Source of the DNA: Synaphobranchus kaupii
Taxonomy: Eukaryota; Chordata; Actinopteri; Anguilliformes; Synaphobranchidae
Direction: 5' to 3'
Assembly: GCA_029718625.1 (NCBI GenBank)
Contig: CM056376.1
Coordinates: 86,904,356 to 86,968,355 of the forward strand
Length of the DNA stretch: 64,000 nucleotides
Shown here: positions 1 to 64,000 of the stretch, in pieces
Layout: every line of letters starts with the position of its first letter
How positions within the stretch are numbered: position 1 is the first letter of the stretch
Made by a program: the position numbers and the translations under genes
Notes under the pieces: model-generated
Seen by the model: the letters and a program-made list of their open reading frames with translations, nothing else
What the model was told of the DNA's origin: nothing
Databases searched by the model: none

Positions 1-710
1 TGTTTTCAGAAAGATTTGTGGATTTGGCAGTACAATCTCAGGTTAAAAGAGCTACAATACAGTCAGGTGTTGCACTGTTTACTGTTGAAAATGATAGCCA
101 GGACTAACATAGGCAAGAGTGTAGGGTGTAGGGCAAGCGAGGAAGTGAAAGACTTGCTCCTACAAGAGGAAGATGGAGAGAGACTCGCTCCAGGATGTAG
201 GCCAGATAAATAGAGGCTACCTCTACAGTGTATGAGAGACACCAGCTCCTTTAAGAGAGAGAGACAAAGGGAGAATCTCAGTAATGCATGAATGGTGAGA
301 GATATAAGGAAATGACAGCCAGACAGCTTACAATTAAAACTTCAAAAGCATTGCACCAATAATAAAAAGACACAAAATGACACAATACAAAATAAAGGGA
401 AAGAATGCTATTTTCATCAAGTAAGGCAGCAGGGGGTGAGGGGGGCTTATCGTGTATATGTCATATGTCCAATAAAACCAGCAGAAAAGATACACAGCCA
501 GATTGTTGAAGTTTTGCAGTTTTCTACCTTTCTTTTTGGTGCAGCATGGATTTAAGTGAAACTAGACTAAAGCTTATCGAGATTGCTGTGTTTCACAGCA
601 CACAAGTAATCACTGGCTTGTTTTACTGTACAATGTATGAAAGGCAGTCACAATATCAATTGGGCAGCTTATTTTCAATGGATCTATTGCCAAGTGTTGC
701 TAATATACGC
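1..710. other. unique non-coding sequence
   Basis: AT-rich sequence without a convincing gene, repeat or RNA. Short open frames here have no recognisable domain. A purine-rich stretch lies at about 240-290. Confidence 0.5.
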
Positions 711-880
711 TTTGGGCCAGATTCAGCGGGTCCAAAATCTTTTAGCACACGTAAAACTAATAACACAACCAATGATTGGTGCAAAACAAATGCCATGACC
801 AATCATTTGTCATGTTATTGGCTTTGTGTGTGCTAAAACGTTTTGCAAGCGCTAAAGGTCTTAGTAAATCAGGCCCTTTG
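711..880. mobile_element. palindromic miniature element (MITE-like)
   Basis: The left end reads gggccagattca (714-725) and the right end is its imperfect inverse, taaatcaggccc (866-877). Inside, tttagcacac/gtgtgctaaaa and aataacacaaccaat/gttattggctttgtg also pair, so the whole block folds on itself. Ends beginning GGGCC(A/T)GATT are typical of non-autonomous DNA transposons in fish; Harbinger or hAT is likely but not settled. No coding capacity. A clear target-site duplication was not identified. Confidence 0.55.
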
Positions 881-984
881 TGTATTTCCGATACAACTGG
901 CATATCGTGCAAAGTGGCCTTCCTTAAAAAAGGACATCAGTCTCATAACAATCACACTATAGGACCATTCATGATTTTCTTTTC

Positions 985-1152
985 TTACACAGGGCTTTCA
1001 TACGTAGACACCATTCATTTAGGAACCTGGATATTTATTTGAAACTATATAGATTAAGTAACTCGCTTTAGGGTCCAACACCACCTGGGATTTGAACCTG
1101 AAATCTTCTAATTTTGTGGCCAATCCCTTAATCGTGATGCTGCGCTGCTGTC
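985..1152 (-). repeat. tRNA-derived SINE-like repeat
   Basis: On the minus strand a tRNA-like head carries a B box, GGTTCAAATCC (plus-strand 1088-1098), and a weaker A-box-like region about 35 bases upstream (about 1120-1140). It is followed by a body containing acttaatctatatag and aataaatatccagg, which resembles the middle of common teleost tRNA SINEs (a '..cttaac..aaatatccag..' core). Head and body have diverged, so this is an old copy. The 3' tail is not clearly delimited. Confidence 0.5.
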
Positions 1153-2723
1153 CAACAGTAAGAATAATTGTATTTCATTATCAGTTCAGAGAGCCCAAGG
1201 CCCCCTCACAAATGTGGAGGCTGAATGGTGTGGGGTTATTTGAGAATGGAAATGGTCCTGGGTGACTGAACCTTGAGAGTTCAGAGCTCTTAGACTCTCA
1301 GAGTGGAATGTGAAGGATGTTATATAAACACATTAACAGCAGTACCAAAGTATGACCACATAACTGGCGCCACCACTGCATTAGCTGAAATTTTATACAA
1401 AAATGATGAAAAAGGACTGTCTATCTTTTTCTTTGTGTGTACTCATTGGTGTCGAGGTGTCCGTGTTTAGGTTTTTTCCTTTCCTTCCTTTTAACAAGGA
1501 AATAAATAAAAAATTTGAATGAGCTTTGGGAACAGTTAGGAAAAGTTTCATGTTGTGTTCAGCTATGTAGATTTAAGTGTAAGTTTGCATGCATTGCGGG
1601 GTTTCTTTCAATCAATCTGGTCACACAATATACCGTTTTAAAGTGTTAAACTCACAATTCTATCTCTACAAACTATTTATGATCCCAATGTTATAGCGAC
1701 AATGGTTCCTTATTATAACACAAAACAGGCTCAAGCAAAACGACGACTCCATACGTTATATGTGTTCTGGAAATCCCCAGATGATACGAATCATGGAAAA
1801 TTTGGTATCCATTTGGTAACGAAAAATAGATCAAAATATTTTAGGCCAGAAAAAAACATCCACTTCCAACGTGTCAATGACTCTTGGAAAACAAATTCCG
1901 AAGAGTTAACTTACAAAAGAGACCAGGATTATGCCTGTAGTCAAAGGGGTTCAAGAACAGTAACCATTTTATTTTAGGGCTTGTGTATCAAAAAGGTTGT
2001 ACTTGAGAAGGGGTAACTGAAAATGTGTAATTGATTTCAATTGTCATTTAAAGACAGAACCTAAGTTTAGTATATGTGAAAATACTCCTTCTGTAACTCA
2101 GAACAATAAATCATTAATACATTTTTCATACAATTAACAGAAATCTACCTTAGCAACAACTCCTCTGTGTATATACTATGTGGGATGCACAATTGACCGT
2201 GCATTAAAGACAAGAAAGGCCATTCTTGTAAAGACTCCATTTCTTATGAAGGCCTCAGAAAACAGTAGATTAAGGACAGCTTTCTTTAAACAGCATTCTC
2301 AGAAGAAAGGGGGGAAAAAAACAGTTCCTTTTATCTTCTTCTCCGCTCTGCCTCAACTCTTCCTATTCCTAGCCCGGAGAGACGCTGTCGAGGGCTTATG
2401 TTCCCCACCCCTATCACAAGGCACAGGGTACCCATTCACACACTGCAAAGGCAGTTTATTCCAGATACTGCAAACCTGAAAACATGGCCGAAGGCCGTGA
2501 GCATTAAAAAACGCAAAAAAACAAACTGGGTGCGTTATGCATTGTTGTTTCTTTTTTCAGGCTTACGTTCTGTGTGTTTTCATATGATTAATAATGCTAA
2601 GGTTCCCTTTACCTATTTTTTATGAAAACTTTGAAGTTCAGTCCTGCAGGCTTGAATGAGACACCAAGGCAATGGGCATGGATTAAAGATTGTAGAGTTC
2701 AAATTCAAACTGCTTTCTGGAAT
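1153..2723. other. unique non-coding sequence
   Basis: No gene, RNA or repeat was recognised. The open frames at 1702-1977 and 2180-2479 have no domain signature and look like chance. Confidence 0.45.
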
Positions 2724-2860
<137 letters not shown>

Positions 2861-3424
2861 CCTTCAGACCAAGTCACATCAGGTTTAGTTCATGACGAAA
2901 AAGAAAAAAAATCTGTTTGATGGGAAAAGTGGAAAATTCAATCTGTTAATATATGGTAATATGCAATATTGTGATTATGATTGTACTATTTAAGATCTGT
3001 ATTATCAGAGTTGTCAGAGTAATGTAAACCATCACCTATAGGTTGACACAGAAGAGATTTATATGAAAACTTTTAAATATTTTGGAAGTAAGCCATAAGG
3101 ATTATCTTAAAATTAGTCATTTGTCATTGACTGAGGAATTAGTTTGAGATATTTGTTTTAAAAATGTGGTTATTGCTTAAGATTTGTGGTCAACTCAAAT
3201 GCTGGTTTTAGTAGTGAACCTCTCTGGTCCGCAGCCATGATAGGGTCAGAGTCCTTACCTGATATTGACTGCTTTATACCAGTCTCCAAAATGTGAGTGT
3301 CGTAAATGGGAAGCATTTCAAACATTGCACAATCCCCCCTCATTTTTCTCTGCAAGTGAATGAAACAAACCTTTCTGGTTTGGCACCCTCAATAAAGGGA
3401 TGGGAAAACGTCCCCTTAAAAACA
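2861..3424. other. unique non-coding sequence
   Basis: AT-rich, with no gene or repeat recognised. Confidence 0.45.
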
Positions 3425-3960
3425 TCTGAGTGTTGCAATCCATAGACAGAGAGGGAGGGATTGTGTTACAGGTGAATGGAAGAGGAAGCGGAGCAACCTG
3501 TCTTTCTGGAGGGGGGAAAAAAAAACGGCAGAAAAGATCTCTTCCTCCCCCTCCGACCCCCTCGCGGAGGGACAAAGCGTTTATCGCCCAAAAAAAACGA
3601 CAACACCGGGATGTTAAATCGACAGAATGGAGTGGCTCCTTTTTTTTTTTTAGCAGCCCGGGAGGCGGTCCAGTAGGAGGGGGAGGGAAGCAGATCTCAA
3701 TATGAGCTGCCAGGTCCGTGGCAGGCGTGGACTCTGTGTGATACAGAAGCTGGAGGAATTTTCTCTGGATTACTCCTGGACCGCGGCGGACCGCTTTGGC
3801 AGCACCCCTCTCACCCCCACTCTCCCCAATCCCATTCCCAATGACTCCAGAGGATCTGGCGCCAGCTTCTACAAAAACCCCAGGGCTGCCCGGACACCAC
3901 AAAACCTGAGTAGAAGCTCCACTGTCCCTGGGATCACTCTCCAATGATCCGCGCTGGTCC
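3425..3960. other. GC-rich block, possible regulatory region or untranslated exon
   Basis: The block contrasts with its AT-rich flanks: it has several CpGs (for example around 3550-3600 and 3780-3790), A/T homopolymers and C-rich runs. Open frames of 81 codons (plus, 3702-3947) and 218 codons (minus, 3318-3974) overlap here. Neither shows a known domain, and GC-rich sequence lengthens chance frames. It could be a CpG-island-like promoter or enhancer, or a lineage-specific exon; I cannot decide. Confidence 0.3.
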
Positions 3961-4316
3961 ATGCATTGAAGCAAGATGCTGGTGTGTGTGTTTGTGTGTT
4001 GTGGGGAGGTCTAATTCCTCAGCATCAGAGTACTGACTGAGAGAATGTTAGAAACCATGCGTTAAAATGCCATTGTTAATCAAACACTTATGAATATGAT
4101 TTTCTCTTTTTTACTATACTTGTTTCCTAGATGTATGGGATGTATGGGACACTATATATGAAGCACAGAAACCATTTCACAATATATGATTCCAATATTC
4201 CATATCATCCACGTCCTTTTCGAACCCTAAACGCTATTAGAATTGTACCTTCAAATGAGATTGCATAGAGATGCCAATATTAACAGACTGGCCCACTTTG
4301 GACAACACTCGATATA
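3961..4316. other. unique non-coding sequence up to the Tc1 insertion
   Basis: No gene recognised. It ends at the TA target dinucleotide (4315-4316) of the Tc1-like element. Confidence 0.45.
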
Positions 4317-4853
4317 CACTGCCTGGCCAAAGAAAAAGTCGCCGTTGCACCCGTCATGCATAGTGCCCACTGTACAAACCTCTGGAGGTAGTGTTAAGAT
4401 CTGGGGTTGCTTCAATTGGTCAGGTCTAGGCTCAGCAATGTTATGCAGCGATAAAATGAAGTCAGCTGAGTACCTGAATGTACTGAATGACCAGGTTATC
4501 CCATCAATGGGCATATTCCAGGAAGACAATGCCAAGATTCATCAGGCTCAAATTGTGAAAGAGCGGTTCAGGAGCATGAGGAATCATTTTCACACATGAA
4601 TTGGCCACCAGAGTCCTGACCTTAACCCCATTGAAAGTCTTTGGGTGTGCTGGAGAAGACGTTACGGAGTGGTTCGACTCTCCCGTCATCAATACAAGAT
4701 CTCGGCCAAAAATTAATGCAACTCTGGACGGAAATATGTTGTGACGTTGCATAAGGTTGTTGAAACAATGCCATGACGAATGCGCGCCATAATCAAGGCT
4801 ATAGGCAGTCCAACGAAATATTAGCGTGCGACTTTTTTTTTGGCCAGGCAGTG
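4317..4853 (+). mobile_element. internally deleted Tc1/mariner-type transposon, 537 bp
   Basis: The inverted ends cactgcctggccaaa (4317-) and ttttggccaggcagtg (-4853) are flanked on both sides by TA (4315-4316 and 4854-4855), the standard target duplication of Tc1/mariner. The left inverted repeat runs about 26 bases before sequence switches directly to the middle of a transposase gene. The 5' part of the transposase (DNA-binding domains) and most of the left terminal region are therefore missing. Full-length relatives are about 1.2-1.6 kb. This is a dead deletion derivative that could only have moved in trans. Confidence 0.9.
4360..4823 (+). pseudogene. Tc1-like transposase, C-terminal catalytic half, broken
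   Basis: Tc1 transposase cuts and pastes the element using a DDE catalytic triad. The visible fragment begins at [16 protein letters not shown], which is the family's (V)WG(C/F)FS motif. It contains [10 protein letters not shown] with the second catalytic Asp, then shifts frame. DLNPIESLW, with the catalytic Glu, is in another frame, and the usual C-terminus ending near GSPTKY before the stop at 4821-4823 is also recognisable. A TGA interrupts that C-terminal frame. The helix-turn-helix half and the first catalytic Asp are absent. With several frame changes and the N-terminus lost it cannot encode a working enzyme. Confidence 0.88.
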
Positions 4854-4855
4854 TA

Positions 4856-7800
4856 ACTCAAGTGTTTTTAAGGGACTCAAGTTTTTTCAGCAGAGTCAAA
4901 AAACCGAATGTATCCCAACAGGAGGTCACAAAACCATCCTTCAGAGCCATCCACAAACATAAAGGAAGTGGTTGATATCAAGTATGGTTTACAAAGAATA
5001 TAGTGGCCCCTTTAATTTAGCAGTGGTCCCTTTAATAGTCTTCAAACCTGACACCTCTAGCGTTCATGGCAATTTATGGCCCCCTCTGACCTCACTCCTA
5101 GGAGGACAAAAGGACAAGCAGGCAGGTAAGGGCAACATTTTATCTTTTTTTGTAGTCGTCATGGTGACAGGTGTCTCATTACGCATGTCAGTGCAGGTGG
5201 CCATGTTTCGGTCACTGGGAGAGAGTAAAGAATGTTCCAGACTGCACTCGAGCAGTAATTATCTCCGGAATGTCAACATTTCCTGTCTCCTGCCACTCTC
5301 TTGTGAAATTACCAAAATGGCTGCACAATCTTTTTTTCCCCTCTTTTAATTTTTCACCTTATGATCAATTCCACAGGGAATTACTGAGATCCTCACACTT
5401 GTTATTCTTCGATAAGCCAAATCACACTGTGCTGTTCAATTTTCAGTTACAATCAGTTAATGAGCTCTGATTTCCAAAGGCATCCCTGATGTCCAGAACG
5501 TATTTTTAAACAAAGTTCCTTTGATATCCTGGCCACTTAGGAAGTTGTGACTGAGTTCAAATATTTTGGGAGGGGGCTTGGAATGGAGTCTATTTAATAT
5601 TTGGTCTTTGATGCTCATAGCAGAAGTATTCCGTTTTGATAACATGCTGACTTCCTGTTTCCTGGCATATGCACTGCATGGACTGCTAAAACTTCCCCAA
5701 TCTTTAAATACGCACTCACCAACACGCACACGCACACACACGCCCACATGCAGACACACCTCTTCGCTCAAATTGCAGTTTAGCAGAGATAGTAACATTG
5801 TCCTATCTGCAAACAAAGTACATAAAATCAAGTGAGAGGACATCCTGGACACCCACACTAAAAGTTAATTTGTGGAACATACAGTGGTTTCTGTGCAGTG
5901 AATTCTGTGAAAGGTGGTTATCAGTCATCTGAAAGTCATCTGCACCGACAGGTTAACAATGCCTTAAGACTATTTCCATGTTTCATGTGATGTTAAAATG
6001 AAAAAAAAAGCCTGTATTGCATTGGATTTGAAGTATAATGAAAAAATTGAAGAATTCAATGCCTGGTGCGGAACTTTTGCTTGGATTGGTAGTTGTGATT
6101 TGATCGTGACATTCAGTCTAGATTTTAGGTTTGACACCAAATAAAAGCTAAATATTAAGCACTACATTAAAACAAAATTTAAAGTTGTGTTACATTCAGC
6201 CATATCAGAGTTTATAATATGAAACAATTACTGAGCATTGCCAATTTGATTTTTATTTTTTCTCTATAGAAATTTTTTATAGATTTTTCTCTATCTATCA
6301 ATATGAAATTCCAGAAAAAGGTTGACACAGTGTAAAAGGGGTCCTGAAAAACTATACTTATCGGACGAACTGCGGGACAGAAACTGTTCACATATTTGAA
6401 CATTTAATGAAACAAAATATCCAGGCATATCAAACTCCAGGCACACATACGGTATGAGTCAACTGAACACCGGAAAAAAAATATTTATGAGGAAACAAGT
6501 ACTTTTGGATAAAGTTTACAAAGTTATGCTCAGTTCCATTCTCAGGAACATTCTGTGCTACTGTACTGTGAGAAACAACAAGCACTGCACTGTAAGTACT
6601 GAATTCCTCTCATTTTGATTTAATGACAGGATTAATGATTTTAAATTAATTTCAATATTTAAGTTATATTTAATGCTTATATTTAAGAGAGAGAGAGAGA
6701 GAGATTATCTCAGGTTTCAGCAGGGGGCAATAACAGGCTATGCAGACTACAGAGAGGAGCTCCACCTGGACAGGAGGCTGTTGAGCACTTTCAGGCCAAG
6801 ACAGAGAGATGACCTCCTGGGGAGGTCTGGATTGGCTTTCACCCAGTACTAGTTCACTCTAAATAAGCAAACATAAGCATACATGATCATAACGGCATGA
6901 TTTAACCTTGGTTTTGTTATTTTCTATTTACACTACTAATTATAGAAGATATTGCCTGTATTATTTGCCTTGCAAGATTAATCTGTTTGCACTGATTATT
7001 AAAGTCACATATTTCCTTTTGTTGTATGGAGAAAATAATTATACTTAAATAAATTGTATTTACATAAAACCAACATGGTGAACATACATAAATACACAAG
7101 AACAATGGCAATTATAATTTATTCATCACAATTCAAGCATGTTGATTTATTGACTAATATGCTATAATTGAAAATCAATCAAAAGTTTTCAACTGAACAA
7201 AATATCACAAATCAGTTCCAGCGGCCATATGTCCGTTTAAGTAACAAGACATGAAAAAGCAGTACTTTTTTTGAACAGTCAGTCAAATGAATACATTTGT
7301 CAATTTCATAGTACCATGAATTAAGTACCAAGTAATTAATCCTTACATTTAGCGTCATTTCGATGTTCTGATTTACATTAATCAGGTGCGAAGAACAAAA
7401 CAGAGAAGCAAAGAGTAATTAAAATAAGCCAGAGTAGGCATTCTGCCTTCTAACAGATCCTGTTCATACACATCAGCAGGTTTTAATCGTGGCACGAATT
7501 TGCATATTCAAATGGTTTTCCTAATGACTTTGATCTGGTCCAAGTTAATTTATACAGAATGAAAATGGCTTTCTTTGAAAGGTAAAAATGTGAGGGGGGG
7601 GTGGTGCAGTGCTGTACATATATAGTTGCAAAAGGCAAAAAAAAAACACTACTTAAATAATTGACACATTTCTGTATGTGTAATTGAAGGATGAAGCCAA
7701 ACACTTAGGAGCAGGGGCTTGAGAGAGAAGGAAAAATCTAACATGCATGCCACTGAAATTTTCTCCTTTGCAAGCAGAACAATTAAGCCTGGTTTCCGTT

Positions 7801-8723
7801 TGATCTCTTCTCTGGCCTTCAGGTCATGAGAATAAGTGTTTCTTTATCTTAATTGAAAAAAAATAAATCATTAACCTGATGGCTCTATTGCCGAAATGGA
7901 AAGTGTCTGGGTTTTTCCCCCCCCGCTCGTTTGATTCTCATAAGAAAATGAAAGAATGAAATATGGAAGACTTGAGGGGAAAAAAATCAATAAAACAAGG
8001 AGGAAACTTTAGCTACTTGGGGTAATTTGATTAATAATTCCAAGTGAAAGACACAGGCTGGAAGACATCGGCAGAGAACAAATTACCCAGCCAGAGAGCA
8101 ATTTCTGTAATGCCGAAATATCAAAGAATGCAGTGCATTAACTACTCTTCTTCAGTTTTGTAGTTTTGAAGCTGAAATTGAAATGACATATCTGGGCACC
8201 CGGCCCACAGAAGCACTAATTTGGAAGGCTCTCCCTTATCACTCGCACAGTTCGTCCTTCTTTTTATGAATATACATGTCCTTAATATTATTAATTATTC
8301 AAATTTCGTATTCAAGAGCTCATAAACTTCAGTCAACTTTTTTTTACGATTTGGTTCGCAGACCATTTTTCTCTCTGGTAGTCTCGCCGAAACAAAATCT
8401 GAATCCAGATCTTTCCTCAAGCACCCTCGCTGCAAATGAACAAGGGAACGCACACGATCATTTCATATTTAATGGCTGATGAAAAGGACCAAGCTTCCCT
8501 TAAACTATGAACGTTTTATTTCATTCCATCCTCATTCACCTGAGTGGAACAAACTGTGTCACACACATCTTTAATTCAATATAATACCTTTTTGTGACCA
8601 AGCCCAGTCTGAATATTCCTTTCCACTGAGTTTAATAATAAGGTATTTAATTTGCTCGCTTAGCCCTGATGCGCAGATTCAATCCAACTGCAATGCCTTT
8701 TGCGTTTAACTTTGAAGAACATA
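4856..8723. other. unique non-coding sequence with minor simple repeats
   Basis: No gene was recognised in almost 4 kb. There is an imperfect CA-rich stretch at about 5710-5758 and a short (GA)n at 6686-6704. The segment 7980-8180 is free of repeats and could be a conserved non-coding block, but nothing in the sequence proves this. The Tc1-like element at 8724 is inserted at a TA in this otherwise plain DNA. Confidence 0.4.
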
Positions 8724-9586
8724 CAGATCCTTTCCAAAAAAAAGTGAAACTTTCATAGATTATAGATTCATTACACACAAAGTGAAATATTTCTAGCCTT
8801 TATTTGTTTCATTTTTCATAATTTTGGCTTACAGCTCCAGAAAACCCCCAAAACAGTATTTCAAGAAATTAGAATAGTGTGTCGAAAATCAGCATTTACT
8901 TCAGTTATTTCAGAGAATTAATGTTTTAGACTGAGTGTCACACTATCATCTAATTTACTCAAAACACCTGCAAAGTTTATCTCAGTTTGGTTCAGTATGG
9001 GGGAAACTGCAGACTTGACAATTGGCCAGAAGACCATCATTGACACCCTCCAGAAGATGGGTAAGCCACAAAAGGTCATCGCTAAGGCTGTTCACAGAGT
9101 GCAGTGTCCAAGCATATCAATAGAAAGTTTAGTGGAAGGGAAAAATGTGGCAGGAGAAGGTGCACAAGCAAAAGAGATGACCGTAGGCTTCAGTGGATTG
9201 TCAAGCAAAGACGATTCCAAAATTTGGCGGAGATGCAGAGGGAGTGGACTGAGGCTGGAGTCAGTGCTTCAAAAACCACCACGTACAGACGTAACCGGGA
9301 CATGGGCTACAACTGTCGGATTCCTCGAGTCAAGCCACTCCACACATTCTCTGAAATAAATGAAGTAAATGCTGATTTTCGACCCACTATTCTAATTTCT
9401 TGAAATACTGTTTTGGGGGTTTTCTGGAGATGTAAGCCAAAATTATGAAAAATGAAACAAATAAAGGCTAGAAATATTTCACTTTGTGTGTAATGAATCT
9501 ATAATCTATGAAAGTTTCACTTTTTGAATGGAATTATGGAAAAAAAAAACTTTTCCATGATATTCTAATTTTTTGGAAAGGATCTG
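8724..9586 (+). mobile_element. internally deleted Tc1-like transposon with long inverted repeats, 863 bp
   Basis: The ends cagatcctttccaaaa and ttttggaaaggatctg are flanked by TA (8722-8723 and 9587-9588). Terminal inverted repeats are long: left 8724-8918, right 9346-9586. The left copy lacks about 50 bases near its outer end that the right copy keeps (the 'gatattctaatttttt' and 'tttttgaatggaattatgg' parts). The motif ttctaatttc/t occurs near both the outer and inner edges of the right repeat, consistent with the double transposase-binding-site layout of many Tc1 elements. Only the N-terminal third of a transposase gene lies between the repeats, so the element is non-autonomous. Confidence 0.92.
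8997..9403 (+). pseudogene. Tc1-like transposase, N-terminal DNA-binding domain only
   Basis: Starting at ATG 8997 the frame reads MGETADLTIGQKTIIDTLQK and then GKPQKVIAKAV, the first helix-turn-helix of Tc1-type transposases. The following part continues in a second frame from about 9104 (SKHINRKFSGREKCGRRRCT, then WTEAGVSASKTTTYRR and MGYNCRIPRVKPL), which covers the second helix-turn-helix and its linker. A frameshift therefore lies near 9100. Directly after VKPL the sequence jumps into the right inverted repeat, so the whole DDE catalytic domain is deleted. No active enzyme is possible. Confidence 0.9.
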
Positions 9587-9588
9587 TA

Positions 9589-10265
9589 TATCCTTTTTTC
9601 AGAGTTACTTTATTTCTTCCACTGCAGAACAAGCATAGGAAGCGCTGAACATAAAGTGAAAAAAGTGCCCCACTTGTTTAAACTCCTTAATCAAAATTAC
9701 AAACAAAACACGTTGCTGTTACACTAGATACGGGCCTTACCCAGTTTCCTCTGCCGTAGGGTGACAGATATTTTTATGCAGCGAGCAGGTTGTCATAACA
9801 GGTCACTGGATTACAGGTTGTTGTGAGTGCCTGTAGCATTACTGCTAGTGTAAATAGTGGTACACTGTTGAATCAGACTGTGCAATCCACTGGCTCTTAA
9901 CGGGAATAGGGAAAAGAAAGCTCTCATTTTGTTACTGTGGACGTTTTTGTTCAGAGGTGTGCAGCCGTAGCCCCCAAATCTTTGCTACTGTCATATGCAG
10001 ACCTAGGGGGTGGGGTTTTAGGGGTTAACATATTGCCTGCTTTACATCATTGTGATATTTGCCTTTGAGTACGTGCCTGGGATGCAACTGTCACCTTTGA
10101 GGGCAGTTACTCTGTTCCCATAACAAAAAACAGTGAAGCATTTCAAAATGTGACAACCTCGTGGGAAACACTGCTAATTCACTATTCTACAAAGTGCGTT
10201 GTGTTTTTTTGTTCTACCAGTATAGACTCCAGAGGCTGCACAGCTGCACTTGTTTCCCTCTTTCC
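9589..10265. other. unique non-coding sequence
   Basis: No gene or repeat recognised between the Tc1-like element and the large inverted repeat. Confidence 0.4.
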
Positions 10266-11308
10266 GAAGTATGATATCTCACCAAAAATAAGTTTTAAAC
10301 GTAAAAAAAAAAGCCAAGTTACTCACACATAGCCTACAAAGCACTGTCTGTAAGTCCTTAATTCCAACTTGCAAAAACTAGGCCTGCCTTTAAAAGTATT
10401 GATATCAAAATATGGCCAAGTTACAACTAACAATATTGCCTATCGTAGCTCACACTAATTAAACTAGCTATATTCCAAAGCAATGCTATCCAAACTTTCC
10501 TAAATTATTTAATGCAACTTGGCCCTGTGTTTTTTCATCTTAGCATGTGAAGAGATTGTGGTCATTCAAACTTTACATGTCAAATAACAAAAATGGCCTC
10601 ATGCCATAGCAACATAGCCTACATGTAGCATTTTTACAAACCTATCCAGACATGTTCGCCCTGTCAATGTAGCCTACTGTATGTTTGTGGGTCAGATGAT
10701 ACCAAATAAGTAATAGTACTAATTTGTTAACAAAATAATAGTTATGTTATTTGTGAACAGAATTTTGTGAACACAAGAATGTCTAGGCTCTGTAGCACCA
10801 CACAGGTTTCTAATAGAAATCAGAATATTCCAAATAAATACATCAATAAATACATAATAACAATAATACTTTTTATTCATGCTGTGCTTTTCCTAGACCC
10901 AAAGCAGCGGATGCAGAGAATTGTTCAAACATACCATGTAGTGTAGTAATTGCAACACATGTGAATATCAGATTATTTCCACTATAAATTATTGTCCTTT
11001 CACAGTTTGATGTGGCACATAGTTTCATTGACCACATTCTCTTGAGATGGTAAGATGAAAAAACACAGGGCCAAGTTGCATTAAATAATTTAGGAAAGTT
11101 TGGATAGCATTGCTTTGGAATCGAGCTAGTTTAATTAGTGTGAGCTACGATAGGCAATATTGTTAGTTGTAGCTTGGCCACATTTTGATATCAATACTTT
11201 TAAAGGCAGGCCTAGTTTTTGCAAGTTGGAATTAAGGACTTATAGACAGTGCTTTGTAGGCTATGCGTGAGTAACTTGTATTTACATTTTTTGGTGAAAT
11301 ATCACTTC
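10266..11308. repeat. large inverted repeat, arms about 290 bp around a 440-bp spacer
   Basis: The left arm (about 10266-10577) and right arm (about 11020-11308) are reverse complements at high identity over most of their length. For example, gcctttaaaagtattgatat at 10385 pairs with atatcaatacttttaaaggc at 11188, and ggccctgtgttttttcatct pairs with agatgaaaaaacacagggcc. Identity fades towards the centre. No transposase, terminal motif or clear target duplication was seen, so it may be a foldback-type element or a local inverted duplication. Confidence 0.85.
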
Positions 11309-12845
11309 TTTTTGTGTACTAATGTAATGTGTTTGGTAGGTAACTAATGATGATAATGCATGAAGATAATGACATCAACAGAGACATGCATACAGAATAC
11401 ATGCAGACACATGCATGCATTGTAGCTCAGCGAAAGACATAGGCGTGAATTCTGTGCTTTAGCCTACCATGAACTACAACTAAATTAAAGTGTTTGCGGT
11501 AATTTTAAGTGCATGACGGTACGTAGCCTATTTGAACTGTATAAACTTTGCCCCTAGTGGTTGAGTCGTATCCATCTCAATTACAGTATTCATGTTAGTC
11601 TAAAACTACAGCTTTAAGAAAACCCAGGGTTACCAGACTAAATGTAGGGGATTTTTAAAGAAAAAATGTATGTAATGTAACTTGTAATGTCATTGAACAT
11701 GAGCAGAGACTGATCTGAATGCAGACATGAAGGAGCAAACACTATTGTTTTAAATAAAATAAGTGTGTAAATAATCACATTCATAAAATTAAATAGCAAT
11801 CACATTTTATTTCTCCCTCTCTCTACTATAGCTACTCTCGATTTCTGAGGCTGCGGGGAAAGCAAGTAGCGGCATCAGGACTGTAATGTACTTTAATGCA
11901 ATGAACCACGAAGACGCAGTAGCCCACAATACCTAACAACTATCTAACGTTAATTAACCTAGTGAACAGTTAAATGGTTATGACTGGATAATGTTAATGT
12001 TTATGCAGTTTTGATAATTAGATGTTCCATGATGTATTCATGTGGTGGATGACTCAATTTAACAGATCTACTACAAGTTTCATTGTAAAATAACCCATGT
12101 TAACTGTTACTAGAAAATTATTCAAATTAAGATGAGAGATAATTTTATAACCATATGTAGAACGTTAGCTACATTAATGCTAATGTTGCCTAATTAGGCT
12201 ATCAAAGCTGTTATGTAGGCTAGTAAGATTGCAAAACTGTACATTATATACAATAGCTAGGCCTACTACTAAGAAAGTAGCCTACCAGAGATTATTATTC
12301 TGATTATTATTATAATTAAAAGTGTTTGTAGTAAGCTACATTGTCTGCAGAGTAGCGTAGACTAGAGCCATGTTCGGAGGCTAGTGTAATATTTTAAAGT
12401 AACTAACCATGAAACAGATATGTTTGGGGAATTACCGGTTTATAAATCCGATCTCTTAAGGCATTGCAGTTTATAGTAGGCTATCATCAATTCTTAATAT
12501 ATTATCGTAAATTCTTAATTTTCCTAGTAGGCCTACATAACTGTTATTGTGTTGTGTGAAAAGCGTAAAGTGAACAGAGCTGAAGTGCACGTATGTTGTC
12601 ATTAATAAATAAATGACAACATAGACAGGCCTACGCTACGCATGGATGTTTTTCCCGGTAGCCTACTGTAACTGTATGTGCAGTGGTAGTGATAACCTAC
12701 CGAACTATGTATTTTCTGTAATGACCGTCTTTAAAACAAACGTTTGTGAAAACATGTAGCCTGGCACACTTATTTATATATTTAGAATTAATGCAACAAC
12801 GCGATCTTAACCAGATGATATTCTGCGTTAAAACTTTTTTCTTTG
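11309..12845. other. AT-rich non-coding sequence
   Basis: No gene recognised. It is rich in 'taggcctac/gtaggct' words that recur up to 14 kb, suggesting derivation from old repeats. A perfect short hairpin (12592-12623) lies within it. Confidence 0.4.
12592..12623. repeat. perfect 12-bp-stem hairpin
   Basis: tatgttgtcatt (12592-12603) and aatgacaacata (12612-12623) are exact reverse complements around an 8-base loop. It is too short for a microRNA precursor and has no known function. Confidence 0.7.
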
Positions 12846-13158
12846 CTTGACAAATGGCAATGGGATACCTGTTCCCATAACGTTAGCTATTGCATAAGTG
12901 CTGTGGTGTCCAGTGACTGAATTGTTTAAGTAACAGGCTACAAGTGAACAGTTAATATTGAAAACATGTCTTTGCCTTTGCAATAAAAAGACATTCTTTA
13001 ATGTGGGAAAAACATTCTTGTATGAGAAAACCATAACATGTGCACGCTGTTTTAGTCCAAAATAAAATTACATATTAGTAGGCTACCCGGCAGGGATCGA
13101 ACCCAGATCTCTCATGGTAAGGCTTGACATATACCACTACACCAAAGTTTCTTGGATA
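12846..13158 (-). repeat. tandem tRNA-linked repeat, unit A (SINE-like)
   Basis: On the minus strand this unit starts with a tRNA-like head (13082-13157) and continues into a body containing ttattgcaaaggcaaa and caatattaactgttc. The same order of head and body recurs about 335-350 bases further right as unit B. A tRNA-derived SINE present twice in tandem is the simplest reading. No family name can be given. Confidence 0.6.
13082..13157 (-). repeat. tRNA-like sequence with Pol III A and B boxes (unit A head)
   Basis: The minus strand reads TGGTGTAGTGG (A box, fits TRGYNNARNGG) and, about 35 bases on, GGTTCGATCCC (B box). Spacing is tRNA-like, but the acceptor stem and T-stem do not pair well. 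It is a tRNA pseudogene or SINE head, not a working tRNA. Confidence 0.6.
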
Positions 13159-13195
13159 GAGTTATGTGATATAGGCTATAGGCCATTTGTCAGTG

Positions 13196-13434
13196 TATAC
13201 GGCAAATGGAACATTTGTTTCCATACTGCGTAACGTTACCTGAAGTGGTGTCGTCTGACTTTCACCATTTCGCTGTAGTACAAGTGAAACATTGAACAGT
13301 TAATATTGTAAACACGTCTTTTGCCTTTGCAATAAAAATATGTTTTTAATGTGTAAATAACATTTAAATCTAATAAATTAAAAGTTGCACATTGTTTTTG
13401 TCAAAAATAAACTTGCACCCTGGTGGGTATCGAA
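13196..13434 (-). repeat. tandem tRNA-linked repeat, unit B body (SINE-like)
   Basis: The body shares gaacagttaatattg, tttgcctttgcaataaaa and the taacgtta region with unit A, in the same order and spacing. Its tRNA-like head is cut off by the hAT-type element and resumes at 14178. Confidence 0.6.
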
Positions 13435-14169
13435 CAGTGGCGGCTCCTGAGCTGAAAATTGGGGAGGCAGAAAACTTCCCTTTAAACTGATTATTGGTCT
13501 TAATCATTTTTCAATCAGTTTCCTTGATTAACAATAGGCTACATCAGCGTTTAATTCACCAATTACTCAATGCCATCAAATGTAGCCAGTTCTTCTCAAT
13601 GAGGCTATTAGGCAAGTAATAAAATTATTTTCACTTGCATCGCATAATTGTGCACATTTTAATCAACATTATAATTGTGGATACATGTGCTCTTCGTTCT
13701 CCGCACTCTTAATTACGAAAATATTCATGGAAATTAAACGATCTGAAAGCTCAGCTTTTGTTAGATTCTTTTTTATTGCAGGTTTAGCACAACCTCATCT
13801 TTTGTTAGATTATTTTAAAAAAATAATTTAAAAAATTATCTAACAAAAGCTGAGCTTTAAGATCGTTTAATTTCCATGGATATTTTCGGAATTAAGAGTG
13901 CGGAGAACGAAGAGCACATGTATCCACAATTATAATGTTGATTAAAATGTGCACAATTTTGCGATGCAAGTTAAAATAATTTTATTACTTGCCTAATAGC
14001 CTAATTGAGGAGAACTGGCTACATTTGATGGCATTGAGTAATTGGTGAATTAAACGCTGATGTAGCCTATTGTTAATCAAGGAAACTGATTGAAAAATGA
14101 TTAAGACCAATAATCAGTTTAAAGGGAAGTTTTCTGCCTCCCCAATTTTCAGCTCAGGAGCCGCCACTG
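13435..14169. mobile_element. palindromic hAT-type non-autonomous element, 735 bp, with 8-bp target duplications
   Basis: The ends are cagtggcggctcctgagctg and its exact inverse cagctcaggagccgccactg. Both sides carry the identical 8-mer gtatcgaa (13427-13434 and 14170-14177). CAGTGGCGG ends with 8-bp duplications are the hallmark of hAT transposons. Almost the whole element is two arms of about 334 bp in inverted orientation (13435 to about 13768, and about 13836 to 14169) around an AT-rich centre. The arms differ only at scattered positions. No transposase frame is present, so it must have been moved by a hAT enzyme encoded elsewhere. Confidence 0.95.
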
Positions 14170-14262
14170 GTATCGAACCCCCAATCCTCTGTGTGAGAGG
14201 CAGCAACTCCAACCAGTCGGCCACAGTGGCTTCATGGGCAACACACAGCCATATAGCGGTTT
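14170..14262 (-). repeat. tRNA-like head of unit B, interrupted by the hAT-type element
   Basis: Removing the hAT-type insertion and one 8-mer copy restores a minus-strand sequence with an A-box-like TGGCCGACTGG and a B box GGTTCGATACC about 40 bases apart. The 8-bp target duplication lies inside the B box itself. Similar to unit A's head and probably a SINE head. Confidence 0.6.
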
Positions 14263-14383
14263 TGTCTGTGATGTGTCCACATTAGTTTGAAGTGTTTTTA
14301 TTAGTCGATAAGCTTGGGATAGCAGGTATGTGATGTTGTTATCCAATGGGGAGGATTATTCTTTGAGGGTACGGAGGCAGGAA

Positions 14384-14427
14384 AAATAATAATAAGAAGA
14401 AGAAGAAGCAGAAGAGGAAGGAGAAAA
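14384..14427. repeat. (AAT)n/(AAG)n trinucleotide-rich stretch
   Basis: aataataataagaagaagaa followed by imperfect AAG/AGG units. Confidence 0.8.
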
Positions 14428-15185
14428 ACCAGCAAAATAACCCAAGTTTGGGGCTTTATTGTGTGGATGTGTGAAGTTGTATCTGAATGCTGTGTGGTTA
14501 CATGAGATTAGAACATACAGAAGTAAATGTTTTTAAGGGCTGAGAGTCTGTGGTCATTGTGGTTACTTCTGTAGGAAAGCCTGAAAAGTGCCAAACTCTT
14601 GGTGCTGTATAGGTATGGGGCATGTCACACCAAGCCGTAACTTGGTGGATGGCATACCTGCCATCCCAATTTTGCAGATCATCGAGGTTGGGGCAGTGCT
14701 TGTGGGAATGACATGCAACTCTCGTTTTCTATAATTTACTCGGTCATGCTGCTGTGCTTGATGAGAACAAACTTTATTTCATTTTTAAGGGGCCTGGTTT
14801 TGACTGGAGCATTTCCTCTCCCAGGGCTGAACCAACTTTTGGGCCCACCAGAGTAACAACCATCTGTGACCGAAGACCCAGAGGCACATGGAGTTCCACG
14901 TTGACGAAAGCGGATCACAGTCTTACAATTCTTCTAACAGGATGTTAATTGGATTGCAAATATTTTCACTGTTTAAGGAATATTAACGGCCCTCAGATCC
15001 ATAGTCCAGTGTGCTAAACTTAACACCACAAGATGTGTTAACTTTATACTATGATTTTTGGGTTTGTTTAAATGAGATGGGCATATAGTTTTGGAGCTGA
15101 TATTTGTCTCGTCTGTATCTTGACACAACAACCATTGGCTAGCTAAATGTAAAGTACCTGAATAACAGTGAGTGAGTGCAAACAT

Positions 15186-15255
15186 CATGGCTCTCATAAG
15201 CAAAGCAGTAGTGAAAAGCTCATGGCTCTCCTATGAAGGGCAGTAGTGAAAAGCA
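15186..15255. repeat. 35-bp tandem duplication, two units
   Basis: Two adjacent copies share catggctctc at their start and gcagtagtgaaaagc at their end. They differ in a 9-10 base middle segment. Confidence 0.8.
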
Positions 15256-17781
15256 ATGGCAACATTTCTGTCCGGTTTGCATATTCTTAAGGCTACATTG
15301 TTAGACCACCTCTTCATTCTGTGGTGTCCATTCCTTACCAAATGTCCTATGTGCTATCAGCCTGCTGCGCACATGCAATATCCCTTGCTCTCCAACATAA
15401 TAAGTCAACTGCAACTACCGCGCCTTCATAAGTAACAGAAGGAGCAAAATAAATGAATTCAATAAAATATGACCTGAAGGAACCATTTGTAAATTACCAT
15501 GTAAAAAGCATGGTTTGAACGTGTGCGCCCCCCCACCCCATATCTTTTGGTCTGTGACTGAGGGGTGGTCCTGAGTTCCTTATCTGTTCACAAACAGGAG
15601 AACGAAAGTGATTAGCATCTCATTTAACCCTGCATCTCACTCAATGGTCTTCGATTCATAAGTCACTTTCCCATTATATATGTATTTAAGTGCTGATCAT
15701 TGGGCAGGCTCCCCCAATTGTCTGTGGGGACGACAAACATATTTCCATCTGAAAGGCTGCCTTAAAGACGGTGAGGTTTTTTTTTGGTGGATCAGAGACC
15801 TTGATATCAGTCTACATTCACACCAGCCCAAAGCCACTGCGAGTGCAGCATCCAACATTTGCATTAAATAAATCTGCTTCAGGTGCCCTGCCTGCCTCCG
15901 TCAATCTTCGCCGCAGAGCCCGGGTGTCATTAAACGGCATTCACTGCAGAAACGGCAGTCTTCTGCTCCCATACCTGCCTTAAAGAAACATGGTGGATAT
16001 GCTTCCCACTCTAGTTTTTGTTTAAAGGATTGTGTGGAATCATATGCGCTTGCGTAAATATGTTTTTATCCAGTCATATTTAGCGAGTTTAGAATGTGCT
16101 GGTGCTTGGCGATGTGAAACAAGGTGGAATGAAGTCAACTGAAAATAACATAAATAAATAAATAAAAATTTCAAACCTCCCATTATCACTGGGGTTGCCT
16201 GAACCATATAACTATAAAGTCCATATTCAATGCTTCTATCTGACAAGAAGGCACTCTTCCCCATGAGGCAATGTAATGCACTGTAATGTAAATTGTGTCA
16301 TGCACATAATGTAATGGCCATTGTAATGTAATGTAACATCAAGCACCTTCTGGCATCAGGTTCTGTGCTGGAAGTTCTGCCCCTGTAGTGATAAACTGAG
16401 AAGGTGCTAGAGTGTATATAGCACATCCTGCTATAACAGTGTGTCACCACAGAAGGGCAGAATCTTCCTCTTCGCCTCTGTAAAGAGAATGAGAAATATT
16501 CAGCAAAAAGGAGCTTTTCGTCACATTTATACCATCACTCCATTTCACTGTTCACCCTCCATCCAAGCTCTTCTCTGCTATTCACCTTGCCCTGCTAGTT
16601 GGTCTCGTTCCAACATGATCACAGGGACAGATTTGTGACAAGTAGCTGAGAACTGCAATGCTTCCTTTGTAATTAAAAAAAATAACTCATGAGCGTGTAG
16701 CATATTGATAACTCCATATTAAGCCACATTCAACTCCCCAGAAGTTCTATAGTTGATAAAAATTAAAGAAACGTAGATAAAAGTCTAACTGAATAATCAA
16801 AGAAAAAGCAAAGCAAATTCTGACCCAGATTATAGTCGTGACTTCATGAATGGTTGTTGACAAACGGAACTCACAAAGAGCCCCTGACTTGGTTTTATTC
16901 CTGTAAATACGTGAAGAAACTTCATTTTAAAACAATAACCACTCAAAAAATTATTTGTGTGAGTGATTAATCGCACAAGTATGTTACAATGCACTGCTCA
17001 GAGTTTTGTCTGTGACTCAGGATTGAAAAGATTTCAACCATCTGTTCCGCAGTGTATCATGACTCTATTAAGCAGAAATGTTTTAAATGCGGATTGCACC
17101 ACACCAAAACCTGCCCAGGTAGGTGGCACGCTGAAATTCCAGGAAATCACAATGTCCACACAGGCAATATCAGTAACAGGAAAAAAATCTTTTTCAGCAA
17201 TGGAAAGGATCATTAAGGTTCCTGGTTAGCCCTTTTCATTTCGACACCATTGTGAATTATTGCTATAAACATTTCTTGTATTTTGCATTCCACATCCTGA
17301 ACCCTGCTGGTGTATTATACAATATGTATTCTCTGTACCCGTCTGTGATGTGGGATATTCTGACAAGATGAACTTCATGCATCGCGTGTGTGATGCACAG
17401 TGGTGGAAAGGAACAAAGCAGACCTCACCAGAGAGCCGGGTCAGTGCCTGTACTGCACTTTTTGTTTCTGCTTAAGTCGCAAAGTTAACATGGCGAGGCC
17501 GCTTCCAGCGGAATGGGCGGGTGCCAGAGGCTGCCAGCCGGCCTCATTAACAGCCTTTCCTTTCATCCTTTCATCTACAAAAGAGGTCATTCTTGTCACA
17601 CAGGTTTTTTTTTTTTACAGTAAAAAAAGTCACAGACTTGGAGAATGAAGAATAAAAACCCGTAGTGATGGCCTACAGTCATGTCTGAGACGCTCACCCC
17701 CTTGAACAGGTTTTAAACACTGCTTCAAACTGTCAAGGCGGGAAGATTTTTTTCGTCACCTTCGAAAAGAACAATAACGCG

Positions 17782-17804
17782 CACACACACACACACACAC
17801 ACAC
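17782..17804. repeat. (CA)n microsatellite, short
   Basis: Pure CA run of about 11-12 units. Confidence 0.95.
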
Positions 17805-18500
17805 GAATAAGTGCTAGTGACTTCACTGCAGCGTTCCCTCCGCAAACCACTTTGGAAAAGGTAGGGAGAAAAAAAAAAAGAAAGAAAAAACGGCATTAAC
17901 CAAAAGCAATTTCTCCGGGTTCTCGGTCGGCTGCTCGGCGGCTCCTGGCTGACTAATGGCCTTTCATTACAAGTTTCCTCCTCCACCGATTAGGCCCTGG
18001 TCGTGCCTCGCGACCTCGGCGGTAGGCCTGCCGCCCGCTTTGATCCTCACTTTGTTCACTGACACACGTCTAATGACCAGGAGTGGTACTGACTTTGTCC
18101 TGTCCAAGGCTGCTGGTTTACATACCCAACCCCTCACCCTCCGTGCATGAAAACAAAGGGCAGGAATTAGCCATTGCAGAACCGCTACTGTGATCTCACC
18201 TTTCTGTGTTCTTAAACCACTGTGTCATAAGCTGTTTATGGAGTGGTTTCCAGGCAGCCAGCTTCCTCCTTGCATTCCTGGGCTGGTGGGCGGGAGGTCA
18301 TTTTATTGCAGGTATTCTTTAAGTGACAGTATATACCTTTACTGTAAGTGCACCATTGCCTACAATGACCTTATGCCAAGGCTTCGCAAGAAATATTTGA
18401 ATGCCTGTCCTTCGTGCAGAACACTGAAAACATGCCGCTGTTTACTTAAAATGTCTGTCACATATACAGGAGCAAATATTTGAGTATGAGCCTATTTCAC
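17805..18500. other. GC-rich to mixed non-coding sequence
   Basis: The part 17890-18080 is GC-rich with TAATGG/TAATGA homeodomain-like motifs and no open frame of note. It could be a regulatory element, but nothing proves it. Confidence 0.3.
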
Positions 18501-18736
18501 ATTAGAAGAAGTTGTAGTCCAAGGCAGCTCTACAAAATTAAAAAGCCTTTATTGAATGTCTCACATTATTTAGAATATAAAAAGTCCAACATGTTTCGGC
18601 CTACATAGGGCCTACCCTGATGAAGGCCCTATGTAGGCCGAAACATGTTGGACTTTTTATATTCTAAATAATGTGAGCCATTCAATAAAGGCTTTTTAAT
18701 TTTGTAGAGCTGCCTTGGACTACAACTTCTTCTAAT
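18501..18736. repeat. near-perfect 236-bp palindrome, arms about 111 bp
   Basis: attagaagaagttgtagtcc at the left end is matched by ggactacaacttcttctaat at the right end. The two arms are almost identical reverse complements throughout and meet near 18618 with a loop of about 13 bases (ctaccctgatgaa). The arm-centre words tgatgaaggcc and ggccgaaacatgttgg recall a 'tgatgaag...ccgaaac' motif that recurs in vertebrate interspersed repeats. It has no coding capacity and can form a cruciform or long hairpin RNA. Confidence 0.93.
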
Positions 18737-19549
18737 TATTACGGACCCTACCCCGGATTTAGTCCAAAGAGCACCTACAACATAACACAAAACCAAGAAC
18801 GCCGTAGCCCTCTCCATATCCTCTTTTGATTCTATTTCACATTAATTTCACTTTGCTCTTATTGCAATCTCACCATTCATGTCAATTCAATCATTTTCAG
18901 TGAAAATCTATGCGAATGTTTGAATTTCTAGTACTATATACTACTAATTTCTGTATATTCTTCTTTTTAAAATAACTATTGTCTTGTTTCATGTAATAGT
19001 TTCATAAATGCTACAGATTGATTGGTTTAATTACTATGAAAACATCTCATAGAAAAATATGGATTTAGCAATGCTGTCTGCAAAAATCTCAACCACTGTA
19101 TCCATAGTTTACTTGTTCAAAGTACCCATATTATAGGCGTACAGATGAATTACGGAAGTACGCCGTCATATCGGCAGTTGGTTCCATCCATTAGGCGCTA
19201 AACAGAGGAACAAAAAGCACTGCTCCCTCACTGAGCTCTGGCTGCTGACTGGTGTCTGTCCTTCGCTGTGTTCTTTTCTTTCCCCCACTCGCGGTTCACC
19301 AGCAGGAGCCTCTCCGCTGCCCCTCGTAGCCCCCCACCCCCCGGCGCACGCGGCACGGCAACGCTGACGGAGCCCGCTGAAGGAGTGGGCATGAACATGC
19401 AGACGTGTCATCTAATGGTCCATCAGAGGGGCCTTTGTCACCCGACATAAACCCGTTATCTCCTCTGTGCAGATTCTAATCGCGCGCGCCCCTCGTTTGC
19501 ATTTTCAGCTCCAGCCCCCGTGGAGAAGTGGCTAATCTGGACAGGGATT
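18737..19549. other. unique non-coding sequence
   Basis: AT-rich, then GC-rich from about 19240. No gene recognised. Confidence 0.4.
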
Positions 19550-20330
19550 CCTCAGCCCAGGGAAATAAACCCCCCCTCATCCAGCCCCCCCCTCCCCTAT
19601 AAACGGAACATTTAACAGCCTTGATTTATCTCCCTCGTCCTCTTTACATACACATAATAATTAATTGGATTTAATGTGTGATTAGAGAAGGGGAAGGTGC
19701 TCCTTCCTGCTGCGGGAATGGGGGATAGGTCGCCTTGGGGGAGGGGGAGGGGGAGGAGGGGGGCTGCCAAATTTGCTTTACCGAGCATTCCGACCTTCCT
19801 TAAATTATTCTGGAGAGCTTAAAGCATCCATTTATGGCTGACTTTGGAAGATATTCACTGACACAACAAAATTTCCTTCCTTCAGCGTTTAAATGGTGTT
19901 TAAATAGTTTCAAGTAAAAACAAATCGCCAAATAAGGAGTCTTGAGCTTAGGAACTAATAAGGCCACAACCTCTCAGCAAGCAATCGGCACATCTTATAC
20001 GCAGTGCACATGAATGTAACAGGCCTGTATCTACAAAATCGCAGCCAAGTTACAAACATTATAATTCTCACTTTGCTTTTAATTCCAATAGTTTTTATAC
20101 ATTAAAAGGAATTCACTTCAAAAGCTTAATAAACCTGGAGGATTCTTGTTGGAATTGGGGGAGTACAGTATGAATGGGAGATTAAAAGGAAATAAAAAAT
20201 GGTACACGATTACAGTTTATCTGTTGATTATAAAATCAGCATGTGACTGCTATGACAATTAAAATTAATTCATTTAATAATTTAAGCAGCTGAATAATTA
20301 ATATTTTCATATGCAATTGTTCTAAAAAAA
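19550..20330. promoter_or_regulatory. candidate conserved non-coding element (by appearance only)
   Basis: The block is free of repeats apart from a G-rich run at 19737-19763. It is dense in homeodomain-like cores (ataattaattgg at about 19657, taattaatattt at about 20297) and has no coding signal. This pattern is typical of developmental enhancers in gene deserts, but no alignment was possible here. Confidence 0.3.
19737..19763 (+). repeat. G-rich run with G-quadruplex potential
   Basis: Five G runs of 2-7 bases are separated by single A residues (gggg-a-ggggg-a-ggggg-a-gg-a-ggggggg). Four of them have three or more Gs, enough for an intramolecular G-quadruplex. Confidence 0.75.
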
Positions 20331-23300
20331 AATTCTAATTGTTCAGCTTTCTTTTTCTTTTAAAAAAAGAAATGATGTGCTTTATCTTGCTGTCATCCAG
20401 GGCTGAATTTCATGCCGGTCATTAGAACTGACACTCTGCTCTGCTCACTCTGCTTATTGCAAGCTTCACCCCACCGAAAGAAACTAAATGGAAAAACATA
20501 CAAACATCACATACAATCCAAAAATACAACAAAAAGCAATGAAATACATAGCATCTGTTGTCCATGAAAGTCCCCAGATGACTCAGACATCAGACGTGTC
20601 CTTGGTTATATTGAACAGTTTTTTCTTTCATTTGCAGTTGTTATATTTTGTTAACTGATATATTTTATTTTTTAAAACATTCAGACAATTTAAAAGTTAA
20701 ATCTGATTGACCTGAATTCATAAGGATTATCCCCGGTGTGTTTAATCATACACACAAAAAAGGACAGAAAGGAGCCCAAATGGCCTGGCTTGGTTCACCC
20801 TACAGTATTACCTGATTCTAAATAGCTACTGTAAAACAAGTGAACGCATGCTTGCTTGCACACACTCCAGCGCGGTCGGGTCCGCCTTGTTCACCCTTTG
20901 GCACAGGCACTCTGGAGCCGAGACCGAGTGTTGAGGAATGTCAGGTGTCTGCATCACAAAGCCTGTGTTTATGTTAACGCTGAGGTCAGCCTCACAGGTA
21001 TGTTTTAATGAAAACATTACCTCCGACTGACCCAGCTAATCGGGAGGGTGAGGCGGCAGTCAATTGGAAGAAAAGAACCAACGACACAATTTTTTTTTTC
21101 TTTTCACCCCCACCCAAGAGAAAACATAAAATAGTCTGTATATGAAGGAAAGGAATGCAGTTACAGTTAACTTAACTACAGTATCTCCCTGCAGTTATCT
21201 AAAATATCAAATTGTAATGACCATGGTGATTATAAGGGAGGGAGAAATCAGGGAAAACCTTTTTAATATATGTGTGCATAGGGCTACCTCAATACAACTG
21301 GTGTATTACTTGCAAATCAACTTAATACTGCGCAGCAGTTTATAAGCACAGTAAAAGCCAAGACCACTTACAGTATGTCAGAAGGAGAAGCAGTAGGCGA
21401 TAATAATTTTTCAGCAGACAGAAGAGATAGCTGCGATTGCTAAGACTTCATACAAGCAGGAAGTATTTTCAGCTGAAAATGGGCAAAGCTATCTGATATT
21501 TGTGACAAATAGTTTACGATCAGTACCCATACGATCGATGTGATCACTGATACGAATGCCGCCAACGATCCCAGATCAATTCACATTGTAAAATTGCCAG
21601 CTTGGTGGCAGATCTAAACTACCTACAAGATGATATAAAAGCCACTTTGATAGTGTGGGAAGGCAGAAAAAAAAACATTTTCTCCAGTCTGTAAGGTGTT
21701 GTTGAGTAAAAATATACAGAAGGAGTTGAGTAAGTGCCCAGGTCAACCTGAATGTCAACTAAACCATATCACAAACATCCATGAGCACTGCTGTCTTTAT
21801 AGACATCACAAATTCAAGGAAAGTGGTCAACATATTGTAGACAATCCAAGATGAATGCTCAAAATAATATTTTTTTTAATTTTGCAAGGCTCTATATCAA
21901 TAGAAATAACTGTGGCCACTTTGGTTACTTATGTATTTTGACTACACACAGGTTTTCTATTGATAGTTCCATGAACTGTATGCTAAAAATCTGGAAGGAC
22001 TGTGTGTGTGTGTGCATGAATCTGCTGTCTGTGTCTTTGCATTAGTGTACCTGAAGCAACATTTGCTAGAACATGATTAGTTTTCAATGCACATATAATA
22101 TCTTACTATCCTGGGGTCTGCATATGTTTAGTGTTGTTTTGCATACACTGCACAAGGATTCGGGTTCTCCTACAGCAGGATTCCCCTACAATTCCATTCA
22201 TCATAGCGCAACATCTGTTGCCAGCTGGCTAGCTCACAACCAGATGGTCAGTGCATGGCAAACCCATGCGGTGAGAGCATGGACAATCCTCCAACCACTG
22301 TGGTTTCTGGCCTCAGATAGGGTCAGATCTCCTCACCAGGAACATCTTGAGCTCCTGTTGTCATTGGACCACAAAATCCCAGCCAGTATGTAAGGATGAC
22401 ATCATACAGTGGAGAAAGCATAGTGCAAAATTTTGATCGTTCTCATGCAAGACAATGATCCATGTTTTGGACACAAACTGGCAAATGAAATCCAGGTCAG
22501 TGTATAATGTCCAGTTTGCAACACCTCAGAGGGAGACAAATGTAATCAACACACACCCAGAATCTGACTCGTGCAAACAGAGAAGTTTAACATTTTGTGT
22601 CACCTGCAGATATACTTTCCCATCAAGACTCCACGCTCCTGCAGAGGGGATGATTCCTCAGCTCTCAGTCTCTCTCTCTCTCTGTGGTGTATTGAGCAGT
22701 CACTCCCTCTCAGTGTCGATTAACATACCTCACATTACTGCCGCAAAGATAACAGCCTCGCTTCTACAGGCCTGCCAATCCACAGTAATCCTCAAATACT
22801 CTCAATTTTCATTTCAAACAACAGCAAATCCAAACGACAGCAGACGCACTCAATCATTCCGCTTTTTTATTCATACGTTTCCGCCCTAATTCTTGCCGCG
22901 CCTTCTCATGTCTTTATTTCAAGATTTTTTAATGAAATGTGAAGGAATGAGCGGACGGCTCTCGCAAAACGAAGCGGTTCACGAAAGGGGAAAACAATGA
23001 CAAGAGAAGTTCAGACGAGACTTTGTTCAGTGACACTGGCTTCACCATTACTCACCAGGATGGGAGGCATGGTTTGGCTTTCAGCTCCGGAGTAGCTCTA
23101 CTGCAGCTGCCACTCTGCCCTGCCACTCCCATGTGCTCCACTCTACACTGTCCACCATTACACACAAGTCCTCAGTTTCAGCTCCCCAACCAAATAAGCA
23201 AAGTAGCACTCCAAATGCATAGCAATTTGAGCCATACCGTAATCGAAATAGATTAAAGTCCCTAGTGGAAGCCACCAACAGACTGCTTCTGCTTCAACTA

Positions 23301-23550
23301 CAAAAACTCTCTGCTGTTATTGGATTTGCTGTTGTTTGTAATTGCTGTACACCAGGAGTGCAATTTCCACCCCACACCTTTTAGCCTTCTTTACAGCTCT
23401 GTTCAAACCTCCACCCCTCTCTCCCATCCTTCACAAATCCTGTGATGAACAAAACATCCACATCTCTACAAACCTCACCTTCCAGCATCTAATCCTCTCT
23501 AACAAGCCACAAACTCCGTGCTATAGTTCCCACCTTCAACATTCTCCTTA
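20331..23550. other. unique non-coding sequence
   Basis: No gene, RNA or clear repeat in about 3.2 kb. The frames at 22073-22393 and 22455-22889 show no domain. Confidence 0.4.
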
Positions 23551-23858
23551 AAGGGGAATGTCAAAAACAACATTAACCTTATTTAACAGATCATGGCGCA
23601 ACTGATTAATTCTCCCTTTGTGGCTGGCCAAAACTATTTCTGAACAGAAATATTTGCAGCAAAATGTGCAAATTTGGTAGAGGTATACGTCAAAATGATG
23701 TGTACCTCCACCCGTCCTCATTTTTGAAAAACTATAGTGGTTTCAGTGGGCGGGTAAGTTGAATTACAACTGTTACAACTACAGTATAAACAATATTAGC
23801 TGGCAAAGAGTTAGCTCTTCAAAGAGTTCTTAGCTAAGTTACCAGTTATTCCAGTACA

Positions 23859-24255
23859 ATGGCTTCCAACGATTTTGTGGACTATAGACTGGATGACGGC
23901 ACCTTCTGAGAAATTTAACTTAAAGGCTAGCGTTTTAAGCCCGAATATGTGGCGGAGGAGCCGAAGTCGTGAGCCCGCACCTTCTCAAGCTGTATCCAGA
24001 GTTGAATGTGCTGTTGACCTGGGACTGCCTCGGGTAAACGATGACGGGTGGTGTACGTGTGGTAACTGTGGTGCAATGCCAACTGAAATGGAAATGTTTG
24101 CTGCAATGAGTGGGACTGGGTCTCATTTGTAATCTGTGGAGCAAGAAACAGATGAAGAGGTTAGAGTCTGTCTGACTACACACCCTGATTTTGAACACCA
24201 CATGCATATGGGTGTTTTGGAGACATTCTTCTGGATCCCCAAACATGAACTGACG
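23859..24255 (+). pseudogene. broken copy of a P2X7-C-terminus-like cysteine-rich domain gene
   Basis: The translated stretch FKPEYVAEEPKS, then GWCTCGNC (24046 onwards) followed by AMPTE, then after a frameshift NVCCNEWDW, and finally TTHPDFEHHMHMGVLETFF matches the layout of proteins annotated in fish as 'P2X purinoceptor 7-like'. These resemble the zinc-binding intracellular C-terminal domain of P2X7 and exist in many dispersed copies. The ATG at 23859 opens a frame closed by a stop after about 16 codons. A frameshift near 24090 separates the CxCxxC part from the CC part. There is no channel domain. It is a decayed, probably transposed, copy and not a functional P2X receptor. Confidence 0.7.
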
Positions 24256-25114
24256 TAAGACACCCTGTTAGAGGACCAGGAGGAGAAATGTGTAAGTGTT
24301 GCAGACTTCTGGCTAGGCTATCATTAGCTAATATGTTTTCACTATACCAAAAGTAGATAAATGAAGGGCTGTGTTTTTCTAAATTAATGGCTGTATTTCG
24401 TCCTGTTTTTCTCTGGAAACTACAGCTAATGGTGGTGACATTTCTTTCAGTAGAACTGTAGTGGCTAGCTTGCCAGCGGGTAACGGTAGCCTCTCTCAAC
24501 GAACTGCTTCCAGGGCTAGTAGTAACACCCAGCCACTCTGGTTGTATTCAGTGCAGAGGAGGTTTCTCTAAGACAACAGGTGCAGCAGTGTGTCACCAAA
24601 AAAAAGAAAAAAAAGAACATGCATATCACACAATTACAAACATAGGCTTTCTTTAATATTGAATCATCACCACAACGACTTTCCCTAGATTTTTTTTTGT
24701 CTGCTTCACTGGACATGATTGGATAGTTGTGGATTATGACACGTTTTTCAGCCCACCTGTGAAGCACTGCCTCGTAAAGTATTTTGATCATACGTGCTCT
24801 TGTGCGTGTTCTCGTCCTGATGATTGACATAATCTCTAAAGATCCAGAACACAAGTTCAGCTGTCAGCAAGATATAATCATCTTCACAGCTAATTTTGAG
24901 TATAGCATTGCTCTGTTATTGTATTAGAGAGAGAGAGAGAAAGGGACCAAGAGAGAGATTTATTCAATTTTTATGGTTGTGCCATTATCAGTGGTGATGT
25001 GTATTGTAAATAGTTAAATTTTTTATCGGTGTTGTAGTGTTAATAGCTAGCTAATTGTTAACGTTGGCATTTAACTAATGTTAATTTAGCTGCATTTGAA
25101 AGAAAATTTAACCT
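24256..25114. other. sequence between two mobile-element-like remnants
   Basis: No coding signal recognised. It contains a short (GA)n at about 24926-24944. It may be intron or spacer of the same decayed element as the P2X7-like copy. Confidence 0.35.
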
Positions 25115-25369
25115 GTGGATGTAAACATTCTGGATCGGATTCTGCAGGAATCTTTTCGATCCTTAAACCGTGAAGAAAGATTGCAGGTGGATGGGTGGAT
25201 GGGAGACCGAAGCCTCCTATCAATTTTATCCAGTGAGTGGGCTTGCAAAGTCAGTGCTTTAACGGTAAATGCTCATGGTGGATTGGCTAACAGACAGCTT
25301 GCTAACGAATCGCATTGCTGGCCATGTGTGTTGTTTAAAGGATACTATTTCCACCATGCTGATCGGTAG
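25115..25369 (+). pseudogene. possible hAT/ZMYM1-like transposase N-terminal remnant
   Basis: The 84-codon frame contains ILQESFRSLNREERLQV and, near its end, CWPCVLFKG. In fish hAT-derived, ZMYM1-like proteins the same order occurs: a 'F..L...EKL.VK.LGRPTP' segment, then a zinc-finger-like segment ending in 'FCFPCLLF'. The middle part is not conserved and the rest of the transposase was not found, so this would be a small relic. The call rests on two short motifs only. Confidence 0.4.
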
Positions 25370-25473
25370 AATTAATAACTTTGTCATCTTTCTTTTTCGA
25401 GCTTTGGTAACCCAAGAGACCAGGAGTTCGTAAAAATAGGTCCAATCAAAAAATAACTTAATTATCCAAGTGT

Positions 25474-25614
25474 CATGGCTCTACAGTACTCCCATTTTAG
25501 GAGCATTTGCTCCTGAAATTTGAACTGGAAACATAATTTAGGAGCACATGTACAAATTGGAATTAGTGTGCTCCTACTTGCGCTCCTTAGGAAAAATGTT
25601 AGCGTAGAGCCCTG
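25474..25614. mobile_element. hAT-type miniature element, about 141 bp
   Basis: The left end catggctctacagtactccc and right end gcgtagagccctg are inverted (CA(T/G)GGCTCTAC). Inside, ggagcatttgctcc and ggagcacatg...gtgctcc repeat the 'GAGCAC' theme typical of a common teleost hAT miniature family with CAGGGCTCTA ends. Target duplications are not clean (ccaagtgt versus agtgtact), so the exact edges may be off by a few bases. Confidence 0.6.
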
Positions 25615-25790
25615 AGTGTACTGCTACAGGAGATGTTAAATTTTAATAATTTAGGCTACGTAACTTAATTTTGTCAGGTCTGTTAAAATTCATGTAAAAT
25701 CGAAGGAGCATGTCAGTGTAACCATGCAATTGAGTCTTTGAGAATTGATCATTTTATTGATGAAGGTGCACATATCCAATTGGCAAAGTG

Positions 25791-26420
25791 TTAGGTGTCG
25801 GTGGGGGAAGGACCCAAACGCAGGCAGGAGTATAAAAAAACCGAAGTTTAATAAAGGGCAAGGCAGCAATCCGAGGTAAACAGGCTGGGTCGAAAACCGG
25901 GGAGACAGGGCAACGGTATAAAGCACAGTCCAAAGAGTGGTCAAGGAACAGGCAGGGGTCAAACCGGGAAGGTACAGCAAAGGTACAAAAGCAGGATCCA
26001 AAACCAGGGTCGCGAGAACACAGGCAGGGGTCAAAACCGGTAAGGCAGAGGAGGAACAAAAACAAAACAAAACAGAAATAAAACAACAACAGGTAACGGA
26101 CGAGGGAAACAAAAAACTAGAAAACAGATACTAGGAATAAACAGAACAACTCGGGCGGAATCTCAGGAAAAAACCAGGCACCACAGAAGCAAAATATTTA
26201 GTACAAGCAACTTGCTAAGAACACTGAAATGACAAGGTATATATACACAGAGGGAGACAGACATAATGGGAATCAGGGAGGGGAGATTGCTCACAGGTGA
26301 GAACAGTGAGGGTTAACAGGGACCAATAAAACAATGACAGGGGAAACGTAAGACACGGACTGGAATACACAGACACAATGATAACAAACAGCCTGGAGTT
26401 AGCAGGGAAACAAGTGCACA
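25791..26420. repeat. unclassified dispersed repeat with iterated 'caggggtcaaaaccgg' motif
   Basis: The sequence is purine-rich and contains at least three variants of aggcaggggtcaaaaccgg (near 25885, 25950 and 26022) spaced about 70 bases apart, plus ccgaagtttaataaa near its start. Blocks of this type are seen repeatedly in fish genomes. I cannot assign it to an LTR, LINE or DNA family. Edges are approximate. Confidence 0.5.
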
Positions 26421-28017
26421 GCTCAGAGGGAAGGCACACGAAAGTGGACACGTGCAGAGAATGCGAAATCACAGATCGATACAGGGATAGGATAACGAGG
26501 AGGGAAATGACAGCTGCAGATAGAAACTCAAGATTAATTAGTAATGTTAGTAGTGAACTCTAGAACCCTAATGTTCGTAGGTTAGCTGGTTAGTATTATA
26601 TACATGTTAGTTTGTTAGCAGGTTAGTATTAAATCTAATCTAACAGTTAGTATGATTAGTACATTAGTATTATATACAAATATAAATAAAGCCAGAAGGA
26701 AGAAAACGAGATATACGAAATACAGAGGAAACCCGAATGTTCCCAAAATCACCCGAATAGTGCAATGACAAAGACAGGGAGTGGAATCTCAGAAAACATG
26801 GGAACGCGGACTGACAATCACGAGGGAAAAGAAATCAGGAAAATAATAACAAATAAAGAAATAAACAGACAGAATTACAGGATCCTAACACAAAGCGTAA
26901 CAAAATAACCATGAAATTCCCAAGAGGTTGATCGATGCGATTCTTGGGTCCTCATGAGTTGGCATTTAGGGGGCATAACGAGAGTGAAAATTCGGATAAC
27001 AGAGAAAACTACAGGGAGTTGACTGAAGTACCTTCCCGCTATGATGACGTTCAGGCTGCACACTTAAATTCTGTGTTCTCCTGGATGTCAAATGCCCTAT
27101 TCGCACTGCACTAGTAGGCTGGGGACCTCATGTGATTTAGGAATTAGCCTCCCCCCCCCCCGACGTCTGTGTTGCCTGCGGCGCATTCGCGCGGGATAGC
27201 CCAAACTCTGTCTGTATTTCACTCAAATTTACTTATGAAATCCCAAGGATTATCAACGGATACGACTGAAAAGTAACATTATTATACTTCCATATTCTCC
27301 GTTTTCAGTGTTATTTTTTGCCCATGTATAAGGCACAGTGTATGCAAATTGGTGGGTTGAAGGTGGCTACAGAGTTGGATAGGCTACAATTCCTTTCAAT
27401 TCAGTGACGTTAAATTCAGGAGTAGGCCTACATTTAAATAATTATGGCATAAAAACCGCACACAAAATGTCGTCAAAATTCATGTTAATAATTTCCATTA
27501 ATTTGTCATTGTATTATATCTGGTGTTATTCCTGTGAGAGAAGGCAGCTCAATTTAAATGGCACAGCCATAGTGACGATTTTTCAAGTAATTAAACCTGT
27601 TTAAAATGGGCCACCAGCTCTTTTCTGCCTACAGCTGGTCACCTGGCGTGGTCAGTGTTTAACAACTCAAAAATGGCCTAGCTCAATAGCATGGCAATAA
27701 CAGGGGTTCAGTTTTCACAGTGGAAAAATCAAAAAACAGGGGTGATGGTGGGTTTGCTTCACCAAAAATTCTGGTCAGCAGCCGCCACTGATTCAGTGGG
27801 AGTGGCAACCTGTTACTGGTGTTGTCTGATGCCCGCCCATAACCTGTAAGCACCTGGCTGTTGTAGTTCACAGTAAAGCAGGTACCTGCTACATGGACAG
27901 TAGTCTGGGGCTATATCTCTGCTCTCACTACAGGTAGAGTTGGCTGAGAGCTCGTTTTAATCAGGAGGACAGATACTCTTCTACAAATCAAACCAAATCT
28001 TTGGTGGAATTGAAATG
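26421..28017. other. non-coding sequence with old repeat traces
   Basis: 'gttagtatta' iterations occur at about 26580-26690 and a C11 run at about 27151-27161. A lone hAT-like terminus (cagccgccactg, ending 27790) suggests a further old element whose other end I could not find. No gene recognised. Confidence 0.4.
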
Positions 28018-28945
28018 TTTATTTTTATTTAACCTTTATTTTTATTATGTACAGGTAGTCCAATTGAGAACAAGATCTAATTTACAAGAAAGATCTGCAA
28101 ACAAATTAAAAAAACATAAAATTTTATAGACACATGTTAACATTCAGCAGTCAAACAGCTTACAGGGAAATCAAAGGAAACAAGTACATACACCAAGAAA
28201 ATCCATGTATTTTTTAAGGGAACAAGAGATTCTAACTTCAATGTTTTTTTTCCAATTCATTCCAACTCTGAGGGGCTAGTACTGAAAAGCAGTTTTGCCA
28301 AGCTCAGTGTTCGTATGTGTTGAAAAAGTCCTCAGACCTGGTATCATAGTTATTGAATTTAAAAGTAATTAAAGATGACAGATAATGGGGAAGTTTCATA
28401 AGTAGAGCCTTATAGGTAAACAAAATGGAATGTAGTTCCCTCCTCTTCATTAAAGAAGACCATCCTACTTTTCTGTACAAAACACAACGATGAGTGAGAA
28501 ATGTATCCCCGGTATTAAAACGCAATGCACTATGATAAACTGCATCAAGGGGCTTTAAAGTGGAGGAATGTACACATACAGAATGTCTCCATATTCAAAT
28601 ACAGACAGGGCAGTTGATTGTACAATAGGCTTCCTATTAGCAAAAGAGAAGCATGCTTTATTTCGGTACAAGAAACCAACTTTAGCTTTTAGCTTCTGAG
28701 ACAGATGTTCCCCTGTGAGTCTTAAAGGACAATCTACCATCCAGCCAAATCTTTTATATTTATAAGATTCTATATCAGTTTCAATTTGGGCACCAGTGTA
28801 TGTATATGAATGCAGACATTAGAAGTATTCCCCAATAGATTCCTTGAAAATAAAATACATTTTGTTTCATCAGAATTTAAAACAAGCTTGTAATTAATAA
28901 GAGTTAACTTCCTTTTAAAGGCGACAGAACAATGCCTTTACAATG
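28018..28945 (-). mobile_element. 5'-truncated LINE (reverse-transcriptase C-terminal part and 3' end)
   Basis: On the minus strand, translations recognisable as the end of a non-LTR retrotransposon reverse transcriptase run in order: INYKLVLNSDETKCILFSR, then LSQKLKAKVGFLYRNKACFS, ALSVFEYGDILY, then VGWSSLMKRRELHSILFTYK and ALLMKLPHYLSSL. The 3' end near 28020 carries the pyrimidine/T-rich 'ttatttaacctttatt' that in plus orientation resembles common fish LINE ends. It is similar to L2/Jockey-like elements; the clade is not certain. Frames are interrupted by a stop and shifts, and the upstream reverse transcriptase and ORF1 are absent. It is a dead-on-arrival or decayed copy. Confidence 0.85.
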
Positions 28946-29969
28946 GAGTTATTATAGGTCAGGCATCCCCTGCCTATTCGCCATGGGCCATCTCATGTTT
29001 ATTAATAAATGGATCTCGTCATAGTACAAAGTTTGATCTGACACATCAACTAAAACAATACATGGACTGACAGCAGTCTGGAGAGATATGCTCACAGAGT
29101 TCAGATGCTTCTTGGCTGCTTCATCGCTGCCAATCATTGGGTGTCAGGGAGATGACAGGCAGGTGAAGCAATAAAAGTGATGACAGAAGACAAGGCTCAT
29201 TACAGGACAGAGGGAGAGATAAGCTAATTGAAATGGGATACTGCGGTCATATAAATGTGAGAGGTAGGGGGACGCATGCCGCATGCATTTTTTTCACCCT
29301 CAAAATAAATCTTTAGCAAACTGGCTGAGATGAAATCCCAGTGCTAACAGCTGCATTTAAGTCACACTTAGAGTAAGCCTCTTAAATTACAAAATTCTTC
29401 AGTTGTGTGTGTGTGTGTGTGTGTGAGTGTGTGCGCGCATGGGTGTACTTGTGTGTGTCAAACCTGCCATTTAATTACCACTCCCTTGTACAAGTGCTGC
29501 ATAATTGAATTATTGCTGGGTATCAGTGTCTCTTAAAGGAGCCATAGTGCTAATGGCCAGTGTGTGACCACAGGAGATCATCCCACACAAAGGCACTCCT
29601 CCTGAGCACCAATTGAGCTCAACCACAGTGGGTGGAGCCAGAGAGGATGCCAGCCGCCACCAACTGCAAAGGGAGGCCTTGATGGACGACGTCGTAAAAA
29701 TGACCTTCAAAGTGTGTGGGCTGCAGTTTCCTACCAACGGTCTTTAATCTTGGATCTGAAAGGCTCCGGGAGGACGCCTCCTTCTAACTTTCTTTATTTC
29801 TTCCCTTCAGCCGCCTGCTTTTTAAAATCAGTCATATTGCCATATCTTATTCATTTCACTTACTGCACTGATGAAAATGTTTCATCAACAGATGAAGCCC
29901 CTTCATGTCCCCAATGCCGGATAGGGAAACCTTAGGAATATTAAAGAGGTTGTGATTTATCAGGGGGCT
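28946..29969. other. unique non-coding sequence
   Basis: No gene recognised. A short (GT)n occurs at 29404-29433. Confidence 0.4.
29404..29433. repeat. (GT)n microsatellite, short
   Basis: About 11 uninterrupted GT units, then an interrupted tail. Confidence 0.9.
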
Positions 29970-30215
29970 GGTATGCATAATAGGAATCAATGGCAAGTTA
30001 TTTTAAGGAAAAATTCTGGTTATTAAGCGAAGGAACATTAACAGGAGTTCATCTGTATCTAATGATTCATATTCAAATTAAATGTCAGGCTAGTCCAGAC
30101 AAGGCTGTGCATCATTCCTTGTCGAAGCCTGGCCATTTATCATGCTCACCACAAGCAGGTGTGGTTGGAGTACTGACGAGCTGCAGGGCCCTCTCACAGT
30201 CATGTGTTCCTACAG
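29970..30215. promoter_or_regulatory. candidate conserved non-coding element (by appearance only)
   Basis: Repeat-free block with RUNX-like motifs (accaca, tgtggtt near 30150-30165), an AT-hook-like centre and no coding signal. Suggestive only. Confidence 0.25.
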
Positions 30216-31299
30216 TATCTTAATGAGACGACTGACGGACCAATAGGAAGTCCGCACGGGGTGGCTGTCCGTCCATTAACGTGTGGAATAACAAAACCGA
30301 GTGCAATTCAGTTTTAGCCTTGATTGAAGAAGTCCCACATTACAGTGCAGTGCTATGAAGGAAACCAACAAGGCACAAGGCGTGGGTGCGCGTTTCGGTT
30401 TGGCTGCAAACCCCACTGTATGTATGTGTGCGTGTGTGTTCATACGTGTGCCTGCAGGGGTGTCTCTATGACGGTATTGGTGTACATTGAATCAGCACTT
30501 CATTTGCCACTGTTACATGCTCTAACTGAAAGCATATCAGAGAAGCTTACGCAATCTACTCTTTCATCTCAGCACTCTTGACACTCTTGTCTTCAGTGCG
30601 GGACTGACGCCATAGTCTTATTCATCAAGAAAAAAATACAAAAAGAAAGGGTCAAGGGCCAGTCATATTCATAAGAGGCATCTCAAAGATGGATCTTATG
30701 AATACAGGAGCAATAAACAACAAACAGTTCATAAAAATATATATATTTCAGCATCTCTGTGTCACATGACCCATACTTATTCATCTCTAAAACACAAGCT
30801 ATTAGTCACACAGAAGGCTGAAGGTCAATTATGTGCAACCTGCTACCTGGAAGCCATAGGGGGAGATGGGTAAAGGTTTCAGCAGTGTCCGTCACGTTGT
30901 GGCACATATAGCAGACGTACACCTATGAGCACCAGCACAAGGATGAGGGTTGGGGGGGGGGGGTTCTTTATTGGCACCATGTCTCTCATCGCCATGGCCG
31001 TTCCCTTGCCCCATCTCCCCGCAGACACAACTGTCACCTACGTCCATTACCAGCGTCCATTCAGGCCCTACCTGCCGGCCCAATGGACCCCTTGTTCTCC
31101 GAGGCTCCTCCCACAGAGTGGCCACTGCCTGCTGACCCCTAGCTCCGGCGCCCCCATTATTGTAATTACAAGACTGGAAGCACTGGAGACCGAGGCCCAC
31201 ATTATGGTCAATTAGAGCCGCCCATGTCCGACTCTGCCGGGGTTTGGATTACCCAGACGGGACGAGGGGGGACGGACGTGAGGCTCGGAGAGGGCCTTC
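30216..31299. other. unique non-coding sequence with a poly-G run
   Basis: A G13 run lies near 30950-30963. The segment 30980-31200 is C-rich. No gene recognised. Confidence 0.4.
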
Positions 31300-31560
31300 G
31301 CCTCTATTCATGCGTGCGGCCCCAAATAGACGGCCCTAATTTGTGCCTGTCACTGGGACATAATAAGGTCTGTGTCTTCAGATGCTAAACCCCCCATCTC
31401 AAAAGCACAGGTACCCCTGCTCTTGAAATATTTTCCCCCAATAGATATTTAATCAGAGTCGCGCAGGTATTTGTGAAAATATTAATTCTATAAGTATGAC
31501 ACAGGAGACCACCTCCATAATTTGCATTTGCAGCCAGGTGGTGTCAGCCTTTCTGCTGTC
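31300..31560. promoter_or_regulatory. candidate conserved non-coding element (by appearance only)
   Basis: Includes ccctaatttgtgcctgtcac, aatattaattctataag and aatttgcatttgcag, that is, homeodomain- and POU-like sites close together in unique sequence. No open frame of note. Confidence 0.3.
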
Positions 31561-33303
31561 TGTCTTCAGAGGGACATGGTCCAGCACAACATTACACCAT
31601 TAACACTTTGGGCCTTGCAACATAAACAATCATCCCTAATCCAAACTGAACCTGTACCTAAGATTATGGAATTCACAACCAATCACCTCTCTATGCAGGA
31701 ATGTGGGGTTGCAGTCCATAGTATTACAACTTCAGCACACAGCTGGAACGATGCTTCCATATCCTTACACAAGTCACCAAACCTGAACAGATTTCATTAA
31801 TATACACCTGTATAAATGATTGAATTTAAATAACCCTAAACTGGGGATCTCAAATTCCCTGAAGGTTTTAGTGGTTTTATTTCATTCAGTAAGTAATTTA
31901 GTGTGTGAACTCTTTAGTCAATCATTGATTTAAAATTAAGCACTTAAGTAGTGAAACACTGAAAATCAGGGCACTGTGACCCTCCAGGATTTGACTTTGA
32001 GATCAGTGCCCTAACTTAATGCATTTGAAAAGCAAATGAGCAAAATAATCTTACAAATGTAACATTTGGAGCTTTGTCCCTAGGCAGTGGCCTATATATT
32101 ATGTTTCCAACTGCCAGGTCACATGAAAATTCTTTGCAGTCAGAATATCTCTGCACTATCCTCATCAATCACTGTCACTATTCAAGGAATCTTCTCTGAC
32201 AAGGAAGATTAATTACTGGGACAGGTAAACACAACACATTATCATCATCATCGTCGTCATCATCTTCGTCTCCAGATCTCAAGATTCATTGCTATTGGCA
32301 CTATAACAGAATCTCCACTAAATCTGTGCTTTAGCAGACAAATGAAGATTTAGATCAGTACATCTTTGACACACTGTACTATATGTTATTGGAAGGTACA
32401 AGGTCACCTGTCCCTTAAAGGGTTTCGCAACTTGCTTTCTTTCTTTTTTTTTTTACAAAATTGAGGGGAAATGTGAAACATGTTCTTAAACATATACAGT
32501 GAATTCAACAGAAAGGAATTCTGAATATTGCACAAGAATCAAGGGGAAAATTAGTGTTCGAAAAATACGGTCATTTCTAAAACCGTACAGTAACCTGAGG
32601 GGGAAAATAAAGTTTTAAAATATTATTCACTCATCTTCGACATTCCATGCCTCCTGAACATTTTGTTGTACCCACATCAAATCATATCTGCAGTCTTACC
32701 AATGAGTTCTTTCAACTTATAGGGAGCAACAGGTTTATCATGTAATCACTCTGCTGATCTTCATAAGGACAGTAGAACTATCAGTTTCGTGCTTAACTCA
32801 ACAGTCAGCACGTGTCGATAGTATCATAACCATTCAATTCTCTGCTCTGCTTCACCAAACGTATGAAAACATCCCGCTGGCGTGCTGCTGTGAGGTGAAA
32901 GGGTCAGGAGAGTCCTTTGGGTGATTTTTCGACTTTTTTCCAGGGCCGTTTGTCATTGTTCGCGCCTCCCAACAGAATGAAGAGGAGAAAATGCACGCAT
33001 GCTATCGACCAATCTACTCGACAAGGTTCAGGACAAGTTCATCGTCTCCCACTCAATCGGCAAAGTTTTAACGTTTTCAACGCGGCACATTCAGAAACTC
33101 CGCACACACGTCAAGATAATGTTCTTCCTCACGTACTCATAGGGGAGTTCCTAGTTCTGTAATGTACAATTTCTACATTTAAAATTCACTGCTGAAACAA
33201 ACGAGTGAGAATATTATAGTTTTGCAGCATACATAATGTGTTGCTAAAGATCTGAGACAGGCACATGATAAAATATTAACAGACAGTTAGTCTTGCCTCC
33301 AGA
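31561..33303. other. unique non-coding sequence
   Basis: No gene recognised. An imperfect (ATC)n-like stretch lies at about 32242-32270. Confidence 0.4.
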
Positions 33304-33446
33304 ATGTACACTGTAATGAATTAAGCATTACTTGAGAAGAAATGCTTAAAATAAGCAAGATTATCTGCTAAGAAAATTAATCTTAAAACTAGAAATAATT
33401 TTTATTAAAGTTTATATCCATTAAGATTAAATTCTGTAGTGTGCAT
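33304..33446. mobile_element. possible miniature inverted-repeat element, about 143 bp
   Basis: The left end atgtacactgtaatgaatta and right end aaattctgtagtgtgcat are imperfect inverses. The interior repeats aagcatt/aatgctt and gcttaaaataagc. Elements starting with 'acactgtaa' are common in fish, but no clean target duplication was found. Confidence 0.4.
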
Positions 33447-35720
33447 GTGATAATTGATGTCCATTTCTGACAACTCTGAGTACACTTCTTCAACTAAGGG
33501 CCTCTTAAACTTATGACACATCATTATTTTATTTTATTACATAGTACATTATCATCAAATGTATTCCTATTAAATATTATTGTTTTTATTGTATTTATAC
33601 AGATTGGGGTTGATGTGAAAACTAGGTCATCTACGTATGCATCTACCACACCGAAACCAATCCTACTGTAAATTTTGTCATAACTATTACATTCAAGATT
33701 GCCAAAGTTAGTTTGTTTTTGCACTCATCAATTGTTGCTTATACTTTTCTAAATGCTAAGTATGCTTAGCCAATAATTGAAAATGTAATTGAAGAAAGCT
33801 GTTCACATCCTTGGGTAATGGTGTGCATCCCAAGGCCATTCAGTAACACATACAATCTTTCCTCTGGGATTAACTAAACTGAGGCAGGCTTCAGATGAGG
33901 AACTGAATTCGCAGGGACATGAGCACCTTAGAACTGCATTTTGATACGATCGATCTATCCTGTCTTTATGGACTCAGCAGGCCTTATCGGCCGGGCCCAT
34001 ACAATACGCTGCTCCACAGGTCTTCAGTAAGAGAGCTTCAAACACACGCATGCACACGCGTGCATGCGAGTAACTGGTTATGACTCTGGTTCATCAAACC
34101 CCTGTAACAACGTCATAACATTGTATCAACAATGTGACAAAAACGCTGCGGATCAGGTAGATTCAAACCGTGGTACAGATGAGCGGAAGAGTTGCAATGG
34201 GGGGGAACTTTCTCCACGGGTACTGCGGTGTTGGGGGGGCATCGGAGATTTGTGATGGTGATCTGGTGTGGGGGTAGTTGAAGGGTGTATGTGTGTGTGT
34301 GTGGGGGGGGGGGAGTCATTTACAGATACACGGCGTTATCTCCTACAGAGGTGTGGAGGAAGCAGATTAACAAGTCTGGTGGATGTACACTGTCCAGGCC
34401 ATAAGAATGGGGGAAAAAACGCTACAGTGGCGTTGTTGTTGCAAAATCCCTCTTTCAAACACTGATAAGGAAACAACGTATTTATATCCTCCAGGGGTAC
34501 AGATACCGAAGCAGCAAAGGCTGGCGGACAGATCAACTCAAATGAATACCAATGGCAAGAATAGAGGATATCCCTTTGGGTTGTATATCTAGAGTTTCTT
34601 TTTATTACGATCTCTATAAAAAAAAAAAATATGCATTGGAAATATGAGCTTAATATATGGTAATACTGTGTAAACACACAGATCCAAAAGCCATTTTGGA
34701 GAATGTATCGACTTGAGCATTCAAAGCTTTAATGATTGATCTTCAAACTCAACAGTAGGCCCCAGAGCATATTTATCTTGTTGAAAAGAAAATGACAAAA
34801 ATGTAAAACTCTGCACCAATATTCCAGGGGAAATGAATGACTGCTACAGCCGGGGAAGCTTTTCAAGCGCACACACACTTTATTATTTTTTTTATTACAA
34901 TTGAAACTGAGGAAATGGGTGGGGAAGCCCAGTTTCCACTGCTTAGAATCTGAGAGTTCACATATATGTAAGTGTGAAAACACACCTGACCACCAAAACT
35001 GGCACGCCTGAATGTGAACCAATGGTTTTCCAACCTTCCTCCTTTGTGAAAAGGAATTAAATATGTTCAATGAAACCAAATATATTATACCAAACATGGT
35101 ATGAGCCCTAGACAATATGTAATGAACAAAGAACAGATAGTTATGACTGTTGCACAACATCTTTTTAAAAGGCACAGTATGTCTTTCACAATAAAGTAAA
35201 GACATCGATAGGCAAGTGTTTGTGCAGTGATACCTGAAGTACATTTTAATTTCATGCCGTATATAGGAAATGAAACCTATTTTGAAAGACCTGTTTGGGT
35301 GGACATCTCTCATTATATCCAGTTTGCCTGTGAATATATCTCCAGACTCCTTGTAAGACAGACACTGACAGAGAATGAACTGCATTTAAGTTAATGAGAT
35401 ACAGTGCCTGGGGGAAGAAGGATTTGTGAGCCCTTTGTAAGTATTGTTGCTGCACACTTACAAGGCTGAAGGTTTTTCTGTGTGTGAATGCATGATAGAT
35501 CATTTAATTGAAAACAATGTTTTTTCCCCTCTCTCAGTCCTGCCAAAATCTGTCACCTGGACACCCATCCCAATTTCAGGCATCGCTGGGGTCAAATATG
35601 ATTAAACTTGCAGTTTCAAAAACAAAACCCACACAATTGAGAATAAAGGATCCATTCATTCCACATGTCTTCCTTGTGTAAGCCTCATGCTTTGAAAACA
35701 TGACGAGTCATACCCAGCAC
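33447..35720. other. unique non-coding sequence
   Basis: No gene recognised in 2.3 kb. The 218-codon minus frame at 34729-35385 has low complexity of domains and AT-rich chance character. A GT/poly-G stretch lies at about 34289-34313. Confidence 0.4.
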
Positions 35721-35930
35721 CAACTACACACTCTGGCACTAAACTTACACAACATAATAACACAACATACTCAGGCCATAATAACCCAATACACTCAGGT
35801 CCTAAAAACCCAAACACTCTGGCCGTAAAACCCTATACACTCAGGTCACACATACACACTGCCCCAATAACCTGCACACTTAGCCCCTAATAACCCACAC
35901 AGCCCCTAAGAACCCACAAGCCCCAAAGAA
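35721..35930. repeat. degenerate minisatellite, unit about 20-24 bp
   Basis: Successive units of the type actcaggycataataaccca(ac) can be followed at about 35769, 35793, 35816 and 35839. They become shorter and C-richer to the right (gcccctaataacccacac, gcccctaagaacccac). About 8-9 diverged copies are visible. Confidence 0.75.
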
Positions 35931-36330
35931 CATCCAAGGCACATTTTACCTTTGATAAAAAGCTTCTTGGTGGCCGAAACATTTGTTTGAAAACTAATAT
36001 GCATATACACTCCTCACAAATACTGAAAAGAAAATATAAAAGTATCCAAGAGGATTAGCGACACTGAGGACCCTTCCATTTTTAGCTGATGAAAACCTAA
36101 ACAAAGCGGAAAAAGGCAGACAGATTGATCACTACGGCTCTGTTTTGAAACCCTACTCGTCTAAAGAGTCAGATATTTATGGGGGTGGATCTGGACTATC
36201 CCATGCGCTGTATCTCCTGGTATTCCTGCCAAGAGCGGTCGACCTGACACTGAGACCCCAGAGTTTTTTTTTTAGAAGTCATCAATGACTCAAACAGGTT
36301 TGGTGCTGAGGGAGCAGTTGGCCTTCACAA

Positions 36331-36357
36331 GGGGGGGGGGGGGGGGGGATGGGGGGG
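36331..36357. repeat. poly-G run (G18-AT-G7)
   Basis: Eighteen consecutive G residues, AT, then seven G residues. Likely polymorphic and G-quadruplex prone; also a likely sequencing trouble spot. Confidence 0.9.
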
Positions 36358-36369
36358 ATGGGTCGTGTG

Positions 36370-36600
36370 GAATAAATGCATCTGTCAATCCATACCTTCC
36401 TCGTTGACAAATTAATGGCACGTTAGGCAGGGAGGCAGCGTTGGCAGGCTGAAATGCAATTAGATTGAGGTTTAATGGGAAAAGTGGGCCATCATAGCAC
36501 AGCAGGAGACGACACTCTGCGGTAAATTAAAGTGTGCGTCCTCTCTCTCTGAGATGAGCTTTTTATTTAACTGCACGTTTAATCGAGCTCTCTGAAGACT
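36370..36600. promoter_or_regulatory. candidate conserved non-coding element (by appearance only)
   Basis: Contains atctgtcaatcc (a PBX/MEIS-type site), caaattaatgg, gcaattagattg and ggtaaattaaag in repeat-free sequence without a reading frame. A developmental enhancer is plausible. Confidence 0.35.
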
Positions 36601-39303
36601 CGCCACCACAGCTGCAGGGATCTGTTCTGGGTGGAGAGGGCAAGCACTACGAGGAAGAAGGGATTAGAACAGAGGTGCAAAATCACTTTTTCAGCCAAAA
36701 CAACTACACCTTTTTTTTTTGGTTCTTGTGGTTTGTTCCGGTTGCGATTTTCAGAATGGTTTTGTCCCATTCTATTAAATGCACAGGTGCTACAGTAACG
36801 TTAGATGCCTGGAGGTGAAATTTCCTTTTGTACAATGATCAATTGGTCAAATGAAAACAAACATGGATCATTTCTACCTATTCACAATGAATGTCTGTTT
36901 ATCACCATTTTGTTTTAAAGTCTTCCCAGTCACTGCGAATTACAAAAAGATGAAAATGTAAGTGAAAAAATAAATATACAATAAACAGCAAAAGACAATT
37001 GACTAAAATGCAAGAAAAAGGAAGCGTACGAAGATAATATTGAATCTAGCATGCAAGGACTGCCTTTTTATATTTGTGTCATAAATCTCAGAAGACAATG
37101 CAGGGAATTGTCTTCGACTAATGTGTCTATGGGCTCTAAAGCAAAGCAGTAATTCCTCAGGGCAATGAGGAACGCACCTCTCTGTCCTAAGGGAGCTTTA
37201 AGCCTGCCCCCAAACTGCCCCCTCAATTGGGAACGGGAGGTGGGGGGATCCCACGCTCTTCTAACCCCCCTTCTCCAAATACCTGGGATATTCAGCCTTT
37301 TTATTGAAGACGATTCATTCTACTTAAATGGGGCGGCGTTGTTGACAGCCTCAAAGGAGACCGCTGCCGTTAGCTTCAGAGGGATTTCTTTTCTGTCAGG
37401 GACAACAGAAATACCGTCCTTGACAGAATCAAAACTTAATTAAAATTTTGAATATATAAAACAACAACAAAAAACAACTTATTGAATTTGAACCCTTTGA
37501 TAGATTTATCCCCTGAACCAAAATAAATGTGAAAAAAGATTCAATAACACCTTTCATACGCAGAGTACAAAGGACAGAATTAGCATAAAAGTGTAAACCA
37601 GTGTGGGAGCGATGTGCTTTTTAAGCTTATTGATGTCGAGTTCAAGGAGCTCAGCGCATTGTTTCGTGTGAAAGCTTGACGGGTGTCAAGGTGATTATTA
37701 AGATCACCAATAAAAAAAAACAAGGTTTGAAATGTTAACGTGTGGCGTATGTACACAAGAAAACGTACACAAAATCCATCAAATGTTAGGTTAAAACTGC
37801 AAAATAATTGTTGACAGTGCTATTCAGATTTCACTACACCATTATTTACATGGTTGGATAGACATTTCTTTCAACATATAAGCAAAACTTGAATAATTGT
37901 TTCAATGAAGATGAAACAGTTCAACGTAAACCATTAGCCACTGCATAAAAAATGGTAACTGTCTAAACTGTATTGGTGTTTTCTAAGCGCCAATTGAAAG
38001 AAGCATGATTGTTTGTAGAAATGCCCAAGACTGCTCAACTCCTTGGCTTGGCACTGGGAATAGGACCAGGATTTGTACAACCCATTCACTTCCAGAGCCC
38101 TGATTAGCTCCACTCCCTCATCCGCCAATCACAAGGTCAAATGGGTTAACCTCATCCAGGCCCCTCATTCCAATACCTCAGCCCTCTGGGGCATTTTCTT
38201 CCGTACCTGACTTGTTTCTGCTGTTCCTGCATCTCATACCAATCTTTCGCCCTCTCTCTCCCATATACCTCTACCAATTTTGGAATCTGCAGGACCTGGG
38301 CAGGAAAGGCAGCTTCTCTCTTTCCCGTTACGCATAATTCCCCTCAAGGAACCAAGATGGGTAAACAGTGTGGTCACCTTCTGACAAAGTAAAAGATTTA
38401 TTTCCTCAGTTAACAAGGAACTGCGGCAGTTGAGAGATATGAAATCTCCCTGGATCAACCCGGACAGGTACACCAGCATGTCTGTGCCCAGGCTTGCAGT
38501 GTGTGTCTGTGTGTGTGTGTCTGTGTGTGCACATGTATGTGCGCATATGCAGACAACAGGGAATCTCATCCAGAGAGAGTGAATGAGGAAAATGGTAGCC
38601 TAATGTTACCAGGATACAATAAACCAGTATTTTCAACTGGCAGGGCCATGATATGGAACTCAACTTATAATTACCTTAGCAATTGGTAACAGACAGCCAG
38701 GTATTTACAACGAGTAGAGTTACAGCGTTGGCAGCTTGGTGCATATTGTGCATTCTTAGCTGTCCTCACATTACTGGCTTCATTATATTATGATAAAGAT
38801 TAAATACGTGGTAAATCAGCATGCGGTAAAATGGACTGTACTACAACTGCACAGGGAAGACAATTGTGCATTGAATATGCAGTTTTACCCTTTAAAGTCA
38901 ATTTCCAAATGAAGTGACCAACAGGCTGATGGCATACTCATTCACAAATCCAGATTAATTCAGTAATTATCATTTAAACACATGTCCTATGACTTGTGTG
39001 TCTTCCAACTATGTTTCCCACAGTGGCCCTAATCATCCCCTCAGCTTATGAAACAGAAATAGTACCCAGAATCCCATTAACGTACCGTGTCACGCATGCA
39101 TATAAACATGAGAACAGGTGAGCCAGGCCTGTCAATTAGCATCGCAATAGTTGTAGCGTTGCTAAAAGACAATTAAAGTTTATTAACTATCACAATTAAT
39201 GACACTGCCCTAAATAACAAATCTCTAACTATTTGATTTCTGCTGTTCTGACCCTAATAAGCCTCACACACTGTACCCCTGCTGTTCCTTATTAGACAGG
39301 CAA
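36601..39303. other. unique non-coding sequence
   Basis: No gene recognised. Segments 37290-37450 and 37600-37710 have a conserved-element look (homeodomain-like cores, no repeats). A short GT-rich stretch lies at 38499-38530. Confidence 0.35.
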
Positions 39304-39339
39304 GCCCTTGTTCTGTTCCACAGGAGACAGAACAAGGGC
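39304..39339. repeat. perfect 13-bp-stem hairpin
   Basis: gcccttgttctgt (39304-39316) and acagaacaagggc (39327-39339) are exact reverse complements around a 10-base loop. Each arm contains TTGTTCT/AGAACAA, resembling a SOX-type or steroid-receptor half site, so it may be a paired binding site. Too short for a microRNA. Confidence 0.7.
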
Positions 39340-42289
39340 GAATGTGAAATAAACTAATCCTGTTCTAAACAAAGCTGAGATTCACTGTCATATACTATAA
39401 TCGGGTGACATACACTTAGGGGCTGAGGTGCACTGGCCTGGTCTTTTAGTGCTCCAGTGCTCACCCTGGTGTTTATACAGGGTGTGCATCAGGTGTAGTT
39501 TTCTTGGTTCCTCAGCAGTGTGTGGTGATGGTGACAGCGGGGAGGAGTCCTGTGCACTGGTGTGCTAAAAAGCCTCCCTTACTGCTATGCAATCACTGAT
39601 TTTGACCGCAGATAAGGCCCCACCGTGTCTACTGGCTATATAATCTGGAGTAGGCGTAGGCCGGAGCGTGTGGGGCCAAGTTAATCACCCAACCTCCCTC
39701 CTTCCCTCTGCCTAATTTGTAGCTGATAAGGCCCCTGATAGGATGGCTGTCTTGGGTTCCCTCGCTCTGCTCCCTTTGAAGAGGTTGAAAGGTATGCTGG
39801 GTATTCATTTATGGAGGTCATGCCACTCCCGTCTGGTGATAAGCACCGCTACTGTAAGTTTAGTGTGCACACGTGCGTGTGAAGTGCGAGAAGCATGCGG
39901 CCAAGGAGGCCAGAGATTGGAAGCGCTCAGATGCATAGCCCTCCTGACAGGGCATTGCCATTGCCACCACTCCTGTTTTTGTTGTAACCATATTGGTGAT
40001 GAATCAGAGGCCAAGGCGGAAGATTTACAGCACTGTCACCGTGGCATCTATGTGTATTTTGCAAGTTCTCACGTTAACTATGGAGCCTGCAGGAACTTCC
40101 ACATACATTTTACGGAACAGCCACCACACATGACAAGTGACATTTTTTCCTCAAAGGAAGATTTAATGAGCTAATACAATTAATGACCTCTCTTTGCATA
40201 TTCAGACAGTACTTTGTGGAGGTGTTATGTTGTTATTGGCTGGCCAGCCACCAAGATCAATATTAGTTTAAAAGTACTGTTTTCAAATCCTTTTGCAAAG
40301 TATTGTTTTTCTAGACCATGTGACTTTTCAGCTAGCTGCTTTGTTTTTGGTACAAAAATACATCATTACTGCCAGCACATCTTTGGTAATTTTACAAATG
40401 GTATGTTTGCAATGGAAAAAAAAAACATTTAGATTAAAGGACATGAAACCCTTTTAACACTGGGAGGTTTGGGGTTGCGGAATTCATGACCTGTACAGGT
40501 AGAAATAGGAAGCACAAGATGGCCGTTTGCGAAGCAGGGAGTACTAACGAAGCTCTTTGTTTATCTAATTTCACCTCTAACGTTGGCTTCACCGTCCCTT
40601 TAAATAGCTGGAGTTCCTTTCTGAGTGCAGCAGGTCTAAGGACACGGAGATATACGGCGAGCAAGGCGAGAGAGACAGCGGCTGGGAGATGAATCAGCCT
40701 CATAAAGGAGAGCAGAGAGAGGTCGGGGCGGAGGTCACGTGTGCGGCAGAGATAAGGAGTCCTTCGTTTCGCTGTGACGGACAGGGCTCCGATGGCTTGC
40801 CGTAGCCCCCGGCTCTCCGCCCCGCTCCATGTTTGCTGAGCACATGCAGGTGGGTTCATTAAAAAAAAAAAAAAACAACAATGCAAAGTTTCGCTTCTCC
40901 TTCCTCTGAAAAATGTATCACCTCTTAAAACTCGTGGCTGTGCTTTTTTTGAATCTGTTCATCTGACGCCTTGGGCAAGGACACCCACCCCCCCACCCCC
41001 ACCTTGTTTAAATAAATAAAAATGCTGCGAGCCCTCTCTCGTGGATCAACTTTTCTATGCTGGGGTGAATTAAAGAGGATTGGTTTTGCTCTGAGGAAGT
41101 TGACCCTTGACCCCTGAGTCAGACTCTGCCCGTCCGTCACGGCCAAGGAGGAGATAAATCTCCACCTTGTTCATGATGAAAAAAGAGAGACTGAGTGGGA
41201 GAGAGAGAAAGAGAGAGAGGGAGAAAGAGAGGCAGGCCAGACCAGGTGAGGTTGGCCAGGTGTCTCCTTGTTTACACAAGAGCCAGCGAGAGGGGGATTG
41301 ATTGGCAGATTCCATCTGTTCCCCTGCTCATTCCCAATACCAGCTCATCCCACCGCACCACCCAAAAATTGTATTCCACCACACCCCTGCTTACTGTACA
41401 CACCAAACAATATGCCTTTCTCGACGTGGATAATAGATGAAAAATGCCTCAAAGAACGACGTGTCGACCACACACCCGGAAAGAGGAGACAATGCAGGAT
41501 GAGTCAGGAGACGCACAATGTTCGATTCTTCTCTGTCGGGTGCTGGGAAAAAAGGCATTAACGTAAACTCGCAGACTCCGTGCCAAAATGAACAAACGCA
41601 CTTCGGTTTGCCGAAATTATCCCTCTAATTCGATCCTGTGTCTTCAATTCAAATGTCGTAAATCTGACACACGGATCCATCACGGAGCTGGAAGGCGGCG
41701 CTGGAAAGCAGGCCAGCGTGATCCAGGCTGGCGGTGAGAACTCCCTCGGGGACATTCTGCCGCTCAGTGTCACTCCCGAGGGAGGGGAACGGTGTTGGGG
41801 AAGAGTGGGCCCGGGTCCGGAGAGATGCGGCAACACTTTAGCAGTAAGTGGAGGTTTGGGATTACACCTCCCTGATGGGCAGACAATGATGTGAAGCGAC
41901 ACATGAATTAACCAGAGTGACTGACAGAAATATACTGAGCAATTTAATAAAGGTAAACGTGTTTTCACTCCTATTCTCATTTCATGCCCTGTTATTATAC
42001 ACACGCTTTGACCAAAAGTGGATGTAAGTGTTTCTACTTCTTGATCAGTGCTGTGGATGTGCTCAATGTGTACCTGTACATTTTAAACATGGGATGGCCA
42101 TATTTCATGACCAGTAATGCACAGGATTTTTTAAAAATATAAAATAATGATATCAAGTGAGGATAAAAAAAAAAAAGTGTGTTCCAGGAGAAACCCTTTG
42201 AAAGACACCTGGAACTATGAAATCTGCACATTTCAGCACTGTCCCCTGTAATCATTTATCTCCAAACCCATTTAATCCAAAGTTCTCGA
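39340..42289. other. unique non-coding sequence
   Basis: No gene recognised in about 3 kb. GC-rich parts at 40600-40830 and 41560-41850 carry CpGs but no recognisable exon. A purine (GA)-rich stretch lies at about 41184-41235. Confidence 0.35.
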
Positions 42290-42540
42290 GGTCCCTCATT
42301 ATTTAAAAATGATTGTTAGGAATAACAAAATGAAGCCGCCTGAATTTCCAGATTTAATTCATTTAAATGTCCTTGCTCATTCAGGGATTGTCTGTTCTTT
42401 GAGCGATGGCATTAGTTTTCTTGCACAGAGAGAATTGGGCTAAAATGGCTCCCTGTTCACATTAAAATGGATATTTATTACAGCCTTTAAATCAGACAGG
42501 CGTTCACTTACCCCTCAGGATTTAGGGGACAGTATATAAG
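42290..42540. promoter_or_regulatory. candidate conserved non-coding element (by appearance only)
   Basis: Repeat-free block with gatttaattcatttaaatg, agggattgtctgttctttg and ggatatttattacagcc and without a reading frame. Suggestive only. Confidence 0.3.
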
Positions 42541-44639
42541 CTGAGTACTCTGGGGACTTATGAGGCTTACAAGGCAGAAAAGATTAGAATCTGAATCCAT
42601 ACTTTCTCTCCATCTATATTTAGTCCCTTCCTATGCAAGTCTTGACGGTCTGCATCTGTATGTGCCACAGGATTTTTCATCATCATAATAATAATACAAA
42701 AAATTTTTTTTGAACCACTTAAATCTAGTTTACAGACTCCTTTTTTAAAATAAGGAAAATCACTTTTTATCGCATTTATCACAAAATTGAGAAAAACAGC
42801 CAAGTACTTATACAGACAAAGGATCCTTATCTGCAGATGTGTGGATTTAACATTTGCAATTCTTAAATAAGCCCTTTGTAAAGTTGTATAGCTTCTGGGG
42901 AGGGTGGGCGTGTGCTCGCTTGAACGCTCAGCTGATCACACCTCTGATTTACCTGGTTTACTGCAGTAATGTTGAGTGTAAAATACTAATGTTCCCAATT
43001 CTGTTAGAAGACTGCATGCAATATGCAGTACTATATTGATTTGAACTTGGCGGATGTCTGAGACCAAACCGCTTTTGATATTAAACACATTTTAATGATA
43101 ATCTTACAATATATATATATCTACCAGCACCTTATGTCATTTCTCTATGCTACTCGTGGGCTGGTTCTCTCAAATAATGGACACAATCATCACCAGAGCA
43201 AAGATATTGCTTTTGTATTGACAAATCTTCAGATTTGCTGTAAAAAACAAAACAAATACATTGCTATATCGGAATACTAGCTATTCTTACAAACATTCTT
43301 ACAAGCTTTCACTATTATCCTGTATTATTCCAGAAACTTCTGGAAATGTGCCCATGAAATGCAACCTGGCTGAGAAACAGTAGGGGATACTATCAGCATT
43401 ACAGTAAGCTTTAATATTATTTGCTGTCTTGATTAGGGCTCGCTGACTGAACCCATTGATGATGTGGCTAGAAGTGTACTTTCTGCATCTAAGCACAACA
43501 GATCTGTCAAACATAAACATAGTTTGTAATGAGAGGTTGGGACTAATATTTGCATAATTTAAATATGAATTGCTATTATTATATTTACAAGAAATCAACT
43601 GCTGATTACTACCATTACCTATAATACCAATTATTGTTTAAAGAATTGGAATATGTATTTTTGAAAAATGTGACATGTCTATAAGCATTTCTGTTCTCTC
43701 ATAAATTATATTTAATACATTTTAAACAACTGATACTGAAAAGTGTTATTTGCCTGTCAGTGGTCTTGTACATAGTGTTCGGTTGCGGTTTTTGGCTGTC
43801 ACGTCAAACATTTATAGGGAATTATGACTCATGGCGTATATCTTCCATCACACCTAAGGTTCGTTATTCTTTGGCAGACAAAAGTGTATTGTTACCGTCT
43901 AATGTTACACCAATAGTTTTCATGTATACAATGTAAATCTTTATTTTGACATTTAAATTATTTTAGAAAAAAGTCATATCTATTAGTTTGACTTCATAAA
44001 AACTGCACAATTATATGACAAGTAAATATCCGTGGAACAGTTCCATTAGTAGAATTCATCATAAGGTCAAATATTTCAAAAGTATAGCCAGCAAACTGGT
44101 CCAAAACAATATTTTATTATACTGATTCCATAGGGATATCTAATGAAACTTTTCCAATGAAAATTTGAATTTAGAGCCGTGTGGACATTTTAGGTTGATT
44201 TAATACCCTCAATATTGCTCCACAGCGATGTAGAATTCATGAAACAGGTTTGGCTCAGGAGGACGTACAGAGAGGTTGAAAAGCCAGGATCTCCCCACAC
44301 ATGAAAGCGGATCCTCCAGCTGACAGCAGTGGAGTGATTTTATTCACATTTTAAAATGTCACCGAACATCTGGTTCATATTTACCATTATTATACGCCCC
44401 GCAATGCCCCTTTAACACTTAAACGATTCTATCTCTTCTAAGGATTACTCACTATCGTCCTCTGCATAATTTATGAGTATAATCTTTCAGCGAAAGAAAA
44501 AAAAACTGCCAACCTGCCGCAGATTTTGAACTGATACACAAAGTATTTAATGTAGTCTCTAATGAGATTATGCCAAAATGCATGGGAGCTAAAATAATAA
44601 CAGTAACAATAATTTGTACACTGTTTCCACTTTAACCCC
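42541..44639. other. AT-rich non-coding sequence
   Basis: No gene or clear repeat recognised. Confidence 0.4.
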
Positions 44640-45640
44640 TTGATTCTTGTGACGGTGAATCAACAGCATTTGTTCTATGAAAAATGAATCTTCCTTTAAT
44701 CATTTGCAATGCCTTCTATTTACAAATGCTTATCAGATTTCACTGATAAGGTTGGATGATATTAGTGTCTCTAATGACTTCTTTGTGCTTTTAATACAAT
44801 CTCTCTCATCGATCCTGCTCCACTTCGTGATGGGTAATTACGCAAATGGTGTCTTTCTCTTAAGGTGTTCTAGCTGGTCCCTTGATTATTAGCAATATTC
44901 CGCTCGCGATCGGACACAAAAGCGCCGTCCCCTTCCCTCCTGCACAAAGCAACACACCCGCCTGCCTCCCGTCTTCCGTTGCCAGTCTCCGCATCCTGCA
45001 AGTCTGACATGACAGTTCTCTCTCTCTCTCTGTTATTATGAAGAGTACACAGTTTCGATAGAGTGCCCTTCTGACATTTCAGACTTATTAGCTACTTTTC
45101 ATACCGGCTTCAATCAGCCTTCTTAATCCTCAGAGGGAGAGGCGTTTTTTAATTCGCTGATCGACCGATAAGCGTGCGGCGGCAACACGAGCGAGCAGCC
45201 ACGAAAAAAAAAAAGGATTTACACGTAGATGAATCGTGCTTACAAGATGGAACTCTGGGCATTAGGAGCAGATCTGAATTTCCTATCTGTCATTTTTTTT
45301 CTACCCGCCGCGTTCGTTCAGTGTTTTTTTCCCCCCTTCTTCTCCGCCATTACCCTTGCTGATTGCAATCTTTCAGCGCCATTGGGCCCAGTGCTTCTGC
45401 AGTTTTTAATCTGCCTTTAATCCCATAGATTTTAAATATTCCCCAGCTCCCGGAGACTGGAGGCAATTAACTGCCCTTCTGATGCTCTTCTTATCAGTTG
45501 CCTCCTTGTATCTCTCTGAAGCAGCCTCAAGACACTGCCGTGGCTGACAAATAATACCGCCATTTACCGCCTACAATCCGCCGGGACCAGGAGGAGGCCA
45601 AGACAGACCAGACGCATTCTAAATAGGTATTTGGTAAACA
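44640..45640. promoter_or_regulatory. candidate conserved non-coding cluster (by appearance only)
   Basis: One kilobase of mostly repeat-free sequence. Features include a short palindrome (cttatcagatttcactgataag near 44729), gggtaattacgcaaatgg (homeodomain and POU-like) near 44832, and tttaatctgcctttaatccc near 45405. CpG-containing stretches lie at 44900-45000 and 45160-45200. There is no domain-bearing reading frame. Possibly several enhancers side by side. Confidence 0.35.
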
Positions 45641-45670
45641 TATCATACGAAGGATGCTGGAAAGAAGCTC

Positions 45671-45688
45671 TGTGTGTGTGCCCGTGTA

Positions 45689-45728
<40 letters not shown>
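45671..45728. repeat. (TG)n microsatellite, interrupted
   Basis: TG run with cccgtgta and gc interruptions; the longest pure part is about 30 bases. Confidence 0.9.
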
Positions 45729-45732
<4 letters not shown>

Positions 45733-48551
45733 AGTGAGCGCAAGAGAAAGCGTGTGCACACGTCTTCACAGGCATACATTTCTGGGTTGAAAATGAAATA
45801 TCCTTCCCTGGTGTTATAAGGCGAATGTGAATGATGCATCTGCCTATAAGACGCATTCGCTGTGCTTTAACATTCACTGTGGAATAACAGAGTGGCAGTT
45901 ATTTTTCATGATTCAACAGTGGACCAACAGCTATAGCGAGAGGTTACATTCTACTTTTGAATCAATAACATGCAATTATGCCAATAATATATATTTTTTG
46001 GTGTGTGTAAAAAAAATCTTTAAATGAAAATCCCAACTATTATGCCATTCTCCAAACATTTCCATGGGATTGTAGAAGCTTCAAAACTTTGCTGAAACAT
46101 TAAGGAACATTACACAAACGCTGATAGGGGAACATTTTAAGTGTCATAAAAGTGAAGAGGTGGCACTTCAGAAATAATGTCAGACCTGCTATCTGATAAC
46201 TGTGAAAAGAATGGGAGGGGGGGGGGGGGGCAGGGATGAGCACATGAACTGAGAAATGTCTTTCCGTTCCAAGTTTGGGCGATTATTTCAGTAACCAGAT
46301 GCAGAAGCATCGGGATCTCACAGAAAAATCTCCCTCCCTTTCCCTGCGCAAGTTTCTTTCCCTCCAAATCCACCACAGCCTGTATTAATTGGATTGTACA
46401 GTGGGGGCGAGGGGGCGGGCTCTGTTGTTGCACTAATCCCTGGCATCTTCTCTAGCACTGAGTGACAGTGTGCTGATCACATCTTACAAAACAACATTGT
46501 ATCTTTTCAAACAATGCACTCCATGTTGTTGTTTTCGGGGGAGGTGGGAGGGGGCATTAAACTTCTGAATTATCAAAAGGCGTGATAAGGATCAGATCGG
46601 AACCTTTTGACACCATAAACCCATGATACTCATTGACTCACTGCCAGGAATGATGTAGGCTGATGTTATAGATTAGCAGTTCATAATAACATGCAGGGTC
46701 CAGTCACCGCACAGTCTTGCAATGGAAATTGAGTTTCAGACAATGCCTTGGCTGGGAATTTACAAGTGGACTGCATAGTGCTCTTATACAGTTGATAGCC
46801 AGGACAAATACCATAGTGGACCTCAGGCATGTCTGTAGCCTTCCTGCCACCTTGGTGAGATTGTGGACTGGGGGTGTTGGTGGGGTGCTGGAGATAGCGA
46901 TTGCGAACCCGTTTGGTGCTACCCCAGACGGATGGCGGACTGGGCGACACTTATAACAGTCCCTGGTGGACCTTTGATAATTGTTCTCCCATTTTATCAG
47001 TGTATAAGTTCTCAGTTTCTTGCAATAAAATTGTCATCCAATTTAATATTAGTCAGTGGTAGTACTACCTATGATGGGCATCATGTGCTTGCTTGAGTTT
47101 GTGAAAAGCACGATACACAGTAATATAATGTATTAGTAGTGGTATGTAAATATTAGTACAATATTTTATCATTTTCACAAGAAACAATTATGGAACTACA
47201 GCTATTATTACTACTGCGGAAGATTAATCTGGCATATACCGGCATCCACCCCCCGGTCTCTGCTTTCAGTGCACACGCCACTCTCCGTTACCGTCCCTTT
47301 CAATTACTGTAAAACTGCGCAGACTTGCTGCACAACAGTTCTATTAATGGCAAAGTCTGCACGCCAAAACTATAGTTCGTTTAGGTCTCAAGACATATTT
47401 TTACAGTGACTTCATGGGTTTGCTGCATTTCTGTTTCTTGCAATGGCCCTGCCAGAATTCCTCGTGTAAATGGAAGCCAAATAAGGGACCGATGAGGTTA
47501 GGCCTCTGCACTTGAGACCTGAGGGTGAATAGACTGGTGCCATTAACTAAGGTAACCTGCCTCACTTTTTCTAGTCTTTAATTTTGTCTTTAATCGATCA
47601 GATAGCTGTAATAACGGATTGGAGAACATGACAGGCAAATTGTGGGCGCTGTACGGTAAGGTGCACTGTACCAGGCAATACAACATCATTTTAACCCGAG
47701 ACCAAAACCAACAAAATATAACAGACAGAAAACACCCCATCCATGCTACTGCGCTTCTTCAGAGGGGGAAACGAGGACGAGGACCATGGATCAGATGGGC
47801 AGGCCTTCCCCGCCTGCAGGTCCTTTTCCCACGCGCGTGGCGAGTTCTCTCCCAGACTCCGTATCCATGTAACCTGCAACATTTCTCAGTCTGACTGGAA
47901 TGGGGGTGTGCTTTTCCCAATCCCAGCCTCCCGTTCGTTTCCCCCTACCCACGAGGCTTTCCGGCCTAATGGCAGCCGAACCGCAGTGAGGGTGCGTACA
48001 GTTTGTACGTAGCGTACGCACTGGCGCTGAATATGGAAAGGGGGGGCTGCAGCACTGCACTACGAGATGAGGTTAGATCAGTCTAGCAGCTGCAGCTCCA
48101 AAACCACTGTGGTCTTTTTCAGCTGAGCCAACGGCGAGCCTCCTTCGCTTAATCCCACTGAAACGCTGAAGAGAACAGCCTGCCCTCAACTGCGCGCGCG
48201 TCCTTCACGGCACACAGTGTGAATGTGAAAATCCGACAAAATCAAGTCCTTTGGAGCCGAAAAGGATAAGGAGGGACACCAAACAGTCATTCCAACAGCA
48301 CAGTCATCGGAATGCACAGATGACCGACGGGGTGTGTGAATGTCATGTTTGACTGTGCCATATCCTCAATAAAGCTGTGCACTGCCTTACAGTCTGTCTC
48401 TGTTTGGAAAATTTTAAAGTGACCCGAGATTTTCAAAGGATTGTCTTTGAAAGGGATTGCCTAGAACATCAAAACACATCCTTTCTCACTCCAGGCCTGT
48501 TACTATAATACTAAATGAATGGTACACACACTATGAGATTGGGACATTCTC
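45729..48551. other. unique non-coding sequence with a poly-G run
   Basis: No gene recognised. A G14 run lies at 46217-46230. Segment 47750-48060 is GC-rich with overlapping chance frames on both strands. Confidence 0.35.
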
Positions 48552-48595
48552 AGACACGCACACACACAGACACACACACACACTCATCCGTACTT

Positions 48596-48629
<34 letters not shown>

Positions 48630-48684
48630 TTGAATATACATGTGCACGCACACACACACGTACGCACACAAACACACACACACT
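48552..48684. repeat. (CA)n microsatellite, compound and interrupted
   Basis: Three CA blocks separated by short non-repeat pieces (ctcatccgtacttg; tacttgaatatacatgtg). Confidence 0.9.
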
Positions 48685-49739
48685 GTCAACCAAGGCGCTT
48701 GCAATCCAATCCAACTTTCAAGTATGTTTGTTGTATGATCTTTGAAATCTCTAATGATCTACCTTACTGCCAATATTCCAACACTATCTGTACAGTAAAT
48801 GCCAGCTAGCCCTATATAACTGCTATTAATGGCATAGTAGCTTCCAAATTCAATTGGCTGCACTACAGTAAACACAGTGAGGTTTCAGTTTCTGCTTGTA
48901 CTTGTGTGATCACAGGCTAGAGGTTAGGTTGGGGTGTCTGTACTAAATATAGTCAATGTTAAGACTGAGGGGTGGGGGGCTGGGGTGTTAATACTAAACA
49001 CTCAACACAGGCAGTAGCATTAAAATCATGTGCCTCTACTGAGTACAGTGACCACGCTGGCTTGTGTTAGTGGGTCTGTACTGAATACAGAGCTTGCACA
49101 GACCAAGGGGTTAAGTTGGTGTGTCTGCATTGAACAAGGGTGAATACATACGGGAGTTTAGGGGGTTCAGCTGAAAGCGCCTGATGTCTGGATGCTGTGA
49201 GACAGAGCAGAACGAGACAGAGCAAGGAAGCAGGGAAGTCCAGTAACACCCTCCAGCCTCCCCCCGCCCACCCCACCACCACCACCAGCCTCCCAGCCCT
49301 GTTCATCCAGGGGATCCTGGGGACTGTCCCGATTTCACACCTCTGCACAGCGGATTACTGCCCCGGCCTACATGACTAGTTTATCAGCATGAAGGGAGGC
49401 ACCAGCTGAACAGCGCAAAGGGCTCCAAACTGCACGGGGAAAAAAAATCACACGACCGCTTAACGAACGACGCAATCTTGGCGAGACACCACTCTCCCCC
49501 AAAAACAGGGATAAAACACGAGACGTGGTCGTAAAATAAAAACAAAAACGGTCAGAATGAGGTAATTTTCTTCATTGTCATCAGCTGACTCCCATCACGG
49601 GGAGGAGGAGGAGACCGGGGGGGTTGGGTGGGGGGCGGGGAGCACTGAAGCCCCGCCGCAGCGCAGCGCCAAGGCCTAGTCGCGTCTCCGTGGCGACCGC
49701 TAAGCCCGAAGTTACGGTAAAGCGCCGCTTCTGAGCCCT
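48685..49739. other. unique non-coding sequence
   Basis: No gene recognised. GC-rich near 49600-49740. Confidence 0.35.
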
Positions 49740-50010
49740 CGGCAGGATTTGTGACAGAGAAATCACATCAGCCTCTGCTGATTAACAATTCCATTCCACC
49801 CAGAGATTTATATAAAAAACTATCTTACATTTGGCTTTTTAATAGGAACGATCGCTATCTCAAATTGAGTCCCTGCAAACTTTAATAAAGGCTACAGGGT
49901 TGAGTGGCATTTTGCATGCCGATTTAGGCCCGATTGCCTGCTTTTGATGAGAGCGAGGCTGCTATGTAAAGCTGTGCTCCTAGCGCTTTCCACACCGCCG
50001 GTTCAACCGC
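49740..50010. promoter_or_regulatory. candidate conserved non-coding element (by appearance only)
   Basis: Repeat-free block containing tgctgattaacaattcc, ggctttttaataggaacg and gcattttgcatgccgattt, without an open frame of note. Suggestive only. Confidence 0.3.
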
Positions 50011-50263
50011 AGAGGATAAGAACATAAAAAAAAAAACACTTCCATCTGGAATCTTGGGATTTTTTAAATGTGATTGACTGCTGAATAAATAGATGGAATA
50101 GAGTGAGGGGAAAAAAGCCGAATTTCTCTGGAGGTGAAAAATCACAAACCAGACTTTTTCGTGGCATTTTAAAAATGGTATTAGTGTACAGTACTCATCT
50201 TACACACAAGCACTATAGGCAGAAAAATGAAATAAAATAAAAAAAACATTTTCAGAAAGATCA

Positions 50264-50284
50264 CCCCCCCCCCCCCCCCCCCCC
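50264..50284. repeat. poly-C run (C21)
   Basis: Twenty-one consecutive C residues. Confidence 0.9.
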
Positions 50285-50760
50285 GAGAGAAATCTATGAC
50301 TGGCATTAAATAACTATTTTTAGAACCGCTAGGCTTAATAGGATAATCAGCTTTATTTGTAAAGATATTGGCTAATCCTAAATAGTTTATATGGTTATAG
50401 AGATTTAAAACATTTTCATTAGATGTATAGTGTGTGAGGCATTCAGATCTATTTAAATATGATTTTGGATTTTGTTATATTGAAACCTAAAGAAACAAAA
50501 GGTGAGTAGAACCCATGAATTCCCTCGACTGGAGGAAACATTATATTACCTAAACGACCCCGGCTTTATTTGTTTCTATTGCTGCTGGTATTATGTACTT
50601 CCATAATAACACAGTCCTTTGCTGAAAAAAACATCAACATTTGATGTACCTGCTATATATCCCACCCCCCCAACACAGTTACCAATGAGCACATTTTACA
50701 GAATCTCAGTTGCAAGCGTGCTTGTGTTACACAATGTGTTACACCTTCTGGAATGTTAAG
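50285..50760. other. unique AT-rich non-coding sequence
   Basis: No gene or repeat recognised. Confidence 0.4.
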
Positions 50761-50815
50761 TGTGTGTGTGTGTGTGTGTGTATGTGTTTGTGATGTTGTG
50801 CACAAATGTAGCTAT

Positions 50816-50887
<72 letters not shown>
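50761..50887. repeat. (TG)n microsatellite, interrupted
   Basis: Two long TG blocks (50761-50780 and 50819-50886) with a non-repeat spacer; the second has a single tctc interruption. Confidence 0.95.
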
Positions 50888-50889
<2 letters not shown>

Positions 50890-52679
50890 CTGTTTTTGTG
50901 TGACAGTTCACCAGGTAACCTTGTGGCAGTTGTGCCGCAGATGGCTACGGCGAGATCACTGGCAAGGATGTGTGCATGTGCGTGTGTCTGTATGTACATG
51001 TGCTTTCGTGTGTATTTACGTATGTCTGTACGTGAGTATGTGCGTGTGCGTTTGGCTTTTTGTATTGTGCATGTGAAAGTACCCATGTATTTTTTTGTTT
51101 GTTTGTGTATTACCTGTGTGGTGCTTGTGTGCGTTCACTACGGATATGTTGTTACACAGCTCTTACAGGGCTAAATCCCAGCCTGGAGGGGGAGTGTGAG
51201 TGGTGTGGCTTTCTGTTCTGCTTTCACACATGGGCCTTTTTTATCCTGCGGGTGGGGGTAAGTCCTTGGCCCAAAGACACACAGCCTCTCTGCATGGCTC
51301 AGAACGAGACTGCCATTGTCAAACCTTCCCCTTTTACCAACACCTCATCCAGACCCAGCCCGTCCTGCAAAAACGGCCCTTTCTTAATCCGCGGCGACAG
51401 GAGTGTGCCTGTGCGCACGTACATGTTCTCCGATGCGCCTCCGTCTGCGCGCGGACCCCTGTCACCTCTGCGCAAAGGGGGGGAGGGGGGGGGGGGGACG
51501 CGCCGTGAGGTTGGACCCGTAGTTGGAGCACACTGCCAACGCCTGCCGCAAGGTAACCCAAAACTCATCCCTTTCCTTTCCAGCGTCACGCCCGTCCCGC
51601 GGACCCATCGCCCGGCTCGCCTCCGCCGAGTCCCATCAATCAGCGCTTTGAGGAGCTGTCACGTGAGTCAGAAAGGAGGGAGACGGGGGAAGTGGGGGAC
51701 GGTTCACATGCAACGCAATTAACATTTCAACAATGGGGGGGAGAGAAGGGGGCGAGGCGCGTGTGCAATGAGATATCTTTATTCTGGTGCCAAAATCGGC
51801 ACCGCGGTGTCACACAGTGTAGATACACAAGGGTTCGGCCTAAATATTCCAAACATAGCTAGTGTGAAGCTAACGTGGACTAATCTATTTCACTTAATCT
51901 TCACAGGGAAATCAACCGATACACAACCGTGTGGACATACATTTGTCAAAATTGGAAATAGCCACAGCACACATTGAACAACGGCCAAGATTATAATCTC
52001 GCATAGCCGTGTAAGTTTCCTATATGCCTATAGGAAAATATAAAAAAACACGCACGCTATGAGTCAAACATTGCTGGCAAGAGACAAAGGTGCTCTTCAT
52101 ATGGAAACAGGTGCTCTTCATATGGAAACGTGTGCTAATGTGCGGTTTCCCATGCAGATCGAGTTGAGTAAGACCTGTACGTGAGTCCCTATTCCCTGCA
52201 CACGCAGGCACGAGCGCAGGCACGAGCGCACACCTCTTAATCAGTGGCTCGAGAGTAGTCAGGAGTGTTTGTGCAACCTTCTCACTGAGCCATTGGTGAA
52301 ACTATTTCCCCTCAGGCTACAAATAGACCCAGGCCCCTAACATCCTCACTTTTTATAACTTTGCAGGGACTAGACAAACGAGTCCTGAGGTAGGAAGCCA
52401 AAAACCTCACCTCACCTGTGAGCGAGGGCATTCGCTTCAGGACTACAGGAGCCCTCCCTGAGTGGCCTACGGAAGCGGAGCTCTCCGACGACGTGGAGAG
52501 TCATCCGTCAGATGGCCAGGCCCGTCCCCAATGAGCGGGGGCCCTAGGACCCCCTGGACGTTCCTTCGAAGCCCTCCTTATGGGCCTGGATAAGATGCTA
52601 TCAGCGGGCCTTCTAAGCACTCGAGAGCCACTTTAGACAATTACCATGAAAAGTAAAAGATACTGCCTGTATTGATGGG
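50888..52679. other. unique non-coding sequence with small duplications
   Basis: GT-rich to 51130, then GC-rich with a G-rich run at 51477-51497. A tandem duplication of about 22 bp (ggtgctcttcatatggaaac twice) lies at about 52089-52130 and a 14-bp duplication (gcaggcacgagc) at about 52204-52230. The 220-codon frame at 51060-51722 has no domain and is probably chance. Confidence 0.4.
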
Positions 52680-52990
52680 AGATTTATACTGACCACAGTG
52701 CCATCGATTTCTCTCCTCTCCCCCTCACCCTTACTGCAATCTTATTTTCTCATCGTAACGCTGTTTTGTGGCCTGGCTTGAGAGAACGCTCGCTTTCCTC
52801 GATAAAATGAGTCGCAGTTCTGCTATCTACCGTTTCAGAGGGTGATCCGTTAAACGAGACCGAGACCCTCCGTTATCTGCCGATGTTATTCAATTGTTAC
52901 AGGACAATCCTGGCCATTAGCTGAATGTTTTAAATAATGCATCCGGTTTTAAAAGGACCTCTTATCTCCTGACGTTTTTTAACATTATTA
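52680..52990. promoter_or_regulatory. candidate conserved non-coding element (by appearance only)
   Basis: Repeat-free block with gatgttattcaattgttacag, ctggccattagctg and ttttaacattattag, and no reading frame. Suggestive only. Confidence 0.3.
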
Positions 52991-54704
52991 GTACAGCAGG
53001 ATAATGAAAAGGAGCAGATTGTTAAAGATACAGAAACAAGGTTTTAAAGAAAAAAAAGACAACTAATGAAGCTTGTGTTTTTATCTTATTTTATTAAAAT
53101 GACAACACGCCTTTGGACACTTTCAGTGAAAAACAAATTAAAATGTCTTAAGCAGAGGCAATTGGTCTCCACACAAACATCAACACAACACAAATACACA
53201 GAGAGCTTGGATGTAGTTAGATGACATCACCTAGAAAAAGTGTCCTCAAACCAGTTAGCATACGACATTATTGTGCTTCTTGGTTTCTGTGCTTATCAGC
53301 AGAACCAACCGTACCTTTAGACGCATCATAAATTCATCCTCCTCCTGAACTAATATCAGGACTGGGCTTTGCCCAATTAAAATGCTTGCAATATGACTGC
53401 ACTGGGTAGGTGCAATGCGTGTGGCAGAGGGAGAGACGGAAAGAAAGAACAGAGAGATAAACAAGGAGGGAGTATGAAACAAAAAAGACATACAGAGGGT
53501 GAGAAAGACAAACATGCCGGAGGACAGAGTATGAAAAGTGAAATTCAGACAGGCAGCTTAGACAGACAGAAAGACAAAGACATTTGAGTCAGAGAAAAAT
53601 GTTGATGGAATGCAGGTCAAATGTTTTGCTGTCATTATACTGCTAACAGGAGAATGTGTTTATGCATCACATCCTGTACCAAATGAATGGTTGATTTAGC
53701 TAGCAGGCAGAGCAGGCATTTGGTACCATTGAGCACTTTCTGTAAATATTCTGTAAGATCTGTGAATATTAATATACGTATGCTGTAGGGAGTGGAGGTA
53801 TCACTCGTCCACAAATGAGACGGAGTCCTTTGTGAAGAAGTAACAGTTTCATAGTACGTTGGTAATCTCTGACCCCTCGATTCATTAAGTTAACCCACCC
53901 CAAATTCAGCAGAGGCATGCCCCGCCACCAGCCCAGCGCAACAGTTTCATTTGGCACACAGACATCTCCACGAAAGATCAGCCCACTTAATTTTATCACC
54001 CAGAAATACAGAAATAAATAAAGAGGTACTTCAAATGTCATTTTTAAACAAGTGCAAATAAGTAACAACTATTTACAGCTCATGGAAGGCCTGAGGTCCT
54101 GAGACAGTGTGGTGCTTATGAAAATATGACATCAATATGAAGTGTTCTGAGCAAATGCACTACACAACATATGCATACTCAAAGCACAATGGCACACATT
54201 GTTCCCAGTGAAGGGATTACGCAAACCGTTCTTCTGCCTCTACACTAATGTGTTTTGTGCAGAAGATTAAAGACAGCGCAAAGCACTGGAGTCGAAACAT
54301 GATCAGGCACATCATAAGGGAGTAAAGAATTACCAATGATATTTAATGCATAATGTTAGTTTATTTCTGCAAAATCTTGTACAATTTGATGTATGGTAGT
54401 ATGTTAGGGATGGAAATGCACATCTTAAGGCATTATACTGTAAATGACTGAATGGACTTGCTCAAGCAGTCTTTTACCCCAAGTGATAATGTATTAAAAA
54501 TGTAAATGCAAACTAAGCTTTTGTGAATATCCAAGCTACACAGTTAAAATTCAAACTGTGTAACTTGAGTTAGACGTGATCGATACTGGAAATTAAACGA
54601 AAATGGCAAAGATAAATGCGTTAATTTTGAAATTTCTACTCTGGCCTTTTCAGGTGCTTCAAATACGCTTAGCTTTTTTTCTCTTAATGACATTGCATTA
54701 CGTT
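52991..54704. other. unique non-coding sequence
   Basis: A purine-rich GA-like stretch lies at about 53425-53590. On the minus strand 53769-54068 there is an open frame whose central part (GDVCVPNETVALGWWRG) looks somewhat protein-like but matches no family I know. Confidence 0.35.
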
Positions 54705-54997
54705 ACACCTGGGGCCACATGTATAAAACTGAGTAAAATAATTTGTAAAAGAATGCTCAGGGAGAAAGTTGGAAATCTGCTTACGCAAAGTTTTGCATTT
54801 TCTCCCTCTGCCTTTTGATCATGGTGTCGCCATATCACATTGACTCCAAACACTGTGTACATATGGTGTCCAGCGTGTGCAGAGGTACGCAGATTCTCTT
54901 ATTTTATACATCTGAATTTCTGCGTGGAATCTTGCTTACGCAGCTTTCTGAGGGCATTTTTCTGCTCAGCACTGTTTATACATGTGGCCTCTGGTGT
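54705..54997. mobile_element. miniature inverted-repeat element, about 293 bp
   Basis: The left end acacctggggccacatgtat and right end atacatgtggcctctggtgt are near-perfect inverses (about 23 bp including taaa/ttta). The interior repeats gcttacgca/tgcgtaagc and gcagatt/aatctgc in inverted arrangement. 'GGGGCC.CATGTATAAA...GCGTAAGC' is the style of fish Harbinger- or hAT-type miniature elements. A definite target duplication was not seen. Confidence 0.7.
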
Positions 54998-55787
54998 TTT
55001 AAACACAAAAGTTTAAAAAGCATTACTTTTGCGGATGCCATGTGGTGAACTCCATAGAACAGCTCGCTCTCACCCCGTACACACCTCTCTCGTGTGGCCA
55101 GGGGTTTGAGCCCCTGCCGTGGTACTTTCTGTGCTGTGATCCCATCTCCATCTGTAAACCTCTCAGCTTTAGCCCATATGAAAAGTTGGTAAAGCTGTCT
55201 GCTCTCTTCTTACTTTTATTTTTTCATTTTTATTTTTTTAAAAGCATTTCTTCTGTAGGCCTGCCACCCCTTGTCTGAAAATTCAAACCCGATTACGGTT
55301 ACATGCTGAATGCTTCTACATCAGTTCAGTACATTCATATTGGAGAAAGGCATTAAACTCTTTAATGCCGATTTTGCGAACCAAGAACCATACCTTTACT
55401 CTCTTAATGGTGTGAAATTTGCAATGGACCTGACACAAACCACTATTTTCAGTTTTTTATTTTTGTTTTGTCAGCTTTCTTTCCTCAGAGTGTGTCTGTC
55501 TGCCATTTCTGTTGACATAGCACTGACAAGATAATAGATCTCTTGATGGAAGGCATGCAGTTTAATACAGAAAAACAAACGACTTGGAAAGGCTGAATCT
55601 TGGTTTGGCCTGAGGCTCTCTTCTTTTAATGAACTCTGGGGACTATTAGGTGAGCATTAGGTGAACCGCTATGGCTAACATATTGATTGATTAGCTCTTC
55701 ATTAATTGGTGAAAGTGTCTCATACTGTAAAGGTGCCTGCAACAAATGCAGGCATGGTCCTATAGTTGAGACATTCCAGGTCTCATT
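54998..55787. other. unique non-coding sequence
   Basis: No gene recognised. Contains a tRNA-B-box-like gggtttgagcccc at about 55100 without a matching A box. Confidence 0.35.
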
Positions 55788-56010
55788 TCATGTCATTAGC
55801 TGCCTAGACCAAGTTGACTTGGTCCCATCAGGGATACGGTGGGGCAAGTCAGTCATGGTTCCTCGGGTTATTAATGCCACATTAGGGTGCGCCAGGCACT
55901 CACAGTTGTCATCAATGAGAGGTACCCCTCCAATCAGTCCAAGCACACCCTTTGTGAGATGGGTTATAGGTGGCACAGCAGTAACATGAGAAGCTGGTTG
56001 GTAATTCATA
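55788..56010 (-). CDS. candidate terminal coding exon, unknown protein
   Basis: Reading on the minus strand, a textbook 3' splice site (T/C-rich ttatttttttcttgccag, plus-strand 56011-56028) is followed directly by an open frame of 73 codons ending in TGA (55788-55790). The peptide begins MNYQPASHVTAVPPITHLTK, continues through GVLGLIGGVPLIDDNCECL and HPNVALITRGTMTDLPHRIP, and ends WSRQLMT. Composition is balanced and free of low complexity, unlike the other frames in the window. The ATG lies one base after the acceptor, so it could be internal to a longer protein in phase 1. I do not recognise the family, and no partner exon was found upstream to 64 kb. It could also be a retrocopy or chance. 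Confidence 0.4.
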
Positions 56011-56028
56011 CTGGCAAGAAAAAAATAA

Positions 56029-56669
56029 AGCCTTTATTGATTTGGTCAACCTAAATTCTCATGATACCTTCCGGAAGAATACAAGCACTATTAATACGTG
56101 AACATGAAAGGAATTTGGCCCCATATTGACGTGTCACCAGAGAATTCCTGAGCCATTGATCATGAGTTTGGAACAAGAACAAACTAGAGGACTTGCATTT
56201 TGAATGAAATATGCCATTCCGTTAACTCTGACAGAGGATCTGTTAGTGAACAGAAGTGAATGTGTGAATGGGTTCTCTCTTTATTGCAGCAACACACAGG
56301 AACTAAAAACACTTTTGCTATTCATCAATTCAATGAAACAGTGGCTGGCGTCTAAAAATAGTTTCAGTTTTCTCATTTCAATAATAACACGAGACTGACC
56401 TAAAAAGGGTTTCTGCGCTTTTCTACCCTTGTCTGTCTTAGAGCTGCTCAGTGCTGTTACTGTGTGTGTCCAACTGAGATAACACAGAGTACACACAGCA
56501 TGCATACGAATCTGAGTTCACCTTTAAAACTTAGTGACTGCTGGCACACGCTCCGTCTGTGACACGTTGTTACTCCCCTCTAAGCAGAGTCACGTAACCA
56601 CGTAATCCTTGCCGAGTGATCTCACCGTAGCTATCTGTGACACAACTGACACAAAGGTCTCACACAAAA

Positions 56670-56672
<3 letters not shown>
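56029..56672. other. unique non-coding sequence
   Basis: No gene recognised. If 55788-56010 is an exon, this would be its intron. Confidence 0.35.

Positions 56673-56727
<55 letters not shown>
56673..56727. repeat. (CA)n microsatellite, about 27 units
   Basis: Pure CA run preceded by a short A run. Confidence 0.97.
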
Positions 56728-56729
<2 letters not shown>

Positions 56730-57290
56730 ATACATTCACAGGATGGGGCGGCCTACTGTCAAAGCAGACACACTGACTTCTATGCATAGTCAAACCCAAA
56801 CCCTTGATACCGAGACCCTGAAACAACCAGACAGAGAGCAGTCAACCACAACCACCGTAACCACACTGATTAATTAAGAGCCAAGCAATTAAAACTGTTT
56901 TTTTGGTGGGGGGGGGGGGGTTCGTGTGCAGACACTGTCCTCCCTACAAAACACCATTCTGGACATTACACTGGTTCTGCACATAAGTGCAGGAGGGGTA
57001 GTCGGCCCGTAGTACTGGCACGCTGCAGCCTGTCAAATTACTGAAGAGCTAATCAGCAGATCATTAGCATGTCCTGGGGGCGTGTCTGTGTTGATAATTG
57101 GTAGTACATTTGTGCCAGGGGCTGATGGCGGGCACAGGCAGATATACCACAAATAGTTCAGTTTAGTGCTAGGGGCTGAGAGATGGCAGAGATAGCAGCA
57201 GGGTGGAGGCCGTTTCCAGATTCAGCAATAAAGTGACTTCATTTACCTAAGCGTCTGTCTGTGTTCATTCAGTACATTTGCCAATATATA
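56728..57290. other. unique non-coding sequence
   Basis: A G13 run lies at 56908-56920. No gene recognised. It ends in tatata, the TA-rich target of the next element. Confidence 0.4.
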
Positions 57291-58325
57291 CAGCGCCATC
57301 CACAATTATTGGCACCCCTGGTAAAGATGAGTAAAAAGGGTTATAAAAAAATTCACCATTTGGTGAATTAGCTTAATCTCACACTGAAAAAATTAGAAAA
57401 AGCCAACCTTTAATAGAAGTTAATTTATTCTGAGAAAAAAAAATCCATCATCAAGAAATAATTATTTTTAACAAAACCATGTGTGCCACAATTATTGGCA
57501 CCCCAGCATTTAATAGTTTGTACAACCTCCCTTTGCCAATAAAACAGCACTGAGTCTTCTCCCGTAACTAATAAGGTTGGAGAATACAGAGCAAGGAATC
57601 TGAGACCATTCCTCTTTACATAATCTCTCCAGATCATCCAGAGTCCTAGGTCCTCTCTTGTGCACTCTCCTCTTCAGCTCAGCCCACAGGTTTTCAATGG
57701 GGTTTAGGTCAGGGGACTGAGATGGCCATGGCAGAAGCTTGATTTTGTGTTCAGTTAACCATTTTTGTGTTGATTTGGATGTATGTTTAGGATCATTCCT
57801 GCTGGAAGATCCAACGACGACCCAGTTTTAGTTTCCTGGCAGAGGCAGCCAGATTCAGATTTAAAATTTCCTAGTATTTCATGGAGTTCATGATGCCATG
57901 TACCCTAAGAAGGTTCCCAGGGCCTTTGGAGGAAAAAAAGCCCCACAACATCACGGAACCTCCACCATACTTAACAGTGGGGATCAGGTTATTTTTGGTA
58001 TAGCCATCCTTCTTTTTATGCCAAACCCACCTTGAGTGTTGGTTGCCGAAAAGCTCCATTTTCATTTCCATCTGACCATAGAACACGGTTCTAGTCAAAG
58101 TTCCAGTAGCGTTTAGCAAATTCCAGGCACTTACATTTGTGGTGAAATGACAGGAAAGGCTTTTTTCTGGCATGCCTTCCAAATAATTGCTGGCATGGAG
58201 GTGACATCTAATGGTAGTTTTGGAGACTTGATGACCCCAAGATGCTACTTTCCTCTGTAATTCTCCAACAGTGATCCTTGGGTATTTTTTTGCACTCTCT
58301 TACCATCCTCCTCACTGTGCGTGGG
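57291..58325 (-). mobile_element. Tc1-like transposon, truncated at the transposase 5' side
   Basis: The left end starts cagcgccatccacaattatt right after TA (57289-57290). The 19-mer ccacaattattggcacccc occurs at the outer edge (57300-57318) and again at 57486-57504: the IR/DR arrangement with two transposase-binding sites about 190 bp apart that is known from Sleeping-Beauty-type elements. The right terminal repeat is absent. Recognisable element sequence stops near 58325, in the middle of the transposase gene. Confidence 0.9.
57538..58300 (-). pseudogene. Tc1-like transposase, C-terminal part, frameshifted
   Basis: Reading on the minus strand, GGGSVMLWGFFSSKGPGNL and VHGIMNSMKY (first part, 57871-58182) are followed, after stops and a frame change, by [34 protein letters not shown] and [13 protein letters not shown], ending near GGCTNY and a stop at about 57538. 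The catalytic Glu motif (NPIENLW) is intact. The second catalytic Asp is lost because two bases are missing in the QQ-DN-DPKHT motif, which gives QQE followed by a stop. The DNA-binding N-terminus is missing. Non-functional. Confidence 0.9.
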
Positions 58326-59302
58326 GGCAAAATAAACGTAAAAATAATTAAATAGGTTTTGTGCAGTTAATACACGTGTTCTGGTTCATGGCAAAACTCT
58401 CCAAGTGAAGGAGTGCCAATGAAAATGCTTAAGAGCTTCACCATTATGACCACAACAGCACCTGCTGGCAGCCCACAGGTAACAAGTCATCAGACTGAAA
58501 ACATGGTCACAGTCTGGTAACATGCCTTTATGAGGTAAACGTTAACTTTAACAATGGTCTAACCCAGGAGATCCAAAGAACCCCCCCCCCAATAGGGGAC
58601 GTTTCATTTTGGATGTGAACCCTACACCACACCATTCCGCAGACCCTTCCTAAAGCTAAGCTAACAGAATTGACATCACTGTTTTATTTTAATTATCGAT
58701 TTATACATGAGGTACTTAACTAGGATGACATGCTTTACATATTATCAATTCACATAGGTGTATGTTTACAGAAGTAATTTACATTTTACATTCCTTGTTC
58801 AAATGTTACTGCTCTGTCCCCTTTGATTTTAACTGGAAATCTTCTGGTCTTAAGACCAGTTGTCAAACCGCTAGAGTTCATGGCTTCACTATCAGCGACA
58901 TTTCCTTGCTGGCCAGCTTGACAGGGACTAGAGAACATTTGTGCCATATGTTACTATGGGAACCATGATAAAGGTAGGAGGGTTGTCTTTTGACACATAC
59001 TGCGTCATGTCAGTCATAACTGCGTCATGTCAGTGGTTTTACTAGTGAGCGATATAGCCTAAACCTGCAAGTATGCATCTAATTCATGCACCTTTTAAAG
59101 AACAAGGTTATTTCTACCACATATAGAACATATTTGATGACTTGTTACATGGAACATGGTTCTAACTAATTTCAACCCACTCCACCCTGTTCTCTCTTTA
59201 CTTGCCTGTCAAATGGATACCTTCTGTTGCCAAAGAAAATAATGATGGCATATTAAACTTTTAGAAATTCTTCATCTCCTCAAATGGCTGCTTAGGTGCT
59301 GC

Positions 59303-59304
<2 letters not shown>
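58326..59304. other. unique non-coding sequence
   Basis: No gene recognised. It contains a 14-bp perfect palindrome (tggtcttaagacca, about 58846-58859) and a 19-bp tandem duplication (actgcgtcatgtcagt, about 58999-59034). Confidence 0.4.

Positions 59305-59380
<76 letters not shown>
59305..59380. repeat. (AC)n microsatellite, about 38 units
   Basis: Pure AC run. Confidence 0.98.
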
Positions 59381-59384
<4 letters not shown>

Positions 59385-60136
59385 ATCATAGATACAAGGT
59401 TAACCACGGGGGAAAGGATCTGCTCCAGCAGCCTTTATTAACTCCGCTGACAACTCGCACATCTCACCACAACCCCCCTGTCTCCCCCAGCCCACACGCC
59501 CAAGGCCCACCCCAGCCCGACGAAGCCGCCACAGACTGTTAGTGGCACCTGCATCGTTGTGAAACGTTTCCCCTCACTCAGCATTTAACCCTTTCAACTA
59601 GCAGCGTGGAATACAACCACATTGGCCAGAAACGACAAGTGGAGCGTATTTGCTCTTTTGTTTTTGTCTCTGTCTATTTACGTAAAAGAACTGACACAAA
59701 ACTCAGAGTGACTGAATACCTGAGGGGGGTATTCACCAAAACACTTGCAGGTTTCTACCTTACGTTATTGACCATACATGCGTCCAATGTATGTATGCGT
59801 GTGGTAGAGGCTGGCTTAGCTTTCATTCGAAAAACTGACACAAACATCAGTAACGGACTCAATTCTAAGTGGAGGATTGACAGTCATGTTTTTTTGAGAA
59901 TGATGTACAACCCCTTAGCTTGCTCTCTCCCACTACATGGAGTGAGTAGTGAGAGCCACATGAGGCACCGTTCTTAAAACTGCACTTCTAACTGCCAATG
60001 ATGTCGACACTGAGGGGGAGGTGGATTAGGCTAGCGCAGCAGCGTTGTGCCAAGATAAAGCAACGTTCCCCGCAGCTCCAATTTTTGCATTTTGCATTGC
60101 AGCTTTTTAATGCTGTTTCGTTACTGAATTGCTCGT

Positions 60137-60139
<3 letters not shown>
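59381..60139. other. unique non-coding sequence
   Basis: No gene recognised. The frame at 59606-59977 has no domain. Confidence 0.4.
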
Positions 60140-60235
<96 letters not shown>

Positions 60236-60240
60236 GCACA
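60140..60240. repeat. compound (CT)n-(CA)n microsatellite
   Basis: About 36 pure CT units followed directly by about 13 CA units. The CT part is a mirror-symmetric polypyrimidine tract capable of triplex (H-DNA) formation. Confidence 0.97.
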
Positions 60241-60797
60241 TAAACACACTCATTGGGATTAAAAACCGCTGTACACATAAACAAAAATCCCTCCTTCTTA
60301 ATGATACCACACATTCCAATATTCAGCATTTAAAACAAACTACAATGAAAACAACCACAGAACAGATAATACACAAAACACAGTATCAAAAAAGCTGTAT
60401 CCAGTATCTGCAACTTCAAAAGTCACAGAAGTACCAAATGAGATTTCAATGATACAAAGGACTAAACAAAACTTTTCAAAACCTCAAATTCCTTCAAAAT
60501 TTAAATATATTTTTATAATTATAAGATTGAGGTAAAATATGGGTGACGTATCAGAAACCATCATAGTACTGGCCTCTGTGACATAATAGAGAGAGAGAGA
60601 GAGAGGGAGAGGACAAATTACACAAAGTTCAGTAGATATGTAGCACGAATGCTCCGACGGCAGCCATAATTTGTTTTTAATAAATACAATTAAAATAATT
60701 CCTCTGGGAACGACTGGCGACATGGCTCGCTTTCCTAACCTGGTCATGTGAGGCCGCAGGGCTTTCCCAGCACAGGCATTTTGTCCCCCTACCATTA
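60241..60797. other. unique AT-rich non-coding sequence
   Basis: A short (GA)n lies at 60589-60605. No gene recognised. Confidence 0.4.
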
Positions 60798-60964
<167 letters not shown>

Positions 60965-61279
60965 GAATGTTTTGTACAAACAGCTCATGTAAACAGTCAC
61001 TGGCAAAATGGCAATGCAGGCGAATCTCTATGATCAGCAAAAAAAAAAAAAAGAAGTAAATCAAGCATTTCAAAATGTTCAGTTCCTCACGACTTCAACT
61101 CAAACGTGTGTTTTTACAAGTGTTTCATAATATGCTATTCAAAGAAATCAACTCTGCCTTTATGCCTGACTTTTGAAATATGGTTTTTAGAGTTCATGGC
61201 TGTGATCTCCTGAGCGATACCAGGGCTGGATTTAAAAACTTGGGTAAGCCACTGATAAACACACTGGAGTGCATGCAAT
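60965..61279. other. unique non-coding sequence
   Basis: No gene recognised; A13 run near 61039-61051. Confidence 0.4.
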
Positions 61280-61830
61280 CTCTAACGGGTAAATTGTTTA
61301 TTAAGAAAAGCCACTGTGAAATAATAAAAAACATGACTTAATTACGTACAGCATAATGCCAATTATTTTGTCTCAACATTCTTATCTTAATTAGCTCAAA
61401 AGACTAACTTCAATTAGAATGTTGAAACAAGCAGCCTCTTTCAGGCCCCTGTGGAGTGACTGTCCATCTTTTTCCCCCCCTCATTGTTATAAGCATTATT
61501 GAGATTCCACAAAACAATTTATGCAAATAATTCACTTGTGCAAAATAAGAATATATGAACAAATTCAATTAATTCTCAACAAATTAATATTCGCTCTTTT
61601 ATTTTCCCCAAAAGTGATATTTTAATTGTGCTCTATATGCTGAGAATAAAAAGGGAAATTAACGTGTAATTCATTAATGTGAGCACCTTATTACGGGCTG
61701 TTTTTACGCAATACGGGCTGTTTTTTAATTCCCCATTTCAGGTATAACCAATAGACTGACACATGTAACTGAGCACTGTGCATTACAGAAAAGAGAATGC
61801 CTTACTTTGGAATGCTGCTTAATGCCAAAG
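61280..61830. promoter_or_regulatory. candidate conserved non-coding element (by appearance only)
   Basis: AT-rich but not low-complexity. It contains a perfect POU octamer (atgcaaat, 61521-61528), several homeodomain cores (gacttaattacg, ctaacttcaattagaatg, gtaattcattaatgtg) and a near-repeat of 'ttacgggctgtttttacg / tacgggctgtttttta' at about 61691-61726. No coding signal or transposon feature. The strongest enhancer candidate in the window, but only by eye. Confidence 0.4.
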
Positions 61831-64000
61831 GCCCTGGATGTTAGATTATGTGCGAAAACGACTGTAAAAAATATTTATTGCATATAGTCTGCCCTCCATT
61901 TGTACTTTCCCTACTCTGTTCAAATAGAGTTACAGATAGAAATGGGATGATGGGGTGCAGAAAGAAAGATTTGTTCAGTGACAGGGTGACACTCGGCTGG
62001 CATATGGACTACACTACATCGTATCCAGATACTAAGCACATTTTGGGTTCATTGACACCAGCCTTACAATATGTTGCTTATTTTAATTTAAAAAATACAT
62101 TGTCTGTCTTTAAAATAATGGAATAATGTTTTAACGCATGCTTGTTTTACTTTCTTAGTTGTACAAGACATCGAACTATAAGCTTTCGCAATAAAATTCA
62201 AGTGCCCTAAAAATGTTTACTTCAACAAACATGATTGTGTGAACCAATCTCAATGGCTATTATAGCATTCTGACTAATATCACCCCTCAAGTCAAAACAG
62301 AGACGCTACCAGAGACAGAAAAATCCTTTAAAACAACACTGCAAATGGCCAGAGAGCCTAAATACCCAGGCCACAACACAATGTCAATAAACAGCCAAGA
62401 AAGACAAAACAAGGGAGAAGGAACTTGCCATTCGATGGTCAGGCTCTGTGCAATCTGTGAAAATCCAGCCTGACCATGTCACTGTGGAAGTATACTGACA
62501 AGGTATCCCCTCATGGGATACTGTTACCCCTGTTGCATGGCAGCAAGGCGTGGCCAAGGAGGAGCTGAGGGATACCCACATGTTTTGGAGAGGTTTGAGA
62601 AAAGCTTCAAGAAATGCTTCAGATCCAAAGTTTTTTTTTTTTTCATAGCAAGTTGCTGGTGGTACATCCAGCTAAAGAACTGGCTTTCAGTGGAGTCCCT
62701 CTGTGTCCAGACTCCATTCCTGTGAGTGCCAGGGTCAGCTGTTCCACAGAGTCTCAAGGGATGATGCTTAATTAGCCAACCTGCTGTCCAGGGAGGAAGG
62801 CTTTTGGGCAGCAGGGTTTTCCCCCACCTCCTTGCGCAAGAGCGACTCCTGTAATCGCTTAGACACCTGTAATCAGGACGTGCAGTCCTCAAATACATCG
62901 ACAGGGCAGCTCCATGTGCTACTCAGTGCACTCCTGATTTGACGGATTACGTTGCAATGATGGGATGAGGTTACAGTTTTGACTGGGAATTCCAAAATAA
63001 AGTTGTTGTAATGTAACATCGTTCGATTGTCGTGAACACGCTGTGACATCACCATATATGCCAAGCACACTGAAGAACTGGGCCCACTCTCACGGCACTC
63101 CCTCTTGCACCAGTCAAATGACGCATCACAATGCTAGTACTGCTAAGTTCCTTGTTTGTGTGGACACGGGGCTCAAGTCAGAGGGGGAAAGCTGACGTTT
63201 GTGCGTATCATTTCTGGGCCTCAAGTTAGCGGACGTTAGAGCCATGAGCCCAACAACAGCGGGTGACCTCACAGGTGAACCACAACAGTTCATAGCCCGG
63301 TCACACTTACCTATCATTCGCCAAAGCGAGTCTGTGGTAAAAAAAAATGCATGCATGCAGAGATGGCCCGGCGAGGAGAATACCTGAGGCATGTGCTGAG
63401 GGCAGGCGATTATGTTTACGCTGAGGCTCACCGTCACATTTCAATTGAACCAGCATCTCAGCTGCCCTTTATTACCATCTGTGGTTTGAACTGCATTAGG
63501 GAGGCTAGGGACATAAACTAGTCCTTAGAACGTAATGCAACATGTCATCCTGATTTCCAGTTAATATCTGAACTGAGAAAAACAATAATATATTGGTTAT
63601 AAAAGATTAATGTTTCTCAAAAAGTGATCTTTGCTTACATTGTATCCCTTTAATTGTCTTTTCTTTTTTAAAGTGCTACCACATATCCACATATCCATGT
63701 GTAAAAATGGCGTATTTTGTATACTATTTCTTCTTATTTGGTCTAATTCGCCCATTATAACTAATTAAAAAATAATTGAATTCACTTTAGGAGATATAAC
63801 ATGCATTCCTCCAATTTAACTGGGAAAAAAACCCTTCACCTTTTTGTCAGAAGTCTTAAAATCTCTTAATGCCACAGAAGCGTCCCAACATATAAAAGCT
63901 TCCTAAGTCTATCGAACCAAAAATACATCAAATCGGTCAAAGTCCATGGAGAGGATATCAACTGCTACTGTCAGGAAGCACGCCTTGCATTGTCTGGGGT
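61831..64000. other. unique non-coding sequence
   Basis: No gene recognised. Frames at 62524-62898 and 63126-63437 (minus) lack domains. Confidence 0.4.

Follow-up and report, generated by a model that had tools for sequence, protein, structure and literature searches.

A very recent palindromic hAT-like element inserted at the B-box core of a tRNA-headed repeat in Synaphobranchus kaupii

When a transposon sits exactly in the B box of a tRNA-like sequence, was its transposase drawn to the promoter, or did the element simply use a site that its family favours anyway? The question is raised by a near-palindrome of 735 bp at positions 13435-14169 of the window (the whole 64,000-nucleotide stretch of Synaphobranchus kaupii DNA that was analysed), whose 8-bp target duplication GTATCGAA forms the B-box core of a tRNA-like sequence. 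From directly observed anatomy, duplications, empty relatives, target statistics and intact A and B boxes, we consider this very probably an ordinary nested insertion: a young, high-copy, non-autonomous, palindromic hAT-like MITE in an older tRNA-headed repeat, at a site chosen by the local preference of the family.

The element consists of two inverted-repeat arms of 341 nt around a spacer of 53 nt, and both copies of GTATCGAA that flank it are perfect. Its features in the window are:

13427-13434, unstranded: left copy of the 8-bp target duplication GTATCGAA, from sequence reading
13435-14169, unstranded: near-palindromic non-autonomous hAT-like element (MITE), 735 bp, which starts CAGTGGCGG and finishes CCGCCACTG
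13435-13775, plus strand: left arm of the inverted repeat, 341 nt
13829-14169, minus strand: right arm of the inverted repeat, 341 nt, 97% complementary
14170-14177, unstranded: right copy of the target duplication GTATCGAA, from sequence reading

CAGTGGCGGCTCCTGAGC stands at the start of the element and its reverse complement at the end, and no open reading frame of at least 150 aa overlaps its 735 bp. We take the CAGTGGCGG end and the CAG...CTG termini to be hAT-like in look, an inverted repeat that starts with CAG being the hAT convention. The window holds two other repeats. One is a second long inverted repeat, perhaps another MITE, with arms of 279 nt at 10294-10572 and 11021-11299 that are 92% complementary and have 448 nt between them; the other, at 15175-15244, is a 35-nt sequence in two imperfect tandem copies that are 77% alike.

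The element belongs to a large and uniform family. All 40 copies scored in the first genome search (the best 40 of 1444 candidates) are 99-100% identical to the query in one of the two orientations, and recurrence of the focal sequence at this identity in 40 of 40 scored places is more than chance would give. Each of these 40 first-read copies is exactly 735 bp long with perfect 8-bp duplications; their mean divergence from the majority sequence is 0.09% and the largest pairwise difference 0.41%, 19 of them are identical to the majority sequence, and the focal copy is one base away from it. Among 70 readable copies the length is 735 bp in 65, 736 bp in four and 737 bp in one, after exclusion before counting of L072 and L083, for which one element end is missing from the stretch, and of L094, whose flanks are mismatched. 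We conclude that the family is a very recent, high-copy burst, as seen in copies that are the best-scoring ones. Two observations concern single copies: L094 is full-length with two non-matching flanks, perhaps a product of recombination between copies, and the L026 and L028 copies both adjoin the identical sequence tgcatccggaaagt, by its look presumably the end of a Tc1-like transposon.

We determined the target preference of the family mainly from a flank-blind sample. The query of the first 40-copy sample held the focal duplication, so that this sample leans to similar sites, and the sample obtained with a junction query does likewise; the flank-blind sample was drawn with a query of the element only, and the best 40 of 1324 candidates were scored (27 fetched earlier, the focal copy included, and 13 new). 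An 8-bp duplication is present in 39 of these 40, the one without being L094, which is among the new copies, and setting aside the focal copy gives 38 copies counted, to be compared with a background of positions in 20 stretches of 10 kb. NTNNNNAN fits 30 of the 38 flank-blind copies and 8.1% of the background; the corresponding figures are 21 of 38 and 1.9% for RTNNNNAY, 17 of 38 and 0.5% for NTRYRYAN, and 11 of 38 and 1.2% for a simple-repeat context of AT/GT type. In this sample target position 2 is T and position 7 is A in 87% of cases each, and beyond the duplication a T at the third base before it and an A at the third base after it are favoured (72%). For Drosophila elements, too, palindromic target motifs are reported that reach past the duplication (PMC3276498). 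The first sample, for comparison, has NTNNNNAN in 36 of 40 copies (focal included) and TTCGA in the focal copy alone, and places the focal site within the top 1.9% of the background, above 7 of 39 others. Matrix scores are +8.1 bits for GTATATAC, +1.8 for TTCGATAC, -3.0 for TTCGATCC and -3.9 for TTCGAATC. The target of the family is an 8-bp hAT-type palindrome, NTNNNNAN, with its optimum at GTATATAC.

This preference also bears on the superfamily of the element, the hAT assignment of which rests on ends, duplication and target rather than on a transposase. The CAG...CTG end looks hAT-like. An origin in P, or in some other non-hAT superfamily that makes 8-bp duplications, is unlikely: the P element does produce them at palindromic GTCCGGAC (PMC3276498), but the central target bases here are AT-rich and alternating, unlike GTCCGGAC, and T at position 2 with A at position 7 (87% each) is the pattern given for the hAT element Hermes, which prefers nTnnnnAn (PMC10368747), and for hobo, whose target is reported as GTNCGNAC or NTNNNNAN (PMC3276498). 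The element combines the features of a hAT MITE, namely an 8-bp duplication, a palindromic NTNNNNAN target, ends that start with CAG, a short non-coding sequence and near-identical copies, and most likely represents a new family of an established type.

The sequence that received the element can be read by joining its flanks. Without the element these give GGTTCGATACC on the minus strand, with the A box TGGCCGACTGG, and the A box starts 45 nt ahead of the start of the B box. The relevant features of this host repeat are:

14170-14178, minus strand: intact B box GTTCGATAC (fits GWTCRANNC), its register with the A box unchanged
14213-14223, minus strand: A box TGGCCGACTGG (fits TRGYNNANNNG)
about 13083-13150 (limits approximate), minus strand: second tRNA-like head of the same repeat, with B box GGTTCGATCCC
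12945-13016 and 13293-13364, minus strand: two homologous body stretches of the host repeat, common to both heads, at a spacing of 348

The two heads in the window have a common body of 129 columns at 77%. Two different tRNA-like heads on homologous bodies 348 nt apart are an unusual arrangement, and one that recurs in several copies.

Relatives of the host repeat lack the element. When the 79-nt joined sequence was used as an empty-site query, 37 of the 40 scored places (the best 40 of 873 candidates) matched across the insertion point; the remaining three, among them the focal flank, match from query base 11 or 15 onwards. These empty relatives are further copies of the repeat at other places in the genome, as distinct from an empty allele of the focal site. 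The joined tRNA-like sequence and its B box are present in all six relatives fetched (L061-L066); five have GGTTCGATCCC as their B box, the sixth has GGTTCAATCCC. For L062, L063, L064 and L066 the likeness to the focal site spans several hundred bases both ways and reaches the second tRNA-like head; L065 has only the downstream part in common with the focal site, and L061 little past the head. The original prediction, which described a hAT-type palindrome with the corresponding duplication and target, the identity of that duplication with the B-box core of a tRNA-like unit, and a nested insertion whose removal restores a joined sequence, is borne out in each of these respects: by the 735-bp near-palindrome and its 30 NTNNNNAN sites in 38, by the A and B boxes 45 nt apart after joining, and by the empty relatives.

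We rejected a true tRNA gene as the host, as ARAGORN finds no tRNA in the window, the joined site or the six relatives and Rfam gives no match at gathering score in the window. The tRNA-like head of the repeat is degenerate; one of the six relatives reaches an Rfam tRNA score of 17.1 bits, where the gathering score is 29. TGGCCGACTGG and GTTCGATAC provide the A and B boxes, spaced as in a tRNA, that are looked for in a SINE, and the host repeat, which would be older than the inserted element, may fairly be called SINE-like.

What, then, became of the promoter? It is not interrupted, because GTTCGATAC stands on both sides of the element: the B box was copied rather than cut. On the A-box side, the minus strand reads on into the duplication, where GTTCGATAC is intact (14170-14178), and the spacing to the A box is unchanged; on the far side, the left duplication and element base 13435 together build a second minus-strand GTTCGATAC (13427-13435). 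A complete A-box/B-box promoter is thereby set against the palindrome, and a chimeric Pol III transcript could in principle enter the hairpin arm. Such promoter capture is very unlikely. Were it real, it would offer an easy way for Pol III to transcribe a transposon hairpin, and a hAT-like element would gain a Pol III promoter without destroying one.

The original prediction also held that the insertion silences the SINE-like unit, and this reading, in which a working Pol III unit has been shut down, we regard as most improbable. The element does part the tRNA-like head from the repeat body, so that their direct join is lost, and it supplies the first T run (at least four), TTTTT at 14093-14097, 126 nt past the A-box start. 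However, the A box, the B box and their spacing all survive on the A-box side, and a second B box has arisen on the other. The joined empty site has its own TTTTT 73 nt past the A-box start, and in five of the six relatives at least four T occur in a row within 73 nt. The degenerate state of the head, with its sub-threshold tRNA score in a single relative, likewise speaks against a working unit. At the level of sequence, silencing by disruption is not supported. More generally, an 8-bp duplication can preserve a B box, and the rebuilt junction should be checked before a Pol III promoter is called broken.

Also very improbable, in our judgement, is that the transposase is attracted to TFIIIC-bound B boxes and that Pol III units are its preferred target. 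The focal duplication is a B-box core, an A box lies at a tRNA-like distance from it, and GWTCRANNC is matched in the same register by one further copy, L067 (duplication GTATTGAA), which makes 2 of 70 readable copies. Per 1444 copies, a matrix model gives an expectation of only 0.13 GTTCRANNC sites in this register (bootstrap 0.04-0.33), and two are nominally above this; the focal copy was itself the starting observation, L067 was selected for its similarity, and the background sample is small. GWTCRANNC is seen three times in 6928 flanking bases of 58 copies, where 1.9 are expected, the focal copy and L067 being among the three. However, L067 was fetched for the resemblance of its flank to the focal one and has no A box upstream. 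TTCGA is found in 1 of 39 duplications, the focal one, and none of the 38 other flank-blind copies has TTCRA inside its duplication. In the 8 bases beside the exact 18-base element end, TTCGA occurs at one place genome-wide, again the focal one; this single observed site stands against about 0.9 TTCGA-bearing sites expected genome-wide, a figure obtained from a matrix weight of 0.062% on TTCGA-bearing 8-mers (first-sample matrix, background including the window) multiplied by 1444 candidates, and dependent on an uncertain copy number. Scores below background are obtained for TTCGATCC and TTCGAATC, the B-box cores that are commonly seen. Among the best 40 of 2034 candidates, the junction query has one full-length match, the focal copy, with no second insertion at this place in the repeat, and L092, a copy from the flank-blind sample, appears by eye to have landed in the body of this repeat family, off its B box. 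Among the titles listed in the literature searched, none names a hAT element that targets Pol III genes. The suggestion that a hAT enzyme favours the B box is not supported: the flanks of other copies show no B-box excess, and L067 is one weak counter-example.

The focal site differs from its relatives in a way that suits the element. The B box in the focal repeat copy has an A (TTCGATAC) where all six relatives have a C (TTCGATCC or TTCAATCC), and since this A is the A of target position 7, TTCGATAC is the better match to the element's own target. The A probably preceded the insertion, because both duplications carry it. By the flank-blind matrix the focal site lies within the top 4.5% of the background and 6 of the 38 other copies are at lower-scoring sites, so no special explanation of its choice is needed.

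We suggest that the ordinary nested insertion proceeded as follows. A transposase encoded elsewhere would have moved the MITE into the tRNA-headed repeat, at a site picked through the usual NTNNNNAN preference of the family, which is strongest for GTATATAC and often leads into simple repeats. Overlap with the B box would be a coincidence, aided by the single A in the focal repeat copy. Formation of the duplication would then have copied the B box, leaving the promoter not visibly destroyed and the direct join to the repeat body lost. An attractive idea about targeting has tested negative, and the analysis measures which targets a very recent palindromic hAT-like burst prefers.

Among known systems, Dada DNA transposons are similar in position, in that they target tRNA and snRNA genes and the present element, too, is a DNA transposon within tRNA-like sequence; they are reported to have 6-7-bp duplications and strict RNA-gene sites (PMC3706591). 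We rejected membership of Dada for an element with 8-bp duplications at scattered sites. A search of the literature with GTNNNNAC gave no match, and no title in the literature searched describes a palindromic or foldback hAT MITE of fish like this one. hAT elements (hobo, Hermes) and their non-autonomous MITEs resemble the element in their 8-bp duplication and palindromic NTNNNNAN target; unlike these relatives, nearly the whole element is here one palindrome, without an open reading frame of at least 150 aa, and the centre of the target is AT-rich and alternating in contrast to the GTNCGNAC reported for hobo. In Galileo, a transposon of the long-inverted-repeat or foldback kind, very long inverted repeats form most of the element. 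The element described here is Galileo-like in that its inverted repeats make up most of its length, but Galileo is placed in the P superfamily, whereas the target of the present element is hAT-like.
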